DNA from: Aminobacter aganoensis
Lineage (GTDB): Bacteria; Pseudomonadota; Alphaproteobacteria; Rhizobiales; Rhizobiaceae
Assembly: GCF_014206975.1 (NCBI RefSeq)
Contig: NZ_JACHOU010000001.1
Span: 558,001-622,000 of the forward strand
Length of the DNA: 64,000 nt
Direction of reading: 5' to 3'
Made by a program: the position numbers and the translations under genes. The notes beneath the pieces were generated by a model, which searched no databases, was not told the origin of the DNA, and saw only the letters and a list, made by a program, of their open reading frames with translations. Shown here one piece after another: positions 1 to 64,000 of the stretch. Position 1 is the first letter of the stretch, and every line of letters begins with the position of its first letter.

Positions 1-1245
1 GAAGGTACGGCCTTCGATGAACTTCTCCTCCAGCTGGTGTGGATAGAAGCGGGCATAGTCGATCGAGTTGTGGTCGATCTCGGTGCGGCCGTCGGTCATC
101 CAGTCGGCGATCAGCTTGCCGTAACCGGGGCCGTCCTTGACCCAGATGGCTACGCAGTACCAGAGACCGCGCACCTTCTGGCTCTCGCCGCAGGAGGCGC
201 CGCCGGCGGCGGAAACCTGCAGCAAGCCGTTGAACGAGTGGCTTTCGTTGTAGCCGATCTCGCCGAGGATCGGCGTCAGCTCCATGGCGCGCTCCAGCGG
301 CTCCATGATCTGTTCCATGTCGAGGTCGCGCTGCGACGGCGACAGGCGCGCTTCGTGCTTTTCGAGAATGTCGCGCGGATGGCAGAGGCGCGGATTGGTG
401 GTCTCGTAATAGCCCCACTCGATCTGGCCGCCTTCGGTAGTCTTCGGATCGCCGGTGTCGCGCATGTAGGCTGAATTGCCCTGGTCGCGCAGCAGCGGGA
501 AGCCGATTTCCTTGCCCGTCCCTTCGAACTCGTTGTAGGGGCCGAAGAAGGTCAGCGGGTGGTCGACCGGCATCACCGGCAGGTCCTCGCCGACCATCTC
601 GGCGATCAGGCGGCCCCAGATGCCGGCGCAAACGACGACATGGTCGGCCATGATGGTGCCGCGATGCGTGACGACACCCTTGATGCGCCCGCCCTCGACT
701 ATCAGCGACGTCGCCGGCGTGTTGCCGAAAATCTGGAGCTTGCCTGATTTTTCTGCGGCATCGACCAGCTTGCCCGCCACCGTCTGCGAACGCGGGATAA
801 CCAGGCCGGCGTCCGGATCGAACATGCCGCCCATGACCTGATCTTCCTCGATCAGCGGAAACATCGCCTTGATCTCGGACGGCGAGACATAGTGCGCGCG
901 GGTGCCGAAGGCCTTGGCGGAGGACAGCTTGCGCTTGATCTCTTCCATCCAGGTGTCGTCGCCGGTGCGCGCCACTTCCAGACCGCCGATGCGGGCGTAG
1001 TGGCCCATCTTCTCGTAGAAATCGATGGAATACTGCGTCGTCCAGACCGACAGATAGTCATGGCTGGTGGTGTAGCAGAAATCGGAGGCATGCGCCGTCG
1101 AGCCGATGTCGGTGGGCACGCCCGACTTGTCGATGCCGACGATGTCGTCCCAGCCACGCTCGATCAGGTGATGGGCAATGGACGCACCGACAATACCGCC
1201 CAACCCGACGATGACGACCTTCGCCTTTTTCGGAAACTCTGCCAT
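1..1245 (-). CDS. FAD-dependent sarcosine/dimethylglycine dehydrogenase-like protein, N-terminal part
   Basis: The frame is open from an ATG at 1245 to the window edge, giving 415 codons without a stop. Residues 10-20 (VVIVGLGGIVG) form the FAD-binding Rossmann motif of the D-amino-acid oxidase/DMGDH family. The rest matches the FAD half of dehydrogenases that oxidise N-methyl amino acids (sarcosine, dimethylglycine and relatives). In this family a C-terminal GcvT-like folate domain usually follows, and it would lie outside the window. It resembles the two full-length paralogues at 19.4-21.9 and 23.7-26.2 kb, so the window's flavoprotein set may extend to the left. The substrate cannot be assigned from sequence. 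Confidence 0.85.
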   Translation of the reverse strand, partial: MAEFPKKAKVVIVGLGGIVGASIAHHLIERGWDDIVGIDKSGVPTDIGSTAHASDFCYTTSHDYLSVWTTQYSIDFYEKMGHYARIGGLEVARTGDDTWMEEIKRKLSSAKAFGTRAHYVSPSEIKAMFPLIEEDQVMGGMFDPDAGLVIPRSQTVAGKLVDAAEKSGKLQIFGNTPATSLIVEGGRIKGVVTHRGTIMADHVVVCAGIWGRLIAEMVGEDLPVMPVDHPLTFFGPYNEFEGTGKEIGFPLLRDQGNSAYMRDTGDPKTTEGGQIEWGYYETTNPRLCHPRDILEKHEARLSPSQRDLDMEQIMEPLERAMELTPILGEIGYNESHSFNGLLQVSAAGGASCGESQKVRGLWYCVAIWVKDGPGYGKLIADWMTDGRTEIDHNSIDYARFYPHQLEEKFIEGRTF

Positions 1246-1387
1246 TGCCCTCGACTCCGAGATGATAGTTTTGGCGGCAGACTATAGGGCGGGACCGCAC
1301 AATTGCAGCCTGTTTGCGACATTGCCAAAGAGCCGCGCGACCTCGCGAAATTGAAGCTTACGCAGCCTGCCAAACGGCATGCATCCG

Positions 1388-2614
1388 CTATGCGGCTCGC
1401 TGTGCAACGGCCGTGTCGAAACGCGGCTTCCACATCGTCACCAGCATCATGCTCATCGCCCCGATGAAGACGAAGAAGAAGCGGTCGTCGGGCAGAGGAA
1501 AGCTGGCGAACTTGCCCAGCGTGCCGATTGCCAGGGCGAAGATCAGTGCGTTCTCCCGGCCGCCCCGCGTCCGCCCGGCGCGAGCAAGCAGCGCCCAGCC
1601 GGCCAGCAGCAGGGCAAGGATCGCCGGCCATTCATTGTCCATCACGGCAACGACCGCCCCCCTGACGTAGCCGCGGGCAAAGTCGACCAACGAAAAATCG
1701 GGATGGAAATTCGCCATCGAGTTCTGGATCTGCACGCATGAGAAATAGAAGTGCGCCCACCAGCCCGGATGACCGCCGAGCCTGGCAACGATCATGCCGC
1801 CGGCCAGCGCCGCCACGAAGGTGATGAGAAGCGGCAGCACGCGCCAACCGAAGGCGATGGCTGTCAACAGCAGCGCAAAGACCAGGATGATGTTGTCGGG
1901 CCGCAGGAATACTGACGCGAACAGCAGCACGCAGGCAGCAAGGTCGCGTTTCCTGAGCAGCAGGTAGATCGCAACGAACGAGACCAGCGAGACCAGCATG
2001 TCAGGCACGACGGCCGTGGTCATATGGGCATAGTCGGCGAGCACCAGCAGCGGCGCTAGCACGAACGCCCCTTGCAGGGCGTCCTCCCTGGCAAGCCAGA
2101 AGAGGCAGAAGCCCCCTAGCGCCAGCGACGGCAGGACGCTCAGCAGGATGGCGGCGTTGACAAGCCCGACGACCGGCTCAAGCGCCCGCAACGTCGCGAT
2201 GTAGGCCACCTTCACCCGATACATAGACAATTGTGACTGGAAGTCGGCAGGGTTCTGCCACTGGTTGAGGTTGTACGGGTTGCTCTGTTGCAGCGCATAA
2301 AGCTGGGTGTCGCTCGCGCGCTCGCCGATCAGCTTCCAGGTTTCGGCGTGAAGTTCGACCGGATCGCTGTGGCGATCCTCGAGCGCCGTCGCGACATAGG
2401 CGACCATGTCCCAGTTGTAGTCGGGCCGGACTAGCGCATAGGCCGAAATGGCGAGGCAGACGACGGCAAAGAAGGCTGCCGCAAGGCGGTCGAGCAACCG
2501 CTTGCTGCCGACCGTCTGTGTGAGCCATTGGACGATACCCGTCCGCAGCGCCCAATCCATGACCGTTCCGTCGCGAGCCATCATCTCGAGTTTCTCGCCT
2601 GCCCCGTGCGTCAA
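1388..2614 (-). CDS. polytopic membrane protein, possible GT-C-type glycosyltransferase
   Basis: This 408-aa protein has about nine to ten hydrophobic segments. A long loop after the first one is rich in acidic and aromatic residues (RPDYNWDM, then ALEDRH). That layout, with an acidic first periplasmic loop followed by many membrane helices, is typical of GT-C glycosyltransferases that use polyprenyl-phosphate sugars, but I see no diagnostic family signature. The start ATG overlaps the stop of the upstream aminotransferase (ATGA), so it is translationally coupled and is the last gene of the operon that begins at 8428. Operon position suggests it uses or moves the lipid-linked sugar made by the upstream genes; this is inference. 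A second ATG lies at codon 11. Confidence 0.75.
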   Translation of the reverse strand: MTHGAGEKLEMMARDGTVMDWALRTGIVQWLTQTVGSKRLLDRLAAAFFAVVCLAISAYALVRPDYNWDMVAYVATALEDRHSDPVELHAETWKLIGERASDTQLYALQQSNPYNLNQWQNPADFQSQLSMYRVKVAYIATLRALEPVVGLVNAAILLSVLPSLALGGFCLFWLAREDALQGAFVLAPLLVLADYAHMTTAVVPDMLVSLVSFVAIYLLLRKRDLAACVLLFASVFLRPDNIILVFALLLTAIAFGWRVLPLLITFVAALAGGMIVARLGGHPGWWAHFYFSCVQIQNSMANFHPDFSLVDFARGYVRGAVVAVMDNEWPAILALLLAGWALLARAGRTRGGRENALIFALAIGTLGKFASFPLPDDRFFFVFIGAMSMMLVTMWKPRFDTAVAQRAA

Positions 2615-4098
2615 CCGACCTGGCTCTTCACGAAGTCCTTGACGATCGAAACGATGCCGCGCCCAAGAAGGCTGTCGAGAGACTGGACCAGCACATCGAC
2701 ATCGCCACGGCTGCAGGTCAGCGGCGGCAGCAGGCGAACGACGTTGCGGTTGTACTCGGTGAAGGCCACCAGCACGTCGTAGTCGCGCAGCAGCAGCGCC
2801 CCGACGAAGCCCGAAAGCGAGCCCTTGAGCTTGTCGTCGAGCACGCTGACGACCGGACGCAGCACCATCGGCAAGGTCTGCGAGAAATCGTGGAACTCCA
2901 GGCCGACCATCAGGCCCTTGCCGCGCACATCCTTGATGATCTTGGGATATTTCGCCTTGAGCTCTTCCAGCCGCTCCAGCAGATAGGCGCCGGTCGCAGC
3001 GGAGTTCTCGATCAGCCCCTCGTCGTAAAGCACGTTGAGCGTCTCAATTGCAGTGATGCAGCCTTCGCCGATGCCGCCGAAAGTCGCCATAGCGTGGATC
3101 ATCGCCGTCTTGGGGGTGCCGTAGGATTTCATGTAGACGTCGCGGCGGGCGATCATCGCCGCCATGGCCGCCTTGCCGCCGCCGAGCGACTTGGCGACGG
3201 CTGTGATGTCGGGCACGACATCGTAATGCTCGAAGGCGTAGAAACGGCCCGAGCGACCGACACCGCATTGCACCTCGTCGGCAACCCAGATGACGCCGTA
3301 CTTGTCACAGAGCGCGCGCAGCTTCTGCCAGTATTCAGCCGGTGCCTGGTTGATGCCGCCACCGCCCTGGATGGTTTCGAGCACGATGGCACCGATTGCC
3401 GGATCGGAACGGAACGCATTCTCGACAGCGTCGATGTCACCGAAGGGCACGCGCGCGGTGTTGTCGGTGAGCCGAAACTCACCACGATAAAGCGCGCCGT
3501 CGGTGATCGAGAGCACGCCCTTGGTCTTGCCGTGAAACGAGTTCTCGGCATAGACGATCTTGGGACGCGCCGGACCCGCCGCGCGCTCGGCAAGCTTGAC
3601 CGCCGCCTCCATCGCTTCCGAGCCGGACGAGCCGAAGAAGACCATGTCGAGGTCGCCGGGCGAAATCTGGGCCAGATTGTAGGCCAGCGCCGACGCGTAT
3701 TGCGACATGAAGGCGATCCCGATCTCGTGACGCTTCTCGTCCTGGAATTTCTTGCGCGCCTCGGTCACGCGCGGATGGTTGTGGCCGAGCGCCAGCGAGC
3801 CGAATCCGCCGAAGAAGTCGAGGATCTTGCGGCCGTTCTGGTCGATGTAGTGCATGCCCTCGGCACGCTCGATCTTGATCTTGTGAAAGCCGAGCAGCTT
3901 CATGAAATGCAGCTGGCCCGGGTTGAGATGCGCTTTGAACAGGTCGGTCATCTTGACTACGTCGAGCGACTTGGCCTGCTCGACGGTCATCAGCTTCGGC
4001 TTGGCGATCGCCGTGGCCGACATTGCGGGGGCACCGCCAATGGCGAGGGAACTGGCCGCATCCGGCTTGGTAACGAGCGTCATGGTCATATCCTTCAT
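2611..4098 (-). CDS. class III PLP-dependent aminotransferase
   Basis: The protein has 495 aa and the fold-type I pattern of the ornithine/diaminobutyrate aminotransferase class. Visible motifs are FFGSSGSEAMEAAVKLA (phosphate binding), the WVADEVQCGVGRSGR stretch with the PLP-contacting Asp, and AVAKSLGGG with the Schiff-base Lys. It carries an N-terminal extension of about 60 residues. I chose the ATG at 4098 because it overlaps the upstream epimerase stop (ATGA); ATGs at 4089 and 4083 are alternatives. The longer open frame upstream runs through the epimerase gene and is not coding. Inside an operon for polyprenyl-linked sugar synthesis it may aminate a keto-sugar produced by the FAD oxidase or SDR. 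A hopanoid (HpnO-like) or free amino-acid substrate is also possible. Confidence 0.85.
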   Translation of the reverse strand: MKDMTMTLVTKPDAASSLAIGGAPAMSATAIAKPKLMTVEQAKSLDVVKMTDLFKAHLNPGQLHFMKLLGFHKIKIERAEGMHYIDQNGRKILDFFGGFGSLALGHNHPRVTEARKKFQDEKRHEIGIAFMSQYASALAYNLAQISPGDLDMVFFGSSGSEAMEAAVKLAERAAGPARPKIVYAENSFHGKTKGVLSITDGALYRGEFRLTDNTARVPFGDIDAVENAFRSDPAIGAIVLETIQGGGGINQAPAEYWQKLRALCDKYGVIWVADEVQCGVGRSGRFYAFEHYDVVPDITAVAKSLGGGKAAMAAMIARRDVYMKSYGTPKTAMIHAMATFGGIGEGCITAIETLNVLYDEGLIENSAATGAYLLERLEELKAKYPKIIKDVRGKGLMVGLEFHDFSQTLPMVLRPVVSVLDDKLKGSLSGFVGALLLRDYDVLVAFTEYNRNVVRLLPPLTCSRGDVDVLVQSLDSLLGRGIVSIVKDFVKSQVG

Positions 4099-5102
4099 TC
4101 GGCCGGGGCGTGGTGCGCGCCAGCAGCGACGCCGTCCTTCTTGGCGCGGTATTCCTTGTAGGCAGCGATCAGCATGTCTTCGTCGCGATACTTTGGCACC
4201 CAGCCGAGCTGACGGTCGCCCTTGCTGACGTCGAGCACGCATTCCTCGTCGGCGATCAGATATTGCTCGGGGTCCATGATCGGCATTTTCAGGAGGTCGA
4301 GCAGGTCGAGCGTCCGCTTGACCGCCCAGGCCGGCGTCGGCAGCAGGATCGACTTCGAGCCGGCATGCTTGACCAGGTCGCCGAGGAGTTTGCGCACCGG
4401 CGGCGGGTTGAGCGAACCGAGGTTGTAGGCCTCGTTGGGCACGCCGGCCTTCCAGGCCAGACGTGCCGCCTCGGCGCAATCGAACACCGAGATGAACTGA
4501 TACGGGTTCCTGCCCGAGCCGATCATCGGCACGGGAAGGTTCCAGTCGATCAGCTTGAACAGCTTTTCCAGGATACCGAGACGGCCGGGGCCGATGATCA
4601 GGCGTGGCCGGAACAGCGAAATGTTCATGCCGCGGCCGCGCCACACCGCGGCCAGTTCCTCGGTCTTCTGCTTCGACCAGCCATATTCGCCCAGCGGCGC
4701 CACCGGATGCTCCTCTGTCATCGGATAGGTGACCGTGTGGCCGTAGATCATGTCGGTCGTGTAGTGCACGAGCTTCGACGCGCCCGCATGGTCCATCGCC
4801 TTGATGATGTTCTCGGTGCCGAAATAGTTGACCGGGAAGAAGAAGTCGTGCCGCTTGGCCCGGACCTGGATCGGCGACAGCATCTTGGCCGACAGATTGT
4901 AGACCACGTCATCGATCTTGAGGCCGAGTGCCGCGATCGACGCAGGGTCGGTCACGTCGCACTGGACGAAACGCACGTTTCGATAATGCGCCAGCTCGCT
5001 CTTGACGATGTCCGCGACGATAACTTCCTCGCCGTCGGCGATCAGCTTTGGCGCAAGATGGCGACCGACGAAACCGTCGCCTCCGAAAATGACGTGTCTC
5101 AT
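4095..5102 (-). CDS. NAD-dependent epimerase/dehydratase (extended SDR)
   Basis: This 335-aa extended short-chain dehydrogenase has the nucleotide-binding motif GGDGFVG at residues 7-13, and Tyr140 with Lys144 (EYGWSK) as the catalytic pair after Thr115/Thr116. The length and the VFDCAEAARLAW region fit nucleotide-sugar or lipid-linked-sugar epimerases. The start overlaps the stop of the SMR gene and its own stop overlaps the aminotransferase start. In mycobacteria DprE1 works with the SDR DprE2 to epimerise a decaprenyl-phosphoryl ribose. Whether this SDR plays that reductase role or modifies another sugar is inference, since it belongs to the extended and not the classical SDR class. Confidence 0.85.
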   Translation of the reverse strand: MRHVIFGGDGFVGRHLAPKLIADGEEVIVADIVKSELAHYRNVRFVQCDVTDPASIAALGLKIDDVVYNLSAKMLSPIQVRAKRHDFFFPVNYFGTENIIKAMDHAGASKLVHYTTDMIYGHTVTYPMTEEHPVAPLGEYGWSKQKTEELAAVWRGRGMNISLFRPRLIIGPGRLGILEKLFKLIDWNLPVPMIGSGRNPYQFISVFDCAEAARLAWKAGVPNEAYNLGSLNPPPVRKLLGDLVKHAGSKSILLPTPAWAVKRTLDLLDLLKMPIMDPEQYLIADEECVLDVSKGDRQLGWVPKYRDEDMLIAAYKEYRAKKDGVAAGAHHAPAE

Positions 5103-5533
5103 CGCAGGAGCTCGCTTGTCTTGGTGGGTTCGGTGGAGGCGGTGACGACCGTTTCATCATGGTCGCGGCCGCTCTGGGCGATCAGCACGGTGCCGACGCA
5201 GATGAAAGCAATGCCGGCGATGCGCCAGGCATTCAGGTCTTCCCGGAAAACGAAATAGGCAAACACCGCGACCGCGACATAGGCCAGGCTGAGGAACGGA
5301 TAGGCAAAGCTGAGCTCGACCTTCGACAGCACATAGAGGTGCGACGCCATCGAAATGACAAAGGTCAGAAGTCCGGCAAAGACCCACGGACTGAAGACAA
5401 TCTGCAGCAGCTTTACCAAGGGATTTGCACCCTCGAACGAAATCGCTCCAAGCGACATCATGCCTTGCTTGAGCATCAACTGTGCAGCGGCGTTGGTCAT
5501 CACTGTGAAAAGAATGAAGGGCAGGTATTTCAT
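5099..5533 (-). CDS. SMR/EamA-type four-helix transporter, candidate lipid-linked sugar flippase
   Basis: This protein of about 144 aa has four hydrophobic helices (MKYLPFILFTVMTNAAAQ, SPWVFAGLLTFVISM, FLSLAYVAVAVFAYF, IAGIAFICVGTVLIA). The pattern is that of small multidrug resistance proteins and of ArnE/ArnF, which flip undecaprenyl-phosphate aminoarabinose. The ATG at 5533 is preferred over an upstream in-frame GTG at 5554, which lacks a ribosome binding site. The stop overlaps the epimerase start. With DprE1-like, UbiA-like and aminotransferase genes beside it, translocation of a polyprenyl-phosphate sugar is a more natural role than drug efflux. That is inference from context. Confidence 0.8.
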   Translation of the reverse strand: MKYLPFILFTVMTNAAAQLMLKQGMMSLGAISFEGANPLVKLLQIVFSPWVFAGLLTFVISMASHLYVLSKVELSFAYPFLSLAYVAVAVFAYFVFREDLNAWRIAGIAFICVGTVLIAQSGRDHDETVVTASTEPTKTSELLR

Positions 5534-5639
5534 TGCTTTATCCGTTCTCTTCACAAGCTAGCGGCAAGCCGCGAATATTCCGTGAAACTTTCCGTACAAT
5601 TTGAAACGCCTGTGCATTTCTCAACCGATTGCAGGCTGC

Positions 5640-6992
5640 CTACTCGGCCGCTTGCGCAGCCCTACCGTTGCGCGACGCCAGTCGACCCGCGGTGCGCACC
5701 CAGAAATCCGACATGAACGCTGGATCGCGCATCGTTTCGAGCCGCTGCCAATCCGGAAAGGAGGCCGCGAAGGTCGCTGCCGACATGCGGGCGTCCTTGT
5801 AGGGATTGACCGCGCCACCGGCCTCTACCGTGATGCGGTCGAGTTCGGCGAGAAGCTTCAGCGTGCGCTGGCCATGGTTGGGAAAATCCAGCGTCAGCGT
5901 GTAGCCGGGCCGGGCAAACGACATCAGGGCTGGCGACCGCTGCGCGCCGAAACGCTTGAGCACCGTCAGGAACGAGCCCTGCCCCGCCTGTCGTGTCGCC
6001 GCCAGCAATGCCGACATGGTCTCGCGCGCCGCATCGACCGGCACGGCACTCTGGTGCTGGAAAAGCCCATTCGGGCCATAGAGCCGGTTCCAGCCAGCCA
6101 CGCGGTCGAGCGGAAAGAAGAATTTCCGGTAGCTTGCCGTGCTGGTCGCGGCCCGTCCGCGCCGCCAGCCATAGGCAGCGTTGAACAGCCTCAGGAACGG
6201 CCGGTTGAGCAGGGTCAGCGGCGGCTGGAACGGCACCGACAGTCTCGCCGCCCCTTGCTCGACCGCGCGCGCACCATCGGCAGCGTGATTGCCGGCGAGC
6301 AAGAGGCCGCGCCCGGCGCTTCTTCCGCCCGCCATTTGGTCGATCCAGGCGACCGCATATTCATTATCGCGGTCGGCCGCCTCGGCCAGGTCGAAATATT
6401 CTTCCAGGCTGCCGAACGGCTTGACCGTCTCGGCGATGTCGAGCGACGGCACGCGCATGAGACGGATGGCGGCGGAAAGAATGATGCCGGTCAGCCCCAT
6501 CCCGCCGATCGTCGCCCAAAACAGCCGTGCGTTTTCCAATGGCGAACAGGCATAGGTGAGGCCATCGGAGCGCAGCAGCGTCAGCCGTTCGACATGGCAG
6601 CCGAAGCTGCCGCGGCGATGATGGTTCTTGCCATGGACGTCATTGGCGACCGCGCCGCCGAGCGTGACGAACTGGGTACCGGGCACCACGGCAGGGAAAA
6701 AGCCGTGCGGCGCTCCCGCCGCGATGATATCGGCAAGCAGCACACCTGCCTCGGCCTCGATCACGCCGGTCTCCACATTAAAGGAGAGGATTCGATCGTG
6801 CGAGCGCATGTCAACGACGGCGCCGCCACTGTTCTGGCAACTGTCGCCGTAGCTGCGGCCATTGCCATAGGCGAGCAGCGACGCTGCGCGCGCCGATCCG
6901 CTGGTCAGCAATTCGGTCGCCTCGGCAACATCGATCGCCTGGCGAGCAGGTGGGTTGGTGCGGCCGAAGCTTTGGTAGTCGCCAGCCGCCAT
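5640..6992 (-). CDS. DprE1-like FAD-binding oxidoreductase
   Basis: This 450-aa protein is of the vanillyl-alcohol-oxidase flavoprotein family. Residues 42-50 (YGNGRSYGD) and the stretch GTQFVTLGGAVANDVHG followed by KNHH (105-125) closely match the FAD site of mycobacterial DprE1, decaprenylphosphoryl-ribose 2'-oxidase. The C-terminal YKDARM resembles the DprE1 KDSR active-site segment. The ATG at 6992 lies two bases after the stop of the HAD-UbiA gene; two GTG codons upstream overlap that gene. The expected reaction is oxidation of the 2-hydroxyl of a polyprenyl-phosphate pentose to a keto-sugar. Related proteins occur in rhizobial Nod-factor arabinosylation loci, so an arabinose product is one option. 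The next gene follows after 106 nt. Confidence 0.85.
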   Translation of the reverse strand: MAAGDYQSFGRTNPPARQAIDVAEATELLTSGSARAASLLAYGNGRSYGDSCQNSGGAVVDMRSHDRILSFNVETGVIEAEAGVLLADIIAAGAPHGFFPAVVPGTQFVTLGGAVANDVHGKNHHRRGSFGCHVERLTLLRSDGLTYACSPLENARLFWATIGGMGLTGIILSAAIRLMRVPSLDIAETVKPFGSLEEYFDLAEAADRDNEYAVAWIDQMAGGRSAGRGLLLAGNHAADGARAVEQGAARLSVPFQPPLTLLNRPFLRLFNAAYGWRRGRAATSTASYRKFFFPLDRVAGWNRLYGPNGLFQHQSAVPVDAARETMSALLAATRQAGQGSFLTVLKRFGAQRSPALMSFARPGYTLTLDFPNHGQRTLKLLAELDRITVEAGGAVNPYKDARMSAATFAASFPDWQRLETMRDPAFMSDFWVRTAGRLASRNGRAAQAAE

Positions 6993-6994
6993 GC

Positions 6995-8428
6995 TCACCA
7001 CCCCGCGACCAGAAGCAAGGCAGCACCGATCAGAACCACGATCTGGCTGCGCCAGTCGCGAATGATGAAGACCACAGGATCGTCATGCAGTTCGTCGCGG
7101 CGGGCGAGTATCCAGACGCGCATGGTGAGGTAGAGCACGATGGGCGCCAGCGGCCATATCAGCCAAGGCTCCCGGTAAAGTTCGCGCACGGCGCTGCTGT
7201 CGATGTAGAGCGCCAGCACCAGCACCGACGAAAAGGCCGAGGCCATGCCAGCCTGTGCGACGATGTCCTGGTCTTCGATGCGGTAGCCGCGCCCGGCAAT
7301 GCGTTCGCCGACATTCAGCGTCGACGAACGCAGTTCGACGTAGCGCTTCACCAGCGCCAGCGACAGAAAGAAAAAGATGGAGAAGGCAAGCAGCCAGAAC
7401 GAAACGTCGACGCCAGTCGCTGCCGCACCCGCCAGGATGCGCAGGGTATAAAGTCCCGCCAGCGTCAGCACATCGAGCAGCAGCATGCGCTTGACCGCCA
7501 GCGAATAGGCGGTCGTGGCGACGAGGTAGATGAGCAGTACAGCCAGAAATTCGATCGACGTGAAGGCAGCCGTCGCCAGGCTGATGACGAGCAGGATGGC
7601 AACCGAGGCAAGCCCGAAGGGTATCGATAGCTTGCCGCTGGCGAACGGTCGATCGCGCTTCGTCGGATGCGACCGGTCGAGCGTCAGGTCGAAGAAATCA
7701 TTGACGATGTAGATGGCCGATGCCGCCGCACTGAACGACACGAACGCCAGCAAGGCCGGCGCCAGCATGTCGAGATTGACGTATTTGTGCGCCAGCACCA
7801 GAGGTACCGCGATCAGCGAATTCTTGAGCCACTGGTGGACACGCAGCATCTTGAGGATCGTACGCAGGCTCGGCTGCTGCGTCGCGATCAGCTCCGAGCC
7901 GTGGCTTGCCTGCCAGCGCGCGGCGGCGCGGTCGGGGGCAACGACGATCGCCGCGCGCGCGGCCTCGAATACCTTGAGATCGTGACGGCTGTTGCCGGCA
8001 TAATCGAAGCCGCCGTCGCCATAAGCCGCCACCAGGGCGTTGCGCTTGCGCTCGGAGGTCAGGTTTTCGCCGCCGTCACTGGCAAGCACGGCATCGAACA
8101 AACCAAGATGCCGGGCAATCGCATCGGCAAACTTTCGCGGAGTGCCGGTGGCAAGCACGATCTTGCGGCCATTGGACTGTTCGTCACGAAGCCGCTTCAG
8201 AACTTCAGGCCTGTAAGGCAGCGTTGCCGGATCGATGTCGACCGCAGCCGCAATCGCCTGCTTCAGACGGGCCGGCCCCCCGAGCAGCCAGAACGGCACC
8301 AGAAAGATGTTCAGAGGGTTCTTCTTGAGAAGTGCAAACAGCCCTTCCCATAGCAAATCGGTCGCAATCAGCGTACCGTCGAGATCGACCGCGAGCGGTA
8401 TTGCGCTGTTTTCTGATCGCGCGTCCAT
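6995..8428 (-). CDS. HAD-domain/UbiA prenyltransferase fusion, decaprenyl-phosphate phosphoribosyltransferase-like
   Basis: The protein has 477 aa from the ATG at 8428; another in-frame ATG lies at 8461. The N-terminal HAD domain (about 1-180) carries VDLDGTL with Asp15/Asp17. The C-terminal UbiA domain has about nine helices and the signature NDFFDLTLDRSHPTKRDRP at 243-261. The N-D-x2-D-x3-D plus HPTK combination is that of Rv3806c, which joins phosphoribosyl pyrophosphate to decaprenyl phosphate. The HAD domain could then remove the 5-phosphate in the same polypeptide, as a separate phosphatase does in mycobacteria. It is the first gene of the operon. I expect membrane-bound synthesis of polyprenyl-phosphoryl pentose; the prenyl chain length is unknown. 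Confidence 0.85.
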   Translation of the reverse strand: MDARSENSAIPLAVDLDGTLIATDLLWEGLFALLKKNPLNIFLVPFWLLGGPARLKQAIAAAVDIDPATLPYRPEVLKRLRDEQSNGRKIVLATGTPRKFADAIARHLGLFDAVLASDGGENLTSERKRNALVAAYGDGGFDYAGNSRHDLKVFEAARAAIVVAPDRAAARWQASHGSELIATQQPSLRTILKMLRVHQWLKNSLIAVPLVLAHKYVNLDMLAPALLAFVSFSAAASAIYIVNDFFDLTLDRSHPTKRDRPFASGKLSIPFGLASVAILLVISLATAAFTSIEFLAVLLIYLVATTAYSLAVKRMLLLDVLTLAGLYTLRILAGAAATGVDVSFWLLAFSIFFFLSLALVKRYVELRSSTLNVGERIAGRGYRIEDQDIVAQAGMASAFSSVLVLALYIDSSAVRELYREPWLIWPLAPIVLYLTMRVWILARRDELHDDPVVFIIRDWRSQIVVLIGAALLLVAGW

Positions 8429-8591
8429 CGTCCTGCCTGCCCTGCCCTTGCCGGACGGCATTACCCTCCGGACCCCCACCAGTCCGCTATAGCGGGCCAC
8501 CGGGTTCGGGATGGTTAAGGCGGCAGCGGAATGCTGGAGGCGCGCCGGTCATTTCCTCGGTCATGCTTAAACAGATGTTAGCAACATACGC

Positions 8592-8619
8592 AAAAGGCCG
8601 AGCATCCGCCCGGCCTTTC
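8592..8619 (-). terminator. intrinsic terminator after the small secreted protein gene
   Basis: Read on the minus strand, GGCCG (8615-8611) pairs with CGGCC (8600-8596) around a 10-nt loop, and TTTTG follows. It lies just beyond the stop of the gene ending at 8647 and before the HAD-UbiA operon. The stem is short but A/T-flanked, as intrinsic terminators are. Confidence 0.65.
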
Positions 8620-8646
8620 GATCAGTTGCCAGCAATGGGCCGCGAT

Positions 8647-8922
8647 TTACTTGATGCGGGCGACCCCGCCCGAAATCTCTACCGTCTCCGCACCGGTCAG
8701 CGCTTCGCGGTCGCCATTCGGCATCGTCACGAAGCAGCCATTCGAGCAGAATTCGACCGTCTCGCCGGCGGCAAGAGCGAGTTCGGTCTTGGAACCGCCC
8801 TCCGTCACGATCAGCGTACGCGGCTCGGTATCGAGGTTTACCGCGCTCGCGGCATGCGCCGCACCCGACATGGCCAGGAAGAGCGCGCCTGCGGCGACAA
8901 GAAACCTTTTCATTCTCATCAT
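8647..8922 (-). CDS. small secreted protein of unknown function
   Basis: The protein has about 91 aa. Its N-terminus (MKRFLVAAGALFLAMSGAAHA) is a clear Sec signal peptide with an A-x-A cleavage site, giving a mature protein of roughly 65 residues made mostly of short beta-like segments. Two Cys lie three apart (FCSNGCFVTMPNG). I recognise no family. The ATG at 8922 is chosen because GGTGGA lies seven bases upstream; GTG at 8934 and ATGs at 8919 and 8913 are alternatives. It is monocistronic, with a terminator downstream and the MscS gene more than 100 nt upstream. It is likely periplasmic. Confidence 0.7.
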   Translation of the reverse strand: MMRMKRFLVAAGALFLAMSGAAHAASAVNLDTEPRTLIVTEGGSKTELALAAGETVEFCSNGCFVTMPNGDREALTGAETVEISGGVARIK

Positions 8923-9055
8923 CGGTGTTTCCACCGCCTCTGTTCATTTTCGCAAGGCATTCTCGCCGTTTGCAAGAGAGCTTATATGAGTCCGAAGCTG
9001 AACGGCAACTGAATGCCTTGTTCATGCCACAATTGGTTGGCGCGACGCCGACGTT

Positions 9056-11536
9056 TCATTCCGGGTCGGCTTTTTTCCTTCCAGGCTTGCGCCTGGCCGC
9101 AGCTTCGGCGGTGCGTTTGCTGCGCGCTTCTTCCACCTCCGCCACCAGCGCTTCGGCCTGCTCGTCATCGGCAGGCCATTTCTCGGCGGGCTTGGGGTCG
9201 TGCGCGCGCGGTGTCGACGGGATAAAGATATGCTCGCGCTCGAAGGCTTCCAGGATGGCGAAACGGATGTCGTTCTGGACCGAATTGCTGCCCGTCACGT
9301 CACCGAGGAAGAAGCGAATCTCGAATTCCAGCGCCGCCGTGCCGAAATTTGCGAACAGCACGAAGGGTTCCGGGTTCCTCAGGATCATCGGATGCGCCCG
9401 CACGATGTCGAGCATGACGTCATGGGCGCGCTTGACGTCCGAATCGTAGGCGACGCCAACCTTGATGTCGACGCGGCCGAGCTTGTTGCGATGGGTCCAG
9501 TTGCCGACGGCGCTGTTGATCAGGTCAGAATTCGGCAGGATCACCGACTGGCGCTGGAACGTCTCGATCTCGGTGGCGCGCACGCTGATCTTCTTGACCG
9601 TGCCCGACACCTGGCCGGCAACGATCCAGTCACCGACCTTGAAGGGCCGCTCGGCAAGCAGGATCAGGCCCGAGACGAAGTTGGAGACCACGTTCTGCAG
9701 GCCGAAACCGATGCCGAGGGAAAGCGCACCGGCAACGAGCGCGAGATTGGAAAGGTCGATGCCTGCCGCCGACACGGCGATCAGCCCGGCAATCGCCACG
9801 CCGGCATAGCCGACGGCCAGCCGGATCGAATTGCGCACACCGGCATCAACCTTGCCGCGCGCCATGACCGAGCCGTCGAGCCAACCCTGGAACCAGCGCG
9901 TCACGAAATAGCCGATGGCAAACACCATGACGCCCGAAAGCAGACCGGCCGGCGAGAAGTTGAAGCTGCCGATCTGGAAGCCCGAGCCGATGCGGTAGAG
10001 CCAGGTGATCATGTCGCCGGGCTGGAAACCCCAGGTAAACAGGATCAGCGGCACACCGACGATCAGCACCAGCAGGTTGATGATCATGCTGGTGACGAGG
10101 CCAAGCTGGTCGAGCGTTGCATCGTCGAGGGTGAACATCCGCTTGATGCGCCGGCCGACAGTCGTCTTGATGAAGGCGTCTTCCTCGTTGATCGCCTGGG
10201 ACGACAGGAAGCCGATATACATGGTGGCCAGGATCGTGCCGGTAATGACGATCTGCTGCGACACGAAGCGGGCCAGGCCGATGTACCCCAGCAGGGCCGC
10301 GGCGATGGTGACCCCGCCCAGCGCAAGCACGATGTAACGGAAAAGCCGCGGCCAGGGCTTCGGACGGCCGTCTTCATCGACGAACGGTCGCACCAGTCCG
10401 ATGAGGATGACCAGCACGCCGATCACGACCGTCGACGTCAGCGCCTCGCCCACCGTCAATGCCAACGGCGAACCGAGCACCTGGTAGACCGAACTCAGGA
10501 AATAATCGAGGCCGGTAAAGAAGGCGGTAGCGGTGATGAGCAGCATCAGCCAGCGCGCCGCGCCGCTTTCGACCGGAATCAGCCGCCATTTGGGCAGCCT
10601 GGGCGAAAGCACCGCCACGCCGAGGCGCGAGACGAAGAACACGATGGCGATGACATAGAACAGCGACCACAGCATCGCGCCGATATCACCACGCAGCACC
10701 TCGAAATAATCGAACAGGTAGTAGGTGACGCCGAGGAACACGACCAGCGCCGTCGACTGCATGAAGGTCGACCAGAACGCCACCGAAAGCCGGCTGAGAT
10801 AGGACGGCTCCTCTACCCTGCCGTCGGGCTCGAACATCCGGCCGAACATGCGCCGGCCGCCGAGAATGATGACCGCCGCCGCGCCAAGGGCGAAGAATGT
10901 TGCCGCAAGCATCGACTTGAGCTTGAAGCTGACAACGAAACGGACCCAGGACGAGACCGTGCGGTAGAGGTCGCTCATCTCCGTCCTGAAGGCGTCGACC
11001 ACCTCCGATCCCAAGGCGAAATTGATCTGGTAGCGCTTGGTCAGGAGGTTCTGGAACAGGCTGCGGCGTATCTCTGTGATCTGGCTGATCAGCTTGTCGA
11101 TACGGATCGAGAGGTTTTCGGCAACGCCGAGCACGGCGTTGATCTCGGTTTTCTCCGCGGCCAGGGCCTCGCGCTCGCTGGTCACCACCGCAGGTTCAGC
11201 CGGCTGGCCCTCCGCGGGCGGTTTGCCGAGCTGCTCCAGGCGGGTGTTGATCTCGGTCAGGCGCGGACGGAATGCGACACCGCTTTGCAGCAGGTCGCGC
11301 GACAGCTGCTCGAGCTGCAGTCGGATGTCGACAAGCCCGGCATCGTCCTCGGCGCTGGCATCCATCTTCTTCTGCAGCCCGTCGACCTTCGACGACAGGC
11401 TGGCGATGACTTCCTGCTGGTCTGCAATGACACCGGCAGGCGCTTTGCCGAGATCTTGCGCGACGGCCTGCGACAGGAGCACCGCCGCGAAAATGAACAG
11501 GGTGGCGCCGATGCGCCGGACTGCGGAGAAAAGCAT
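9056..11536 (-). CDS. large MscS-family mechanosensitive channel with DUF3772 N-terminal domain
   Basis: This 826-aa protein has an N-terminal signal peptide (residues 1-26), then a coiled-coil periplasmic region (about 30-200) that resembles DUF3772. Many membrane helices follow, and the MscS pore/beta domain lies near 590-760 (SLGIGFGLQNVVSNFVSGL, then RPFKVGDWI). Family members gate in response to membrane tension and release osmolytes on hypo-osmotic shock. The size is that of MscK/YjeP-like channels rather than the 286-aa MscS. The C-terminus is a basic tail (SKRTAEAAARRKPGRKK). It stands alone, divergent from the sox operon. Confidence 0.88.
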   Translation of the reverse strand: MLFSAVRRIGATLFIFAAVLLSQAVAQDLGKAPAGVIADQQEVIASLSSKVDGLQKKMDASAEDDAGLVDIRLQLEQLSRDLLQSGVAFRPRLTEINTRLEQLGKPPAEGQPAEPAVVTSEREALAAEKTEINAVLGVAENLSIRIDKLISQITEIRRSLFQNLLTKRYQINFALGSEVVDAFRTEMSDLYRTVSSWVRFVVSFKLKSMLAATFFALGAAAVIILGGRRMFGRMFEPDGRVEEPSYLSRLSVAFWSTFMQSTALVVFLGVTYYLFDYFEVLRGDIGAMLWSLFYVIAIVFFVSRLGVAVLSPRLPKWRLIPVESGAARWLMLLITATAFFTGLDYFLSSVYQVLGSPLALTVGEALTSTVVIGVLVILIGLVRPFVDEDGRPKPWPRLFRYIVLALGGVTIAAALLGYIGLARFVSQQIVITGTILATMYIGFLSSQAINEEDAFIKTTVGRRIKRMFTLDDATLDQLGLVTSMIINLLVLIVGVPLILFTWGFQPGDMITWLYRIGSGFQIGSFNFSPAGLLSGVMVFAIGYFVTRWFQGWLDGSVMARGKVDAGVRNSIRLAVGYAGVAIAGLIAVSAAGIDLSNLALVAGALSLGIGFGLQNVVSNFVSGLILLAERPFKVGDWIVAGQVSGTVKKISVRATEIETFQRQSVILPNSDLINSAVGNWTHRNKLGRVDIKVGVAYDSDVKRAHDVMLDIVRAHPMILRNPEPFVLFANFGTAALEFEIRFFLGDVTGSNSVQNDIRFAILEAFEREHIFIPSTPRAHDPKPAEKWPADDEQAEALVAEVEEARSKRTAEAAARRKPGRKKADPE

Positions 11537-11658
11537 GGTTTGTCAGCGACTCACGGTCTGTTTGCCAAGTTCACGGCGCGCCATTGATAAAGACGCCCAA
11601 CCTGCCGGGCAAGCCGGCCCCGGATGGGCTGGTGGGAAAGTCGGCCTAGCGAAAGGCC

Positions 11659-11745
11659 ATGGCGGAATATTGGCTTTGAATTCCGGAAGCTGCCTGTAGT
11701 GTCCGCCCACAGCCCATGGGATGATTTGCAGTATGGCGGAATATT
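11659..11745 (+). repeat. 13-bp direct repeat covering the soxB start
   Basis: ATGGCGGAATATT occurs exactly at 11659-11671 and at 11733-11745. The second copy is the soxB start (Met-Ala-Glu-Tyr). The first opens a six-codon frame (MAEYWL, then TGA). It may be a small tandem-duplication scar or part of a leader. Confidence 0.55.
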
Positions 11746-12992
11746 CGGCCTTTTCGCTTCTCAGGAACGCGCTCAGCGGAAACCGCGACTGGAAACCGGC
11801 ATGGCGCAAGCCAAGTCCCAAGGCATCCTACGATGTGGTGGTCATCGGCGGCGGCGGGCACGGGCTGTCGACTGCGTATTATCTCGCCAAGGAACACGGC
11901 ATCACCAATGTGGCGGTGCTCGAGAAAGGCTACCTCGGTTCCGGCAATGTCGGCCGCAACACCACCGCCGTCCGCTCGAACTACCTCTTGCCGCAGAACA
12001 CGCGCTTCTACGAGCACTCGATGAAGATGTGGGAAAACCTTTCCCACGAATTGAACTACAATGTCATGTTCTCGCAGCGCGGCGTGCTCAACCTCGCCCA
12101 CACCCCGGGACAGCTCGACGACCTGGCGCGCAAGGGCAACGCCATGCGTCATCTCGGCGTCGATGCCGACCTGATGACGCCGGCCCAGATCGGCCGCCGC
12201 GTGCCCGGGCTCGACATGTCGCAGTCAGCACGTTTCCCGATCTATGGCGGACTGATCCAGGAGAGCGCGGGCACTGCACGGCACGATGCGGTTGCCTGGG
12301 GCTATGCCCGCGGCGCCGACCGCCGCGGCGTCGACATCATCGAGAATTGCGAAGTCACCGGCTTCCTGCGCGACGGTGACCGGGTCACCGGCGTCACCAC
12401 CAGCCGTGGCGAGATCCGTGCCAAGAAGATTGCGGTCGCGGTCGCCGGCAGCACCGGACGCGTCATGCAGCTTGCCGGCATCGAACGCATGCCGATCGAA
12501 AGCCACGTCCTTCAGGCCTTCGTGTCGGAATCGCTCAAGCCGTTCCTCGACACGGTGGTGACTTTCGGCATGGGGCACTTCTATGTCGGCCAGTCCGACA
12601 AGGGCGGCCTGATCTATGGCGGCGACCTCGACGGCTACAATTCATATGCCCAGCGCGGCAGCCTGCCCATCGTCGAGGAAGTGATGAGCGAAATGCTGGC
12701 GCTGTTCCCGTCGCTCGCGACGGTCCGCGTTCTGCGGTCATGGGGCGGGGTCTGCGACATGTCGATGGACGGTTCGCCTATCATCGCCACGGGGCCCCTG
12801 CCCGGCATGTATCTCAATTGCGGCTGGTGCTACGGCGGCTTCAAGGCGACGCCGGCCTCCGGCTTCTGCTTTGCCCACACCATCGCCCGGGACGCGCCAC
12901 ACGAACTCAACGCGCCCTTCACGCTCGACCGTTTCAGCCGCGGCACCGTCATCGACGACAAGGGCCAGGGTCCGACACCGCGCATGCACTAG
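11733..12992 (+). CDS. soxB: sarcosine oxidase beta subunit
   Basis: SoxB is the FAD-carrying subunit of heterotetrameric sarcosine oxidase (419 aa), which demethylates sarcosine to glycine, passing the methyl carbon to tetrahydrofolate and electrons to oxygen. The Rossmann motif VVVIGGGGHG follows a leader of about 25 residues (SAFSLLRNALSG) that is conserved in SoxB. GSGNVGRNTTAVRSNY is the subunit's flavin-binding stretch. I chose the ATG at 11733 because family similarity begins there; an in-frame ATG at 11721 is possible. It is the first gene of soxBDAG, ten bases before soxD. Confidence 0.93.
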   Translation: MAEYSAFSLLRNALSGNRDWKPAWRKPSPKASYDVVVIGGGGHGLSTAYYLAKEHGITNVAVLEKGYLGSGNVGRNTTAVRSNYLLPQNTRFYEHSMKMWENLSHELNYNVMFSQRGVLNLAHTPGQLDDLARKGNAMRHLGVDADLMTPAQIGRRVPGLDMSQSARFPIYGGLIQESAGTARHDAVAWGYARGADRRGVDIIENCEVTGFLRDGDRVTGVTTSRGEIRAKKIAVAVAGSTGRVMQLAGIERMPIESHVLQAFVSESLKPFLDTVVTFGMGHFYVGQSDKGGLIYGGDLDGYNSYAQRGSLPIVEEVMSEMLALFPSLATVRVLRSWGGVCDMSMDGSPIIATGPLPGMYLNCGWCYGGFKATPASGFCFAHTIARDAPHELNAPFTLDRFSRGTVIDDKGQGPTPRMH

Positions 12993-13002
12993 GGTTTGAA
13001 CC

Positions 13003-13302
13003 ATGCTGATCACCTGCCCCTATTGCGGTCCCCGCGACGTTTCCGAATTCGCCTACCAGGGTGACGGCAACCGCAGCCGGCCCGACCCGTCCTCGACCGA
13101 CCTGGCCGCCTGGAACGCCTATGTCTATGACCGGCTCAACCCGGCCGGCGCGCATAACGAGATCTGGCAGCATGCCGGCGGCTGCCGGGCCCATCTGGCA
13201 GTGGTGCGCGATACGCTGAGCCATGAGATATCAAGCGTGCGCTTTGCCCGCGAAAAGGGCGCGCCTGCCCATGGCCGCCGCAAGTCGGGAGCCAAGCCAT
13301 GA
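13003..13302 (+). CDS. soxD: sarcosine oxidase delta subunit
   Basis: SoxD is the small zinc-binding subunit (99 aa) of heterotetrameric sarcosine oxidase. CPYCG at residues 5-9 with the later HAGGCRAH supplies the Cys/His ligands. Length and position between soxB and soxA are typical. The stop overlaps the soxA start by four bases, so the two are translationally coupled. Confidence 0.93.
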   Translation: MLITCPYCGPRDVSEFAYQGDGNRSRPDPSSTDLAAWNAYVYDRLNPAGAHNEIWQHAGGCRAHLAVVRDTLSHEISSVRFAREKGAPAHGRRKSGAKP

Positions 13303-16295
13303 GCCCGCGCCGCAGGCCCTCGGGTGGCCGGATCGACCGGCTCCGCACCATCCGCTTCACCTTCGACGGCACGGCCTTTACCGGTCACCAGGGCGACACG
13401 CTGGCGTCCGCGCTGCTTGCCAACGGCGTTTCCCTGTTCGGCCGTTCGTTCAAGTACCATCGCCCGCGCGGCCTGCTGACCGCGGGCGTCGACGAACCCA
13501 ACGCGCTGGTGACGGTGTTGCGCGGCGATGTTCGCGAACCCAACATTCCAGCGACAATGGTCGAAATCCACGACGGCCTTGTTGCCGTCAGCCAGAACCG
13601 CTTCCCCTCGCTCGCCTACGACGTCAGCGCCGTCAACCAGCTCGGCGGCAAGGTCCTTTCGGCCGGCTTCTACTACAAGACCTTCATGGGACCGGTGGTT
13701 GGCCCGCTGAAGGGCACACGCTTCTGGATGCTGTGCGAGAAGATCATCCGCCGCGCCGCCGGCCTCGGTCGCGCCGGCCATGCGCCCGACACTGCCCGCT
13801 ACGAGCGCATGAACGCCTTCTGCGACGTGCTCGTCGTCGGCTCAGGTCCGGCCGGGCTCGCCGCTGCGCGCGAGGCAGCGGCTTCAGGCGCCAACGTCAT
13901 CCTTGCCGAGCTCGACCCGCAATTCGGCGGCTCGGCCAACTGGTCCGGCGAAACGATCGACGGCGAACCGGCAGCCGCCTGGGCGTCCGACATCGTCGGC
14001 GAACTCAGGGACCAGGCCAACGTCCGCCTGCTCAAGCGCACCACCGTCTGGGGCTATTATGACGACAATACGCTTGCCGCCGTCGAGCGCGTCAGCGACC
14101 ACAAGGCCTCCCCCGCCAAGGGTGCGCCGCGCCACCGCCATTGGACGATCAGGGCCGGCAAGGTGGTGCTCGCCACCGGCGCGTTCGAGCGGCCGCTGGT
14201 GTTTCCCGGCAACGACCGCCCGGGAGTGGTAATGGCGAGCGCGGCACAGCGCTATGCCAACGAGTTTGGCGTGCTTCCGGGCGACAAGGTCGCGGTGTTC
14301 ACCAACAACGACAGCGCCTACCGGTCGGCCGTCGCCCTCAACAACGCCGGAGCAACGGTGGCGACCATCGTCGACGTGCGCGCCGAAATCTCCGAGGAGT
14401 GCCATACGCTTGCCCGCCAATGCGGCGCCGAGCTGATCGTAGGCCATGCCGTAACCGCCACCGAAGGCGGCAAGAAGCTGACCGGCATCAAGCTCGCGCC
14501 ATTCACCGAGGCAGCCGGAGCACTGTCCTCCGGCGCCCGCAGCGTCGAGGCTGACTGCCTGCTGATGTCCGGCGGCTGGTCGCCGACGATCCACCTCGCC
14601 AGCCAGGCCGGCGCACGGCCGCTCTGGGATGCCGAGCTCCAGGCATTCCTGCCGCCCGAGGCCGGCAAGGGCTGGGTTGGCGCCGGCGCATTCAACGGCA
14701 CCTTCTCGACCGCGCAAGCCATCGCCGAGGGTTTTGCTGCCGGCCGTGTCGCGGCAGACCTTGCCATGGTGGAGATCGGCACGCTGCCCGACGTCGAGCC
14801 GGCGGCACTCGATCCGCGCCCGGCGCCGGTTTTCGAGATCAGGGCCAAGGGCAAGTCGTTCGTCGACTTCCAGCACGACGTGACGTCCGACGATGTGCGC
14901 CTTGCCCATATCGAAGGCTTCGTCTCGGTCGAGCACCTCAAGCGCTACACCACGCTCGGCATGGCAACCGACCAGGGCAAGGGCTCGAACGTTCCAGGCC
15001 TCGCCATCATGGCCGAAGCCCTGGGCAAGCCGATCCCCGAGGTCGGCACCACGCGGTTCCGGCCACCCTATGCGCCGGTTTCGGTCGGTGCGCTCGCCGC
15101 CGAGCGCTTCGGCGATCTCAAGCCCGAACGGCTGACGCCTATGCACGACTGGCACCTCGACAACGAGGCCACCATGTATTCGGCCGGGCTCTGGTTCCGC
15201 CCCATGATCTATGGCGGCCCGGGCGAAACCATCGAGCAGGCCTATGTCAGGGAAGCGCGAGTGACCCGCGAGACAGCCGGCATCGTCGACGTCTCGACCC
15301 TGGGCAAGATCGCCGTGCAGGGGCCGGACGCAGCGGAACTCCTCGACCGCGCCTATTCCAACGTCTTTTCGACCCTGCCGGTCGGCAAGGCACGCTACGG
15401 CCTGATGCTGCGCGAGGATGGACTGGTCTTCGACGACGGCACCACCTGGAGGCTTGGCGACAATGACTTCCTGATGACGACCACCACGGCCAATGCCGGC
15501 AAGGTCATGCAGCACCTCGAATATTTCCTCGATGTTGTCTGGCCCGATCTCAAGGTGCATCTGACCTCGGTCACCGACCAGTGGGCGGGGGCGGCGATCG
15601 GCGGGCCGAAGGCACGCGAAATCCTCGCCGCCTGCGTCACCGGCACCAAGGTCGACAACGAGGCCCTGCCTTTCATGGGCATCGTCCATGGCGAGATCGC
15701 GGGTGCCCCCGTCATGATCTGCCGCCTCTCCTTTTCCGGCGAAATGGCCTTCGAGGTCTATTCCGGCGCCGGCCATGGCATCCACGTCTGGGAAGCGCTG
15801 ATCGAGGCCGGACAGCCTTTCGGCATGGTGCCCTACGGGCTCGAGGCGCTGGGCACGATGCGCATCGAGAAGGGCCATGTAACCGGCGCCGAGATCGACG
15901 GCCGCACCTCGGCCCGCGACCTGCATCTCGGTTGGATGCTGTCCCGGAAAAAGCCCTTCATCGGTTCGGCCATGATGGATCGCGAAGGCCTGGTTGCCTC
16001 GGGCCGGCTCGAACTCGTCGGCCTGGTTTCGCTCGACAATCGCCCGCTCAGCGGCGGCGCCCACATCGTCGAGGACGTCGACATGGACAACCCGCACGGC
16101 TCGCTCGGCCACATCACCGCGGCATGCTTCTCGCCGGCACTCGAAAAATACATCGCGTTGGCGCTTGTCGCGGACGGCAAGGCAAGGCACGGCAAGCGCG
16201 CCCATGTCTCAGATCCCCTGCGCGACCGGTTCGGCCCGGTCGAGATCGTCAGCCACCACTTCTTCGACCCCGAAGGGAAGCGCATGCATGGTTGA
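13299..16295 (+). CDS. soxA: sarcosine oxidase alpha subunit
   Basis: SoxA is the 998-aa NAD- and folate-binding subunit. An N-terminal domain resembling a [2Fe-2S] ferredoxin fold (FDGTAFTGHQGDTLASALL) is followed by a dinucleotide-binding domain (VLVVGSGPAGLAAAREAA, about residues 178-195). The C-terminal ~380 residues are an aminomethyltransferase (GcvT-like) domain that hands the one-carbon unit to tetrahydrofolate. Length is normal and no frameshift is visible. It overlaps soxD by four bases and soxG by eight. Confidence 0.93.
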   Translation: MSPRRRPSGGRIDRLRTIRFTFDGTAFTGHQGDTLASALLANGVSLFGRSFKYHRPRGLLTAGVDEPNALVTVLRGDVREPNIPATMVEIHDGLVAVSQNRFPSLAYDVSAVNQLGGKVLSAGFYYKTFMGPVVGPLKGTRFWMLCEKIIRRAAGLGRAGHAPDTARYERMNAFCDVLVVGSGPAGLAAAREAAASGANVILAELDPQFGGSANWSGETIDGEPAAAWASDIVGELRDQANVRLLKRTTVWGYYDDNTLAAVERVSDHKASPAKGAPRHRHWTIRAGKVVLATGAFERPLVFPGNDRPGVVMASAAQRYANEFGVLPGDKVAVFTNNDSAYRSAVALNNAGATVATIVDVRAEISEECHTLARQCGAELIVGHAVTATEGGKKLTGIKLAPFTEAAGALSSGARSVEADCLLMSGGWSPTIHLASQAGARPLWDAELQAFLPPEAGKGWVGAGAFNGTFSTAQAIAEGFAAGRVAADLAMVEIGTLPDVEPAALDPRPAPVFEIRAKGKSFVDFQHDVTSDDVRLAHIEGFVSVEHLKRYTTLGMATDQGKGSNVPGLAIMAEALGKPIPEVGTTRFRPPYAPVSVGALAAERFGDLKPERLTPMHDWHLDNEATMYSAGLWFRPMIYGGPGETIEQAYVREARVTRETAGIVDVSTLGKIAVQGPDAAELLDRAYSNVFSTLPVGKARYGLMLREDGLVFDDGTTWRLGDNDFLMTTTTANAGKVMQHLEYFLDVVWPDLKVHLTSVTDQWAGAAIGGPKAREILAACVTGTKVDNEALPFMGIVHGEIAGAPVMICRLSFSGEMAFEVYSGAGHGIHVWEALIEAGQPFGMVPYGLEALGTMRIEKGHVTGAEIDGRTSARDLHLGWMLSRKKPFIGSAMMDREGLVASGRLELVGLVSLDNRPLSGGAHIVEDVDMDNPHGSLGHITAACFSPALEKYIALALVADGKARHGKRAHVSDPLRDRFGPVEIVSHHFFDPEGKRMHG

Positions 16296-16872
16296 GCAGC
16301 TTTCACCGCTCGCAGCAGTGTTCCGGCCCGGTTCGCACGGCAATTTCGTCGACGGCGTCGGCGTGACCCTTTCCGAGATGGCTCCTGGTTCCATCGTCCA
16401 GCTTGCCGCCTGGCCGGGCGAGGAGAAGAAACTGATCGCAGCCATCACCTCCCTCACCGGGCTCAAGCTTGCCGATGGCGCCGGCGCCGGGGCCGCATCC
16501 GAACGCCACACTGTCTTCGGCTTCGCACCGGGCAAGTTCTTGCTCACCGACACGGCGGAAGGGCTTGTATCTGCGGCCGGTGTAGTCACCCCGGCCATGG
16601 GCACCATTACCGACCTGTCCCATGGCCGAACCGCCATTCGCGTTGCCGGCCCAAGGTCCGAATGGGTGCTGGCAAAGCTGTTCGCCGTCGATTTCTCGCT
16701 CGTCGCCTTCCCCCAGGGGTCCGGCATCTCGACCGCCCACCACGACATCTTCGCCCAGATCCAGCGCAGCGGTCCCGACCGCTTCGACCTCTACGTCTTC
16801 CGTTCCTTCGCCCGATCGTTCTGGAAGATGCTGTGCCATGCCTCCGACGAGGTCGGCTACGAGGTGAGGTAG
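16288..16872 (+). CDS. soxG: sarcosine oxidase gamma subunit
   Basis: SoxG (194 aa) completes the heterotetramer. The sequence follows the SoxG pattern of a short GcvT-like fold ending in DLYVFRSFARSFWKML. The ATG at 16288 lies inside the soxA end, so translation is coupled. No catalytic residues are expected; the subunit is structural and helps form the folate channel. It is the last clear member of the sox operon, and the next gene starts 89 nt later. Confidence 0.9.
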   Translation: MVEQLSPLAAVFRPGSHGNFVDGVGVTLSEMAPGSIVQLAAWPGEEKKLIAAITSLTGLKLADGAGAGAASERHTVFGFAPGKFLLTDTAEGLVSAAGVVTPAMGTITDLSHGRTAIRVAGPRSEWVLAKLFAVDFSLVAFPQGSGISTAHHDIFAQIQRSGPDRFDLYVFRSFARSFWKMLCHASDEVGYEVR

Positions 16873-16961
16873 CGGTGGCCGGCCCCTCTGCGATGGACTA
16901 GGATCCCCGTAGCCCGCCATGCCCTGGCGAGGCCGATCTCGGTGTCTGAAGGTGCCGGGCC

Positions 16962-17447
16962 ATGGCGAGCAATTCGTTCCGCTTCGATGAGGTCTGGGAA
17001 ATTCGTGAGGTTCCGCCGCAAGAGGTGTGGGAGGTGCTGGCCGATCCCCGCCTGCTGCCGCTCTGGTGGGGCGACGTCTACAAGGAGGTCGAGAAACTGA
17101 CCTCGCATGACCGGCCAACGGTCGGCGCCAGGGCGCGCGCCCGCGCCCGCGGCTTCCTGCCCTACGAACTGAATTTCATTCTCGAAGCGGTCGAACTCGA
17201 GCCCGGCAAGGTCGTCGGCGTCAGGACCACGGGCGATTTCGACGGCCATTGGCGTGCCGTGCTGTCGCCGGCCGATGAGGGAACCCACATAGACCTCACC
17301 TGGCAGGTGCTGGTCGAACGGCCGATCCTGCGCCTGCTTTCGCCCCTGCTCCGCCCGGCCTTCGCGTGGAACCATCGCTGGACGACGCCGCGCGGCGAAG
17401 CAGGCCTGCGCCGCTATCTCGCCGAGCGGCACAAGAAATCAGGCTAG
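16962..17447 (+). CDS. SRPBCC (START/Bet v1-like) domain protein
   Basis: This 161-aa protein has the helix-grip pattern of polyketide cyclase/SRPBCC proteins: an opening strand with [19 protein letters not shown], a central acidic beta region, and a C-terminal amphipathic helix ([17 protein letters not shown]). Members bind small hydrophobic ligands, and the substrate here is unknown. It lies downstream of soxG in the same direction and may be co-transcribed, but the 89-nt gap leaves that open. Confidence 0.75.
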
Positions 17448-17495
17448 CCGGCCTGCCTTCCAGCCGGCAATATGCGGCCACCGAGGGGAAAAATC

Positions 17496-17891
17496 ATGGA
17501 ATTCATCAATTCGGCAGAAGCCAAGGCACTCAAGCTGCCGTTCAGCCAGGCCGTCCGCGTCGGCGACGTGCTCTATCTCTCCGGCGCCCTGGGCAACCGC
17601 CCCGGCACGCTGGAACTCGTTGCCGGCGGCATGGAAGCCGAAACGCGCCAGACGATGGAGAACATCAAGGCGGTGCTGGAAGAGAACGGCCTCGGCATGG
17701 CCGATATCTTCAAATGCACGGCCATGCTGGCCGACATGTCGAGATGGCCCGACTTCAACAAGGTCTATGCCGGTTATTTCGACCCCGACCGACTGCCGGC
17801 ACGGTCCGCATTCGGCGCCAATGGCCTGGCGCTCGGGGCGCTGGTCGAACTGGAATGCTGCGCCTACATGGGCAACCGGCCCAAGGTCTGA
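17496..17891 (+). CDS. RidA/YjgF/YER057c/UK114-family protein
   Basis: This 131-aa protein has the RidA layout: AVRVGDVLYLSGALG near the start, a central helix (TRQTMENIKAVLEENG), and RSAFGANGLALGALVELEC with the usual C-terminal acidic residue. RidA proteins hydrolyse reactive enamine/imine intermediates made by PLP enzymes and amino-acid oxidases, which fits beside flavin amine oxidases. The usual Arg of canonical RidA lies in a slightly different context (PARSAF), so it may be a RidA subfamily with another substrate. The start at 17496 has GAGGGG six bases upstream. Confidence 0.82.
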   Translation: MEFINSAEAKALKLPFSQAVRVGDVLYLSGALGNRPGTLELVAGGMEAETRQTMENIKAVLEENGLGMADIFKCTAMLADMSRWPDFNKVYAGYFDPDRLPARSAFGANGLALGALVELECCAYMGNRPKV

Positions 17892-17892
17892 C

Positions 17893-18603
17893 CTATTTCA
17901 GGAACTGCACCCATTGGTCCTGCGGGGCGCGCTCCGTGCGGAAGGTGCTTTCCGGCTTGCTGGTGTCCTCGTGGCCAAGCGCCATGCCGCAGACCACCAC
18001 CTCTTCTTCGGGAATGCCGAGCACCGGCCTGATCTGGCGGTGGTAGGGCGCAAACGCCGCCTGCGGGCAGGTATGCAGTCCCCTCGCCCGTGCCGCAATC
18101 ATGATGTTCTGCAGGAACATGCCGTAGTCGATCCACGAACCCTGGTTCAGCCGGCGGTCGATGGTGAAGATCATGCCCACGGGCGCGTCGAAGAAAACGA
18201 AGTTGCGGTCGTGCTGCGCGCGCATCCTGTCGACATCGCGGCGACCGATGCCAAGCACGCCATAGAGGCCAAAACCGTTGGCGCGGCGACGGCCAAGATA
18301 GGGTTCGAAAAACTGGTCGGGATAATATTTGTACTCGTCCCAGACCGCCTTTTCGGCACGCACACCCGAGTTGAGGATAGCGTCGCTGATGCCGCGCAGC
18401 GTCTCGCCCGAGGTCACGTAGACCTTCCAAGGCTGCATGTTGGTACCCGAAGGCGCGCGCGCAGCGACTTCAAGGATGTCGCTGATGACGCTGTCTTCAA
18501 CAGGAGTCGGCAAGAAAGCGCGCACCGAACGCCGAGAGACAATCGCTTCGTCGACGATTTCTGTGTCAGTCAGTTCCAACGGTTTTTGGTCCGGTGCCAG
18601 CAT
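17893..18603 (-). CDS. nitroreductase-family flavoprotein
   Basis: This 236-aa FMN-dependent nitroreductase-fold protein has the N-terminal SRRSVRAF phosphate-binding motif, APSGTNMQPWKVYV, and the C-terminal VVCGMALGHED segment. It probably reduces nitroaromatics, quinones or enones with NAD(P)H; the physiological substrate is unknown. It is convergent with the RidA gene (one base between stops) and divergent from the XRE regulator, so it could be that regulator's target. AGGGA lies upstream of the ATG at a normal distance. Confidence 0.87.
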   Translation of the reverse strand: MLAPDQKPLELTDTEIVDEAIVSRRSVRAFLPTPVEDSVISDILEVAARAPSGTNMQPWKVYVTSGETLRGISDAILNSGVRAEKAVWDEYKYYPDQFFEPYLGRRRANGFGLYGVLGIGRRDVDRMRAQHDRNFVFFDAPVGMIFTIDRRLNQGSWIDYGMFLQNIMIAARARGLHTCPQAAFAPYHRQIRPVLGIPEEEVVVCGMALGHEDTSKPESTFRTERAPQDQWVQFLK

Positions 18604-18720
18604 CAGCTGTCCCTATGGCATCGATATTGTCGGAACGCCCCTCACCGCCCGTTCGAAATCGAGCCTTTGCACTCTCTCCCGGAGTCTCGCAAGCGAAACT
18701 TGCTGGGTCATGAAAATGAG

Positions 18721-18776
18721 CTTGAATTTTTCACAGCGATGACGTTTCATGAAATTCTGCAGTAAATTTTCACGAG
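18721..18776. promoter_or_regulatory. candidate operator of the XRE-cupin regulator
   Basis: This A/T-rich stretch between the divergent nitroreductase and regulator genes holds the perfect palindrome TTTCATGAAA (18745-18754) flanked by two similar direct copies (GAATTTTTCAC and TAAATTTTCAC). Such symmetric elements beside an HTH regulator are often its binding site. No experimental link is known. Confidence 0.4.
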
Positions 18777-18782
18777 GCCATT

Positions 18783-19379
18783 TTGAGTCCGACCGCAACA
18801 GCCTCCCTTCGCAAGGAAAGCGATGTCGCGAGCGACCTGCTCGCCAACGACCTGCGCGCGCTGCGCAAGTCGCGCGGACTGACGCTGGCCGAAATAGCCC
18901 TGAAGCTGGGCCGCTCCGTTGGCTGGGTCAGCCAGGTCGAGCGCGGACTGTCGACGCCGTCGATCGGCGATCTCAGGGAGTTCGCCGCGCTGTTCGGCGT
19001 GCCCATCAGCCTGTTCTTCGCCCATGAAGCCCCCGTCGAAGCCGAGCGCGGCGTTGTTGTCCGCTCCGGCCGCCGCCGGACATTGGGCAGCAGCGAATCC
19101 GGCCTTGTGGAAGAACTACTGTCGCCCGACCTTGGCGGCAGCTTCGAAATGCTGCGTTCGATCTTCGCCCCGGGCGCCGGCATGGCCAAGCCGGTGACGC
19201 GCCCCACCGAGGAGGCCGGCTACGTCGTCTCGGGCGGCTTCGACATCGAGATCGACGGCACCTGGCATAGCCTTGGCGAAGGCGACAGCTTCCGCTTCGA
19301 CCACAAGCCGTTCCGGTGGAGGAACCCGGGAACGGCACCGGCAGTGGTCATCTGGGTCGTATCGCCGCCAGTCTATTGA
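18783..19379 (+). CDS. XRE-family transcriptional regulator with C-terminal cupin domain
   Basis: This 198-aa protein has a helix-turn-helix at about residues 21-76 (LRALRKSRGLTLAEIA ... GRSVGWVSQVERG) and a cupin sensor at about 130-198 (EEAGYVVSGGFDIEID, then DSFRFDHKPFRWRN). Regulators of this build often control uptake or breakdown of amines and amino acids. The start is most likely TTG at 18783, because GAGG sits five bases upstream and no ATG or GTG occurs in frame before the HTH. The DMGDH-like gene begins 22 nt after its stop, so it probably heads the catabolic operon and controls it. Confidence 0.87.
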   Translation: MSPTATASLRKESDVASDLLANDLRALRKSRGLTLAEIALKLGRSVGWVSQVERGLSTPSIGDLREFAALFGVPISLFFAHEAPVEAERGVVVRSGRRRTLGSSESGLVEELLSPDLGGSFEMLRSIFAPGAGMAKPVTRPTEEAGYVVSGGFDIEIDGTWHSLGEGDSFRFDHKPFRWRNPGTAPAVVIWVVSPPVY

Positions 19380-19401
19380 TTGCGTTTCTGGGGAGAAAGT
19401 C

Positions 19402-21855
19402 ATGGCTGAGTTGCCGAGCACGGCACGCGTGGTGATCATCGGCGGAGGCGCGGTCGGCGTCTCCTCGCTCTACCACCTCGCCAAGGCGGGCTGGACCGAT
19501 TGCGTGCTGCTCGAAAAGAACGAGCTGACCTCGGGCTCGACCTGGCATGCGGCCGGCAACGTGCCGACATTCTCGTCGTCCTGGTCGCTCATGAACATGC
19601 AGCGCTATTCGACCGAGCTCTATCGCGGGCTGGCGGCGGAAGTCGACTATCCGATGAACTACCACGTCACCGGCTCGATCCGGCTCGCCCACTCCAGGGA
19701 GCGCATGCAGGAATTCCAGCGCGCCAAGGGCATGGGCCGCTACCAGGGCATGGACATCGACGTCATCGGGCTCGAGGAGATCAAGCGCCGCTATCCCTTC
19801 ATCGAGACGCACGACCTCAAGGGCGCGCTCTATGACCCCAATGACGGCGACATCGACCCGGCCCAGTTGACCCAGGCCCTGGCCAAGGGCGCGCGTGACA
19901 TGGGCGCGAAGATCGTCCGCTTCTGCCCGGTGATTTCAGTCCGTCGCGACAAGGGCGAATGGGTCGTCGCGACCGAAAAGGGCGAAATCCGCTGCGAGAA
20001 GGTGGTCAACGCCGCAGGCTACCGCGCCGCCGAGGTCGGAAAGATGTTCGGCCGCGACGTGCCGATGATGGTCATCAGCCACCAGTACATCCTGTTCGAC
20101 GAAATCCCCGAGCTCGCCGCATGGTCGCGGGAAGCCGGCCACAAGCTGCCGCTGCTGCGCGACGTCGACACCTCCTACTACCTCCGCCAGGAGAAGAACG
20201 GCATGAATCTCGGCCCCTATGAGCGCAACTGCCGCGCCCATTGGGCAACGCCCGACGACCGAATGCCTGAGGATTTTTCCTTCCAGCTTTACCCAGACGA
20301 TCTTGAGCGGCTGGAATGGTATCTCGACGACGCCGTTCGCCGCGTGCCGATCCTCGGCACCGCCGGCCTGTCCAAGATCATCAACGGCCCGATCCCCTAC
20401 GCTCCCGACGGCAACCCGCTGATAGGCCCGATGCCCGGGGTGCCAAATGCCTTCGAGGCCTGCGTCTTCACGTTCGGCATCGCCCAGGCAGGCGGCGCGG
20501 GCAAGGTGCTGGCCGAGTGGGTCACTCAGGGCGAAACGGAGTGGGACATGTGGTCCTGCGACCCGCGCCGCTTCACCTCATTTGCCTCTGCCCCTGACTA
20601 CGCTGTCGCCAAGGGCATGGAGGTCTACGGCCACGAATACGCAATCCACTTTCCCCGGCACACATGGCCGGCTGCACGGAACCGCAAGCTCTCGCCCATC
20701 CACGCCCGCATCGCCGCTCTCGGCGCCCAGTTCAACGCCTACAATGGCTGGGAGCGCGCGACCTGGTACGCCCAGCCGGGCGACGATGTTTCGGCTGAGT
20801 CGACCCAGACCTTTGCCCGCTCCGGCCCATGGGAAAAAAGAATCCGCGAGGAATGCCTGGCTGTGCGCGATACCGCAGGCATCCTCGACCTGCCCGGCTT
20901 CAGCCGTTTCAATCTCGATGGACCCGGTGCCGCGGCATGGCTTGAGACGCAGGTTACCGGCACCGTGCCCAAGGTCGGCCGCATCGGGCTTTGCTATTTC
21001 GCCGACGATCACGGCCGCATCGTCACCGAGATGTCGGTTGTCCGCCACTCGGAGGACCTGATGACGCTGATCACGGCTGCCGTGGCGCAATGGCACGACT
21101 TCGAATGGCTAAAGTCACATATGCCTGCCGATGCAACCTTCAAGCTCATCGACCGCACCGAGGAATACTCGACGCAGATCCTTGCCGGGCCCAATTCGCG
21201 GACAATCCTGGTCGAGGTCTGCGGGGCCGACCTTTCCGCGCCGTGGCTGACGCACCAGGAGACCACCATCGCCGGACGCTGGGCCAAGCTGGTGCGCGTC
21301 TCCTTCGCAGGCGAACTAGGCTGGGAAATCCACACGAGGATTGCCGACACCGCTACCGTGTTCGACGCGATCTGGGCAGCCGGCCAGAAACACGGACTGA
21401 AGCCGTTCGGCATGTTCGCGCTCGACGCACTCCGCCTAGAAAAGGGCTACCGCGCCTGGAAGGGAGACCTTTCCACCGACTACACCATCCTGCAGGGCGG
21501 ATTGGAACGCTTCGTCAGATGGGACAAGCCCGTATTCCGCGGCAAGGCGGCGCTGCTCAACGAGAAGCAGCAGGGCGTTTCGAAGCGCTTCGTCACCCTC
21601 GTCATCGACACCCCAGGCGACTGCGACGCGCCCTACATGTCGACGCTCTGGCACAATGGCGCCATTGTCGGTGAGACCACGTCAGGAGGTTGGGGCCACA
21701 GGGTGGACAAATCGATCGCGCTGGGCATGCTGCGTGCCGATCTGGCCGTGCCGGGCGCAACCATCGAAGTCGAGATTTTCGGCGAGCGCTTCAGCGCCAC
21801 GGTCCAGCAGGACAAGCCCTTGTGGGATCCCGAAAACGAAAGGCTACGCTCATAA
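19402..21855 (+). CDS. GcvT-fused FAD dehydrogenase, dimethylglycine/sarcosine dehydrogenase-like
   Basis: The protein has 817 aa with two halves: an N-terminal FAD domain (VVIIGGGAVGVSSLYHLAKAG, then SGSTWHAAG, the covalent-flavin His region of DMGDH) and a C-terminal folate-binding aminomethyltransferase domain (from about residue 430). Such enzymes oxidise an N-methyl group and pass formaldehyde to tetrahydrofolate. The start has GGGAGAAAG upstream. It follows the XRE regulator and its stop overlaps the HAD gene by one base. It is related to, but clearly different from, the homologue at 23.7 kb, so the substrates probably differ. Confidence 0.9.
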   Translation: MAELPSTARVVIIGGGAVGVSSLYHLAKAGWTDCVLLEKNELTSGSTWHAAGNVPTFSSSWSLMNMQRYSTELYRGLAAEVDYPMNYHVTGSIRLAHSRERMQEFQRAKGMGRYQGMDIDVIGLEEIKRRYPFIETHDLKGALYDPNDGDIDPAQLTQALAKGARDMGAKIVRFCPVISVRRDKGEWVVATEKGEIRCEKVVNAAGYRAAEVGKMFGRDVPMMVISHQYILFDEIPELAAWSREAGHKLPLLRDVDTSYYLRQEKNGMNLGPYERNCRAHWATPDDRMPEDFSFQLYPDDLERLEWYLDDAVRRVPILGTAGLSKIINGPIPYAPDGNPLIGPMPGVPNAFEACVFTFGIAQAGGAGKVLAEWVTQGETEWDMWSCDPRRFTSFASAPDYAVAKGMEVYGHEYAIHFPRHTWPAARNRKLSPIHARIAALGAQFNAYNGWERATWYAQPGDDVSAESTQTFARSGPWEKRIREECLAVRDTAGILDLPGFSRFNLDGPGAAAWLETQVTGTVPKVGRIGLCYFADDHGRIVTEMSVVRHSEDLMTLITAAVAQWHDFEWLKSHMPADATFKLIDRTEEYSTQILAGPNSRTILVEVCGADLSAPWLTHQETTIAGRWAKLVRVSFAGELGWEIHTRIADTATVFDAIWAAGQKHGLKPFGMFALDALRLEKGYRAWKGDLSTDYTILQGGLERFVRWDKPVFRGKAALLNEKQQGVSKRFVTLVIDTPGDCDAPYMSTLWHNGAIVGETTSGGWGHRVDKSIALGMLRADLAVPGATIEVEIFGERFSATVQQDKPLWDPENERLRS

Positions 21856-22532
21856 TGTCCCTTCCCCATTCCGGTCGCGCCTTCGGCGCCTTCATGTTCG
21901 ACATGGACGGCACCATCCTGAGCTCGATCGCATCGACTGAACGCGTCTGGAGCGCATGGGCAGTCAGGCACGGCCTCGACGTCGAAAGCTTCCTGCCGAC
22001 CATCCACGGCGTTCGTGCCTATGAGACCATCCGCAACCTAAACCTGCCCGGGGTCGACGTGATGGCCGAGGTCGAGGCGCTGACCCAGGCCGAGTTCGAC
22101 GATGTCGACGGTATCGAATCGATCCATGGCGCAGCGAGCTTCCTCAAAGCCCTGCCCCTCGACCGCTGGGCGATCGTGACTTCGGCGCCGCGCCGACTGG
22201 CGCTGCGTAGGCTCGAAGCGGCCGGCCTGCCTGTCCCCCCGATCATGGTCACCGGCGAGGAAGTCACCAACGGCAAGCCCGCCCCCGACTGCTTCCTGCT
22301 CGGCGCCCAGCGGCTTGGCCAGAAGCCCGAGGACTGCCTGGTGTTCGAGGATGCCCCTGCCGGCATCCGCGCCGGCGAGGCCGCGGGCGCCAGCGTGCTG
22401 GTCATCACCGCCACGCACAACCATGCCGGCGGCACGTCACATCCTTCGGTCTCCGGCTACGGAGCACTGACAGCGCGGCTCGACAGTGCGAGCCGGCTGA
22501 CGCTCGCCACCCTGCTGGCTGCGGGAGCCTGA
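21855..22532 (+). CDS. HAD-superfamily phosphatase
   Basis: This 225-aa haloacid dehalogenase-like hydrolase has motif I FDMDGT with Asp16/Asp18, motif II (VTSAP), the motif III Lys in NGKPAPD, and motif IV LVFEDAPAGIRAG. The fold with a helical cap resembles beta-phosphoglucomutase and sugar-phosphate phosphatases (GPP1/YfbT type). It starts on the last base of the preceding dehydrogenase stop (TAATG) and lies one base before the aminotransferase. The substrate is unknown, and its place in an N-methyl amino-acid operon is unexplained. Confidence 0.85.
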   Translation: MSLPHSGRAFGAFMFDMDGTILSSIASTERVWSAWAVRHGLDVESFLPTIHGVRAYETIRNLNLPGVDVMAEVEALTQAEFDDVDGIESIHGAASFLKALPLDRWAIVTSAPRRLALRRLEAAGLPVPPIMVTGEEVTNGKPAPDCFLLGAQRLGQKPEDCLVFEDAPAGIRAGEAAGASVLVITATHNHAGGTSHPSVSGYGALTARLDSASRLTLATLLAAGA

Positions 22533-22533
22533 C

Positions 22534-23715
22534 ATGCCGAAGCCCTCTTCCCGCATCTCCGGCATCGTCCCGTCAGGCAAGGACGGCTGGGAAGTGCATT
22601 TCGCCGCCATGACGCGCAAGCAGGCGGGCGAAGAGATCATCATGCTGTCCGTCGGCGACCATGACTTCGACACGCCCTCGGAGACGGTCGAAGCCTGCGT
22701 CGACGCCGTTCGTGCCGGCTACCACCACTACACGCAGTTGCCCGGCCTGCCGCGCCTGCGCGCCGCCATGGCCAAGATCTCGACCCGCTGCAGCAGCATC
22801 GACACCGCGCTCTCGGAGATTATCGCCACGCCCGGCGGCCAGGCCGCACTTTACGCAGCAGTGCAGGCCACGCATGATCCGGGCGACCATGCCGTGGTCG
22901 TGGCGCCCTATTATGCCACCTACCCCGGCACCTTCCGCGCCGCCGGTGCCAGCTACACCGTGGTCGAGGCGCACGCCGCCGACGGCTTCCAGCCGCGCGC
23001 TGACGAGATCGAGAAAGCGCTGAAGCCCGACACGCGCTCGATCCTCATCAACACGCCGAACAACCCGACCGGCGCCGTCTATAGCAGGAAATGCCTGGAG
23101 GAGATCGCCGAACTCTGCGTCCGTCGCGACCTCTGGCTCTTGTCGGACGAGGTCTACTGGACGCTCGGCGGCGGCGAGCATGTGTCGCCGCGCGCGCTGC
23201 CCGGCATGGCCGAGCGCACGTTGGTCATCAACTCGATGTCCAAGAGCCACGGCATGACCGGGTGGCGCATCGGCTGGCTCACCGCCCCTGCCGACCTCGT
23301 CTCGCTGGTCATCAACCTCAACCTCGTCACCACTTACGGCCTGACCGATTTCGTCAGCCGGGCGGCGATCGAGGCGCTGGAGAACGATTTCGGCGTCGAG
23401 CAGATAGCAAGCACCTATGCCGGGCGCCGCACCCTGTTCATCGACCAGATGCGCGGCCTGAACAACGTCACCGTGCGCGGTTCGGAAGGCGGCATGTATG
23501 TCATGCTCGACGTCAGCGCTATCGAGCCTGACTGCGAGAAGTTCGCCTGGGACTTGCTCCAAAGCGAAAAGGTCGCCGTCATGCCAGGCAAAAGCTTCGG
23601 CGACGCCGCCTCGGGTCACATCCGCATCAGCCTGTGCCAGCCTGACGACGTGCTGAGGGAGGCCGCCGGTCGCCTGAGGCGCTTTGCCAACAGCTACGAG
23701 AGAACGGCCGCATGA
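22534..23715 (+). CDS. PLP-dependent aminotransferase, class I/II
   Basis: This 393-aa fold-type I aminotransferase has the motif NTPNNPTGAVYS, Asp and Tyr in LLSDEVYW, and the PLP Lys in NSMSKSHGMTGWRIGW. It is closest in pattern to aspartate/alanine-type and AruH-like arginine:pyruvate transaminases. It is coupled to the following dehydrogenase by a four-base ATGA overlap. It may remove the amino group of the glycine or amino acid freed by demethylation, or act on the substrate before oxidation. Confidence 0.88.
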   Translation: MPKPSSRISGIVPSGKDGWEVHFAAMTRKQAGEEIIMLSVGDHDFDTPSETVEACVDAVRAGYHHYTQLPGLPRLRAAMAKISTRCSSIDTALSEIIATPGGQAALYAAVQATHDPGDHAVVVAPYYATYPGTFRAAGASYTVVEAHAADGFQPRADEIEKALKPDTRSILINTPNNPTGAVYSRKCLEEIAELCVRRDLWLLSDEVYWTLGGGEHVSPRALPGMAERTLVINSMSKSHGMTGWRIGWLTAPADLVSLVINLNLVTTYGLTDFVSRAAIEALENDFGVEQIASTYAGRRTLFIDQMRGLNNVTVRGSEGGMYVMLDVSAIEPDCEKFAWDLLQSEKVAVMPGKSFGDAASGHIRISLCQPDDVLREAAGRLRRFANSYERTAA

Positions 23716-26156
23716 CCGAAATCCCCGCCCGCGCCCGCGCCGTCATCATCGGCGGCGGCGTGTCCGGCTGCTCCGTCGCCTATCATCTGGCGAAGCTCGG
23801 CTGGACCGACATCGTGCTTCTGGAGCGCAAGCAGCTCACATCAGGCACGACATGGCACGCGGCGGGGTTGATCGGACAGCTCAGGGCGTCGCAGAACATG
23901 ACGCGGCTGGCGAAATATTCGGCCGACCTCTACGTCAAGCTGGAGGAAGAGACCGGGGTCGCCACCGGCATGCGTCAGGTCGGCTCCATTACGGTCGCGC
24001 TGACCGAGGAGCGAAAGCACGAGATCTACCGCCAGGCGTCGCTTGCGCGCGCGTTCAATGTCGACGTGCGCGAGATTTCACCTAGCGAAGTCAAGCAGAT
24101 GTACCCGCATCTCAACGTCGCCGACGTGGTCGGCGCGGTGCATCTGCCGCTCGACGGCCAGTGCGATCCGGCCAACATCGCCATGGCCTTGGCCAAGGGC
24201 GCACGCCAGCGCGGCGCCAGGATCGTCGAGAACGTCAAGGTGTCAAAGGTTCATACCAAAGATGGCCGCGTCTCTGGCGTGTCCTGGGCGCAAGGATCCG
24301 AGCAGGGAACCATCGACACCGATATCGTCGTCAACTGCGCGGGCATGTGGGCGCGCGAACTCGGCGCGCAGAACGGCGTTACCATCCCACTGCATGCCTG
24401 CGAGCATTTCTACCTCGTCACCGAGGCCATCCCCGGCCTTGGCCGACTGCCGGTGCTGCGGGTGCCCGACGAGTGCGCCTACTACAAGGAAGACGCCGGC
24501 AAGATGATGCTTGGCGCCTTCGAGCCGGTGGCCAAGCCCTGGGGCATGGACGGCATCCGCGAGGACTTCTGCTTCGACCAACTGCCCGAGGACATGGACC
24601 ATTTCGCCCCAATCCTCGAAATGGGCGTCAACCGCATGCCGATGCTGGAAACCGCCGGCATCCACACCTTCTTCAACGGTCCCGAGAGCTTCACCCCCGA
24701 CGACCGCTATTATCTCGGCGAAGCGCCGGAACTCGGCGGCTACTGGGTCGCCGCCGGCTACAACTCCATCGGCATCGTCTCCTCGGGCGGTGCCGGCATG
24801 GCGCTGGCGCAGTGGATCCACGATGGCGAGGCGCCCTTCGACCTGTGGGAGGTCGACATCCGCCGCGCCCAGCCGTTCCAGAAAAACCGCAGCTACCTCA
24901 GGGAGCGCGTGTCGGAGACACTCGGCCTGCTCTACGCCGACCATTTCCCCTACCGCCAGATGGCGACGTCGCGAAACATCCGCCGCTCGCCGTTGCACGA
25001 GCATCTGAAGGCGCGCGGCGCCGTTTTCGGCGAAGTCGCCGGCTGGGAGCGCGCCAACTGGTTTGCCCGCGAGGGCCAGGAGCGCGAGTATCGCTATTCC
25101 TGGAAGCGGCAGAACTGGTTCGACAACCAGCGCGACGAACATCTCGCCGTCCGCAACGGCGTCGGCCTGTTCGACATGACCTCCTTCGGCAAGATCAGGA
25201 TCGAGGGCCGCGACGCGCTGGCCTATCTCCAGCGCCTCTGCGCCAACGACATGGACGTCGAGCCTGGAAAAATCGTCTACACTCAGATGCTCAACCAGCG
25301 CGGCGGCATCGAGAGCGACCTGACGGTCACCCGCCTTTCGCCAACTGCCTTCCTGGCCGTTGTCCCTGGCGCGACCTTGCAGCGCGACCTCGCCTGGTTC
25401 CGGAAACATCTGGGCGACGCGTTCGTCGTCATCACCGATGTGACGGCCTCCGAGAGCGTGCTCTGCCTGATGGGGCCGAACTCGCGGGAACTGCTCGAGA
25501 AGGTCAGCCCCAACGATTTTTCCAATGACAAGAATCCGTTCTGCACCTGGCAGGAGATCGAGATCGGCATGGGCCTCGCCCGCGCCCATCGCGTCACCTA
25601 TGTCGGCGAGCTCGGCTGGGAGCTTTACGTCTCGACCGACCAGGCGGCGCACGTGTTCGAGGCGATCGAGGACGCCGGAGCCGATCTCGGCCTGAAGCTC
25701 TGCGGTCTGCACACGCTCGATTCCTGCCGCATCGAAAAGGCGTTCCGCCATTTCGGTCACGACATCACCGACGAGGACCATGTCCTGGAAGCCGGACTCG
25801 GCTTTGCGGTGAAATCAGGCAAGGGCGAATTCATCGGCCGCGATGCGGTATTGCGCAAGCGCGACGCCGGCCTTACCCGCCGACTGGTCCAGTTCCGCCT
25901 GGCGGACCCCGAACCACTGCTCTTTCACAACGAAGCCATCGTCCGCGATGGCAGGATCGTTGGCACGATCACGTCGGGAAACTACGGCCACCATCTCGGC
26001 GGCGCCATAGGCCTCGGCTACGTGCCCTGCGCCAACGAAACGGAAGCCGATGTGCTCGGCTCCAGCTACGAGATCGAGATCGCCGGCGAGCGTTTCGCCG
26101 CCGAGGCCTCGCTCAAGCCGATGTATGACCCGAAGGCCGAGCGCGTCCGAATGTAA
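23712..26156 (+). CDS. GcvT-fused FAD dehydrogenase, second paralogue
   Basis: This 814-aa homologue of dimethylglycine dehydrogenase and sarcosine dehydrogenase has the FAD motif VIIGGGVSGCSVAYHLAKLG, then SGTTWHAAG with the flavin His region, and a C-terminal folate/GcvT domain with GLHTLDSCRIEKAFRHFG. The start overlaps the aminotransferase stop. Together with soxBDAG, the paralogue at 19.4 kb and the partial gene at 1-1245, this gives four separate folate-linked N-demethylating flavoenzymes in 26 kb. The individual substrate is not determinable by eye. Confidence 0.9.
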   Translation: MTEIPARARAVIIGGGVSGCSVAYHLAKLGWTDIVLLERKQLTSGTTWHAAGLIGQLRASQNMTRLAKYSADLYVKLEEETGVATGMRQVGSITVALTEERKHEIYRQASLARAFNVDVREISPSEVKQMYPHLNVADVVGAVHLPLDGQCDPANIAMALAKGARQRGARIVENVKVSKVHTKDGRVSGVSWAQGSEQGTIDTDIVVNCAGMWARELGAQNGVTIPLHACEHFYLVTEAIPGLGRLPVLRVPDECAYYKEDAGKMMLGAFEPVAKPWGMDGIREDFCFDQLPEDMDHFAPILEMGVNRMPMLETAGIHTFFNGPESFTPDDRYYLGEAPELGGYWVAAGYNSIGIVSSGGAGMALAQWIHDGEAPFDLWEVDIRRAQPFQKNRSYLRERVSETLGLLYADHFPYRQMATSRNIRRSPLHEHLKARGAVFGEVAGWERANWFAREGQEREYRYSWKRQNWFDNQRDEHLAVRNGVGLFDMTSFGKIRIEGRDALAYLQRLCANDMDVEPGKIVYTQMLNQRGGIESDLTVTRLSPTAFLAVVPGATLQRDLAWFRKHLGDAFVVITDVTASESVLCLMGPNSRELLEKVSPNDFSNDKNPFCTWQEIEIGMGLARAHRVTYVGELGWELYVSTDQAAHVFEAIEDAGADLGLKLCGLHTLDSCRIEKAFRHFGHDITDEDHVLEAGLGFAVKSGKGEFIGRDAVLRKRDAGLTRRLVQFRLADPEPLLFHNEAIVRDGRIVGTITSGNYGHHLGGAIGLGYVPCANETEADVLGSSYEIEIAGERFAAEASLKPMYDPKAERVRM

Positions 26157-26208
26157 CCGCCTCTTACAAAATCGCCCGCGCTGACATATTCAGTCGGAGG
26201 CGAGTTTC

Positions 26209-27030
26209 ATGCGGCGAGGCCAGACAGTGACGAAAAAGCAGCGACGCGTCTGGTGGGGCGACTTCAAGGCGGCCGATTTTGCGGCGATCGACCCCGAGGC
26301 GACGATCGCCGTCATCCCCGTCGCCGCGATCGAGCAGCACGGCCCGCACCTGCCGGTTTCGACCGACCTCGCCATCATGGAGGGCATGCTGGCCGAGACC
26401 TTCGCCCATATGCCCGACGATCTCGACGCCCGCTTCCTGCCGATCCAGGCGGTTGGAAAATCCGACGAGCACATCCATGCGCCCGGCACGCTCAGCCTGC
26501 CGGCCAACATGCTGGTCGACGCCTGGACCGAACTCGGCGCATCGATTACCCGGTCGGGCATCCGCAAGTTCGTGTTCGTCACCTCGCATGGCGGCAACGA
26601 GGAGGTGATGGGCATCGCCTCGCGCGAACTGCGCGTGCGTTACGGCGCGCTCTCGGTGCGCTCGAGCTGGGGCCGTTTCGGCACGCCCGACGGTCTGTAC
26701 CCTGCCCGCGAAATGCAGCTCGGTATCCATGGCGGCGACCTCGAGACCTCGCTGATACTGCATTTCCGGCCGGAACTGGTCGACATGGCCAAGGCGCAGG
26801 ATTTTTCCTCGAGCTTCGAGCGTGCCGAAGGCGCGTTCGACCTGCTGCGTTCGCATGGCCCGCACGGATTCTCGTGGATTGCTTCCGATCTCAATCCACA
26901 TGGCGTCGTCGGCAATGCGGCTATCGCTACCGCCGAAAAAGGTCGCCTGACGGCAGGCCATCAGGCCAAGGGCTTCGTCCGCCTGCTGCAGGACATCCGC
27001 AAGGCCAAGCTGGCAGAGTGGATCGCTTAG
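26209..27030 (+). CDS. creatininase-family amidohydrolase
   Basis: This 273-aa member of the creatinine amidohydrolase family carries AAIEQHGPHLPVSTDLAI and TSHGGNEEV plus GIHGGDLETS, which hold the metal-binding Glu, His and Asp residues of the family. Creatininase opens creatinine to creatine, and the family also contains other amidases and lactamases. GGAGG lies upstream of the ATG. It is the last gene of the island. No creatinase was found in the window, so a complete creatinine-to-sarcosine route is not shown here. Confidence 0.85.
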   Translation: MRRGQTVTKKQRRVWWGDFKAADFAAIDPEATIAVIPVAAIEQHGPHLPVSTDLAIMEGMLAETFAHMPDDLDARFLPIQAVGKSDEHIHAPGTLSLPANMLVDAWTELGASITRSGIRKFVFVTSHGGNEEVMGIASRELRVRYGALSVRSSWGRFGTPDGLYPAREMQLGIHGGDLETSLILHFRPELVDMAKAQDFSSSFERAEGAFDLLRSHGPHGFSWIASDLNPHGVVGNAAIATAEKGRLTAGHQAKGFVRLLQDIRKAKLAEWIA

Positions 27031-27079
27031 AGACTTGTTTTCGTGCTCGCCCGCCATCAGGCGAATACAGCTCAGTAGT

Positions 27080-27167
27080 CCTCATGGTGAGCCTGTCGAA
27101 CCACGAGGACGCCGAGCGCCATATCTGATGACCCCAAAACCCATGGTTCGACAGGCTCACCATGAGG
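27080..27167. repeat. REP-like palindromic element in a convergent gap
   Basis: The arms at 27080-27103 (CCTCATGGTGAGCCTGTCGA...) and 27144-27167 are exact 24-nt inverted copies around a 40-nt centre. They lie between the 3' ends of the creatininase and phosphatase-like genes. The core is shared with the element at 34421-34629. It could fold as a bidirectional terminator. Confidence 0.8.
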
Positions 27168-27192
27168 ATTTGGTGCGCTCGTCATCTACGGG

Positions 27193-27696
27193 CTAAACCT
27201 CCAACCCGAACGGCACACCCTCGAAGCAATCTGCACCGCGGCCGAGGGCAGCGATGGCGGTCACCATCCTCCCGTCGCGCCCGAGAATCTGGTCGGCCAC
27301 CGCAATCAGCCTTGGATTGGGCGTCGCGGTCGGCGAAAGCCGGCGCAACAGCGCGGCAAGCTCGGCCTCATCGCGCGACGGATCGAGCGCTGCCGCGATG
27401 ATGTAGGCGGACGCCGTCGAGCGGCTGACGCCGGCCCAGCAGTTGATCGCCAGCGGCCGCGAGCGGTCCCAGGCGCGGGCGAAGTCCAGCAACTGCCGCA
27501 CATGCGCCTCACCGGGCAGTGTCATGCCATCCTGCTCGGCTGCGATGTCATGCATGTTCATCAGCAGGTGGTTTTCGGCGCGAATTGCCAACGGCCGGGT
27601 CATCTCCGTGCCGGCCGAGAGCAGCGAGATCAGCCGTTCGGCGCCAATACGGGTGACCGTCTCGTCGACCTTCGACAACGGGCAGACATAAATCAC
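27193..27696 (-). CDS. tyrosine-phosphatase-like protein in the cobalamin cluster
   Basis: This 167-aa protein has the signature loop INCWAGVSRST, a Cys-x5-Arg cradle as in protein tyrosine/dual-specificity phosphatases, and a possible general acid in the MNMHD region. The start is GTG at 27696, supported by AGGAGG just upstream and by a GTGA overlap with the cobC stop. Coupling to cobC suggests a role in making or recycling the aminopropanol phosphate or another phosphorylated B12 precursor rather than dephosphorylating proteins. This is inference; the reaction is unknown. Confidence 0.8.
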   Translation of the reverse strand: MIYVCPLSKVDETVTRIGAERLISLLSAGTEMTRPLAIRAENHLLMNMHDIAAEQDGMTLPGEAHVRQLLDFARAWDRSRPLAINCWAGVSRSTASAYIIAAALDPSRDEAELAALLRRLSPTATPNPRLIAVADQILGRDGRMVTAIAALGRGADCFEGVPFGLEV

Positions 27697-28751
27697 CGCG
27701 CCGCCTCCTTCTTGGTCGCTTCCCGGTCCTGCGCCCAATCGCCCAGGGCCACATCGAGTCTGCGCCATTCGACCTCGTGCCCCGGGAGGCCGCAGCGCAG
27801 TTGCGTCGGCCGGTCGGCAAAACTGCGCACCAAAATGCCCTCGCGCCCCAGCGCTTTGAACAGCCCAACGGCGTCGGGAATGTCGACATGGCGAAACAGC
27901 GATGTGCCGCCGGTAACGATCACACCGGCGCGGGCGAAGGCCTGGTCGAGCCGGTGCGCGGCATGCGCCAGCGTCGTCCGCATCTCGCGCTGCCAGTCCA
28001 CGTCCGACAGCGCCTTGATGCCGTATTCCAGCGACGGCACCGCCACCGACCACGGCCCCAGCTCTTCCTCCAGCCGTCCAGCGATATCGGGGTGAGCCAG
28101 CGCAAACCCAAGCCGAATGCCGGCAAGCCCATAAAACTTGCCGAAGGAGCGCAGAACGACAAGACCACCCATGTCGACATCACCGGCAAGGCTCTGCGCC
28201 TGCGGCCCGACATCCATGAACGCCTCGTCGACCACGAGCAGCCCGCCGCGCGCGCGCAGGCTGGCTGCGAGTTCGAGCAGGTCCTTGCGCTGGACGACGC
28301 GGCCGTCGGGATTGTTCGGATTGACCACGACGGCGAGTTCCGCCTCGAAAAGCTGGGCGAACTCCCTTGTCTCGGCCACCTGATGGCCTGCAATCGCCGC
28401 GGCGCGGGCATGTTCCTGATAGGTGGGCCCGAGCACGAAGGCGCGGCCCGGCCGTACCAGCGAGGCGATGCGCGGCAGGAGGATCTGGGTGCCCGGCGCA
28501 GGCACCAAATTGGCCGCCGAGGGCGCGCCATAGGCGGTGGCGGCAACGGCTGCGAGGTCGCGCGCGCGGCCCGGTTCGGGCAGACGCGACAAGGCTGTGG
28601 CAGGCAGCTCGAAAAGCGGATAGGAGTTCGGATTAATCCCGGTCGACAGGTCGACGAACGGCTCGGGCGCTCCCGGAAACAGCGCCCTCGCCCGTTCCAG
28701 GCTGCCACCGTGGTCCACGGTCCCTGTCCTACGTCCTGCAAGAAGCGTCAT
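27693..28751 (-). CDS. cobC: threonine-phosphate decarboxylase
   Basis: This 352-aa class I/II PLP enzyme has VDLSTGINPNSYP near its start, VVVNPNNPDGRVV, VVDEAFMD, and the PLP Lys in RSFGKFYGLAGIRLGF. CobC (CobD in Salmonella) decarboxylates L-threonine O-3-phosphate to (R)-1-amino-2-propanol phosphate for the adenosylcobalamin nucleotide loop. The ATG at 28751 overlaps the start codon of the divergent cobD. A GTG at 28718, with AGGACA before it, would leave space between the genes and is a real alternative start. The stop overlaps the phosphatase-like gene. Confidence 0.9.
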   Translation of the reverse strand: MTLLAGRRTGTVDHGGSLERARALFPGAPEPFVDLSTGINPNSYPLFELPATALSRLPEPGRARDLAAVAATAYGAPSAANLVPAPGTQILLPRIASLVRPGRAFVLGPTYQEHARAAAIAGHQVAETREFAQLFEAELAVVVNPNNPDGRVVQRKDLLELAASLRARGGLLVVDEAFMDVGPQAQSLAGDVDMGGLVVLRSFGKFYGLAGIRLGFALAHPDIAGRLEEELGPWSVAVPSLEYGIKALSDVDWQREMRTTLAHAAHRLDQAFARAGVIVTGGTSLFRHVDIPDAVGLFKALGREGILVRSFADRPTQLRCGLPGHEVEWRRLDVALGDWAQDREATKKEAAR

Positions 28752-29715
28752 GTCTTTTCCGCTCGCCTTCCTGTCGCTTCTGGTTGAACTCGGTCTCGGC
28801 TACCCGGACCGGCTGGTTCGCAAGATCGGCCATCCGGTGATCTGGATCGGCAATCTGATATCCTTTCTCGACACCAGCCTCAACCGAGCCACCGATACCG
28901 ACGCTCAGCGCCGCTTCTGGGGCGTGGCCGCGCTCGTCGTCATCGTCTTTGTGCCCGCCACGATCGCCTTCGCCATCGAACGCCTGTTCGGCCTGTTGCC
29001 TCTAGGCATCCTTCTCACCGCCATCGCCGCCTCCAGCCTCGTCGCCCAACGCAGCCTCGGCAGCCACGTCAAGGCGGTCGCCGACGCGCTCGACAGCGGC
29101 GGCATCGTTGCCGGCCGCAAGGCCGTCTCCCAGATCGTCGGCCGCGACCCCGAGCGCCTGGACGAAGCCGGCGTCAGCCGCGCGGCCATCGAGAGCCTGG
29201 CCGAAAACTTCTCCGACGGCATCACCGCCCCTGCCTTCTGGCTCGCCATCGGCGGTTTCGCCGGCGGCGCTGCCTACAAGGCCGCCAACACCGCCGACTC
29301 GATGATCGGCCACCGCACCAAGCGGCACGAGGCCTTCGGCTGGGCGGCGGCCCGTTTCGACGACCTCGTCAATCTGCCGGCCTCACGCCTGACCGCGCTC
29401 GCCATCGTGCTGGCCGCCTTCCTCATACCCGGTGCCGACCCGAAGGCGGCATGGGAAGCCGTCTGGCGCGACGCGAACAAGCACCGTTCGCCCAATGCCG
29501 GCTGGCCCGAGGCCGCAATGGCCGGCGCGCTTGGCCTCGCCCTTGCCGGCCCGCGCGCCTATGGCGGCGTGATGGTCGAGGACGCCTTCATGGGATCGGG
29601 CGGCCGCCGCGAGGCCAATGCCCAGGACATCCGCTCGGCACTGCGCCTCTACTGGACGGCCGACGCCATCCTTGTCGTCGCCATCGGCCTTGTCGGCCTC
29701 GCCATCTGGCTCTGA
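28750..29715 (+). CDS. cobD: adenosylcobinamide-phosphate synthase
   Basis: CobD/CbiB (321 aa) is a membrane enzyme that attaches aminopropanol (phosphate) to adenosylcobyric acid. The protein starts FPLAFLSLLVELGLGYPDRL, has several hydrophobic helices, and carries the conserved ENFSDGITAPAFW and KAANTADSMIGHR segments typical of the family. Its start codon overlaps that of cobC on the other strand. It ends 11 bases before the end of the convergent cobO. Confidence 0.93.
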   Translation: MSFPLAFLSLLVELGLGYPDRLVRKIGHPVIWIGNLISFLDTSLNRATDTDAQRRFWGVAALVVIVFVPATIAFAIERLFGLLPLGILLTAIAASSLVAQRSLGSHVKAVADALDSGGIVAGRKAVSQIVGRDPERLDEAGVSRAAIESLAENFSDGITAPAFWLAIGGFAGGAAYKAANTADSMIGHRTKRHEAFGWAAARFDDLVNLPASRLTALAIVLAAFLIPGADPKAAWEAVWRDANKHRSPNAGWPEAAMAGALGLALAGPRAYGGVMVEDAFMGSGGRREANAQDIRSALRLYWTADAILVVAIGLVGLAIWL

Positions 29716-29726
29716 CGCACCGAAAG

Positions 29727-30347
29727 CTAGAACTCGATCCCCTTCTGCGCCTTCACGCCGGCAGCGAAGTGATGCTTGGTAGCGCCCATTTCGGTGACGA
29801 GATCGGCAGCCTCGACCAGTGCCGGCTTGGCGTTGCGGCCAGTGACCACGACATGCAGGCCCTCGCGCCGGCCCTTGAGCGTCGAGACGACAGCATCGAG
29901 ATCGAGATAGTCATAGCGCAGCGCAATGTTGAGTTCATCGAGCACGACGAGTGAGATGCTCGGGTCTGCCAAAAGCTCCTGCGCTTTCGCCCAGGCAGCC
30001 TCTGCAGCAGCAATGTCGCGCATCTTGTCCTGCGTCTCCCAGGTGAAGCCCTCGCCCATCGTGTGCCACACGACGCGGTCGCCGAAGGCGGCAAACGCGT
30101 CCTGCTCGCCGGAATGCCAGGCACCCTTGATGAACTGCACGACGCCGACGCGATGGCCATAGCCGAGCATGCGCAGCGCCAGCCCGAAGGCCGCCGTCGA
30201 CTTGCCTTTACCGGGACCGGTGTTGACGATCAGCAGTCCCTTCTCGACGATGGTCTTTCCCGCCACCTCGGCATCCTGCACCGCCTTCCGCTTGGCCATC
30301 TTGGCGCGGTGGCGCTCAGCTTCCTGTTCGTCGATCGTCTTCATCAT
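29727..30347 (-). CDS. cobO: cob(I)alamin adenosyltransferase
   Basis: This 206-aa CobA/CobO-type ATP:corrinoid adenosyltransferase has the P-loop GPGKGKST, the segment RVGVVQFIKGAW, and VVLDELNIALRY (Walker B). It adds the upper adenosyl ligand to reduced corrinoids. The first of two adjacent ATGs overlaps the cobP stop (ATGA). It is the distal gene of the riboswitch-controlled cbtB-cbtA-cobP-cobO run. Confidence 0.93.
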   Translation of the reverse strand: MMKTIDEQEAERHRAKMAKRKAVQDAEVAGKTIVEKGLLIVNTGPGKGKSTAAFGLALRMLGYGHRVGVVQFIKGAWHSGEQDAFAAFGDRVVWHTMGEGFTWETQDKMRDIAAAEAAWAKAQELLADPSISLVVLDELNIALRYDYLDLDAVVSTLKGRREGLHVVVTGRNAKPALVEAADLVTEMGATKHHFAAGVKAQKGIEF

Positions 30348-30853
30348 TTCACCTTCATCGGCAGACCGGCGACCATGTACAGCACCGCGTCGGCCACGGC
30401 CGCCACCTTCTGGTTGAGGCGGCCAGCATCGTCACGGAAGCGACGGGCCAGTGCATTGTCGGGCACGATTCCGAGCCCGACCTCGTTGGAGACCACGAAC
30501 CACGGCCCTCGCGGGCGCGACAGCACGTCCGCGAGGGCGGCGCATTCGGCCTCGACATCGTGATCGGCCAGCATGTGATTGGTGAGCCAGAGCGTCAGGC
30601 AGTCGACCAGCACCGGCGCGCCCTCGGGCACGCTGCCAAGCGCGCCCGCGATATCCAGCGGTGCGTCGAGCGTTTGCCAGCCTTCGCCGCGGCGATCACG
30701 ATGGATCGAGATGCGCTCGCGCATCTCGTCGTCATAGGCCTGCGCCGTGGCGATGTAGGTCCACGGAGCAGGAATTTGCGTGATGAGCCGCTCGGCATGC
30801 GCGCTCTTGCCGGAGCGCGCACCGCCGAGCAGGAAGGTCAGCGTCTCAGGCAA
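30344..30853 (-). CDS. cobP: adenosylcobinamide kinase/adenosylcobinamide-phosphate guanylyltransferase
   Basis: This 169-aa CobP/CobU protein phosphorylates adenosylcobinamide and transfers GMP to it. LLGGARSGKSAHAERL is the P-loop, followed by TYIATAQAYDDEMRERI and VLVDCLTLWLTN. The start appears to be TTG at 30853. An in-frame TGA lies four codons upstream, no ATG or GTG precedes the P-loop, and the codon overlaps the end of cbtA, which implies coupled translation. Confidence 0.92.
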   Translation of the reverse strand: MPETLTFLLGGARSGKSAHAERLITQIPAPWTYIATAQAYDDEMRERISIHRDRRGEGWQTLDAPLDIAGALGSVPEGAPVLVDCLTLWLTNHMLADHDVEAECAALADVLSRPRGPWFVVSNEVGLGIVPDNALARRFRDDAGRLNQKVAAVADAVLYMVAGLPMKVK

Positions 30854-31604
30854 GGCGACCGTTCAGCGACTGTGCGGGTTCGCTCATGAAGCGATTGCGC
30901 ACGTAGCCTGCCACCGCGCCCAGCACGACCCAGAACACCAGGTTGGAGATGGTGACAGCGACGACAAAGCTGTGGTGCAGGTCGGCCGGGATCGGTGACT
31001 CATGGCTTTCCGGCTGCGGCGCCCCGACGATGTGCGGCGCGACGATCAGCGCAACGCCGAGGACAGCCAGCGGCAACGACTGCTTGAAGGCAATCAGCGC
31101 GAGGCCAGCAGCGGTGGCCACGACAGTCAGCGTCCACCATATCTGGCGCGAGACGAGATCGGCGGCAGGCATGGCCGGCAGTTCCGGCGGCAGGCCGAGA
31201 CCAGGCGCCAAGGTGAAGACGGCAAAGCCGGCAAAACCCCAGAACACGCCCTGGCGCCAGTTGGCGATGCCGCCGGCAAACTCGGAGACGGCGACCAGGA
31301 TCAGTCCGAAAGCGATGCCACTGACGATGTTGGCGAGCGCCGAGTAAGCGAAACGCTCGAAGCCGTCGGCAGGCGCCCACGCTTCTTCCTCGGCCGGCGC
31401 CACAGCCTGTGCGTCGGCAGCAGGCGCGGTCGCTTCGGTACCGGCCACGGGTGCCGCGCCGTGGTCGTGGCCGCCGGCGTTTTCATAGGTCTCCGCCTTG
31501 AAGATCAGCGGATCGGTTGAATAGGTCTGGAGCGCAGCAAGGATCACGCCGGCCAATAGGCCACTGATCGCCGCGATGAACACGACGTTGCGAAAGACGG
31601 ACAT
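30846..31604 (-). CDS. cbtA: cobalt transporter subunit CbtA
   Basis: This 252-aa membrane protein of the CbtA family has about five to six helices. A loop after the first helix contains His residues (GGHDHG) and a variable Ala/Pro-rich stretch. CbtA works with CbtB in B12-regulated cobalt import in proteobacteria. It starts 16 nt after cbtB and overlaps cobP by eight bases. Confidence 0.88.
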   Translation of the reverse strand: MSVFRNVVFIAAISGLLAGVILAALQTYSTDPLIFKAETYENAGGHDHGAAPVAGTEATAPAADAQAVAPAEEEAWAPADGFERFAYSALANIVSGIAFGLILVAVSEFAGGIANWRQGVFWGFAGFAVFTLAPGLGLPPELPAMPAADLVSRQIWWTLTVVATAAGLALIAFKQSLPLAVLGVALIVAPHIVGAPQPESHESPIPADLHHSFVVAVTISNLVFWVVLGAVAGYVRNRFMSEPAQSLNGRLA

Positions 31605-31620
31605 GGTTGGCTTGCTTTCG

Positions 31621-31797
31621 TTAGTGGCAGGGGAAAGCCATCGAGTGGCGATAGTCGTGGGCAGCATTGTGCACCACTTCCATGTGCGAGAACCCGAGGA
31701 AGCCAACAACGAAAAGGCCGAGCAGCGCGGCAAGAGCCAGCTGCATGATACGCGACTGCGAGGAGACGTCGGTGCCGAGAGCAGAAACAGTGTTCAT
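31621..31797 (-). CDS. cbtB: cobalt transporter subunit CbtB
   Basis: This 58-aa protein has one membrane helix (IMQLALAALLGLFVVGFLGF) and the histidine-rich C-terminus HNAAHDYRHSMAFPCH that is diagnostic of CbtB and probably binds cobalt. Two ATGs are adjacent; the second (31797) has AGGA at the better spacing. It is the first gene after the cobalamin riboswitch. Confidence 0.9.
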   Translation of the reverse strand: MNTVSALGTDVSSQSRIMQLALAALLGLFVVGFLGFSHMEVVHNAAHDYRHSMAFPCH

Positions 31798-31844
31798 CAT
31801 AAGTCCTTTCGCCCTCCACCCGAGGGCACAGAGATAAGTGCCTG

Positions 31845-32020
31845 TCGCCGGCAGGTCTCCTGGCTTGCGGATTGGCACCCTTCCCCGCCTTCCCGAAGCA
31901 AGCTTCAGTGGCATTTGGGGAGGACTAGCCGCATACAGTTGCGGGGGCAGCCACGGCTTCGGACCCTCTAATGGACCTTACCGCATTCCCTCTTGATTCC
32001 GTAACGGAACCGACGACGCC
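31845..32020 (-). promoter_or_regulatory. cobalamin riboswitch
   Basis: On the minus strand upstream of cbtB, the region has the conserved order of an adenosylcobalamin riboswitch: AGAGGGAATGCGG, then GCTGCCCCCGCAACTG, then the B12 box GCCACTG (31912-31906), and the closing segment AATCCGCAAGCCAGGAGACC. It ends about 45 nt before the cbtB start, so it could hide the ribosome binding site or terminate transcription when B12 is abundant. Boundaries are approximate. Confidence 0.92.
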
Positions 32021-32096
32021 GCAACTATAGAAACAAATGGCTTGGGCGGCAAACCAAATTCCGACGCCGCGGCGCTCGAATGCGGCGTTCTTGCGA

Positions 32097-32795
32097 TCAG
32101 CCGCGCGCGGTGATTCGTTCGGCCACCAGGTGCTGCAGCCGCCACAGATGCCGGTCGTGGATGGAACGCTGCTCCAGGTTCTTGACCACATTGTAGAGAT
32201 AGTCGGCGGCCGAGCCCCAGTGGCCGCAGGTCGTGGCCAGACGCTTTACGACCTCGTCCTCGCCAAGCGCCCCGGCATAGGCATGGCCTTGACGGTTGAT
32301 GACGAAAGCGAGTGCGGTCAACGGCCCCTCATCGGTGGCGAGGTTCAGCCAGCGCGGCTTGTAGGTCGAGGGCTTCAGCGTCATCTCGCGGCGAAACAGC
32401 TTGTCCAGTTGCTCGCGCCGGTCGCCGTCCGTCAGCCTGAGCGCCACGCCCTTGCATTGGCCGCCGCGATCCATGCCCATCATCAGCCCGGGCTCAGTCT
32501 TTGTGGCGCGCCAGCGGGTCATGTTGATGCAGAACGAACGGTGCCAACCGCGCGCCAGCGCCACCCTTTCGTCGGTGTGTTCGACCTCGGGCTTCCAGAT
32601 CAGCGAGCCATAGGCAAACAGCCACAGCGGCCCATTGCCGGGATAGGCGGCAAGCGTCTTGTCGATCATGCGTTCGTAATCGGCATCGTCGAGGTGCTGC
32701 GCATCAGGATCGGGGCCGGCATCAGCCACCTCACGATGGCAAAGTGCCACCAGTTCCTCGGTCAGCGACATCACACGACCGTTCATTGCAGGCAT
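32097..32795 (-). CDS. ChaC-like gamma-glutamylcyclotransferase
   Basis: The protein has about 232 aa with the ChaC motif LWLFAYGSLIWKPE and TDERVALARGWHRSFC. ChaC enzymes cleave glutathione to 5-oxoproline and Cys-Gly in the cytoplasm. ATG 32795 is chosen for AGGG eight bases upstream; 32786 and 32771 are alternatives. It sits alone, divergent from the DUF1624 gene and downstream of the riboswitch promoter region. Confidence 0.85.
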   Translation of the reverse strand: MPAMNGRVMSLTEELVALCHREVADAGPDPDAQHLDDADYERMIDKTLAAYPGNGPLWLFAYGSLIWKPEVEHTDERVALARGWHRSFCINMTRWRATKTEPGLMMGMDRGGQCKGVALRLTDGDRREQLDKLFRREMTLKPSTYKPRWLNLATDEGPLTALAFVINRQGHAYAGALGEDEVVKRLATTCGHWGSAADYLYNVVKNLEQRSIHDRHLWRLQHLVAERITARG

Positions 32796-32892
32796 CCCCG
32801 AACCCTGTGCATGACGTTGGCTAGTCCCTCTCTTGCCGCGGTTCAACCATGATAGTGCTGCATGGGCGGCGAAACACCCGAAGCCCAAGCGA

Positions 32893-33897
32893 ATGGCCAT
32901 GACGATGCAACCGACCACCGACCAACTTCAAGCCCGGACACCGCGCGTTAAGGTGATCGACATTGCCCGTGGCGTGGCCCTCGTCGCCATGGCCGTCTAC
33001 CATTTCGCCTGGGACCTCGAGTTCTTCGGCTACGCCGACCCTGGCATGACCGCCTTCGGCGGCTGGAAGCTGTTCGCCCGCTCGATTGCGTCGAGCTTCC
33101 TGTTTCTTGTCGGCGTAAGCCTCGTCCTTGCCCACGCAAAAGGCATCCGTTGGCGCGGTTTCCGCAAGCGGCTGGCGATGGTGGTTGCCGCCGCCGCGGC
33201 AATTTCGGTGGCGACATGGTTCGCCATGCCCAACACTTTCATCTTCTTCGGCATCCTGCACCAGATCGCCTTTGCCAGCGTCGTCGGCCTCGCCTTCCTG
33301 CGCCTGCCGCCGCTGTTGACGCTGGCCGCCGCCGTGCTGGTGATCCTGGCGCCGATCTATCTGCGCAACGATGCCTTCAACCACCCGGCCCTGCTCTGGA
33401 TCGGCCTTAACACCGTTGCCCCGCGCTCCAACGATTTCGTGCCCGTCTTCCCCTTCTTCGGTGCGGTTCTGGCAGGCATGGGCGTTGCCGGGCTGGCGCT
33501 GAAATCCGGCCTGTACGACCGGCTGGCGCAGTTGAAACCCGGCACTTGGTCGAAACCGCTCGACTTCTTCGGCCGCCACAGCCTCGCCTTCTACCTCATC
33601 CACCAGCCCGTGCTGATTTCCTTGGTCTGGGCCTGGGCGCAGGTCTTCCCGGCACCCGTCGAAACCCGCGAAGTCGGCTTCCTCAAGTCCTGCCAGATCT
33701 CGTGCGAGCAAAGCCGCGACACCGATTTCTGCACGCGCTACTGTGTCTGCATGCTCGACGAGCTGCAGAAGGACGATTCGCTCGACCGCCTCTATGCCAG
33801 CGACCAAAGCCCTGAACTGAAGTCGCGTGTCGGCGACACCGCCGCCATGTGCACCGCAAGGACGGACGGCGAAATACCATCGGGAGGATCGCAATGA
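32893..33897 (+). CDS. DUF1624/HGSNAT-like membrane protein with Cys-rich C-terminal tail
   Basis: The protein has about 334 aa. An N-terminal membrane domain with some seven helices begins with VIDIARGVALVAMAVYHF, matching heparan-alpha-glucosaminide acetyltransferase-like DUF1624 proteins, which move acyl groups across membranes. After the last helix a soluble tail of about 75 residues has the spacing C-x3-C-x8-C-x3-C-x-C (SCQISCEQSRDTDFCTRYC). That twin CX3C layout suggests disulfides or a metal site. Three in-frame ATGs (32893, 32899, 32905) compete as start. It is coupled to the next gene by ATGA. Confidence 0.78.
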   Translation: MAMTMQPTTDQLQARTPRVKVIDIARGVALVAMAVYHFAWDLEFFGYADPGMTAFGGWKLFARSIASSFLFLVGVSLVLAHAKGIRWRGFRKRLAMVVAAAAAISVATWFAMPNTFIFFGILHQIAFASVVGLAFLRLPPLLTLAAAVLVILAPIYLRNDAFNHPALLWIGLNTVAPRSNDFVPVFPFFGAVLAGMGVAGLALKSGLYDRLAQLKPGTWSKPLDFFGRHSLAFYLIHQPVLISLVWAWAQVFPAPVETREVGFLKSCQISCEQSRDTDFCTRYCVCMLDELQKDDSLDRLYASDQSPELKSRVGDTAAMCTARTDGEIPSGGSQ

Positions 33898-34370
33898 CCG
33901 ACATCAAGGCAGCCCCCAACCGGGTGCCATGGCCGCCTATCATCTACCTGCTGGCGATTGCCATCGCCATCGTGCTTGGACTGCTCTATCCGCTGCCCTG
34001 GATCACCGAGCCGATCTCGGATCTCTTGTTTGCCGCCGGCTGGCTGGCGATCGCCGGCTTTGTCGCGATCGAGGTGTCGGCGATGCGCGCCCTGAAGCGC
34101 GGCAACACCACCATCCGGCCGGACAAGGCCTCGGACCATCTGGTGACGAACGGGCCGTTCTCCTTCACCCGCAACCCGATCTACTTCGGCAACACACTGC
34201 TGATGATCGGCATCGGCATGGTCAGCGGCAGCCTCTGGTTCATCCTCCTGGCACTGATCGCCGCTTTCGCAACCCAGAAGCTCGCCATCGAGCGCGAGGA
34301 AAAGCACCTGCAGGCGCGCTTCGGCAAGAAATACATCGACTACGCGAAGAAGGTCCGCCGCTGGATCTGA
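33894..34370 (+). CDS. isoprenylcysteine carboxyl methyltransferase-like membrane protein
   Basis: This 158-aa protein has three to four helices and the ICMT/PEMT-type C-terminal signature: LVTNGPFSFTRNPIYFGNTL, then the charged IEREEKHLQARFGKKYIDY. The family methylates lipids or carboxyl groups with S-adenosylmethionine at the membrane; bacterial substrates are mostly unknown. Its start overlaps the stop of the DUF1624 gene, so the two probably work together. Confidence 0.85.
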   Translation: MTDIKAAPNRVPWPPIIYLLAIAIAIVLGLLYPLPWITEPISDLLFAAGWLAIAGFVAIEVSAMRALKRGNTTIRPDKASDHLVTNGPFSFTRNPIYFGNTLLMIGIGMVSGSLWFILLALIAAFATQKLAIEREEKHLQARFGKKYIDYAKKVRRWI

Positions 34371-34420
34371 GGCGTTCCCCATTTTCGGCAATGCGCTTGA
34401 TCGATGGCGGCGGCCAAGTC

Positions 34421-34629
34421 GTGCGTCCTTCGACAAGCTCAAGATGAGGACTATAGGCGCTGCCTCAGGATGAGGACCGTAGACGCTGCACTCAAGACTG
34501 CGCCCCCTAAGACTGCGGTCCCAAGAAGAGTCGAAGGCTCTGATTTTCAACCAGAATCGAAGGCGCTGACCGTCAACACCTGCCGGCAACGCCAACGGTC
34601 CTCATCCTGAGCTTGTCGAAGGACGCACA
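34421..34629. repeat. REP-like palindromic element, second copy family
   Basis: The arms 34421-34451 (GTGCGTCCTTCGACAAGCTC...) and 34599-34629 are 31-nt inverted copies with one mismatch. A partial third copy (CTCAGGATGAGGACCG) lies at 34465-34480. The core matches the 27.1-kb element. It sits between two convergent genes. Confidence 0.78.
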
Positions 34630-34662
34630 ACCCTCCAACCGCCGCAGCTCACGCAACCCGCG

Positions 34663-35049
34663 TCAGGTATTGACGCCCAGTTCCACCAGCCGCTCGACAC
34701 AGGATTCTTCGGCCTGGTCCAGTTCGGCGAGCGTCTCCTCGAGGTCGCGACGCTTCTGGCGCAAATCCTCGCGCTTCTCCTCGATGCGCTTGATCATCAG
34801 CTTGAGCTGGCCGACCTCGCCGGGCGGCTCGCGATACATCTGGATGATCTCGCGGATCTCGTTGATCGAGAAACCAAGGCGCTTCCCGCGCATGATCTGG
34901 CGAATGAGATGCCGGTCGGACGGCCGGAACAGCCGGGTCCGGCCGCGACGCACCGGCTGCACCAGCCCTTCATCTTCATAGAAGCGCAAGGTCCGCGTCG
35001 AGATGTCGAATTCGCGGGTCAGTTCGGTGATCGAATAATATTCCCGCAT
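34663..35049 (-). CDS. MerR-family regulator, GnyR/LiuR-like
   Basis: This 128-aa protein has a MerR winged HTH (residues 5-70, SITELTREFDISTRTLRFYEDEGL) and a C-terminal coiled coil (KLMIKRIEEKREDLRQKRRD), with no metal-binding cysteines in the usual loop. The pattern fits regulators of branched-chain amino-acid and fatty-acid breakdown. GGAGG lies just before the ATG. No such catabolic genes are adjacent, so it may act in trans. Confidence 0.82.
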   Translation of the reverse strand: MREYYSITELTREFDISTRTLRFYEDEGLVQPVRRGRTRLFRPSDRHLIRQIMRGKRLGFSINEIREIIQMYREPPGEVGQLKLMIKRIEEKREDLRQKRRDLEETLAELDQAEESCVERLVELGVNT

Positions 35050-35183
35050 CGTTCCTCCACCCCGCGAGCAAGACCGCCCCGCCTCAAAATCATGCCGGGC
35101 ACTAGCCGAGGCGAATATGCCGGGTGACGGCAAGCGCCACACGGCAAGGACCATGGTTGATCCGCGCGGAGTCTCGCACGCGA

Positions 35184-35199
35184 TTTACGTAAAAGTCAA
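35184..35199. promoter_or_regulatory. possible MerR (LiuR-type) operator
   Basis: TTTACGTAAAAGTCAA lies about 135 nt upstream of the MerR gene start and resembles the TTTACGT/ACGTCAA half-sites reported for LiuR-type regulators. It may be autoregulatory. Distance and partial symmetry make this weak. Confidence 0.3.
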
Positions 35200-35314
35200 T
35201 TGAACTCAACCGTCTCTGTAGCCGGCAATACTCCGCTCGACCACACACGCGGAGGACACGCCAGGGTTGCAGTTCCGGCAAGGCCCTGGCGAAAGCCGAA
35301 CCCGGATTTCGGCG

Positions 35315-36739
35315 TCATCCGCCGCCGAGATGCAACCACCATGTCGCGAGGCTGAGGAAGGCAAGAAAGCCGATCACGTCGGTGATCATGGTCGTGAAGA
35401 TCGATGACGAAATCGCCGGGTCGGCGCCGACCTTGTCGAGCAAAAGCGGAATCAGGATACCGCCGAGTGCCGCCGCCAGCATGTTGAGCACCATCGCCGC
35501 GGCGATGACAAAGCCCAGGTCGGGATTGTGGAACCACAGACCGGCGACCAGGCCGAGGATGGCCGCAATCACCGCGCCGTTGAGCAGCCCGACCATCACC
35601 TCGCGGCGAATGACGCGGCCGGCGTTGTAGATGTCGAGGTCGCGCGTGGCGAGCGCCCGCACCGTCACTGTCATCGTCTGGGTGCCGGCATTGCCGCCGA
35701 GCGAGGCAACGATAGGCATCAGCGCGGCCAGCGCCACCATCTCCTCGATGGTCGCGCCGAACTGGCTGATCACCGACGCCGAAATGAAGGCGGTGCCGAG
35801 ATTGACCAAAAGCCAGGGCACGCGCGAGCGCGAGGTGGCGGCGACGGTGTCCGACAGCTCTTCGTCGCCAACGCCACCCATGCGCAGAAGATCTTCTTCG
35901 GCCTCCTGCTGGATGACGTCGACCACGTCGTCGATGGTCAGCACGCCGACCAGCCGCTCGTTCTCGTCGACGACGGCGGCGGACAGCAGATCGTATTGCT
36001 CGAATTCGCGCGCCGCCTCTTCCTGGTCCATCGTCGCGGGAATGGCGTGCCGCGTCTCGTGCATCACCTCTTCGATCTTGACCGCGCGCTTGGTGCGCAG
36101 GATCTGGTCGAGATCGACAGCCCCAAGAAGCTTGAAGGTCGGGTCGATCACGAAGACCTGGCTGAATTGGTCGGGCAGGTCCTTGTCGTCGCGCAGATAG
36201 TCGATGGTCTGGCCAATGGTCCAGAACGGCGGCACCGCGACGAATTCCGTCTGCATGCGCCGGCCGGCCGATTCTTCGGGATAGTCGAGCGAGCGGCGCA
36301 GCCTGATGCGCTCGGTGAACGGCAGTTGCGCCAGGATCTCGTTCTGGTCCTCGGCGTCGAGATCCTCGAGGATGTAGACGGCGTCGTCGGAATCGAGCTC
36401 CTGGACGGCCTGGGCGATCTGCTCGTTGGGAAGGTTGTCGACGATGTCGAGGCGGATCGCCTCGTCGACCTCGGTCAGCGCCGAAAAGTCGAAGTCGGAC
36501 CCCATCAACTCGACCAGTGCAAGCCGCTGTTCGGGCAGCAACGCCTCCAGCAGGTCGCCGAGTTCGGATTGGTGGAGGCCAGAGACGTCGCGCTTCAGCG
36601 ACAGCGTGTCGCGATCTGCGATCGCCGCGCCGATATGGGCGAGGTACGACGCAAGGATGGCCCCATCCTCGCCGTAGATTTCGGCGCGGACAGAATCAGC
36701 GGCGTCGGCGCCGTGCATATGGTCGTGTCGGGCTTCCAT
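35315..36739 (-). CDS. mgtE: magnesium channel/transporter MgtE
   Basis: This 474-aa protein has the MgtE domain order: an N-terminal helical superhelix (about 30-150), paired CBS domains (about 155-285, with VVDENERLVGVLTIDDVVDVI), and five C-terminal helices with ASLGGNAGTQTM. It is a Mg2+-gated, Mg2+-selective channel of the inner membrane. GGGA lies upstream of the ATG. It is monocistronic, and no Mg2+ riboswitch is visible in the short upstream gap. Confidence 0.93.
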   Translation of the reverse strand: MEARHDHMHGADAADSVRAEIYGEDGAILASYLAHIGAAIADRDTLSLKRDVSGLHQSELGDLLEALLPEQRLALVELMGSDFDFSALTEVDEAIRLDIVDNLPNEQIAQAVQELDSDDAVYILEDLDAEDQNEILAQLPFTERIRLRRSLDYPEESAGRRMQTEFVAVPPFWTIGQTIDYLRDDKDLPDQFSQVFVIDPTFKLLGAVDLDQILRTKRAVKIEEVMHETRHAIPATMDQEEAAREFEQYDLLSAAVVDENERLVGVLTIDDVVDVIQQEAEEDLLRMGGVGDEELSDTVAATSRSRVPWLLVNLGTAFISASVISQFGATIEEMVALAALMPIVASLGGNAGTQTMTVTVRALATRDLDIYNAGRVIRREVMVGLLNGAVIAAILGLVAGLWFHNPDLGFVIAAAMVLNMLAAALGGILIPLLLDKVGADPAISSSIFTTMITDVIGFLAFLSLATWWLHLGGG

Positions 36740-36865
36740 CGGCGCTTCCCGCTTGCGGATTTCGGGATTCGAGGTGGGTTATCCCTAGCCCGCCAAGGGT
36801 CGGAATATCAAATGAAATACCGCACGATCAGGCCTTGCGGATCAGCCATTTCCACCCTGTTCCAA

Positions 36866-37288
36866 TCAGGCCGCATGCTCGCTTGCGCATTGCCTGTGAT
36901 CGGCCAGCACCTCGATGATGCGACAGTCGCAGATACGGCCGTGGCCGCATTCGTCGATCATCCGCGACAGCTCGCCGCGCAGCGCCTGGAGCCGTTCGAT
37001 GCGCCTGTCCACCTCCAGCAGATGCGCCTTGGCGATGCTGTCGGCCTGATGGCACGACGCCTGCGGTTCCTGCGACATGGCGAGAAGCCCGCGGATGTGC
37101 TCGACCTCGAACCCAAGCTCGCGGGCATGGCGGATGAAGTTCAGCCGATCGACCTCCGGTTTGCCGTAGCGGCGCTGGTTGCCCTCGGTGCGCGGTGGCG
37201 CTGCAATCAGCCCGATCTGCTCGTAGAAGCGGATCGTCGGCACTTTCACGCCGGTGCGCCGGGCCAGTTCGCCAATCGGAATGTTCAT
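36866..37288 (-). CDS. heavy-metal-responsive MerR regulator (CadR/ZntR/PbrR type)
   Basis: This 140-aa MerR protein has an N-terminal HTH (IGELARRTGVKVPTIRFYEQIGL) and the metal site of divalent-metal sensors: Cys79 region (ASCHQAD) and the loop ECGHGRICDC. The C-terminus ends HRQCASEHAA, with extra His/Cys as in CadR. It is divergent from the P-type ATPase, 73 nt away, and should bend the promoter at 37302-37332 on binding Zn, Cd or Pb. Confidence 0.9.
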   Translation of the reverse strand: MNIPIGELARRTGVKVPTIRFYEQIGLIAAPPRTEGNQRRYGKPEVDRLNFIRHARELGFEVEHIRGLLAMSQEPQASCHQADSIAKAHLLEVDRRIERLQALRGELSRMIDECGHGRICDCRIIEVLADHRQCASEHAA

Positions 37289-37301
37289 CTCGAAAAACCT
37301 C

Positions 37302-37332
37302 TTGATCCTCTAGTGGCTAGAGATTCTAGCAT
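37302..37332 (+). promoter_or_regulatory. MerR-type promoter and operator of the metal ATPase gene
   Basis: TTGATC (-35, 37302-37307) and TAGCAT (-10, 37327-37332) are separated by 19 bases, the overlong spacer typical of MerR-controlled promoters. The spacer contains the perfect dyad CTCTAG-TGG-CTAGAG (37308-37322). Its position between regulator and ATPase matches zntA/cadA promoters. Confidence 0.88.
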
Positions 37333-37361
37333 CAGGTCATATAGGATTGAAAGGACTTGAA

Positions 37362-39701
37362 ATGAACGATGCCAGCATCGGCAGGACGCGCTTTCGCGTC
37401 GGCGGCATGGACTGCGCCTCCTGCGCGACCAAGATCGAAAACGCGGTGACCCGCCTCCCCGGGATTACCGAAGTTGGCATCTCGGTCTCGGCAGGCACCA
37501 TGACGGTGTCGCATCGCGGCCCGGCCCCGACCACCGAGATTTCGCGGCAGGTCAAGGCGCTCGGCTATTCCGTCGCTTCGCTGGGCGCGGCGCGGACCGC
37601 GGAACCGAAGGCCAAGGCGCACGAGCACGGCCCGGGCTGCAGCCACGATCATGATCACAAGGGGCATGACCATTCAGGTCATGATCACTCAGGCCACGAC
37701 CATCCGGGACACGACCATTCCGGGCATGATCACAAGCACGATCACTCGGGTCACGATCACACGGGCCACGGCCACGGCGGTGTTGCTGCCCATGACGAAC
37801 CTGCCGACGCGGGCCACAACCACTTCGACCTCGATGACGGACCCTGGTGGAAAACCCGCAAGGCGAAGATGACCATCGCCTGTGGCACGGCGCTTGTCGC
37901 CGCCTACGCCATCGGTCAGCTGATGCCGCAGATCGGACACTGGGCCTTCCTGGTGGCGCTGGCCGTCGGCCTGATCCCCGTCGCCCGCCGCGCCTATGCC
38001 GGCGCCATCACCGGCACGCCTTTCTCCATCGAGACGCTGATGACGATCGCCGCCGTGGGCGCGGTCTTCATCGGTGCCACCGAGGAAGCGGCGATGGTGG
38101 TACTGCTGTTCCTCATCGGCGAGCTGCTCGAGGGCGTTGCTGCCCGCCGCGCCCGCGCCAGCATCCGCGGCCTAGCCGACCTCGTCCCCAAGACCGCCTT
38201 GGTCGAAGAAGGTGGCGTGACGCGTGAAGTCCCAGCCGACTCGCTGGCGCTCGGCTCGGTGATCCTGATTCGCCCCGGCGACCGGGTCGCGGCCGACGGC
38301 ACCGTCGTCGAAGGCTCGAGCACGCTCGACGAAGCGCCTGTCACCGGCGAAAGCGTGCCGAAGCTGAAGAGCGTCGGCGACGCCGTCTTTGCCGGCACCA
38401 TCAACACCGACGCCGTGCTCAAGGTTCGTGTCACGGCAACCTCGGCCGACAACACCATCGCCCGCGTCATCCAGCTGGTCGAGGAGGCCCAGGAGAGCAA
38501 GGCCCCGACCGAGCGCTTCATCGATCGCTTCTCGCGCTACTACACGCCCGCGGTGCTTGTCGTCGGCGCGCTGGTCGCCGTCATGCCGCCGCTGGTTGCC
38601 GGTGGCGACTGGCAGGAATGGATCTACAAGGGCCTCGCCATCCTGCTGATCGGCTGCCCCTGCGCCCTGGTCATCTCGACACCCGCTGCCATTGCCGCCG
38701 GCCTGTCCGCTGGCGCGCGCCGCGGCCTGCTGCTCAAGGGTGGCGCCGTGCTGGAAGGGATGCGCCGGGTGACCTCGGTCGCGCTCGACAAGACCGGCAC
38801 GCTGACCGAAGGCAAGCCGAAGGTGACGGACATCGTCGCCATCGGCCGTTCCGAGGCAAATGTCCTGTCGCTGGCCGCAGCACTCGAGACCGGCTCCAGC
38901 CACCCGCTGGCGGTTGCCATCCTCGGCCGCGCCAAGGCCGATGGCGTGCCTGTGCCCCCGGCCGTGGCGGCGAAGGCCGTCGCCGGCAAGGGCGTCACGG
39001 CCAAGGTCGGCGGCGAAGAGGTGTTCCTCGCCTCCCCGAATGCCGCCGACGATCTCGCGGCTCTCAGCGCCGAGCACAAGGAACGGATTGCGGCCTTCAA
39101 TGCCGAGGGCAAGACCGTCTCGGTGCTTCTGGTCGACAGCAAGGCAATCGGCCTCATCGCCATGCGCGACGAGCCGCGTCCCGACGCCGTCGCCGCCCTA
39201 GCGAGGCTGAAGGCCGAAGGCATCTCAACGGTGATGCTGACCGGCGACAACGAGGCCACCGCACGTGCCATCGGCAAGGGCCTCGGCATCTCGGTACGAG
39301 CCGGCTTGCTGCCCGACGACAAGCAGCGCATCGTTCGCGAGTTGCAGCAGCAGGGCCAGGTGGTCGCCAAGGTCGGCGACGGCATCAACGACGCCCCTGC
39401 CCTTGCGGCCGCCGATTTCGGCATCGCCATGGGCGGCGGCACCGACGTCGCGCTGGAGACCGCCGATGCAGCCATCCTCCATGGCCGCGTCAGCGATATC
39501 CCCGACATGATCGCACTTTCGAAGTCGGTGATGGGCAACATCACCCAGAACATCACCATCGCGCTCGGCTTGAAGGCCGTGTTCCTGGTAACGACGATCA
39601 TTGGCCTCACCGGCCTGTGGCCGGCGATCCTGGCCGACACCGGCGCGACGGTCCTTGTGACGGCAAACGCCATGCGGCTGCTCGCCTGGCGCGGCCGGTG
39701 A
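37362..39701 (+). CDS. heavy-metal P1B-type ATPase (Zn/Cd/Pb exporter)
   Basis: This 779-aa pump has an N-terminal HMA domain with GGMDCASC (Cys18/Cys21), a His/Asp-rich linker (about residues 93-141) and eight expected membrane helices. Further marks are the CPC ion site (432-434), the phosphorylated Asp476 in DKTGTLTEGKP, SSHPLA, and the hinge GDGINDAPALAAADFGIAMG. The CPC motif with this regulator and linker points to ZntA/CadA-type Zn2+, Cd2+ and Pb2+ export rather than copper. The ATG at 37362 has AGGA seven bases upstream. A strong terminator follows. Confidence 0.92.
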   Translation: MNDASIGRTRFRVGGMDCASCATKIENAVTRLPGITEVGISVSAGTMTVSHRGPAPTTEISRQVKALGYSVASLGAARTAEPKAKAHEHGPGCSHDHDHKGHDHSGHDHSGHDHPGHDHSGHDHKHDHSGHDHTGHGHGGVAAHDEPADAGHNHFDLDDGPWWKTRKAKMTIACGTALVAAYAIGQLMPQIGHWAFLVALAVGLIPVARRAYAGAITGTPFSIETLMTIAAVGAVFIGATEEAAMVVLLFLIGELLEGVAARRARASIRGLADLVPKTALVEEGGVTREVPADSLALGSVILIRPGDRVAADGTVVEGSSTLDEAPVTGESVPKLKSVGDAVFAGTINTDAVLKVRVTATSADNTIARVIQLVEEAQESKAPTERFIDRFSRYYTPAVLVVGALVAVMPPLVAGGDWQEWIYKGLAILLIGCPCALVISTPAAIAAGLSAGARRGLLLKGGAVLEGMRRVTSVALDKTGTLTEGKPKVTDIVAIGRSEANVLSLAAALETGSSHPLAVAILGRAKADGVPVPPAVAAKAVAGKGVTAKVGGEEVFLASPNAADDLAALSAEHKERIAAFNAEGKTVSVLLVDSKAIGLIAMRDEPRPDAVAALARLKAEGISTVMLTGDNEATARAIGKGLGISVRAGLLPDDKQRIVRELQQQGQVVAKVGDGINDAPALAAADFGIAMGGGTDVALETADAAILHGRVSDIPDMIALSKSVMGNITQNITIALGLKAVFLVTTIIGLTGLWPAILADTGATVLVTANAMRLLAWRGR
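37638..37784 (+). repeat. histidine-rich coding repeat within the metal ATPase
   Basis: About eight imperfect units encode (G)HDHSGHDH-like peptide repeats between the HMA domain and the first membrane helix. Unit length is about 15 nt, with synonymous and Ser/Pro/Thr changes. It probably binds zinc. Copy number may vary between strains. Confidence 0.85.
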
Positions 39702-39726
39702 AGCGGCCGGAGAAATGACAGTCTTG

Positions 39727-39760
39727 CGGGCCGCCCGGGTCAGACCCGGGCGGCCCGTTT
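39727..39760 (+). terminator. strong intrinsic terminator after the metal ATPase
   Basis: Two perfect 15-nt inverted arms (CGGGCCGCCCGGGTC and its complement) with a single base at the centre are followed by TTT, 25 nt after the stop. The rest of the gap to 39997 holds only a short palindrome (ATGGCCGA-GATA-TCGGCCAT at about 39776) and no recognisable gene. Confidence 0.85.
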
Positions 39761-39997
39761 GACAATCCTGCCCATATGGCCGAGATATCGGCCATGCAAA
39801 AATCCTTTGCCATCCTCGTCATCTGCAAAGGCGGCCTCCAAATAGGCTGATAGCCTGGTGCCACTACCTGCGAGAGCAAGAGCGGCACCAGGAACGCGAC
39901 ACCCTCACCACATCACGAATCTGCCTGTCCCGGCCGAGCGATCTGCTGCGTTGTCGCGCGCCGCTCGTTGCCGACGGCATTCCTTTGGACTGTTCAA

Positions 39998-40204
39998 ATG
40001 ACCTTCAAATACAGCTTCACCTTCCCGATCAGCGGCGCAAACAAGCTGCCTCGTTTCAAGGACTGGGCGGCACAACACGCGGCCGATATCGACGTCAGCC
40101 TGCCGCCTCAGGTTCCGGTGAAGAGCGAGAGCCTGACGATCCGCCTCAAGTCCGCCGACGACCGGCAACAGCTCATGACCAAGCTTGCCGGCGTCGACCT
40201 GTAA
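39998..40204 (+). CDS. small hypothetical protein
   Basis: This 68-aa frame starts MTFKYSFTFPISGANKLP and ends in DDRQQLMTKLAGVDL. It is soluble, with alternating strand-like and helical segments, and no family is recognised. No convincing Shine-Dalgarno sequence precedes the ATG, and an in-frame ATG lies at 39968. Codon use looks like that of the neighbours. It is flanked by non-coding stretches. Confidence 0.5.
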   Translation: MTFKYSFTFPISGANKLPRFKDWAAQHAADIDVSLPPQVPVKSESLTIRLKSADDRQQLMTKLAGVDL

Positions 40205-40428
40205 CGCCTAGCGACGGTGACGGGCCAGCCCCGTCACCGCTCACTTGCGGCAGGTCATGCACCATAGGCCGCACTGCCCCGGACAACTCGGCATCCTTCT
40301 TGCCCCGGCCCCGCAATCGGCATCAGGCTGGGCCGGGCATTTTGACAACCTTGCCCACACCCCATAAGTTCGCCGGACCAGCAGTCGTCCGCTCCGGATG
40401 GAGCAGGCCTTTCGAAGAGATCGGCGAC

Positions 40429-40929
40429 ATGATGACCTCGGCATTGGCACTTCTTCTGGCGATGTTCACCTCCTCCGCAGCGATTGCGGACGAGAATGCC
40501 TTTCTCGAAGCTCTTTCCGGCAATTGGCATGGTGGTGGGCAGGTACGATTGAAACCCGGCGCGATGCCGCTTTCCGTCTCCTGCAGCCTCGATTCCCGCG
40601 CCGACGGCACGGCCCTCAACCTCGCTGGCGCCTGCCGCGCTAAAGTCATGTTCTCCCGCCGCATAGGTGTCGATCTTCAAGCCAACGGCAGGCGCTACAC
40701 CGGCTCATATGTCGGTTCGAGGCGTGGTGCCGCGCGGCTTTCCGGCACCCGCACCGGCGACACGCTCAATCTCCAGATCGTCTGGCCGGACAAGGGCTCC
40801 GGCTCGCGCGTCGCCAGCATGCAACTGGCAAGCGTCGGCACCGGGCATATGCGGATCGTCACCATCGAACCGCATCCCCAGACAGGAAAGAAGGTCGTGA
40901 CGGCGACAATCGAGCTGACCCGCAACTAG
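40429..40929 (+). CDS. secreted protein of unknown function
   Basis: This 166-aa protein has a Sec signal peptide (MMTSALALLLAMFTSSAAIADE, cleavage after about residue 20). The mature part is beta-rich, with one Cys pair (SCSLDSR, GACRAK) and repeated Gly/Arg strands (GRRYTGSYVGSRRGAARLSG). The pattern suggests a small periplasmic beta-barrel of the lipocalin-like kind, but I cannot name a family. The two adjacent ATGs lack a strong ribosome binding site. Confidence 0.65.
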   Translation: MMTSALALLLAMFTSSAAIADENAFLEALSGNWHGGGQVRLKPGAMPLSVSCSLDSRADGTALNLAGACRAKVMFSRRIGVDLQANGRRYTGSYVGSRRGAARLSGTRTGDTLNLQIVWPDKGSGSRVASMQLASVGTGHMRIVTIEPHPQTGKKVVTATIELTRN

Positions 40930-41175
40930 CTGGCCTCGCATCGAGCTTTCAGGACATCCGTTCACTTCCGAAGCGCTGCTGTCGCGGCTACGGAACCGAC
41001 ACGATGCCCAGCCCTTGGGGCGGCTGGCATCCCAGGACGCCGCAATCAACGGCAGCAAGGCTGCGCAACTCTCTGTAATTCCTGAAAAACACCGGCGAGC
41101 CCCGGGGTGGCTCAAGCTGTTTCATCCTGGATGGAACAGCTCGCTCAGGTGATTTGGTATTCACCTGAAAAGTGA

Positions 41176-41260
41176 TGGTGCGGTCGAGAAGACTCGAACT
41201 TCCACGGGTTGCCCCACAGCGACCTCAACGCTGCGCGTCTACCAATTCCGCCACGACCGC
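41176..41260 (-). tRNA. tRNA-Leu (anticodon GAG)
   Basis: On the minus strand, acceptor arms GCGGTCG (41260-41254) and CGACCGC (41186-41180) pair. The D-loop holds AATTGGTAGACGC, the anticodon stem-loop is CAGCG-TTGAGGT-CGCTG, a long variable arm is present as in class II tRNAs, and the T-loop reads GTTCGAGTC. Discriminator A and an encoded CCA (41178-41176) follow. It decodes CUC/CUU leucine codons. Confidence 0.95.
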
Positions 41261-41468
41261 ACTGTCACGAAGGGCCGGTCCGAACCGGCTCGCGGCATGT
41301 AGCAAATCGTTTCCGGGGAAACAAGCGCCCTGTGCGATATTCGTCCATCATTCTTGCTTGCCGCAGCGGAAGACGCCGCCACTTCAGGCAATAGCCGGCT
41401 TTCCGGGCGCGGGGACTGGACGTTTTGGCCGCAAGCGGCCATATCAGGCCGAAGAACGGACCGTCCAG

Positions 41469-42209
41469 ATGACCGAACGCAGCCTGATCGCCACGTCGTT
41501 TCTCGCCCTTCCCGGCTCAGCCCCGGTCGAATGGCGAATCGAACCCGGCCTTACCCCCTACGACCAGGCACTCGCGATCATGGAAGAGCGCGCCGACGCG
41601 ATTCGCCAGGGCAGTGCCGGCGAGATGGTCTGGCTGGTCGAGCATCCGCCGATCTACACCGCCGGCACCAGCGCCCAGGAACAGGATCTGGTCGAGCCCG
41701 ACCGCTTCCCCGTCTTCAAGACCGGCCGCGGCGGCGAATACACCTATCACGGCCCCGGCCAGCGTGTGGCCTACGTCATGCTCGACCTCAAGCGCCGGCG
41801 CGAGGACGTGCGCGCCTTCGTCGCGGCACTCGAGGCCTGGATCATATTGGCGCTCGCCGCCTTCAACGTGAAGGGCGAACGCCGCGAGGACAGGGTCGGT
41901 GTATGGGTGGTCAGACCCGACCGCCCGGCCCTGCCGGACGGTTCACCCGCGGAAGACAAGATTGCCGCCATCGGCATACGCCTGCGTCGCTGGGTGAGCT
42001 TCCACGGCATCGCCATCAACGTCGAACCCGAGCTCGGCCACTTCTCCGGCATCGTGCCTTGCGGCGTCACCGACCACGGCGTCACCAGCCTTGTCGACCT
42101 TGGCCTGCCGGTGACGATGAGCGACCTCGACGTTGCGCTCAAGGCGGCGTTCGAAGAGATATTCGGACCGGCAGACATGATCGCCGAGAGCGTCCGAAAG
42201 ACCGCCTAG
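41469..42209 (+). CDS. lipB: octanoyl-(acyl-carrier protein):protein N-octanoyltransferase
   Basis: LipB (246 aa) moves the octanoyl group from acyl-carrier protein to lipoyl domains of 2-oxoacid dehydrogenases and GcvH. The family motifs are present: [39 protein letters not shown], the catalytic Lys in [19 protein letters not shown], and the catalytic Cys in GIVPCGV. The ATG at 41469 is the first that fits the family N-terminus. It is monocistronic. Confidence 0.94.
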
Positions 42210-42353
42210 GAACCCGCCTGCCGCCCCCAACATTGCGGCGGGCTTCAAGCGCAGTGTCGAGCCCTCGGCTCATTCCGGCATCGGGATATGTCCCGGTGCC
42301 GCATTCCTCATCGGTTCAGAACCCCATCGAAAAGAGGCCGAACCGGCATTCAA

Positions 42354-42440
42354 TCACAGTGCGCCGATCCACATCGCCATGGTGACGAGGAAGGTGCTCA
42401 TGCAGACCATCGAAATGACATCCTGTACCAGCTCAGCCAT
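42354..42440 (-). CDS. 28-aa membrane peptide under LexA-type control, SidA-like candidate
   Basis: A 28-codon frame starts at ATG 42440 and ends at TGA 42354. The peptide begins MAELVQDVISMVCM and continues as a hydrophobic stretch to MAMWIGAL. One membrane helix spans about residues 8-28, with acidic residues (Glu3, Asp7) at the N-end, no Lys or Arg and six Met. AGGAG sits six bases before the ATG. Immediately upstream are three GTTC half-sites seven bases apart and a TTGACA hexamer. Size, helix and SOS-type promoter recall SidA, the 29-aa division inhibitor of Caulobacter. Homology to SidA is not claimed; function is inference. Confidence 0.72.
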   Translation of the reverse strand: MAELVQDVISMVCMSTFLVTMAMWIGAL

Positions 42441-42462
42441 CTGTCGCTCCTGTTTTTAATAT

Positions 42463-42497
42463 GTTCGTAATTTGTTCTATTTTTGTTCAAATGTCAA
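42463..42497 (-). promoter_or_regulatory. triple LexA half-site (SOS box) and -35 element
   Basis: GTTC occurs at 42463, 42474 and 42485, each pair separated by exactly seven bases (GTTC-N7-GTTC-N7-GTTC). That is the alphaproteobacterial LexA box, here as two overlapping boxes. TTGACA (42497-42492 on the minus strand) adjoins them, so LexA would cover the promoter of the 28-aa peptide. No plus-strand gene lies nearby. Confidence 0.8.
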
Positions 42498-42666
42498 CGT
42501 GCGCCAATTGCATTCGGGCGCCGGCGTTCGCGCCGAGCGATTCGACAGTAAATGAAGGGTTTATGCGCGCGAACGACCACCGCCGCGCGTTAACGAACGC
42601 GCGTCAGCCATCACCGGCATTGAAGTGAAGTCTGCAGGAATAGGCGCCCGGGGTGACCGCCCGCAG

Positions 42667-43356
42667 CTAGCGCAGCGGAACGATCTTGCCCTCGGCGAGC
42701 GTCACGCGGCGGTCCATGCGCCCGGCCAGTTCGTGGTTGTGCGTGGCAATCAGCGCCGCCAGACCGGATTGCCTGACGAGCGCCGAAAGCGCGTCGAAGA
42801 CATAGCCTGCCGTCACCGGGTCGAGATTGCCGGTCGGCTCGTCGGCCAGCAGCACCAGCGGCGCATTGGCCACCGCTCGTGCGATCGCCACGCGCTGCTG
42901 CTCGCCGCCGGAGAGCTCGGACGGCCGGTGCTCGGCGCGCTTGCCGATCTTCATGTAGTCGAGCAGTTGCGCCGCACGCTCGCTCGCCTGGGCAGGGCTG
43001 AGCCCCTTCAGCAGCTGCGGCATCATCACATTCTCCAGCGCCGAGAATTCGGGCAGCAGGTGATGGAACTGATAGACGAAGCCGACGTCGTTGCGGCGGA
43101 TCGCGGTACGCTCGTCGTCCGAAAGCCGCCCGCAGGCGCGTCCGTTCAGGATGACGTCGCCGCCGTCCGGGCGCTCCAGCAGGCCGGCGGTGTGCAGCAG
43201 CGTCGACTTGCCGGCGCCCGACGGCGCCACCAACGCCACCATCTCGCCCGGCGTGAGCGAGAAGTTGGCGTCATTCAGGATCGTCAGCTTGCGCGAGCCC
43301 TGCTCGTAATGGCGTTCGACGCTCTTGAGTTCGATAACGGCTTCAGTGGCCATCAT
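42667..43356 (-). CDS. lolD: lipoprotein-releasing ABC transporter ATP-binding protein
   Basis: This 229-aa ABC ATPase has the Walker A segment APSGAGKS (44-51; the usual first Gly is Ala), the signature ELSGGEQQR, Walker B VLLADEP, and the LolD/MacB-type GNLDP. It powers release of outer-membrane lipoproteins from the inner membrane to LolA. The first of two ATGs overlaps the lolC stop. Confidence 0.92.
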
Positions 43357-44639
43357 TCGTACCTCAGCGCTTCGACCGGATCGAGCGTTGCCGCCCGCCA
43401 TGCCGGAAACAGTGTCGCGAGGAACGACAGCACAAGCGCCATGAGAACCACCGATACCGTCTCACTCACATCCATCTTGGCCGGCAGCTGGCTGAGGAAA
43501 TAGAGCTCGGGATTGAACAGAACCGTGCCCGACAGCCACGAGAAGAACTGCCTGATGCGCTCGACATTGAGGCAGATGACGACGCCGAGCAGCACGCCGG
43601 CAATGGTGCCGGTCATGCCGATGGCCGCGCCCGTCATCAAGAAGATGCGCATGACGGCACCCCGCGTCGCGCCCATCGTGCGCAGGATGGCGATGTCGTG
43701 ACCCTTGTCCTTCACCAGCATGATGAGGCCTGAAATGATGTTCAGCGCCGCGACCAGCACGATCAGCGTCAGGATCATGAACATGACGTTGCGTTCGACC
43801 TGCAGCGCGGAAAAGAAGGTCTGGTTGCGCTGGCGCCAGTCGGTCAGGAAGATCGGCCGCTGGGCCGCCTCCTCCACCTTGGTCTTCAGCGCATCGACAT
43901 CGTCGGGATTGTCGACATAGATCTCGATCGAGCCGACCTTGCCTTCGGAATTGAAGTAGAGCTGGGCCTCGTTGAGCGGCATGAAGACGATCGAGCTGTC
44001 ATACTCGGACATGCCGACCTCGAAGATGCCGGAGATCGGATAGGCTTTCGCCCGCGGCGTCGTGCCCATCGGCGTGACGTCGCCGTCTGGCGAGATCAGC
44101 CGGATGGAATCGCCCAGCACCAGGCCCATGTTCTCGGCCATGCGCTTGCCGATGACGACGCCCTCGCCCTCGTCGAAGCCGACGATCGAGCCCTGCTTGA
44201 TGTTGTTGGCGACCAGCGTCACCTTGCCGAGGTCGCTGCCCCTGATGCCGCGCACCAGCGCGCCGGCACCCGCGCCGACATTGCCCTGTGCCAGCACCTG
44301 GCCCTCGACCAGCGGGATGGCATATTTCACGCCGGCAACGCCGTTGATGCGGTCGGCGACCGCCGAATAGTCCTCGAGCGGCGTATCGATCGCGGTCACG
44401 ACCAGATGGCCGTTGACGCCGAGGATACGGGTCAGGAGTTCGGCGCGAAACCCGTTCATCACCGCCATCACCACGATCAGCGTGGCGACGCCGAGCATGA
44501 TGCCGAGGAACGAGATCGAGGCGATGACCGAGATCACCGTTTCCTTGCGCTTCGAACGCAGGTAGCGCCAGGCCACCATGCGCTCGAACACCGAGAACGG
44601 CCCGGCTCCGGCTGGCTTGGCCGCCGTCACTTGGCTCAT
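43353..44639 (-). CDS. lolC: lipoprotein-releasing ABC transporter permease
   Basis: This 428-aa permease of the LolC/LolE type has one N-terminal helix ([29 protein letters not shown]), a large periplasmic domain and three C-terminal helices with [21 protein letters not shown] single LolC/E-type gene (LolF-like) is usual in alphaproteobacteria, so a homodimer is likely. The start overlaps the proS stop and the stop overlaps lolD. Confidence 0.92.
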
Positions 44640-45964
44640 GCCTTGGCGCCCAGCTTGGCGAGTGCGGCAGCCACCGGCAGCGTTTCGCGCTCGCCGGTCT
44701 TGCGGTTCTTGATCTCGACCTCGCCGGCAGCAGCACCGCGCGGACCGACGATGACCTGCCACGGCAGGCCGATCAGGTCGGCGGTGGCGAACTTGCCGCC
44801 GGCGCGCTGGTCGGTGTCGTCATAGAGCACGTCCTTGCCAGCGGCTTCGAAGGCCTTGTAGGCCTCGTCGCAGATCCGGTCGCACTCGGCGTCGCCGACC
44901 TTCATGTTGATCAGGCCGATGTCGAACGGAGCCACCGCTTCCGGCCAGATGATGCCGTTCTCGTCATGGCTCGCCTCGATGATCGCGGCGATCAGCCGCG
45001 ACGGGCCGATGCCGTAGGAGCCCATCGAGACGAAATGCTCCTTGCCGTCGGGGCCCATGACCTTGGCGCCCATCGGCTTGGAATACTTCTCGCCGAAGTG
45101 GAAGATGTGGCCGACCTCGATGCCGCGCGCCGACACCTTGTCGGCCTCGGGCACTGCATCCCAGGCCGCTTCGTCGTGCATCTCTTCGGTCGCCGCATAA
45201 GGCGTCGTCCACTGCTTGACGATGCCGTCGATCTCGCCGTCATTACCGAAATCGGTTTCGGCGCCAGGCACTGGCAGCGCCAGGTAATCGCGGTGGCAGA
45301 ACACCTGGCTTTCGCCGGTTTCGGCCAGGATGATGAACTCATGGCTCAGGTCGCCACCGATCGGGCCGGTATCGGCACGCATCGGGATAGCCTGCAGGCC
45401 CATCCGCGTGAAGGTACGGAGATAGGAGACGAACATCCTGTTGTAGGCGGCCTTGGCGCCCTCGAAGTCGAGGTCGAAGGAATAAGCATCCTTCATCAGG
45501 AATTCGCGGCTGCGCATGACGCCGAAGCGCGGGCGCACCTCGTCGCGGAACTTCCACTGGATATGGTAGAGGTTGAGCGGCAGGTCCTTGTACGTCTTGA
45601 CGTAGGACCGGAAGATTTCCGTCACCATCTCTTCGTTGGTCGGGCCGAACAGCATGTCGCGCTCGTGCCGGTCCTTGATGCGCAACATCTCCTTGCCGTA
45701 GTCGTCGTAGCGGCCGCTTTCGCGCCACAGGTCGGCCGACTGGATCGTCGGCATCAGAATTTCAAGCGCTCCGGCACGATCCTGCTCTTCGCGCACGATG
45801 CGGCAGATCTTGTCCAGCACGCGCTTGCCCAGCGGCAGCCAGGAGAAGCTGCCGGCCGCCTGTTGCCTGATCATGCCCGCACGCAGCATCAGCCGGTGGG
45901 AAATGATGTCCGCCTCGCGGGGATTTTCTTTCAGGATAGGCAGGAAATAGCGCGACAGACGCAT
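44636..45964 (-). CDS. proS: prolyl-tRNA synthetase, short form
   Basis: This 442-aa class II synthetase starts [15 protein letters not shown]. Motif 2 ([21 protein letters not shown]) and motif 3 ([20 protein letters not shown]) are clear. It lacks the ~180-residue editing insert between motifs 2 and 3 found in E. coli ProRS, as is usual in Rhizobiales; editing of mischarged Ala-tRNA then needs a free-standing deacylase. ATG 45964, with GGAA six bases upstream, is preferred to in-frame ATGs upstream. Confidence 0.93.
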
Positions 45965-46169
45965 CGAATGTTCCATGAAAACGATGATGCCGGAATCGGC
46001 ACGGGAAAGGCTTGCTTGAACGCGCTTCATAGCCATTTCATGGCCGAATGGAAACCCGCGCACGCCGTTTCGACGCAGCGTCAGAATGACCTGTCGCGTT
46101 GCCCCGCTCGTCCTGCCAAACAATTGTGCATTGCAGCACAGGATTGCTCTTGCCGAAGCAAAATTCTGC
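45965..46169. other. proS upstream region without recognised gene
   Basis: This is the proximal part of the ~520-nt gap between proS and the DUF1467 gene. It should contain the proS promoter and leader on the minus strand, but I see no clear -35/-10 pair or attenuator. Open frames crossing it are extensions of proS and lack ribosome binding sites. Confidence 0.4.
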
Positions 46170-46199
46170 GTGACATTTCATTTCGGCTTGGTCTAATGT
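46170..46199 (+). promoter_or_regulatory. candidate promoter of an intergenic small RNA
   Basis: GTGACA (46170-46175) and TAATGT (46194-46199) are 18 bases apart on the plus strand, close to sigma-70 type elements. Transcription would begin near 46206. No plus-strand protein gene follows before the terminator. Confidence 0.5.
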
Positions 46200-46205
46200 G
46201 CCCCG

Positions 46206-46354
46206 ATAACCGAGAGGGCGGAGAAAAATCCGCTCTCCTACGCGGTCAAAGTCTTGGGAGGATGCGATCTAGGCGCGATAACTCGCAGCCGCCGGCAACG
46301 GAAAGCAGATCGGACGCGTTTAAATTGCAAGGCTTCGCGCCTTGCATTTTTTTT
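46206..46354 (+). ncRNA. candidate trans-acting small RNA
   Basis: This stretch of about 149 nt is bounded by the candidate promoter and a near-ideal intrinsic terminator on the plus strand, in a gap between two minus-strand genes. The 5' part can fold into a hairpin (GAGAGGGCGGA with TCCGCTCTC around an A-rich loop), leaving CTCCTACG and GGGAGGATG-like segments that could pair with ribosome binding sites. No open frame with a ribosome binding site is seen. I cannot assign it to a known Rhizobiales sRNA family by eye. Confidence 0.55.
46326..46354 (+). terminator. intrinsic terminator of the candidate small RNA
   Basis: TGCAAGGC (46326-46333) and GCCTTGCA (46339-46346) pair perfectly around TTCGC and are followed by eight T. 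The T-run lies on the plus side only, so it ends a plus-strand transcript and not the flanking minus-strand genes. Confidence 0.85.
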
Positions 46355-46485
46355 GGGCAATCATCAACTTACGATGCGCTGTTGAAGTAACGACTTCAAC
46401 AGACGAGTCTTCCGGCTATACCCGAATGACATGAAAGGCAGCCTATGCCTGCCGCACGTCCGGCAGGGCGCGCGGTGGCCGTCGC

Positions 46486-46755
46486 TCAGTCGATCTTCGG
46501 CAGGAACAGCGGAAAGTCGTTGAAGCTGTAGCCGAGGCCGAGGGTGACGCCATAGAACGCGCCCATCAGCACCGCCGTCACCACCGTTGTCCACAGCACG
46601 GCGCGCAGCATGTGCGGCCCGCGCGGCGCACTCGCCTCGGTGCCCATCGTGACGTTGTTATCGTCGTCCTGCGTCTTCACGCCGAACGGCAGGATGGCAA
46701 ACAGGGTCAGCCACCAGAAGACGAAATACATCGCAATGATCGAAATCCAGGTCAT
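46486..46755 (-). CDS. DUF1467 family membrane protein
   Basis: This 89-aa protein has two membrane helices (ISIIAMYFVFWWLTLFAILPFG and a second near residues 50-72) and a short acidic loop (KTQDDDNNVTMGTEA). It matches the alphaproteobacterial DUF1467 family, function unknown, which is typically encoded beside mce and proS. Its start overlaps the mce stop by four bases. Confidence 0.88.
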   Translation of the reverse strand: MTWISIIAMYFVFWWLTLFAILPFGVKTQDDDNNVTMGTEASAPRGPHMLRAVLWTTVVTAVLMGAFYGVTLGLGYSFNDFPLFLPKID

Positions 46756-47156
46756 GCCTGTTCGAGCTCCACGAGCGTACCCTGAAAGTCCTTGGGGTGC
46801 AGGAAAAGCACCGGCTTGCCATGCGCGCCGGTCTTTGGGTTGCCGTCGCCGAGCACGCGCGCGCCCGAGGCCTTGAGATGGTCCCGCGCAGCCAGGATGT
46901 CGTCAACCTCGTAGCAGACATGGTGCATGCCGCCCGAGGGGCTCTTGGCCAGGAATGCCGCGATCGGCGAGCCCTCGCCCAGCGGCTCGAGCAGTTCGAT
47001 CTTGGTGTTGCCGACGTCGATGAAGACGACCGTCACGCCATGCTCGGGCAAGGCCTGCGGCTCGGTCACCCTTGCGCCCAGCGTATCGCGGTAGACCGCG
47101 CTCGCCGCCGCCAGGTCCGGCACGGCAATGGCGACATGGTTCAAGCGTCCGAGCAT
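46752..47156 (-). CDS. mce: methylmalonyl-CoA epimerase
   Basis: This 134-aa vicinal-oxygen-chelate protein has metal ligands in LNHVAIAVPDL (His), MHHVCYEVDD (His) and the C-terminal LVELEQA (Glu). It interconverts (S)- and (R)-methylmalonyl-CoA in the propionate pathway. That pathway needs B12-dependent mutase, which links it to the cobalamin genes in the same window. It lies 14 nt after rnj. Confidence 0.92.
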   Translation of the reverse strand: MLGRLNHVAIAVPDLAAASAVYRDTLGARVTEPQALPEHGVTVVFIDVGNTKIELLEPLGEGSPIAAFLAKSPSGGMHHVCYEVDDILAARDHLKASGARVLGDGNPKTGAHGKPVLFLHPKDFQGTLVELEQA

Positions 47157-47170
47157 ATCAAATCCTGCCT

Positions 47171-48841
47171 TCAGCGGGTGACGAACACCGTCACCAGCGG
47201 TTTCTTGCCCCAGGCCTCATTGGCGGCACCACGCACTGCGCGACGCACGGCCTCCTGCACCAGGTCGAGGTCTTTTCGGCGCGCACGGGGTATGGAGTCC
47301 ACGGCGCCGATTGCCGCATCGAGCATCAATTCCTCGAGCGCCTCGCCGCCGGCATCGACTTCAGCGACACCAATGGCCACCAGGTCCGGATCGCCCGACA
47401 GCTCGTACTTATCGTCGAGCACGACATTGACCGCAACATGGCCGGCAAACGACAGCTTGCGCCGATCGCGGATTCCCATCGCCTCGTCAGAGCCGATCAG
47501 CTTGCCGTCCTTGTAGACGCGGCCGAACGGCACCTGGTCGATGATCTCCGCGGCGCCCGGCCACAGCCGGAGCATGTCGCCATCGCGGATCTGCGCCACT
47601 TCCGGAATGCCCGACATCGACATCAGCGAGCCCTGGCCCACCAGATGCGCTGCCTCGCCGTGGACCGGCACGCCGATGCGCGGGCGGACCCATTCGTACA
47701 TGCGCTTCAGTTCGCTGCGGCGCGGGTGACCGGAAACGTGGACCAGCGCATCGCCGTCCTCGATGATCTTCATGCCCTGGTCGATGAGCAGGTTCTTGAT
47801 CTCGAGGATCGCCTTTTCGTTGCCGGGGATCGTACGCGAGGAAAACACCACCGTGTCGCCGGGCGACAGCGCCACCGACTTCATCTCGTCGCGGGCCAGC
47901 TTGGCCAGTGCCGCCCGCGGCTCGCCCTGGCTGCCAGTGCAGATGACGACGAGGTTTTCGCGCGGGATGTAGCCGTAGTCTTCCTCGGAAACGAATTCCG
48001 GCAATCCGTCCATGTAGCCGAGCTCGCTCGACACATCGATGACCCGCTTCAGCGATCGCCCCATGACCAGAACCTGGCGGCCGGCGTCGCGCGCGGCTTC
48101 GGCGATCGAGCGGATGCGGCCGACATTCGACGAGAAGGTCGTCACCGCGACACGGCCCTTGGCCTCTTCGATCACCTTGCGCAGCCCCTGCCCGACCTGC
48201 TGCTCGGACGGCGAGTCGCCCTCGCGCAGCGCATTGGTAGAATCGCAGACCAGCGCCAGCACGCCCTTGTCGCCATAGGCGCGGAACCGCGCCTCGTCGG
48301 TCATCGGGCCGATTTCCGGCGCCGGGTCGATCTTCCAGTCGCCGGTGTGGATCACGGTGCCGGCAGGGCTGGTGATCGCCAGCGAAACCGGCTCGGGGAT
48401 GGAGTGGCTGACGGCGATCGCCTCGATCTCGAACGGACCGACGGTGAACTTCTCGCCGGCACGATAGACGGTCACCGGGATTTTCGGCGCACCCTGTTCC
48501 GACTGCCGCTTGGCTTCCAGCAGGCCGGCAGCAAAAGGCGTCATCCAGACCGGGGCCTTGAGCCTCGGCCAGGTGTCGTGCAGCGCGCCGTAATGATCCT
48601 CATGCGCATGCGTGATGATGATGCCGCGGAGGTTTGTCAGTTCCTCCTCGATGAAACGCGTATCGGGCAGCACCAGATCGACGCCGGGCAGGCTCGCATC
48701 GGGGAAGGTCACGCCGACATCGATGATGATCCACTCACGCGCGTCCGCCGGGCCGAAGCCATAGAGCGCGAAGTTCATGCCGATCTCGCCGACGCCGCCC
48801 AGCGGCACGAATACGAGTTCGGCCTTATCCGATTTCGCCAT
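47171..48841 (-). CDS. rnj: ribonuclease J
   Basis: This 556-aa metallo-beta-lactamase/beta-CASP ribonuclease has the zinc motif HAHEDH at residues 78-83, FSSNVGRIRSI and the beta-CASP segment VHVSGHPRRSELK. RNase J has 5'-3' exonuclease and endonuclease activity and matures rRNA and mRNA in alphaproteobacteria. AGGA lies eight bases before the ATG. It follows birA by 22 nt in the complex I to mce gene run. Confidence 0.93.
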   Translation of the reverse strand: MAKSDKAELVFVPLGGVGEIGMNFALYGFGPADAREWIIIDVGVTFPDASLPGVDLVLPDTRFIEEELTNLRGIIITHAHEDHYGALHDTWPRLKAPVWMTPFAAGLLEAKRQSEQGAPKIPVTVYRAGEKFTVGPFEIEAIAVSHSIPEPVSLAITSPAGTVIHTGDWKIDPAPEIGPMTDEARFRAYGDKGVLALVCDSTNALREGDSPSEQQVGQGLRKVIEEAKGRVAVTTFSSNVGRIRSIAEAARDAGRQVLVMGRSLKRVIDVSSELGYMDGLPEFVSEEDYGYIPRENLVVICTGSQGEPRAALAKLARDEMKSVALSPGDTVVFSSRTIPGNEKAILEIKNLLIDQGMKIIEDGDALVHVSGHPRRSELKRMYEWVRPRIGVPVHGEAAHLVGQGSLMSMSGIPEVAQIRDGDMLRLWPGAAEIIDQVPFGRVYKDGKLIGSDEAMGIRDRRKLSFAGHVAVNVVLDDKYELSGDPDLVAIGVAEVDAGGEALEELMLDAAIGAVDSIPRARRKDLDLVQEAVRRAVRGAANEAWGKKPLVTVFVTR

Positions 48842-48863
48842 GTCAGAAATCCTTTCAGCCCTG

Positions 48864-49691
48864 TCAGGCCGCGCCGGCCGAAGCGACCGCGCCGAAATGC
48901 ACATCGCCAGCGGCGATCTTGACCGTTTCACCTTTAGCGTCACGGATAACGAAGCGGCAATCCTCGTCGATCGTCTCGAAGATGCCGCGCACCACATTTC
49001 CCTCGACCCGCACGGCAACTTCGCTGCCCAGGCCGGCGGCGCGAGCCAGCCAGCGCTTGCGGATCCCGGCCAGGCCCCTGCCCTCGGCCCAGAGGCGTTC
49101 GTTCTCGCTCCACGCATCGGAAAGCGCCAGGAACAGCGTTTCGGCATCGACGCCGGCACCGAGGCTGGCGAGCGACGTCGCGGGATAGGGAACGTCGGTC
49201 GGATGGGCAACGACATTGACGCCAATGCCGATCGCGATGCCGAGCCGTCCATGCCCAAGCAATGTCGATTCAAGCAGGATACCGGCAAGCTTGGCGCCCG
49301 ACGCCAGGACGTCGTTCGGCCATTTCAGCTCGAAGCGCTTGACGCCCGGCCCACTGCCGCCATCGACACCGACGGAAAAACGGGCATTGGGCGCCACCGC
49401 ATCCAGCGCATCTGCAAGCGCCAAGCCGGCAACGAAGCCGAGCGTCGCCGCATAATGCAGATCGTGATCGAGAACCTTGAGCAGGGTCGCGGCGAGATTG
49501 CCTTCCGGCGTCGCCCACACGCGGCCGCGCCGGCCGCGACCGCTGTCCTGCTTCTTGGAGACGATCCAGAGCTTGCCCGGATCGCCCGCCATTGCACGCT
49601 CCAACGCCATCGCATTGGTCGACCCTACCGCCTGGTGGGCCTCCAGCCTGAAGCCTTGGGCATTTGCGGTCGGTGCGAGTTGGAATCCCAT
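48864..49691 (-). CDS. birA: biotin--[acetyl-CoA-carboxylase] ligase
   Basis: This 275-aa protein has the biotin-binding loop SGRGRRGRVWATPEGN (about 50-65) and KWPNDVL. The N-terminal DNA-binding domain of E. coli BirA is absent, so it is a ligase only and not a repressor. It attaches biotin to carboxylases such as acetyl-CoA and propionyl-CoA carboxylase. The start lies four bases after the nuoN stop, a common rhizobial arrangement. Confidence 0.93.
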   Translation of the reverse strand: MGFQLAPTANAQGFRLEAHQAVGSTNAMALERAMAGDPGKLWIVSKKQDSGRGRRGRVWATPEGNLAATLLKVLDHDLHYAATLGFVAGLALADALDAVAPNARFSVGVDGGSGPGVKRFELKWPNDVLASGAKLAGILLESTLLGHGRLGIAIGIGVNVVAHPTDVPYPATSLASLGAGVDAETLFLALSDAWSENERLWAEGRGLAGIRKRWLARAAGLGSEVAVRVEGNVVRGIFETIDEDCRFVIRDAKGETVKIAAGDVHFGAVASAGAA

Positions 49692-49695
49692 CCCG

Positions 49696-51132
49696 TCAGA
49701 AGAAGGTCTTGGCAGCAGCGCCAGCCATCTGCCCGACAGGGCCGCCGATCAGAACGTAGAACAGCACGAAGATGCCGGACAGGCCAAGCACGAGGCGAAG
49801 CTCGCCCGCCATCGGCTGGAAGCCGCCGACCGGCTCGTCGAACCACATGATCTTGATGATGCGCAGGTAGTAATAGGCACCCACCACCGAAGCCAGCATG
49901 CCGATCACCGCAAGCGCGTAGAGCTTGGCGTCGATCGCCGCGAGGAAGACGTACCATTTCCCCCAGAAGCCCGCCAGCGGCGGGATGCCGGCCAGCGAAA
50001 ACATCAGGATGGTCAGGATCGTCGCCATCATCGGATTGGTCGAGGACAGGCCGGCCAGATCGCCAATCTGTTCGACATTGCCGTCCTTGCGGCGCATGGC
50101 GAGGATGAAGGCGAAGGTGCCCAGCGTCATCACCAGGTAGATCAGCATGTAGATGACCACGCCGCGCACGCCGGCTTCGCTGTTGGCGGCGAGGCCGACA
50201 AGCGCGTAGCCCATGTGACCGATCGACGAATAGGCCATCAGGCGCTTGATGTTCTTCTGCCCGATTGCCGCGAAGGCGCCCAGAACCATGGAGGCGATCG
50301 AGACGAAGACGATGATCTGCTGCCAGTCGAGGCCGATCGGCTCGAACGCACCCATGGTCACGCGCACGATCAGCGCCATCGCAGCCATCTTGGGAGCTGC
50401 GGCGAAGAATGCCGTCACCGGAGTCGGCGCGCCTTCATAAACGTCGGGCGTCCACATGTGGAACGGCACCGCCGAGATCTTGAAGCACAGGCCGGCGAGC
50501 ACGAACACAAGGCCGAAGACCAGTCCGAGCTGGCGCTCGCCGCCGGTCAGTGCCGCTGCGATCGCCTCGAACGAGGTATGGCCGGTGTAGCCGTAGACCA
50601 GGCTGATACCGTACAGCAGCATGCCCGACGACAGCGCACCGAGGACGAAGTACTTCAGGCCCGCCTCGGTCGAACGCACGTTGTCGCGGTTGATCGCGGC
50701 AATGACGTAGAGCGCCAGCGACTGCAGCTCGAGCCCGAGATAGAGCGCCAGCATGTCGTTTGCCGAAATCATCAGCAGCATGCCGAGCGTCGCCAGCATG
50801 GCCAGTACCGGGAATTCGAACTTGTCGAACTTCTCTGCCTTGGCAAAACCCACCGACATGATGAGCGTCACCACAGCACCAACCAGCGTCAGCAGCTTCA
50901 TGAAGCGCGCGAACGGGTCGGAGATAAAGGCCGTGCCATAGCCCTGCCCGTCATGGCCGAACACCAGCATCCAGGCGCCGGCCGCAATCAGCAGCGCAAC
51001 GGCCAGTCCGGTCACGGTCGTGTTGGCGCGCTCGCCGGAGAACACGCCGATCATCAGCAGCGCCATCGCGCCGACGGCGATGATCAGCTCCGGCATGGAG
51101 AGCGAGAGGCTCGAGAGGAGTTCGGGCGTCAT
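49696..51132 (-). CDS. nuoN: NADH-quinone oxidoreductase subunit N
   Basis: This 478-aa antiporter-like membrane subunit has about 14 helices. Conserved Lys and Glu lie in the helices ([20 protein letters not shown], the Lys in [16 protein letters not shown]). It forms one proton channel of the complex I membrane arm. ATG 51132 is preferred to an in-frame TTG at 51141. It is the last nuo gene and runs into birA. Confidence 0.94.
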
Positions 51133-51149
51133 GGTTCGCAAAACCCCTG

Positions 51150-52655
51150 TCAGTTCGCCGCCGCGGTCTGCGCGGCGTCGATCGATACGGTTACGTTATT
51201 GACCAACGCCTTCACGGAAGCCGCCGTGGCGTCGAACACCGGTGCCGGGTAGACACCGTAGAAGATGACCAGGATGACGAGCGGGTAGAGCACCACCTTT
51301 TCGCGGCCCGACAGGTCGAACAGGCCCTTCAGGCTTTCCTTGGTCAGCGCGCCGAAGACGACGCGGCGGTACAGCCACAGCGCATAGGCAGCCGACAGGA
51401 TCACGCCGGTTGCGGCAAGCAGTGCCACCCAGGTGTTGACTTTGAAGATGCCGAACAGCGTCAGGAACTCGCCGACGAAGCCGCTGGTGCCGGGAAGGCC
51501 GACATTGGCCATGGTGAAGATCAGGAACGCCACCGCATATTTCGGCATGTTGTTGACCAGGCCGCCATAGGCCGCGATGTCACGCGTGTGCATGCGGTCG
51601 TAGACGACGCCGACGCAGAGGAACAGCGCGCCGGACACGAGGCCGTGGCTCAGCATCTGGAAGATCGCGCCCTGCACGCCTTCCTGGTTCATCGAGAAGA
51701 TGCCCATGGTGACGTAGCCCATGTGGGCCACCGACGAATAGGCGATCAGCTTCTTCATGTCCTCCTGCATCAGCGCCACCAGCGAGGTGTAGATGATGGC
51801 GACGACCGACAGCGCGAAGACCAGCGGGGCGAAGAACTCGGAGGCCAGCGGGAACATCGGCAGCGAGAAGCGCAGGAAGCCGTAGCCGCCCATCTTCAGC
51901 AGGATGCCCGCCAGGATGACCGAACCGGCCGTCGGCGCCTCGACGTGCGCGTCGGGCAACCAGGTGTGAACCGGCCACATCGGCATCTTCACCGCAAACG
52001 AGGCGAAGAAGGCAAGCCACAGCCAGGTCTGCATGTTCTCCGGGAAGCCATGCGACAGCAGCGTCGGGATGTCGGTCGTGCCGGCCTGCCAGAACATCGC
52101 CATCACCGCCAGCAGCATCAGCACCGAGCCGAGCAGCGTGAACAGGAAGAACTTGAAGCTGGCATAGACGCGACGCTTGCCGCCCCAGACGCCGATGATG
52201 ATGAACATCGGGATCAGCACGGCTTCGAAGAAGACGTAGAACAGCACGATGTCGAGCGCGCAGAACACGCCGATCATCAGCGTTTCCAGGATCAGGAACG
52301 AGATCATGTATTCCTTGACGCGCTTCTCCACCGAATCCCAGCTGGCCAGGATGCAGAGCGGCATCAGGAAGGTCGTGAGGATGACGAACAGCATCGAAAT
52401 GCCGTCCACGCCCATGTGGTACGAGATGCCGGAATCGAGCCAGGCGAACTTTTCGACGAACTGGAAGCCAGCCTCGTTGTTGTCGAAATAGATCCAGATC
52501 AGCAGCGACACCGCGAAGGTGAAAACCGTGGTCAGCAGCGCGACGTTGCGGATATTGCGGCGCGCGGCATCACCATCGTCCCTGATCAGCAGGATCAGGA
52601 ACGCACCGACCAGCGGCAGGAAGGTGACCAGCGACAGAATGGGAACGCCAGACAT
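51150..52655 (-). CDS. nuoM: NADH-quinone oxidoreductase subunit M
   Basis: This 501-aa antiporter-like subunit has about 14 helices and the motif [20 protein letters not shown], with the proton-channel Lys in [15 protein letters not shown]. It starts on the last base of the nuoL stop (TGATG), indicating translational coupling. Confidence 0.95.
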
Positions 52656-54646
52656 CAGAAGGAGCTCCCGAGCATCATCCAGGTAACGAGGGCCGCCACG
52701 CCGATCAGCATGGCGAAGGCGTAGTGATAGAGGTAACCGGTCTGCAGCTTGACGACACGGTTGGTGACGTCGACGACGCGGGCCGAGATGCCGTCGGCAC
52801 CGAACCCGTCGATCAGCCAGCCGTCACCCTTCTTCCACAGGAAGCGGCCGAGCCACTTGGCTGGGCGCACGAACAGGAAGTCGTACAGCTCGTCGAAGTA
52901 CCACTTGTTGAGCAGGAAGGCGTAGAGCCCGCGATGGCGTTCCGCCAGTACCTTCGGCATCTCCGGCGAGCGGATATAGAACAGGTAGGCCATCAGGAAG
53001 CCGGCGATCATCGCGACGAACGGCGCGAGCTTCACCCACATCGGCACACCATGGAAGTCGTGCAGGATATGGTTGGTCTCGAGCGTGAACAGCGCGCCCT
53101 TCCAGAATTCGTTGTAGCCCTCGCCGATGAACTGGTCGTGGAACACGACGCCTGCGAACAGCGCGCCGACGGCCAGGATGAACAGCGGCACCAGCATCAC
53201 CGGCGGCGATTCATGCACATGGTGCATGACGTCGGCGGTGGCACGCGGCTTGCCGTGGAAGGTCATGAAGATCAGGCGCCAGGAATAGAAGCTGGTGAAG
53301 CAGGCGGCGATCACCAGCGCCGCGAAGGCCAGGCCGGCGACCGCATTGTGGCCGACGAATGCGCCCTCGATGATGGCGTCCTTGGAGAAGAAGCCGGCCG
53401 TGCCGATGATCGTCGCCGGGATGCCGACGCCGGTCAGCGCCAGCGTGCCGATGACCATCATCCAGTAGGTCGTCGGGATCAGCTTGCGGAGGCCGCCCAT
53501 CTTGCGCATGTCCTGCTCGTCGGAGACGGCATGGATCACCGAGCCGGAGCCCAGGAACAGCAGCGCCTTGAAGAAGGCGTGCGTGAACAGGTGGAAGATG
53601 GCCGCCGAGTAAAAGCCCATGCCCAGCGCCACGAACATGTAGCCGAGCTGCGAGCAGGTCGAATAGGCGATGACGCGCTTGATGTCGTTCTGCACCAGGC
53701 CGACGGTCGCGGCAAAGAAGGCGGTGAAGGCGCCGATGAAGGTGACGACCGTCAGCGCCGAATGCGACAGCTCGAACACCGGCGACATGCGGGCCAGCAT
53801 GAACACGCCAGCGGTCACCATGGTCGCCGCGTGGATCAGCGCCGACACAGGCGTGGGGCCTTCCATGGCGTCAGGCAGCCAGGTGTGCAGCGGCACCTGC
53901 GCCGACTTGCCCATGGCACCCATGAACAGCAGCAGGCAGACGATGGTCAACGCACCCTGCTTGTCGAGCGCATAGCCGAGGAAGGTGAGCACGGTTTCGC
54001 TGCTCGCTGCCGCCCCTTCGGCCGGCAGATAAGAAGCGGCGCCCGCAAAGATCGTGCTGAATTCGACCGAACCGAACAGGACGAACAAGCCGAAGATGCC
54101 GAGCAGGAAGCCGAAATCGCCGACGCGATTGACCACGAACGCCTTGATGGCGGCGGCATTTGCCGACGGTTTCTTGTACCAGAAGCCGATCAGCAGGTAC
54201 GACGCCAGGCCCACGCCTTCCCAGCCGAAGAACATCTGGACGAGGTTGTCCGAGGTCACCAGCATCAGCATGGCGAAGGTGAACAGCGACAGATAGGCGA
54301 AGAAGCGCGGCCGATGCGGATCGTGATGCATGTAGCCGATCGAGTAGATATGGACGAGCGCCGACACCGTATTGACCACGACCAGCATGACCGTGGTCAG
54401 CGTGTCGATGCGCAGTGCCCAGTTGGCCTGCAGGCCGCCGGAATCGATGAAGCGCAGCACCGGAACGGTGAACACTTCGACATCGCCGAGACCGACGGTG
54501 ATGAAGGCAACCCAGGACAGGGCAGCCGACACGACCAGCAGGCCGGAGGTGATGTATTCGGACGCCTTGGCGCCGATCGAGCGGCCGAACAGGCCGGCGA
54601 TCAGGAAGCCAAGAAGCGGAAGGAAGACGATGAAGTGGTACATCAT
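52655..54646 (-). CDS. nuoL: NADH-quinone oxidoreductase subunit L
   Basis: At 663 aa this is the largest membrane subunit. It has about 16 helices, the antiporter motif [20 protein letters not shown] and a long C-terminal lateral helix region ending in a final helix ([18 protein letters not shown]). It couples conformational changes to proton pumping. Length is normal for the family. Confidence 0.95.
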
Positions 54647-54653
54647 TGGCCGA

Positions 54654-54962
54654 TCAGCCCTTCATCATGTTCACGTCTTCGACCGCGATGGAGCCGCGGT
54701 TGCGGAAGAAGACGACAAGGATTGCCAGACCGATCGCTGCTTCGGCGGCAGCGACGGTGAGTACGAAGAGCGCAAACACCTGCCCGACCAGGTCGCCGAG
54801 CTGGGCCGAGAACGCCACGAAGTTGATGTTGACCGCGAGCAGGATCAGCTCGACCGACATCAGGATGACGATGACGTTCTTGCGGTTCAGGAAAATGCCG
54901 AACACGCCGAGCGTGAACAGGACCGCCGAGAGGGTGAGATAGTGCCCGATACCGACAACCAT
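54654..54962 (-). CDS. nuoK: NADH-quinone oxidoreductase subunit K
   Basis: This 102-aa protein has three helices, with the conserved Glu in [17 protein letters not shown] and the second in [17 protein letters not shown]. It belongs to the proton path next to the quinone site. It lies two bases after nuoJ. Confidence 0.95.
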
Positions 54963-54964
54963 GA

Positions 54965-55585
54965 TCAGATTCCCTTGCCCGTCTCGACCTTCTTGACCTC
55001 GATCGCGGTGGCCGGCGTGCGGGCGACCTGAGCCGGAATGCTCTGGCGCTTGACGTTTGGCTTGTGGCGCAGCGTCAGCACGATGGCGCCAATCATGGCG
55101 ACCAAAAGCACGAGGCCGGCGATCTGGAAGAAGTAGATGTAGTTCGTATAGAGGATGTCCCCGAGCGCAGCCGTGTTGTGGCGCGTGGCGATATCGGGCG
55201 TCGGCTGCGCAACCGCTGTCGCGAGCTTCGGCGCGAAGGCATAGCCGCCGGTCACCACGATCAGCTCGGCAGCCAGGATCAGGCCGACAAGCGCCCCGAT
55301 CGGCGCATATTGCAGCGCGCCCGACTTGAGCTCGGCGAAGTCGACGTCGAGCATCATGACCACGAACAGGAACAGCACCGCCACCGCGCCGACATAAACG
55401 ACGAGCAGGATCATCGCCAGGAACTCGGCGCCGGTCAAAAGGAACAGGCCCGCGGCGTTGAAGAACGTCAGGATCAGGTAGAGCACCGAGTGAACCGGGT
55501 TGCGCGCCGAGATGACCATGAAGGCCGACGCCACCGCGATGAAGGCGAAGAGGTAGAAAAATACCGCTTCAAGTCCGTTGAGCAT
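54965..55585 (-). CDS. nuoJ: NADH-quinone oxidoreductase subunit J
   Basis: This 206-aa protein has five helices, with [21 protein letters not shown], the family's pi-bulge helix, clearly visible. It is preceded by a 128-nt gap after nuoI, longer than other gaps in the operon, in which I see only GC-rich sequence and no gene. Confidence 0.94.
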
Positions 55586-55713
55586 GGGTTCCCCCGGTTT
55601 TCCTTTCGGGCCGAGCGCGCCTGCGCCCTGCCCTGTTCACGTCCTTGCTCCGCCTCCGGTGCAGGTCGCGCGTTCCTTAGACGAGCCGACTTGGCCCGTC
55701 CATTGTTCAAGCC

Positions 55714-56208
55714 TCAGCGATAGGGCGAATCCATAGCGATGTTGCGCGCGATCTCGCGCTCCCACCGGTCGCCATTCGCAAGCAGCTTGTCCTTGTCGTA
55801 GTAAAGCTCCTCGCGCGTTTCCGTCGCGAATTCGAAATTCGGCCCCTCGACGATGGCGTCGACCGGGCATGCTTCCTGGCAGAAGCCGCAATAGATGCAC
55901 TTCACCATGTCGATGTCGTAGCGCACCGTGCGGCGGGTGCCGTCGTTGCGGCGTGGGCCGGCCTCGATGGTGATGGCCTGCGCCGGACAGATCGCCTCGC
56001 ACAGCTTGCAGGCGATGCAGCGCTCTTCGCCGTTGGGATAGCGGCGCAGGGCATGCTCGCCACGGAAGCGCGGGCTGACCGGACCCTTTTCATGCGGATA
56101 GTTCAGCGTCGCCTTGGGCGCGAAGAACTGGCGCATGGACAGGAAGAACGCACCGACGAAGTCCTGCAGCAGCAGCGATTTGGCGGCTTGGGCTAGCGCA
56201 GACATCAT
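55714..56208 (-). CDS. nuoI: NADH-quinone oxidoreductase subunit I
   Basis: This 164-aa subunit carries two [4Fe-4S] clusters (N6a, N6b) bound by [12 protein letters not shown] and [12 protein letters not shown]. It passes electrons toward the quinone site. The first of two ATGs overlaps the nuoH stop by four bases. Confidence 0.95.
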
Positions 56209-57248
56209 GCGGCTCCCGAAAGCTTGAGGACGGCGGCGGTGATGACGACCATCGCCAGCGAGATCGGCAGGAACACCTTCCAGCCCAGGCGCATCAGCTG
56301 GTCGTAGCGGTAGCGCGGCACAAAGGACTTCACCATGGCGAACATAAAGAACACCATGCAGACCTTGAGAACGAACCAGATCACGCCTGGAACCCAGGTG
56401 AAGGGTGCGAAGTCGAATGGCGGCAGCCATCCGCCGAGGAACAGGATCGTCGTCAGCGCGCACATCAAAACGATCGCGACATACTCGCCGAGGAAGAACA
56501 GCAGGAACGGCGTCGACGAGTATTCGATCATGTGACCGGCGACGAGTTCCGACTCGGCCTCGACCAGGTCGAAGGGCGGGCGGTTGGTCTCGGCCAGCGC
56601 GGAGATGAAGAAGATCACGAACATCGGGAACAGCACCAGCCAGTTCCAGTCGAGGAACGTGTTCGGCAGGCCAAGCCGCGTGCCGATGCCGTCGCCCTGC
56701 GACAGCACGATGTCGGTCAGGTTCAGCGAGCCGACGGTGAGCAGCACGCAGACGATGACGAAGCCGATCGAGACTTCATAGGACACCATCTGGGCAGCCG
56801 AACGCAGCGCGCCGAGGAACGGATACTTCGAGTTCGAGGCCCAGCCGCCCATGATCACGCCATAGACCTCGAGCGAAGAGATGGCGAAGACATAGAGGAT
56901 GCCGACATTGACGTTGGCGATAGCCCAGCCTTCACTGACCGGAATCACCGCCCATGCCGAGATCGCCAGCACCGCCGAGACGACGGGAGCGAGCAGGAAC
57001 ACGCCCTTGTTGGAGCCTGACGGGATCACCGGCTCCTTGAAGACGAACTTCAAAAGATCGGCGAAGGCCTGGAGCAGGCCCCAGGGACCGACGACGTTCG
57101 GACCGCGGCGCAGCTGTACAGCCGCCCAGATCTTGCGGTCGGCGTAGAGGATGTAGGCGACGAAGATCAGCAGAACGACGATCAGGACGACCGACTTCAG
57201 GAGAATGATCAACGCCGGCAGGACGTAGAAGGAGAAAAAGGTATCCAT
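56205..57248 (-). CDS. nuoH: NADH-quinone oxidoreductase subunit H
   Basis: This 347-aa membrane subunit has about eight helices and forms the quinone chamber. Hallmarks are [22 protein letters not shown] (quoted in part: [11 protein letters not shown]) and [22 protein letters not shown] 57248 matches the family N-terminus. It lies eight bases after nuoG. Confidence 0.95.
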
Positions 57249-57256
57249 GACAGCCC

Positions 57257-59338
57257 TTACTCCGCCGCCTGCTTGAAGCCGTTTTTGGCCAGTGCCGAAC
57301 ACTCGGCCATCACCGCCGACGCGCGCGCGATCGGGTTGGTGAGGTAAAAGTCCTTCACTACCGAGGTGAAGGCTGCCTTGTTCAGGCGGCCGCCGAGCTT
57401 GGCGACCTTGGCGATGTCGTCATTGTCGCCGGCATCGATCTCGTCGATGCGCGCCAGATGCGGGAACTCCGCATAAAGCCTGGCGCGCAGCTGCTGCAGC
57501 GAATCGAAGGGCAGCTTGTGACCGAGCACGTCGGACAGCGCCCGCAGGATCGCCCAGTCTTCCTTGGCCTCGCCCGGCGCGAAGCCGGCGCGGCCGGTCA
57601 CCTGGACGCGGCCCTCGGTGTTCACATAGGTGCCCGACTTCTCGGTGTAGGCAGCACCCGGCAGGATGACATTGGCGCGGTGTGCGCCGGCATCGCCATG
57701 CGTGCCGACATAGACCACGAAGGCGTCGCCGGTCTTGCTGAGGTCGAGCTCGTCGGCGCCGAGCAGGAACAGCACGTCGCTGTCGCCGAGCATGCCGGCA
57801 ACGTTCTTGCCGCCCTCGCCCGGCACGAAGCCGACATCCAGGCCGCCGACGCGGGCGGCCGCGGTGTGGAGCACGGCAAAGCCGTTCCAGTCCGGACGGC
57901 TCGCCTTGACGGCGCCGGCAAGCTTGGCCGCCTGGCCGAGCACGGCCGCACCATCGGTCCGCGCGATCGCGCCCTGACCGACGATGATCAGCGGATGCGA
58001 AGCCTTCTTGAGGACCGAGAAGAACTTGCCGTTGCCTTCGGCCAGATCCTTGAGCGTGTCCGGACCCGAGCCCAGTTGCTCGTAGTCATAGCGGGTGTCG
58101 CCGACCTCGCCGATGACGGCAACCGGCACATTGGCTGCACGCCAATGCTTGCGGATGCGGGCGTTCAGCACCGAAGCCTCGAAGCGCGGGTTGGCGCCGA
58201 TGATCAGGATGGCGTCGGCCTGCTCGATGCCTTCGATGGTCGGGTTGAAGATGTAGCTGGCGCGGCCCAGCGACGGATCGAGTGCTGCACCATCCTGGCG
58301 GCAGTCGATGTTCTTCGAGCCGAGCGACGCGATCAGCTGCTTCAGCGCATACATTTCCTCGGTGGTCGCGAGATCGCCGGCGATGGCGCCGATGCGTTCA
58401 GGCGACGCCTTGGAAACGGCATCCTTGATCGCGGCAAAGGCTTCCGGCCAAGTCGCGGGCGCCAGCTTGCCGCCCTTGCGGACGTAGGGCCGGTCGAGAC
58501 GCTGCGTGCGCAGGCCGTCCCAAATGAAACGGGTCTTGTCGGAGATCCACTCCTCGTTCACCTGCTCGTTGATGCGCGGCATGATGCGCATCACTTCGCG
58601 GCCACGCGTGTCGACGCGGATGGCCGAACCGACGGCATCCATCACGTCGATGGATTCGGTCTTGGTCAGCTCCCACGGACGCGCCTGGAAGGCATAGGGC
58701 TTCGAGGTCAACGCGCCGACCGGGCACAGGTCGATGACGTTGCCCTGCAGCTCGGAGGTCATCGCCTGCTCGAGATAGGTGGTGATCTCGGCGTCCTCGC
58801 CGCGGCCGATCAGGCCGAGCTCGGAAATGCCGGCCACTTCGGTCGTGAAGCGGACGCAGCGCGTGCAGTGGATGCAGCGCGTCATGATCGTCTTGACCAG
58901 CGGGCCGATGTACTTGTCTTCGACCGCGCGCTTGTTTTCGTTGTAGCGCGAGCCGTCGAGGCCGAAAGCCATCGCCTGGTCCTGCAGGTCGCATTCGCCG
59001 CCCTGGTCGCAGATCGGGCAGTCAAGCGGATGGTTGATGAGCAGGAACTCCATCACGCCTTCGCGGGCCTTCTTGACCATCGGCGTGTTGGTGAAGATTT
59101 CCGGCGTCTCGCCGTTCGGACCCGGGCGCAGGTCGCGCACGCCCATGGCGCAGGATGCCGCCGGCTTGGGCGGGCCGCCCTTCACCTCGACAAGGCACAT
59201 GCGGCAGTTGCCGGCAATCGACAGCCGCTCATGGAAGCAGAAGCGCGGCACTTCCGCGCCCGCCTCTTCCGCCGCCTGCAGCAGCGTATAGTGGTCGGGT
59301 ACCGAAATCTCTTTCCCGTCGACCTTAAGCTTTGCCAT
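57257..59338 (-). CDS. nuoG: NADH-quinone oxidoreductase subunit G
   Basis: This 693-aa iron-sulfur subunit has an N-terminal [2Fe-2S] domain ([19 protein letters not shown]), His/Cys ligands for N5 ([18 protein letters not shown]), the N4 Cys set ([12 protein letters not shown]) and a large molybdopterin-oxidoreductase-like domain without cofactor. It carries electrons through the peripheral arm. Confidence 0.95.
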
Positions 59339-59416
59339 AGCGCCTCAAATCCCGCGGCTAACCCGCATTCCGTCCTGCAAGGGGCGCGGCTTGCGCTGCG
59401 CCCCGAAATCCACAAT

Positions 59417-60127
59417 TCACGCGGCTGAGTTGCCGCCGGCAAGCGTCACCGCCTGCCCGATCCAGTCGTCCCGGCCGATCCGGCCCTTGAAGCCGAGATA
59501 GTCGTCGGCCCAGGCCACTTCTTCCGGCGTCCAGCCGGCGATCTGGCCATAGGTCCAGATGCCGAGACCGTTCAGCACCTGCTCCAGCTTCGGCCCGATG
59601 CCGGAGATAGCCTTCAGATCGTCAGCCGCTTCCGGCCGTTCGATCGAAGCCGGCTGCCTGAAATCCTCGGGCTGGATGCCCGCCGGCGCTGCTTCGACCC
59701 CGGCAGCCTCGACACCCATCGGATCGGTCGCAGCGACAACCGCCGGCTTCGCCTCGGCCTTCTCCAGCTTGCGCGCCAGCGTCTTCACCTCGGCGATCAG
59801 CGACGCGGTCGAGGCCGCATCCCTCTTCGCAGTCGTCTCGCGCACCGGCTTGGCTTGCGTCGCACCGGTGAAATCGCCGAAGTCTGGCGAAAACAGGCGC
59901 TGCGCCGCCTCTGACGCACCGGTCACGGCCCCGATCCAGACGCCCATGGCGTGACTGGCGAGGCCGACACTCAGTGCGGAAGCAGCAGCGATTCCAGCGG
60001 CGGGGTGCACCATGAGGTTCGCCGTACCGCCAAACTCCTTGGGCAGCATCGCCACGAAGTCCCTGTTCATCTGCTCCAAACGTTCCATCTCAGGCACTGC
60101 ACTTTCGGGAATGGGAAATGTCGACAT
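59417..60127 (-). CDS. helix-hairpin-helix domain protein encoded between nuoF and nuoG
   Basis: This 236-aa protein has an N-terminal region (1-80) with a hydrophobic Ala/Gly-rich segment, a coiled-coil-prone middle (TASLIAEVKTLARKLEKAEAK) and a C-terminal domain at 169-230 (DDLKAISGIGPKLEQVLNGL ... FKGRIGRDDWIGQA). That domain is nearly the same as the C-terminal extension of NuoE in this operon, a helix-hairpin-helix fold of the COG3743 type also known as an extension of rhizobial ribosomal protein L21. AAGGAG lies eight bases before the ATG. The role is unknown; it may be an accessory or assembly factor of complex I. Confidence 0.82.
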   Translation of the reverse strand: MSTFPIPESAVPEMERLEQMNRDFVAMLPKEFGGTANLMVHPAAGIAAASALSVGLASHAMGVWIGAVTGASEAAQRLFSPDFGDFTGATQAKPVRETTAKRDAASTASLIAEVKTLARKLEKAEAKPAVVAATDPMGVEAAGVEAAPAGIQPEDFRQPASIERPEAADDLKAISGIGPKLEQVLNGLGIWTYGQIAGWTPEEVAWADDYLGFKGRIGRDDWIGQAVTLAGGNSAA

Positions 60128-60213
60128 TGATAGCTCCTTGTCGCCTTCGCCGTTCGCCTCTGCCTCGTCGTTTCCTGTTTCGGACCTTTGGCCCGCACTT
60201 TCTGACTTAACCC

Positions 60214-61521
60214 TTACTCCGCCGCCACCAGCACCGGCTCGGCGCGGTGCGAATTGCGCGAAAACTCGTCGATGCGCCGCTCGATCTCGGGGCGGAAGTT
60301 GCGGATCAGGCCCTGGATCGGCCATGCGGCCGCATCGCCCAGCGCGCAGATCGTGTGGCCTTCCACCTGCTTGGTGACGTCGAGCAGCATGTCGATCTCG
60401 CGCTTGTGCGCTTCGCCGCGCACCAGGCGCTCCATCACGCGCCACATCCAGCCGGTGCCTTCGCGGCACGGCGTGCACTGGCCGCAGCTCTCGTGCTTGA
60501 AGAAGTAGCTGAGGCGCGCGATCGCCTTCACGATGTCGGTCGACTTGTCCATGACGATCACGGCAGCCGTTCCGAACGACGACTTGCGCTCGCGCAGGCC
60601 GTCGAAATCCATCGGGCAGTCGATGATGTCCTCGGCCTTGACCACCGGGCAGGACGCGCCGCCGGGGATCACCGCCAACAGATTGTCCCAGCCGCCGCGA
60701 ATGCCGCCGCCATGCTTTTCCACCAGCTCGCGGAAGGTGATGCCCATGGCCTCTTCGACGGTGCAGGGCGTGTTGACGTGGCCGACCAGCATGAACAGCT
60801 TGGTGCCGACATTGTTCGGACGGCCGATGCCGGAGAACCAGGCAGCGCCACGGCGCAGGATGGTCGGCGCAACGGCGATCGACTCGACGTTGTTGACCGT
60901 CGTCGGGCAGCCATAGAGGCCGACATTGGCCGGGAACGGCGGCTTGAGGCGCGGCTGGCCCTTCTTGCCCTCGAGGCTTTCCAGCAGGGCGGTTTCTTCG
61001 CCGCAGATATAGGCGCCGGCGCCGTGATGGACGTAGATGTCGAAATCGTAGCCGTTCTTGTTGTTCTTGCCGATCAGCTTGGCCTCATAGGCCTCGTCGA
61101 TGGCGCGCTGCAGCGCTTCGCGCTCGCGGATGAACTCGCCGCGCACGTAGATGTAGGCGGCCACCGCACCCATGGCGAAACCGGCAAGCAGGCAGCCTTC
61201 GACCAGCGTATGCGGGTCATGGCGCAGGATGTCGCGGTCCTTGCAGGTGCCCGGCTCGGATTCGTCGGCGTTGACGACGAGATAGGACGGGCGACCATCG
61301 GGGTTGCTCTTGGGCATGAACGACCACTTCAGACCGGTCGGGAAGCCGGCGCCGCCGCGGCCGCGAAGGCCCGAAGCCTTCATCTCGTTGATGATCCACT
61401 CGCGGCCCTTTTCGATCAGGCCGGCGGTGCCGTCCCAATGGCCACGCGCCATCGCCCCGGCCAGCGACTGGTCGAAGCGGCCGTAGATGTTGGTAAAGAT
61501 GCGGTCCTTGTCTTCAAGCAT
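60214..61521 (-). CDS. nuoF: NADH-quinone oxidoreductase subunit F
   Basis: This 435-aa subunit binds NADH and FMN ([16 protein letters not shown], then [15 protein letters not shown]) and the [4Fe-4S] cluster N3 ([12 protein letters not shown] plus a later Cys in HTICALGD). It is the electron entry point of complex I. It is 12 bases after nuoE. Confidence 0.95.
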
Positions 61522-61532
61522 GATTACGCTCC

Positions 61533-62639
61533 TCAGACCGGCTTCTTGCCGAAGACGCGGATGTATTCGGCCACACCACCCTTGGCGAGCGCCTTGGCCT
61601 GCTTGACCCAGTCGTCACGTTCGATGCGACCCTTGAAATTCAGATAGCCGTCGACCCATTCGCGCTCAGCCTTCTTCCACGAAGCCACCTGGGCAAACGT
61701 GAAGATACCGAGCTCGTGCAGGGTGCCCTCGATCTTCGGGCCGACGCCCGAAATCAGCTTGAGATCGTCGACGGCAACCGGACGGGCGATGCCGACCGGG
61801 CGGTTCTTGTCTTCGAGCGAAGGCTTCGGCGCAGCGACGCTTGCTGCCTTCTCGGCGGCCGGTGCTGCCTTGACCTTCGACGGGGTCTTCACCGCCGGGC
61901 TGGTCTCGATCGCGTCGGTCTTCGGCTTGGCTGCGTTCGACGGCGGAACGGTCGCCTCCACCACGGCTGCCTTGGCGGCCTTGGAAGCAGCCTTGGCTTC
62001 CTTGTCGCGGGTCGTCTTGAGAACGCCCTTCTCTTCCTTGAGCGACGTGAACCCGGTCAGCGGCGCGGAGTACACGCGGCCGGTCTGCGGGCCGGTCTTG
62101 ACCTGCTCGCCCTTGCCGGCTTCGAACTGGTCGATGATCTCGCCCAGGCGCTCGGGCGTCAGGTCCTCATAGGTGTCCTTGAAGATCATGACCATCGGTG
62201 CGTTCACGCAGGCGCCGAGGCACTCGACCTCTTCCCACGACAGCGTGCCCGCCTCGTTGGTGTGGAACTGGTCGTGATGGATCTTCGAGCGGCAGACATC
62301 CATCAGTTCTTCCGAGCCGCGCAGCATGCAGGGCGTGGTGCCGCACACCTGGATATGGGCGCGCGTGCCCACAGGCTTGAGCTGGAACTGCGTGTAGAAG
62401 GTCGCGACTTCGAGGGCGCGGATATAGGGCATGCCGAGCATATCGGCGACATGCTCGATGGCAGCCTTCGTCACCCAGCCGTCCTGCTCCTGCGCAAGCA
62501 TGAGCAGCGGGATGACGGCCGACTGTTCGCGGCCCTTGGGGTACTTCTTGATCCAGGTCTTGGCCTGCGCCGTGAATGCCTTGTTGAAGGCGAAGGACGC
62601 TGGCTGGACGCTGGCTTCTGCGAGACGGCGGACTGACAT
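61533..62639 (-). CDS. nuoE: NADH-quinone oxidoreductase subunit E with C-terminal HhH extension
   Basis: This 368-aa protein is about twice the length of E. coli NuoE (166 aa). The N-terminal half is the thioredoxin-like domain holding [2Fe-2S] N1a through Cys99, Cys104, Cys140 and Cys144. Residues 205-285 are a low-complexity Lys/Ala-rich linker. Residues 291-352 ([20 protein letters not shown] ... [14 protein letters not shown]) are a helix-hairpin-helix domain also present in the 59417-60127 protein. The extension is not needed for electron transfer in other bacteria. It starts one base after the nuoD stop. Confidence 0.94.
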
Positions 62640-63830
62640 TTAGCGGTCGACCTCACCAAACACGATGTCGAGGGAGCCGAGAACGGCCGAGATATCCGCG
62701 AGCATGTGGCCGCGGCACAGGAAATCCATCGCCTGGAGATGGGCGAAACCCGGTGCGCGCAGCTTGCAGCGGTATGGTTTGTTGGTGCCGTCGGAGACAA
62801 GGAACACGCCGAACTCGCCCTTCGGCGCTTCGACGGCCGCATAGACTTCGCCGGCGGGCACGCGGTAGCCTTCGGTGTAGAGCTTGAAGTGATGGATCAG
62901 CGATTCCATCGACCGCTTCATCGCCTGGCGCTTCGGCGGAACCACCTTGCCGTCCATGTTGGACACCGGGCCGGTGCTTTCCTTGCCGAGCAGCAGATCG
63001 ACGCACTGGCGCATGATGCTCGCCGACTGGCGCATCTCTTCCATGCGGATGAGGTAGCGGTCGTAGCAGTCGCCGTTCTTGCCGATCGGAATGTCGAAAT
63101 CCATCTCCGAGTAGCACTCGTAGGGCTGGCTCTTGCGCAGGTCCCAGGCAGCGCCCGAACCGCGCACCATCACGCCCGAGAAGCCCCAGGCCCAGGCGTC
63201 GTCGAGCGACACCACGCCGATGTCGACGTTGCGCTGCTTGAAGATGCGGTTGGGGGTCAGCAGGTCGTCGAGGTTCTTCACCGTCTGCAGGAACGGATCG
63301 ATCCATTTGCCGATGTCTTCGACCAGCTTCTGCGGCAGGTCCTGATGGACGCCGCCCGGACGGAAGTAGGCTGCGTGCATGCGCGCGCCGCAGGCCCGCT
63401 CATAAAACACCATCAGCTTTTCGCGCTCTTCGAAGCCCCACAGCGGCGGGGTCAGCGCGCCGACGTCCATCGCCTGCGTCGTGACGTTGAGCAGATGCGA
63501 CAGGATGCGGCCGATCTCGGAAAACAGCACGCGGATGATCTGGCCGCGCTTCGGCACCTCGATGCCGAGCAGGCGCTCGACCGCGAGAGCAAAAGCGTGC
63601 TCCTGGTTCATCGGCGCGACATAGTCGAGCCGGTCGAAATAGGGCACGGCCTGCAGGTAGGTCTTCTGCTCGATCAGCTTTTCGGTGCCGCGGTGCAAAA
63701 GGCCGATATGCGGATCGACGCGATCGACGACTTCGCCGTCGAGCTCGAGCACCAGGCGCAGCACGCCGTGCGCTGCCGGGTGCTGCGGACCGAAGTTGAT
63801 GTTGAAGTTGCGGACGGAGGTTTCAGCCAT
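62640..63830 (-). CDS. nuoD: NADH-quinone oxidoreductase subunit D
   Basis: This 396-aa 49-kDa-type subunit starts [19 protein letters not shown], whose His residues line the quinone site, and has [11 protein letters not shown] and the conserved Tyr near the N-terminal region. It is a separate gene from nuoC, as in most alphaproteobacteria and unlike the E. coli nuoCD fusion. Confidence 0.95.
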
Positions 63831-63839
63831 GTCGCCGCC

Positions 63840-64000
63840 TCAATTCGTCTTGGCTTTTTCGTCGCCCGGCAGCACGTATTCGGTGCCTTCCCAGGGAGAC
63901 AAAAAGTCGAAATTGCGGAATTCCTGCTTGAGCTCGACCGGCTCGTAAACGACGCGCTTCTGCTCGTCGTCGTAGCGAACCTCGACGAAACCGGTGAGCG
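63840..64000 (-). CDS. nuoC: NADH-quinone oxidoreductase subunit C, C-terminal part
   Basis: The last 53 codons before a TGA (63842-63840) are visible, including [20 protein letters not shown] and [20 protein letters not shown]. They match the C-terminus of the 30-kDa subunit that follows nuoB. The rest lies outside the window. It ends nine bases before nuoD starts. Confidence 0.93.

Follow-up and report, generated by a model that had tools for sequence, protein, structure and literature searches.

The window analysed here is a 64,000-nucleotide stretch of the genome of the soil bacterium Aminobacter aganoensis. It carries a short frame on its minus strand, with lolD upstream and lipB at the place where dnaE1 would be, as judged from relatives described below. 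The features of this locus are as follows.

41469..42209, plus strand: lipB (NF010921, above cut-off), convergent with the peptide gene and downstream of it
42354..42440, minus strand, stop codon included: gene for a probably SidA-like peptide of 28 aa (sequence, conservation in the genus and pN/pS)
42447..42451, minus strand: AGGAG, a ribosome binding site that precedes the ATG by six bases (read from the sequence)
42463..42488, minus strand: GAAC in three direct repeats spaced by N7, which may form overlapping LexA boxes (sequence; kept in relatives)
42492..42497, minus strand: TTGACA, putative −35 element, adjoining the LexA box (read from the sequence)
42667..43401, minus strand: lolD, upstream of the peptide gene and on the same strand (best match TIGR02211 LolD, below the curated cut-off)
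43353..44762, minus strand: lolC/E permease (TIGR02212, above cut-off)

Translation of the minus-strand frame 42354-42440 gave the peptide MAELVQDVISMVCMSTFLVTMAMWIGAL (28 codons plus stop). Along the coding strand, TTGACA is followed by the three GAAC repeats, AGGAG and ATG; on the plus strand the repeats read GTTC and start at 42463, 42474 and 42485, at a spacing of exactly N7. The preliminary description had reported a 28-codon frame with AGGAG six bases before its ATG, and three GTTC at exact 7-nt spacing beside TTGACA, and both were confirmed by direct reading. Its single hydrophobic stretch was also found, the best 19 residues of the window peptide having a Kyte-Doolittle mean of 1.88. 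The acidic N-terminal end ascribed to the peptide stood for the window copy, with no K or R and two D/E among its first nine residues, but did not extend to many of the relatives, which carry R or K at position 6. Searches of Pfam, NCBIfam and PHROGs with the window peptide returned nothing useful, and no dnaE match was detected anywhere in the 64-kb window. Elsewhere in the window, a long frame on the plus strand (37347-39701) resembles by eye a heavy-metal P-type ATPase and includes a long GHDHSGHDH repeat.

The GTTCN7GTTC sequence is given as the LexA motif of Caulobacter in PMC12700426. A single GTTC-N7-GTTC pair is not rare within the 64 kb, as three were seen against 1.57 expected and at least three appeared in 26 of 100 shuffles. 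In contrast, the triple site is rare (one seen against 0.02 expected; at least one in 2 of 100 shuffles), in agreement with the earlier view that it is improbable by chance. The lexA gene of the same genome is preceded by GAACACAACTGGAAC, which equals GAAC-N7-GAAC, and its recA gene by GAAC-N7-GTAC, as read from the sequence. One further triple GTTC-N7 site, GC-rich, is present in the genome at G000:C14:82338-82363 (L002).

The triple repeat, TTGACA, AGGAG and the 28-aa frame were all kept in 10 of 10 Aminobacter genomes searched, the genome under study included, and Aminobacter ciceronei (L227) has the same peptide. A frame broken in close relatives together with loss of the repeats, named beforehand as evidence against the proposal, was sought among these 10 genomes and was absent. 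Within the genus the pooled pN/pS of the peptide frame was 0.15, and its 21 variable columns fell at the third codon position in 16 cases, at the first in five and at the second in none. Across 842 pairs among 79 named loci, pN/pS was 0.26 in the peptide frame, while the two alternative frames gave 1.0 and 4.0. The peptide frame is under purifying selection.

A strict sequence pattern gave three matches in 199 Rhizobiaceae genomes, one being the genome under study and the other two looking like chance. The same 199 genomes were searched with a profile of the genus peptides. At E <= 1 the profile matched 127 genomes, many of the weak matches resembling noise, and 72 genomes showed no match. The family count comprises 81 loci out of 85 with E <= 0.004 and none of nine weaker hits also retrieved; the four left out of the 85 belong to G039, G037, G120 and G177, for which neighbours of the same genus score near-equally. 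A perfect GAAC-N7-GAAC was located within 95 nt upstream of the profile match in 71 of the 81 loci, while elsewhere in the same loci it occurred in 7 of 6,791 windows of 101 nt. A neighbouring gene was lolD, lipB or dnaE in 73 of 81 loci, with lolD upstream in 55 and dnaE1 downstream in 17. As these loci were found by protein and picked regardless of the box, apart from a preference for short frames noted below, the box and the locus give separate support. Control of the peptide gene by LexA, as first proposed from the window alone, is well supported by this conservation, and LexA presumably binds at the box.

The ten box-less loci of the family fall into three kinds. Four carry an altered box (L022, L060, L079 and L092), and one is cut by a contig end (L062). 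The remaining five (L068, L081, L086, L087 and L094) have no lolD, lipB or dnaE match nearby; three of them are in prophage-like operons, one is beside a weak Mob_Pre match and one is in another context. At L094 (G059) the related peptide adjoins the gene with this weak, sub-cut-off Mob_Pre match, perhaps a mobile element.

With a wider profile, matches were obtained in 66 of 397 genomes of the order at E <= 0.05, and the further hits within the family carried a perfect box in 11 of 13 cases. Outside the family, 32 of 48 listed places were examined, 12 chosen by the tool and 20 of the 36 weaker ones chosen by us in favour of short open frames; the box was present in 25 of these 32 and dnaE1 downstream in 29, counting L116, L129 and L132, which have neither and look like false hits. 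A pattern including the box identified at least 80 named loci, for example in Sinorhizobium, Rhizobium, Agrobacterium, Mesorhizobium and Shinella, and, among the matches listed, in Martelella, Nitratireductor, Brucella (B. tritici) and others. The 80 stretches examined, of 116, were excluded from the box counts because this pattern contains the box. The common order is lolC-lolD-peptide-dnaE1, with lipB in place of dnaE1 in some relatives, as in the window. Judged by eye, the full order is present in Sinorhizobium medicae (L258) and Brucella tritici, and the peptide followed by dnaE1 in Agrobacterium salinitolerans. The relatives are 26-37 aa long; in 33 diverse members F17 is invariant and D7 is found in 90% or more. 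Conserved short frames behind GTTC-N7-GTTC, the search for which had been suggested at the outset, are found across Hyphomicrobiales, mostly at one locus.

At E <= 0.1 the class-wide search yielded hits in 25 of 385 genomes, most of which looked like noise on inspection. Of 29 listed places 12 were viewed, and four of these stood out by a short frame that has the box and dnaE1 (L152, L153, L156 and L157), two of them outside Hyphomicrobiales; as they were counted after the boxes had been seen, their four of four for box and for dnaE1 are no evidence on the box. Search of the order of genome G652 yielded matches in 43 of 150 genomes at E <= 0.5, leading to peptides upstream of dnaE1, some preceded by lolD. 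Fourteen places were viewed in this order and seven noise-like ones dropped; the eight loci kept outside family f115 (box in seven, dnaE1 in eight) were chosen partly by eye and are not leaned on. Family f115 appears to be Caulobacteraceae, and its genus g522 Caulobacter. A profile including the peptides from the order of G652 matched 124 of 149 f115 genomes at E <= 0.5. The other 25 gave no match at this threshold, and genus g554 accounts for 14 of the 20 listed. All 22 genera of f115 are represented in the tally, but g554 and g557 only weakly (best E 0.028 and 0.20), and SidA may have been lost or replaced in g554.

In f115, 39 loci were examined, 30 picked as best by the tool and nine picked by us from g522. 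The dnaE1 gene was located just downstream in all 39, the dnaE match lying 110-221 nt from the peptide start. A perfect box was present in 24 of the 39 and absent from 15, and several other loci have near boxes such as GAAC-N7-GAAT. The NCBIfam model NF033228 (cell division inhibitor SidA) matched all 22 aligned f115 peptides at E <= 1; 19 scored above its cut-off of 35 bits and three just below, at 34.8, 33.0 and 30.9. By eye, six of the nine g522 loci show the order lolC or lolD, nucleoside hydrolase on the other strand, SidA and dnaE1, and the one g522 hydrolase tested matched PF01156. This order fits the published tags, sidA being CCNA_02004 (PMC11034885), CCNA_02005 a nucleoside hydrolase (PMC3667746) and dnaE CC1926 (PMC1839093); across the two numberings, CC1926 would adjoin CCNA_02004. 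A published LexA box was found in six of nine genomes examined for it, and twice in only one. At seven loci of the Caulobacter genus (L364-L367, L369, L371 and L372), a perfect box GAACATCTTGTGAAC lies farther upstream of the SidA gene and a degenerate GAAC-N7-GAAT closer to it.

We compared the peptides of the two orders by profile-profile alignment. With hhalign, 39 Rhizobiaceae peptides matched the 22 f115 peptides at 89.2% (E 2.2e-6 over 20 columns). A broader set reached 94.7% (E 6.3e-8). Both values are to be read with the stepwise widening of the profiles, by which later sets are selected for likeness, and with our own choice of some of the loci examined. The window peptide gave no match to NF033228 even at E 10, and it is outside the SidA equivalog as this model is drawn. 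From the broad set, 2 of 33 rows matched NF033228 (best E 0.038); none of seven Hyphomicrobiales peptides rescanned at E <= 10 matched it, and none of six peptides of other groups, four of them from the order of G652. Direct pairing of the window peptide with two SidA-type peptides gave weak similarity (permutation p 0.03-0.04). Since the window peptide has no NF033228 match, it is tied to SidA by its locus, promoter and length and by a profile match of modest strength.

SidA of Caulobacter (29 aa) has in common with the wider peptide family a length of about 29 aa, one hydrophobic helix, the GAAC-N7-GAAC promoter, the lolD-peptide-dnaE1 locus, D/E7 and F17. In contrast to SidA, the window copy scores below the NF033228 model, lacks basic N-terminal residues, is followed by lipB instead of dnaE1, and has no FVWM, a motif invariant in the 22 f115 peptides. 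SidA had been put forward as an analogue of the window peptide in spite of the lack of evident sequence identity. This is supported and extends beyond analogy, as the same place in another order holds peptides that NF033228 names SidA. The window peptide is SidA-like and, as judged from locus and promoter, probably an orthologue of SidA.

SidA is described as a 29-aa inner-membrane protein and the main SOS-induced division inhibitor in Caulobacter, acting through FtsW and contacting FtsN (PMC4211646), and sidA as an early gene with a promoter stronger than that of uvrA (PMC12700426). The promoter layout, the coding selection, the wide conservation and the locus common to NCBIfam SidA are read directly from the genomes. 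On this basis the window gene quite probably represents SidA as it occurs in Hyphomicrobiales, an inner-membrane peptide that would be induced in the SOS response and delay division. LexA would bind to GAAC-N7-GAAC(-N7-GAAC), just past the −35 element, and block transcription. After DNA damage, RecA would trigger cleavage of LexA, and the 28-aa single-helix peptide would be made and would insert in the inner membrane. There it would prevent the FtsW/FtsI/FtsN septal wall complex from working until the DNA is repaired; the FtsW/FtsN target and the arrest of division are carried over from the published work on SidA. DidA of Caulobacter is likewise a small damage-induced membrane inhibitor of division (PMC4211646), but it is SOS-independent, under the control of DriD, and binds FtsN. 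YneA, SosA and ChiZ are also SOS- or damage-induced membrane inhibitors of division; YneA is reported to act on FtsW (PMC13396833) and, unlike the window peptide, has a LysM domain besides its membrane helix.

Second copies of the peptide, such as MRDLIEDALSFIAVSTFIATFAVWAAYLAEKV, lack the box. The copy at L081 is located upstream of DUF3799 (PDDEXK-like) and RecT genes, as identified with Pfam, and genes resembling these neighbours by eye are present at L086 and L087. The weaker hit at L096 (E 0.014) precedes a Cro/C1-type HTH gene and a DUF3799 gene. Seven IMG/VR contigs (L375-L381) carry such frames, with neighbours judged by eye and one piece of only 1,126 bases; in none of the seven does the box occur within 150 nt upstream of the motif matched. 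The phage copies resemble the host peptide MTDLVHDVLSFISVSLFIATFAIWVSAI, which was found both in B. tritici and in one of the genomes that carry such copies. When the peptides were compared with phages and plasmids by tblastn, no match was obtained, although the low-complexity filter may mask such peptides. As a guess, phages may have captured the host peptide to hold back division. Tentatively, and at somewhat less than even chance, a LexA-run division checkpoint of SidA type would go back to the common ancestor of at least Caulobacterales and Hyphomicrobiales; temperate phages of some rhizobial relatives would have captured the peptide, freed it from LexA and placed its expression under their DUF3799-RecT operon, so that the host would stop dividing while the phage grows.

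Instead of a divisome inhibitor, the gene might encode a membrane-depolarizing peptide of the SOS-induced type to which TisB and DinQ belong (PMC8145889, PMC3567139), which are likewise short single-helix peptides. Its size, its one hydrophobic stretch and the LexA box all fit this reading, which is nevertheless unlikely. The window peptide has no K/R among its first nine residues, F17 is invariant and D7 nearly so, and the locus matches that of SidA, all of which argue against this reading; TisB and DinQ differ from the window peptide in locus and charge. No known antitoxin RNA was found near the window gene, a search of 42100-42900 against Rfam, which holds known RNA families only, giving no match above chance.

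It is quite unlikely that the gene acts as a leader peptide, or as an upstream frame, to adjust dnaE1, the replicative polymerase gene, during SOS. In most of the groups examined outside the family, dnaE1 does indeed follow the peptide frame at a short distance and with the same orientation, and sORF25 of S. meliloti, which may or may not be a counterpart of this frame, is placed in the dnaE1 5′-UTR by a ribosome-profiling paper that considers some such 5′-UTR sORFs as possible upstream ORFs (PMC10117765). However, the window has no dnaE match, and at 24 of the 81 family loci lipB follows within 300 nt, the sequence examined shows no match to dnaE, and the box is kept in all 24, which counts against such a leader. 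Furthermore, selection acts on the amino-acid sequence, and the phage copies sit in other operons. That a LexA-regulated small RNA or the promoter is the conserved element and the frame incidental is highly improbable, since this reading, in spite of the well conserved promoter region, is largely refuted by the pN/pS values of 0.15-0.26 and the codon-position pattern.

The conserved gene most likely encodes a LexA-controlled division inhibitor of SidA type, as judged from sequence. SidA itself is already known; apparently new are its spread across Hyphomicrobiales, the common locus and the copies in phages, the part of the open-licence literature surveyed having mentioned no relative of SidA from outside Caulobacter. 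Peptides of the Hyphomicrobiales branch escape the NCBIfam SidA model in its present form. As naturally diverged SidA-like variants, they could help to map the way in which a single helix inactivates FtsW. The literature surveyed also offered no answer to how division is halted after DNA damage in rhizobia, agrobacteria and their relatives; with a short conserved gene whose position can be predicted, this question can be tested directly in laboratory strains.
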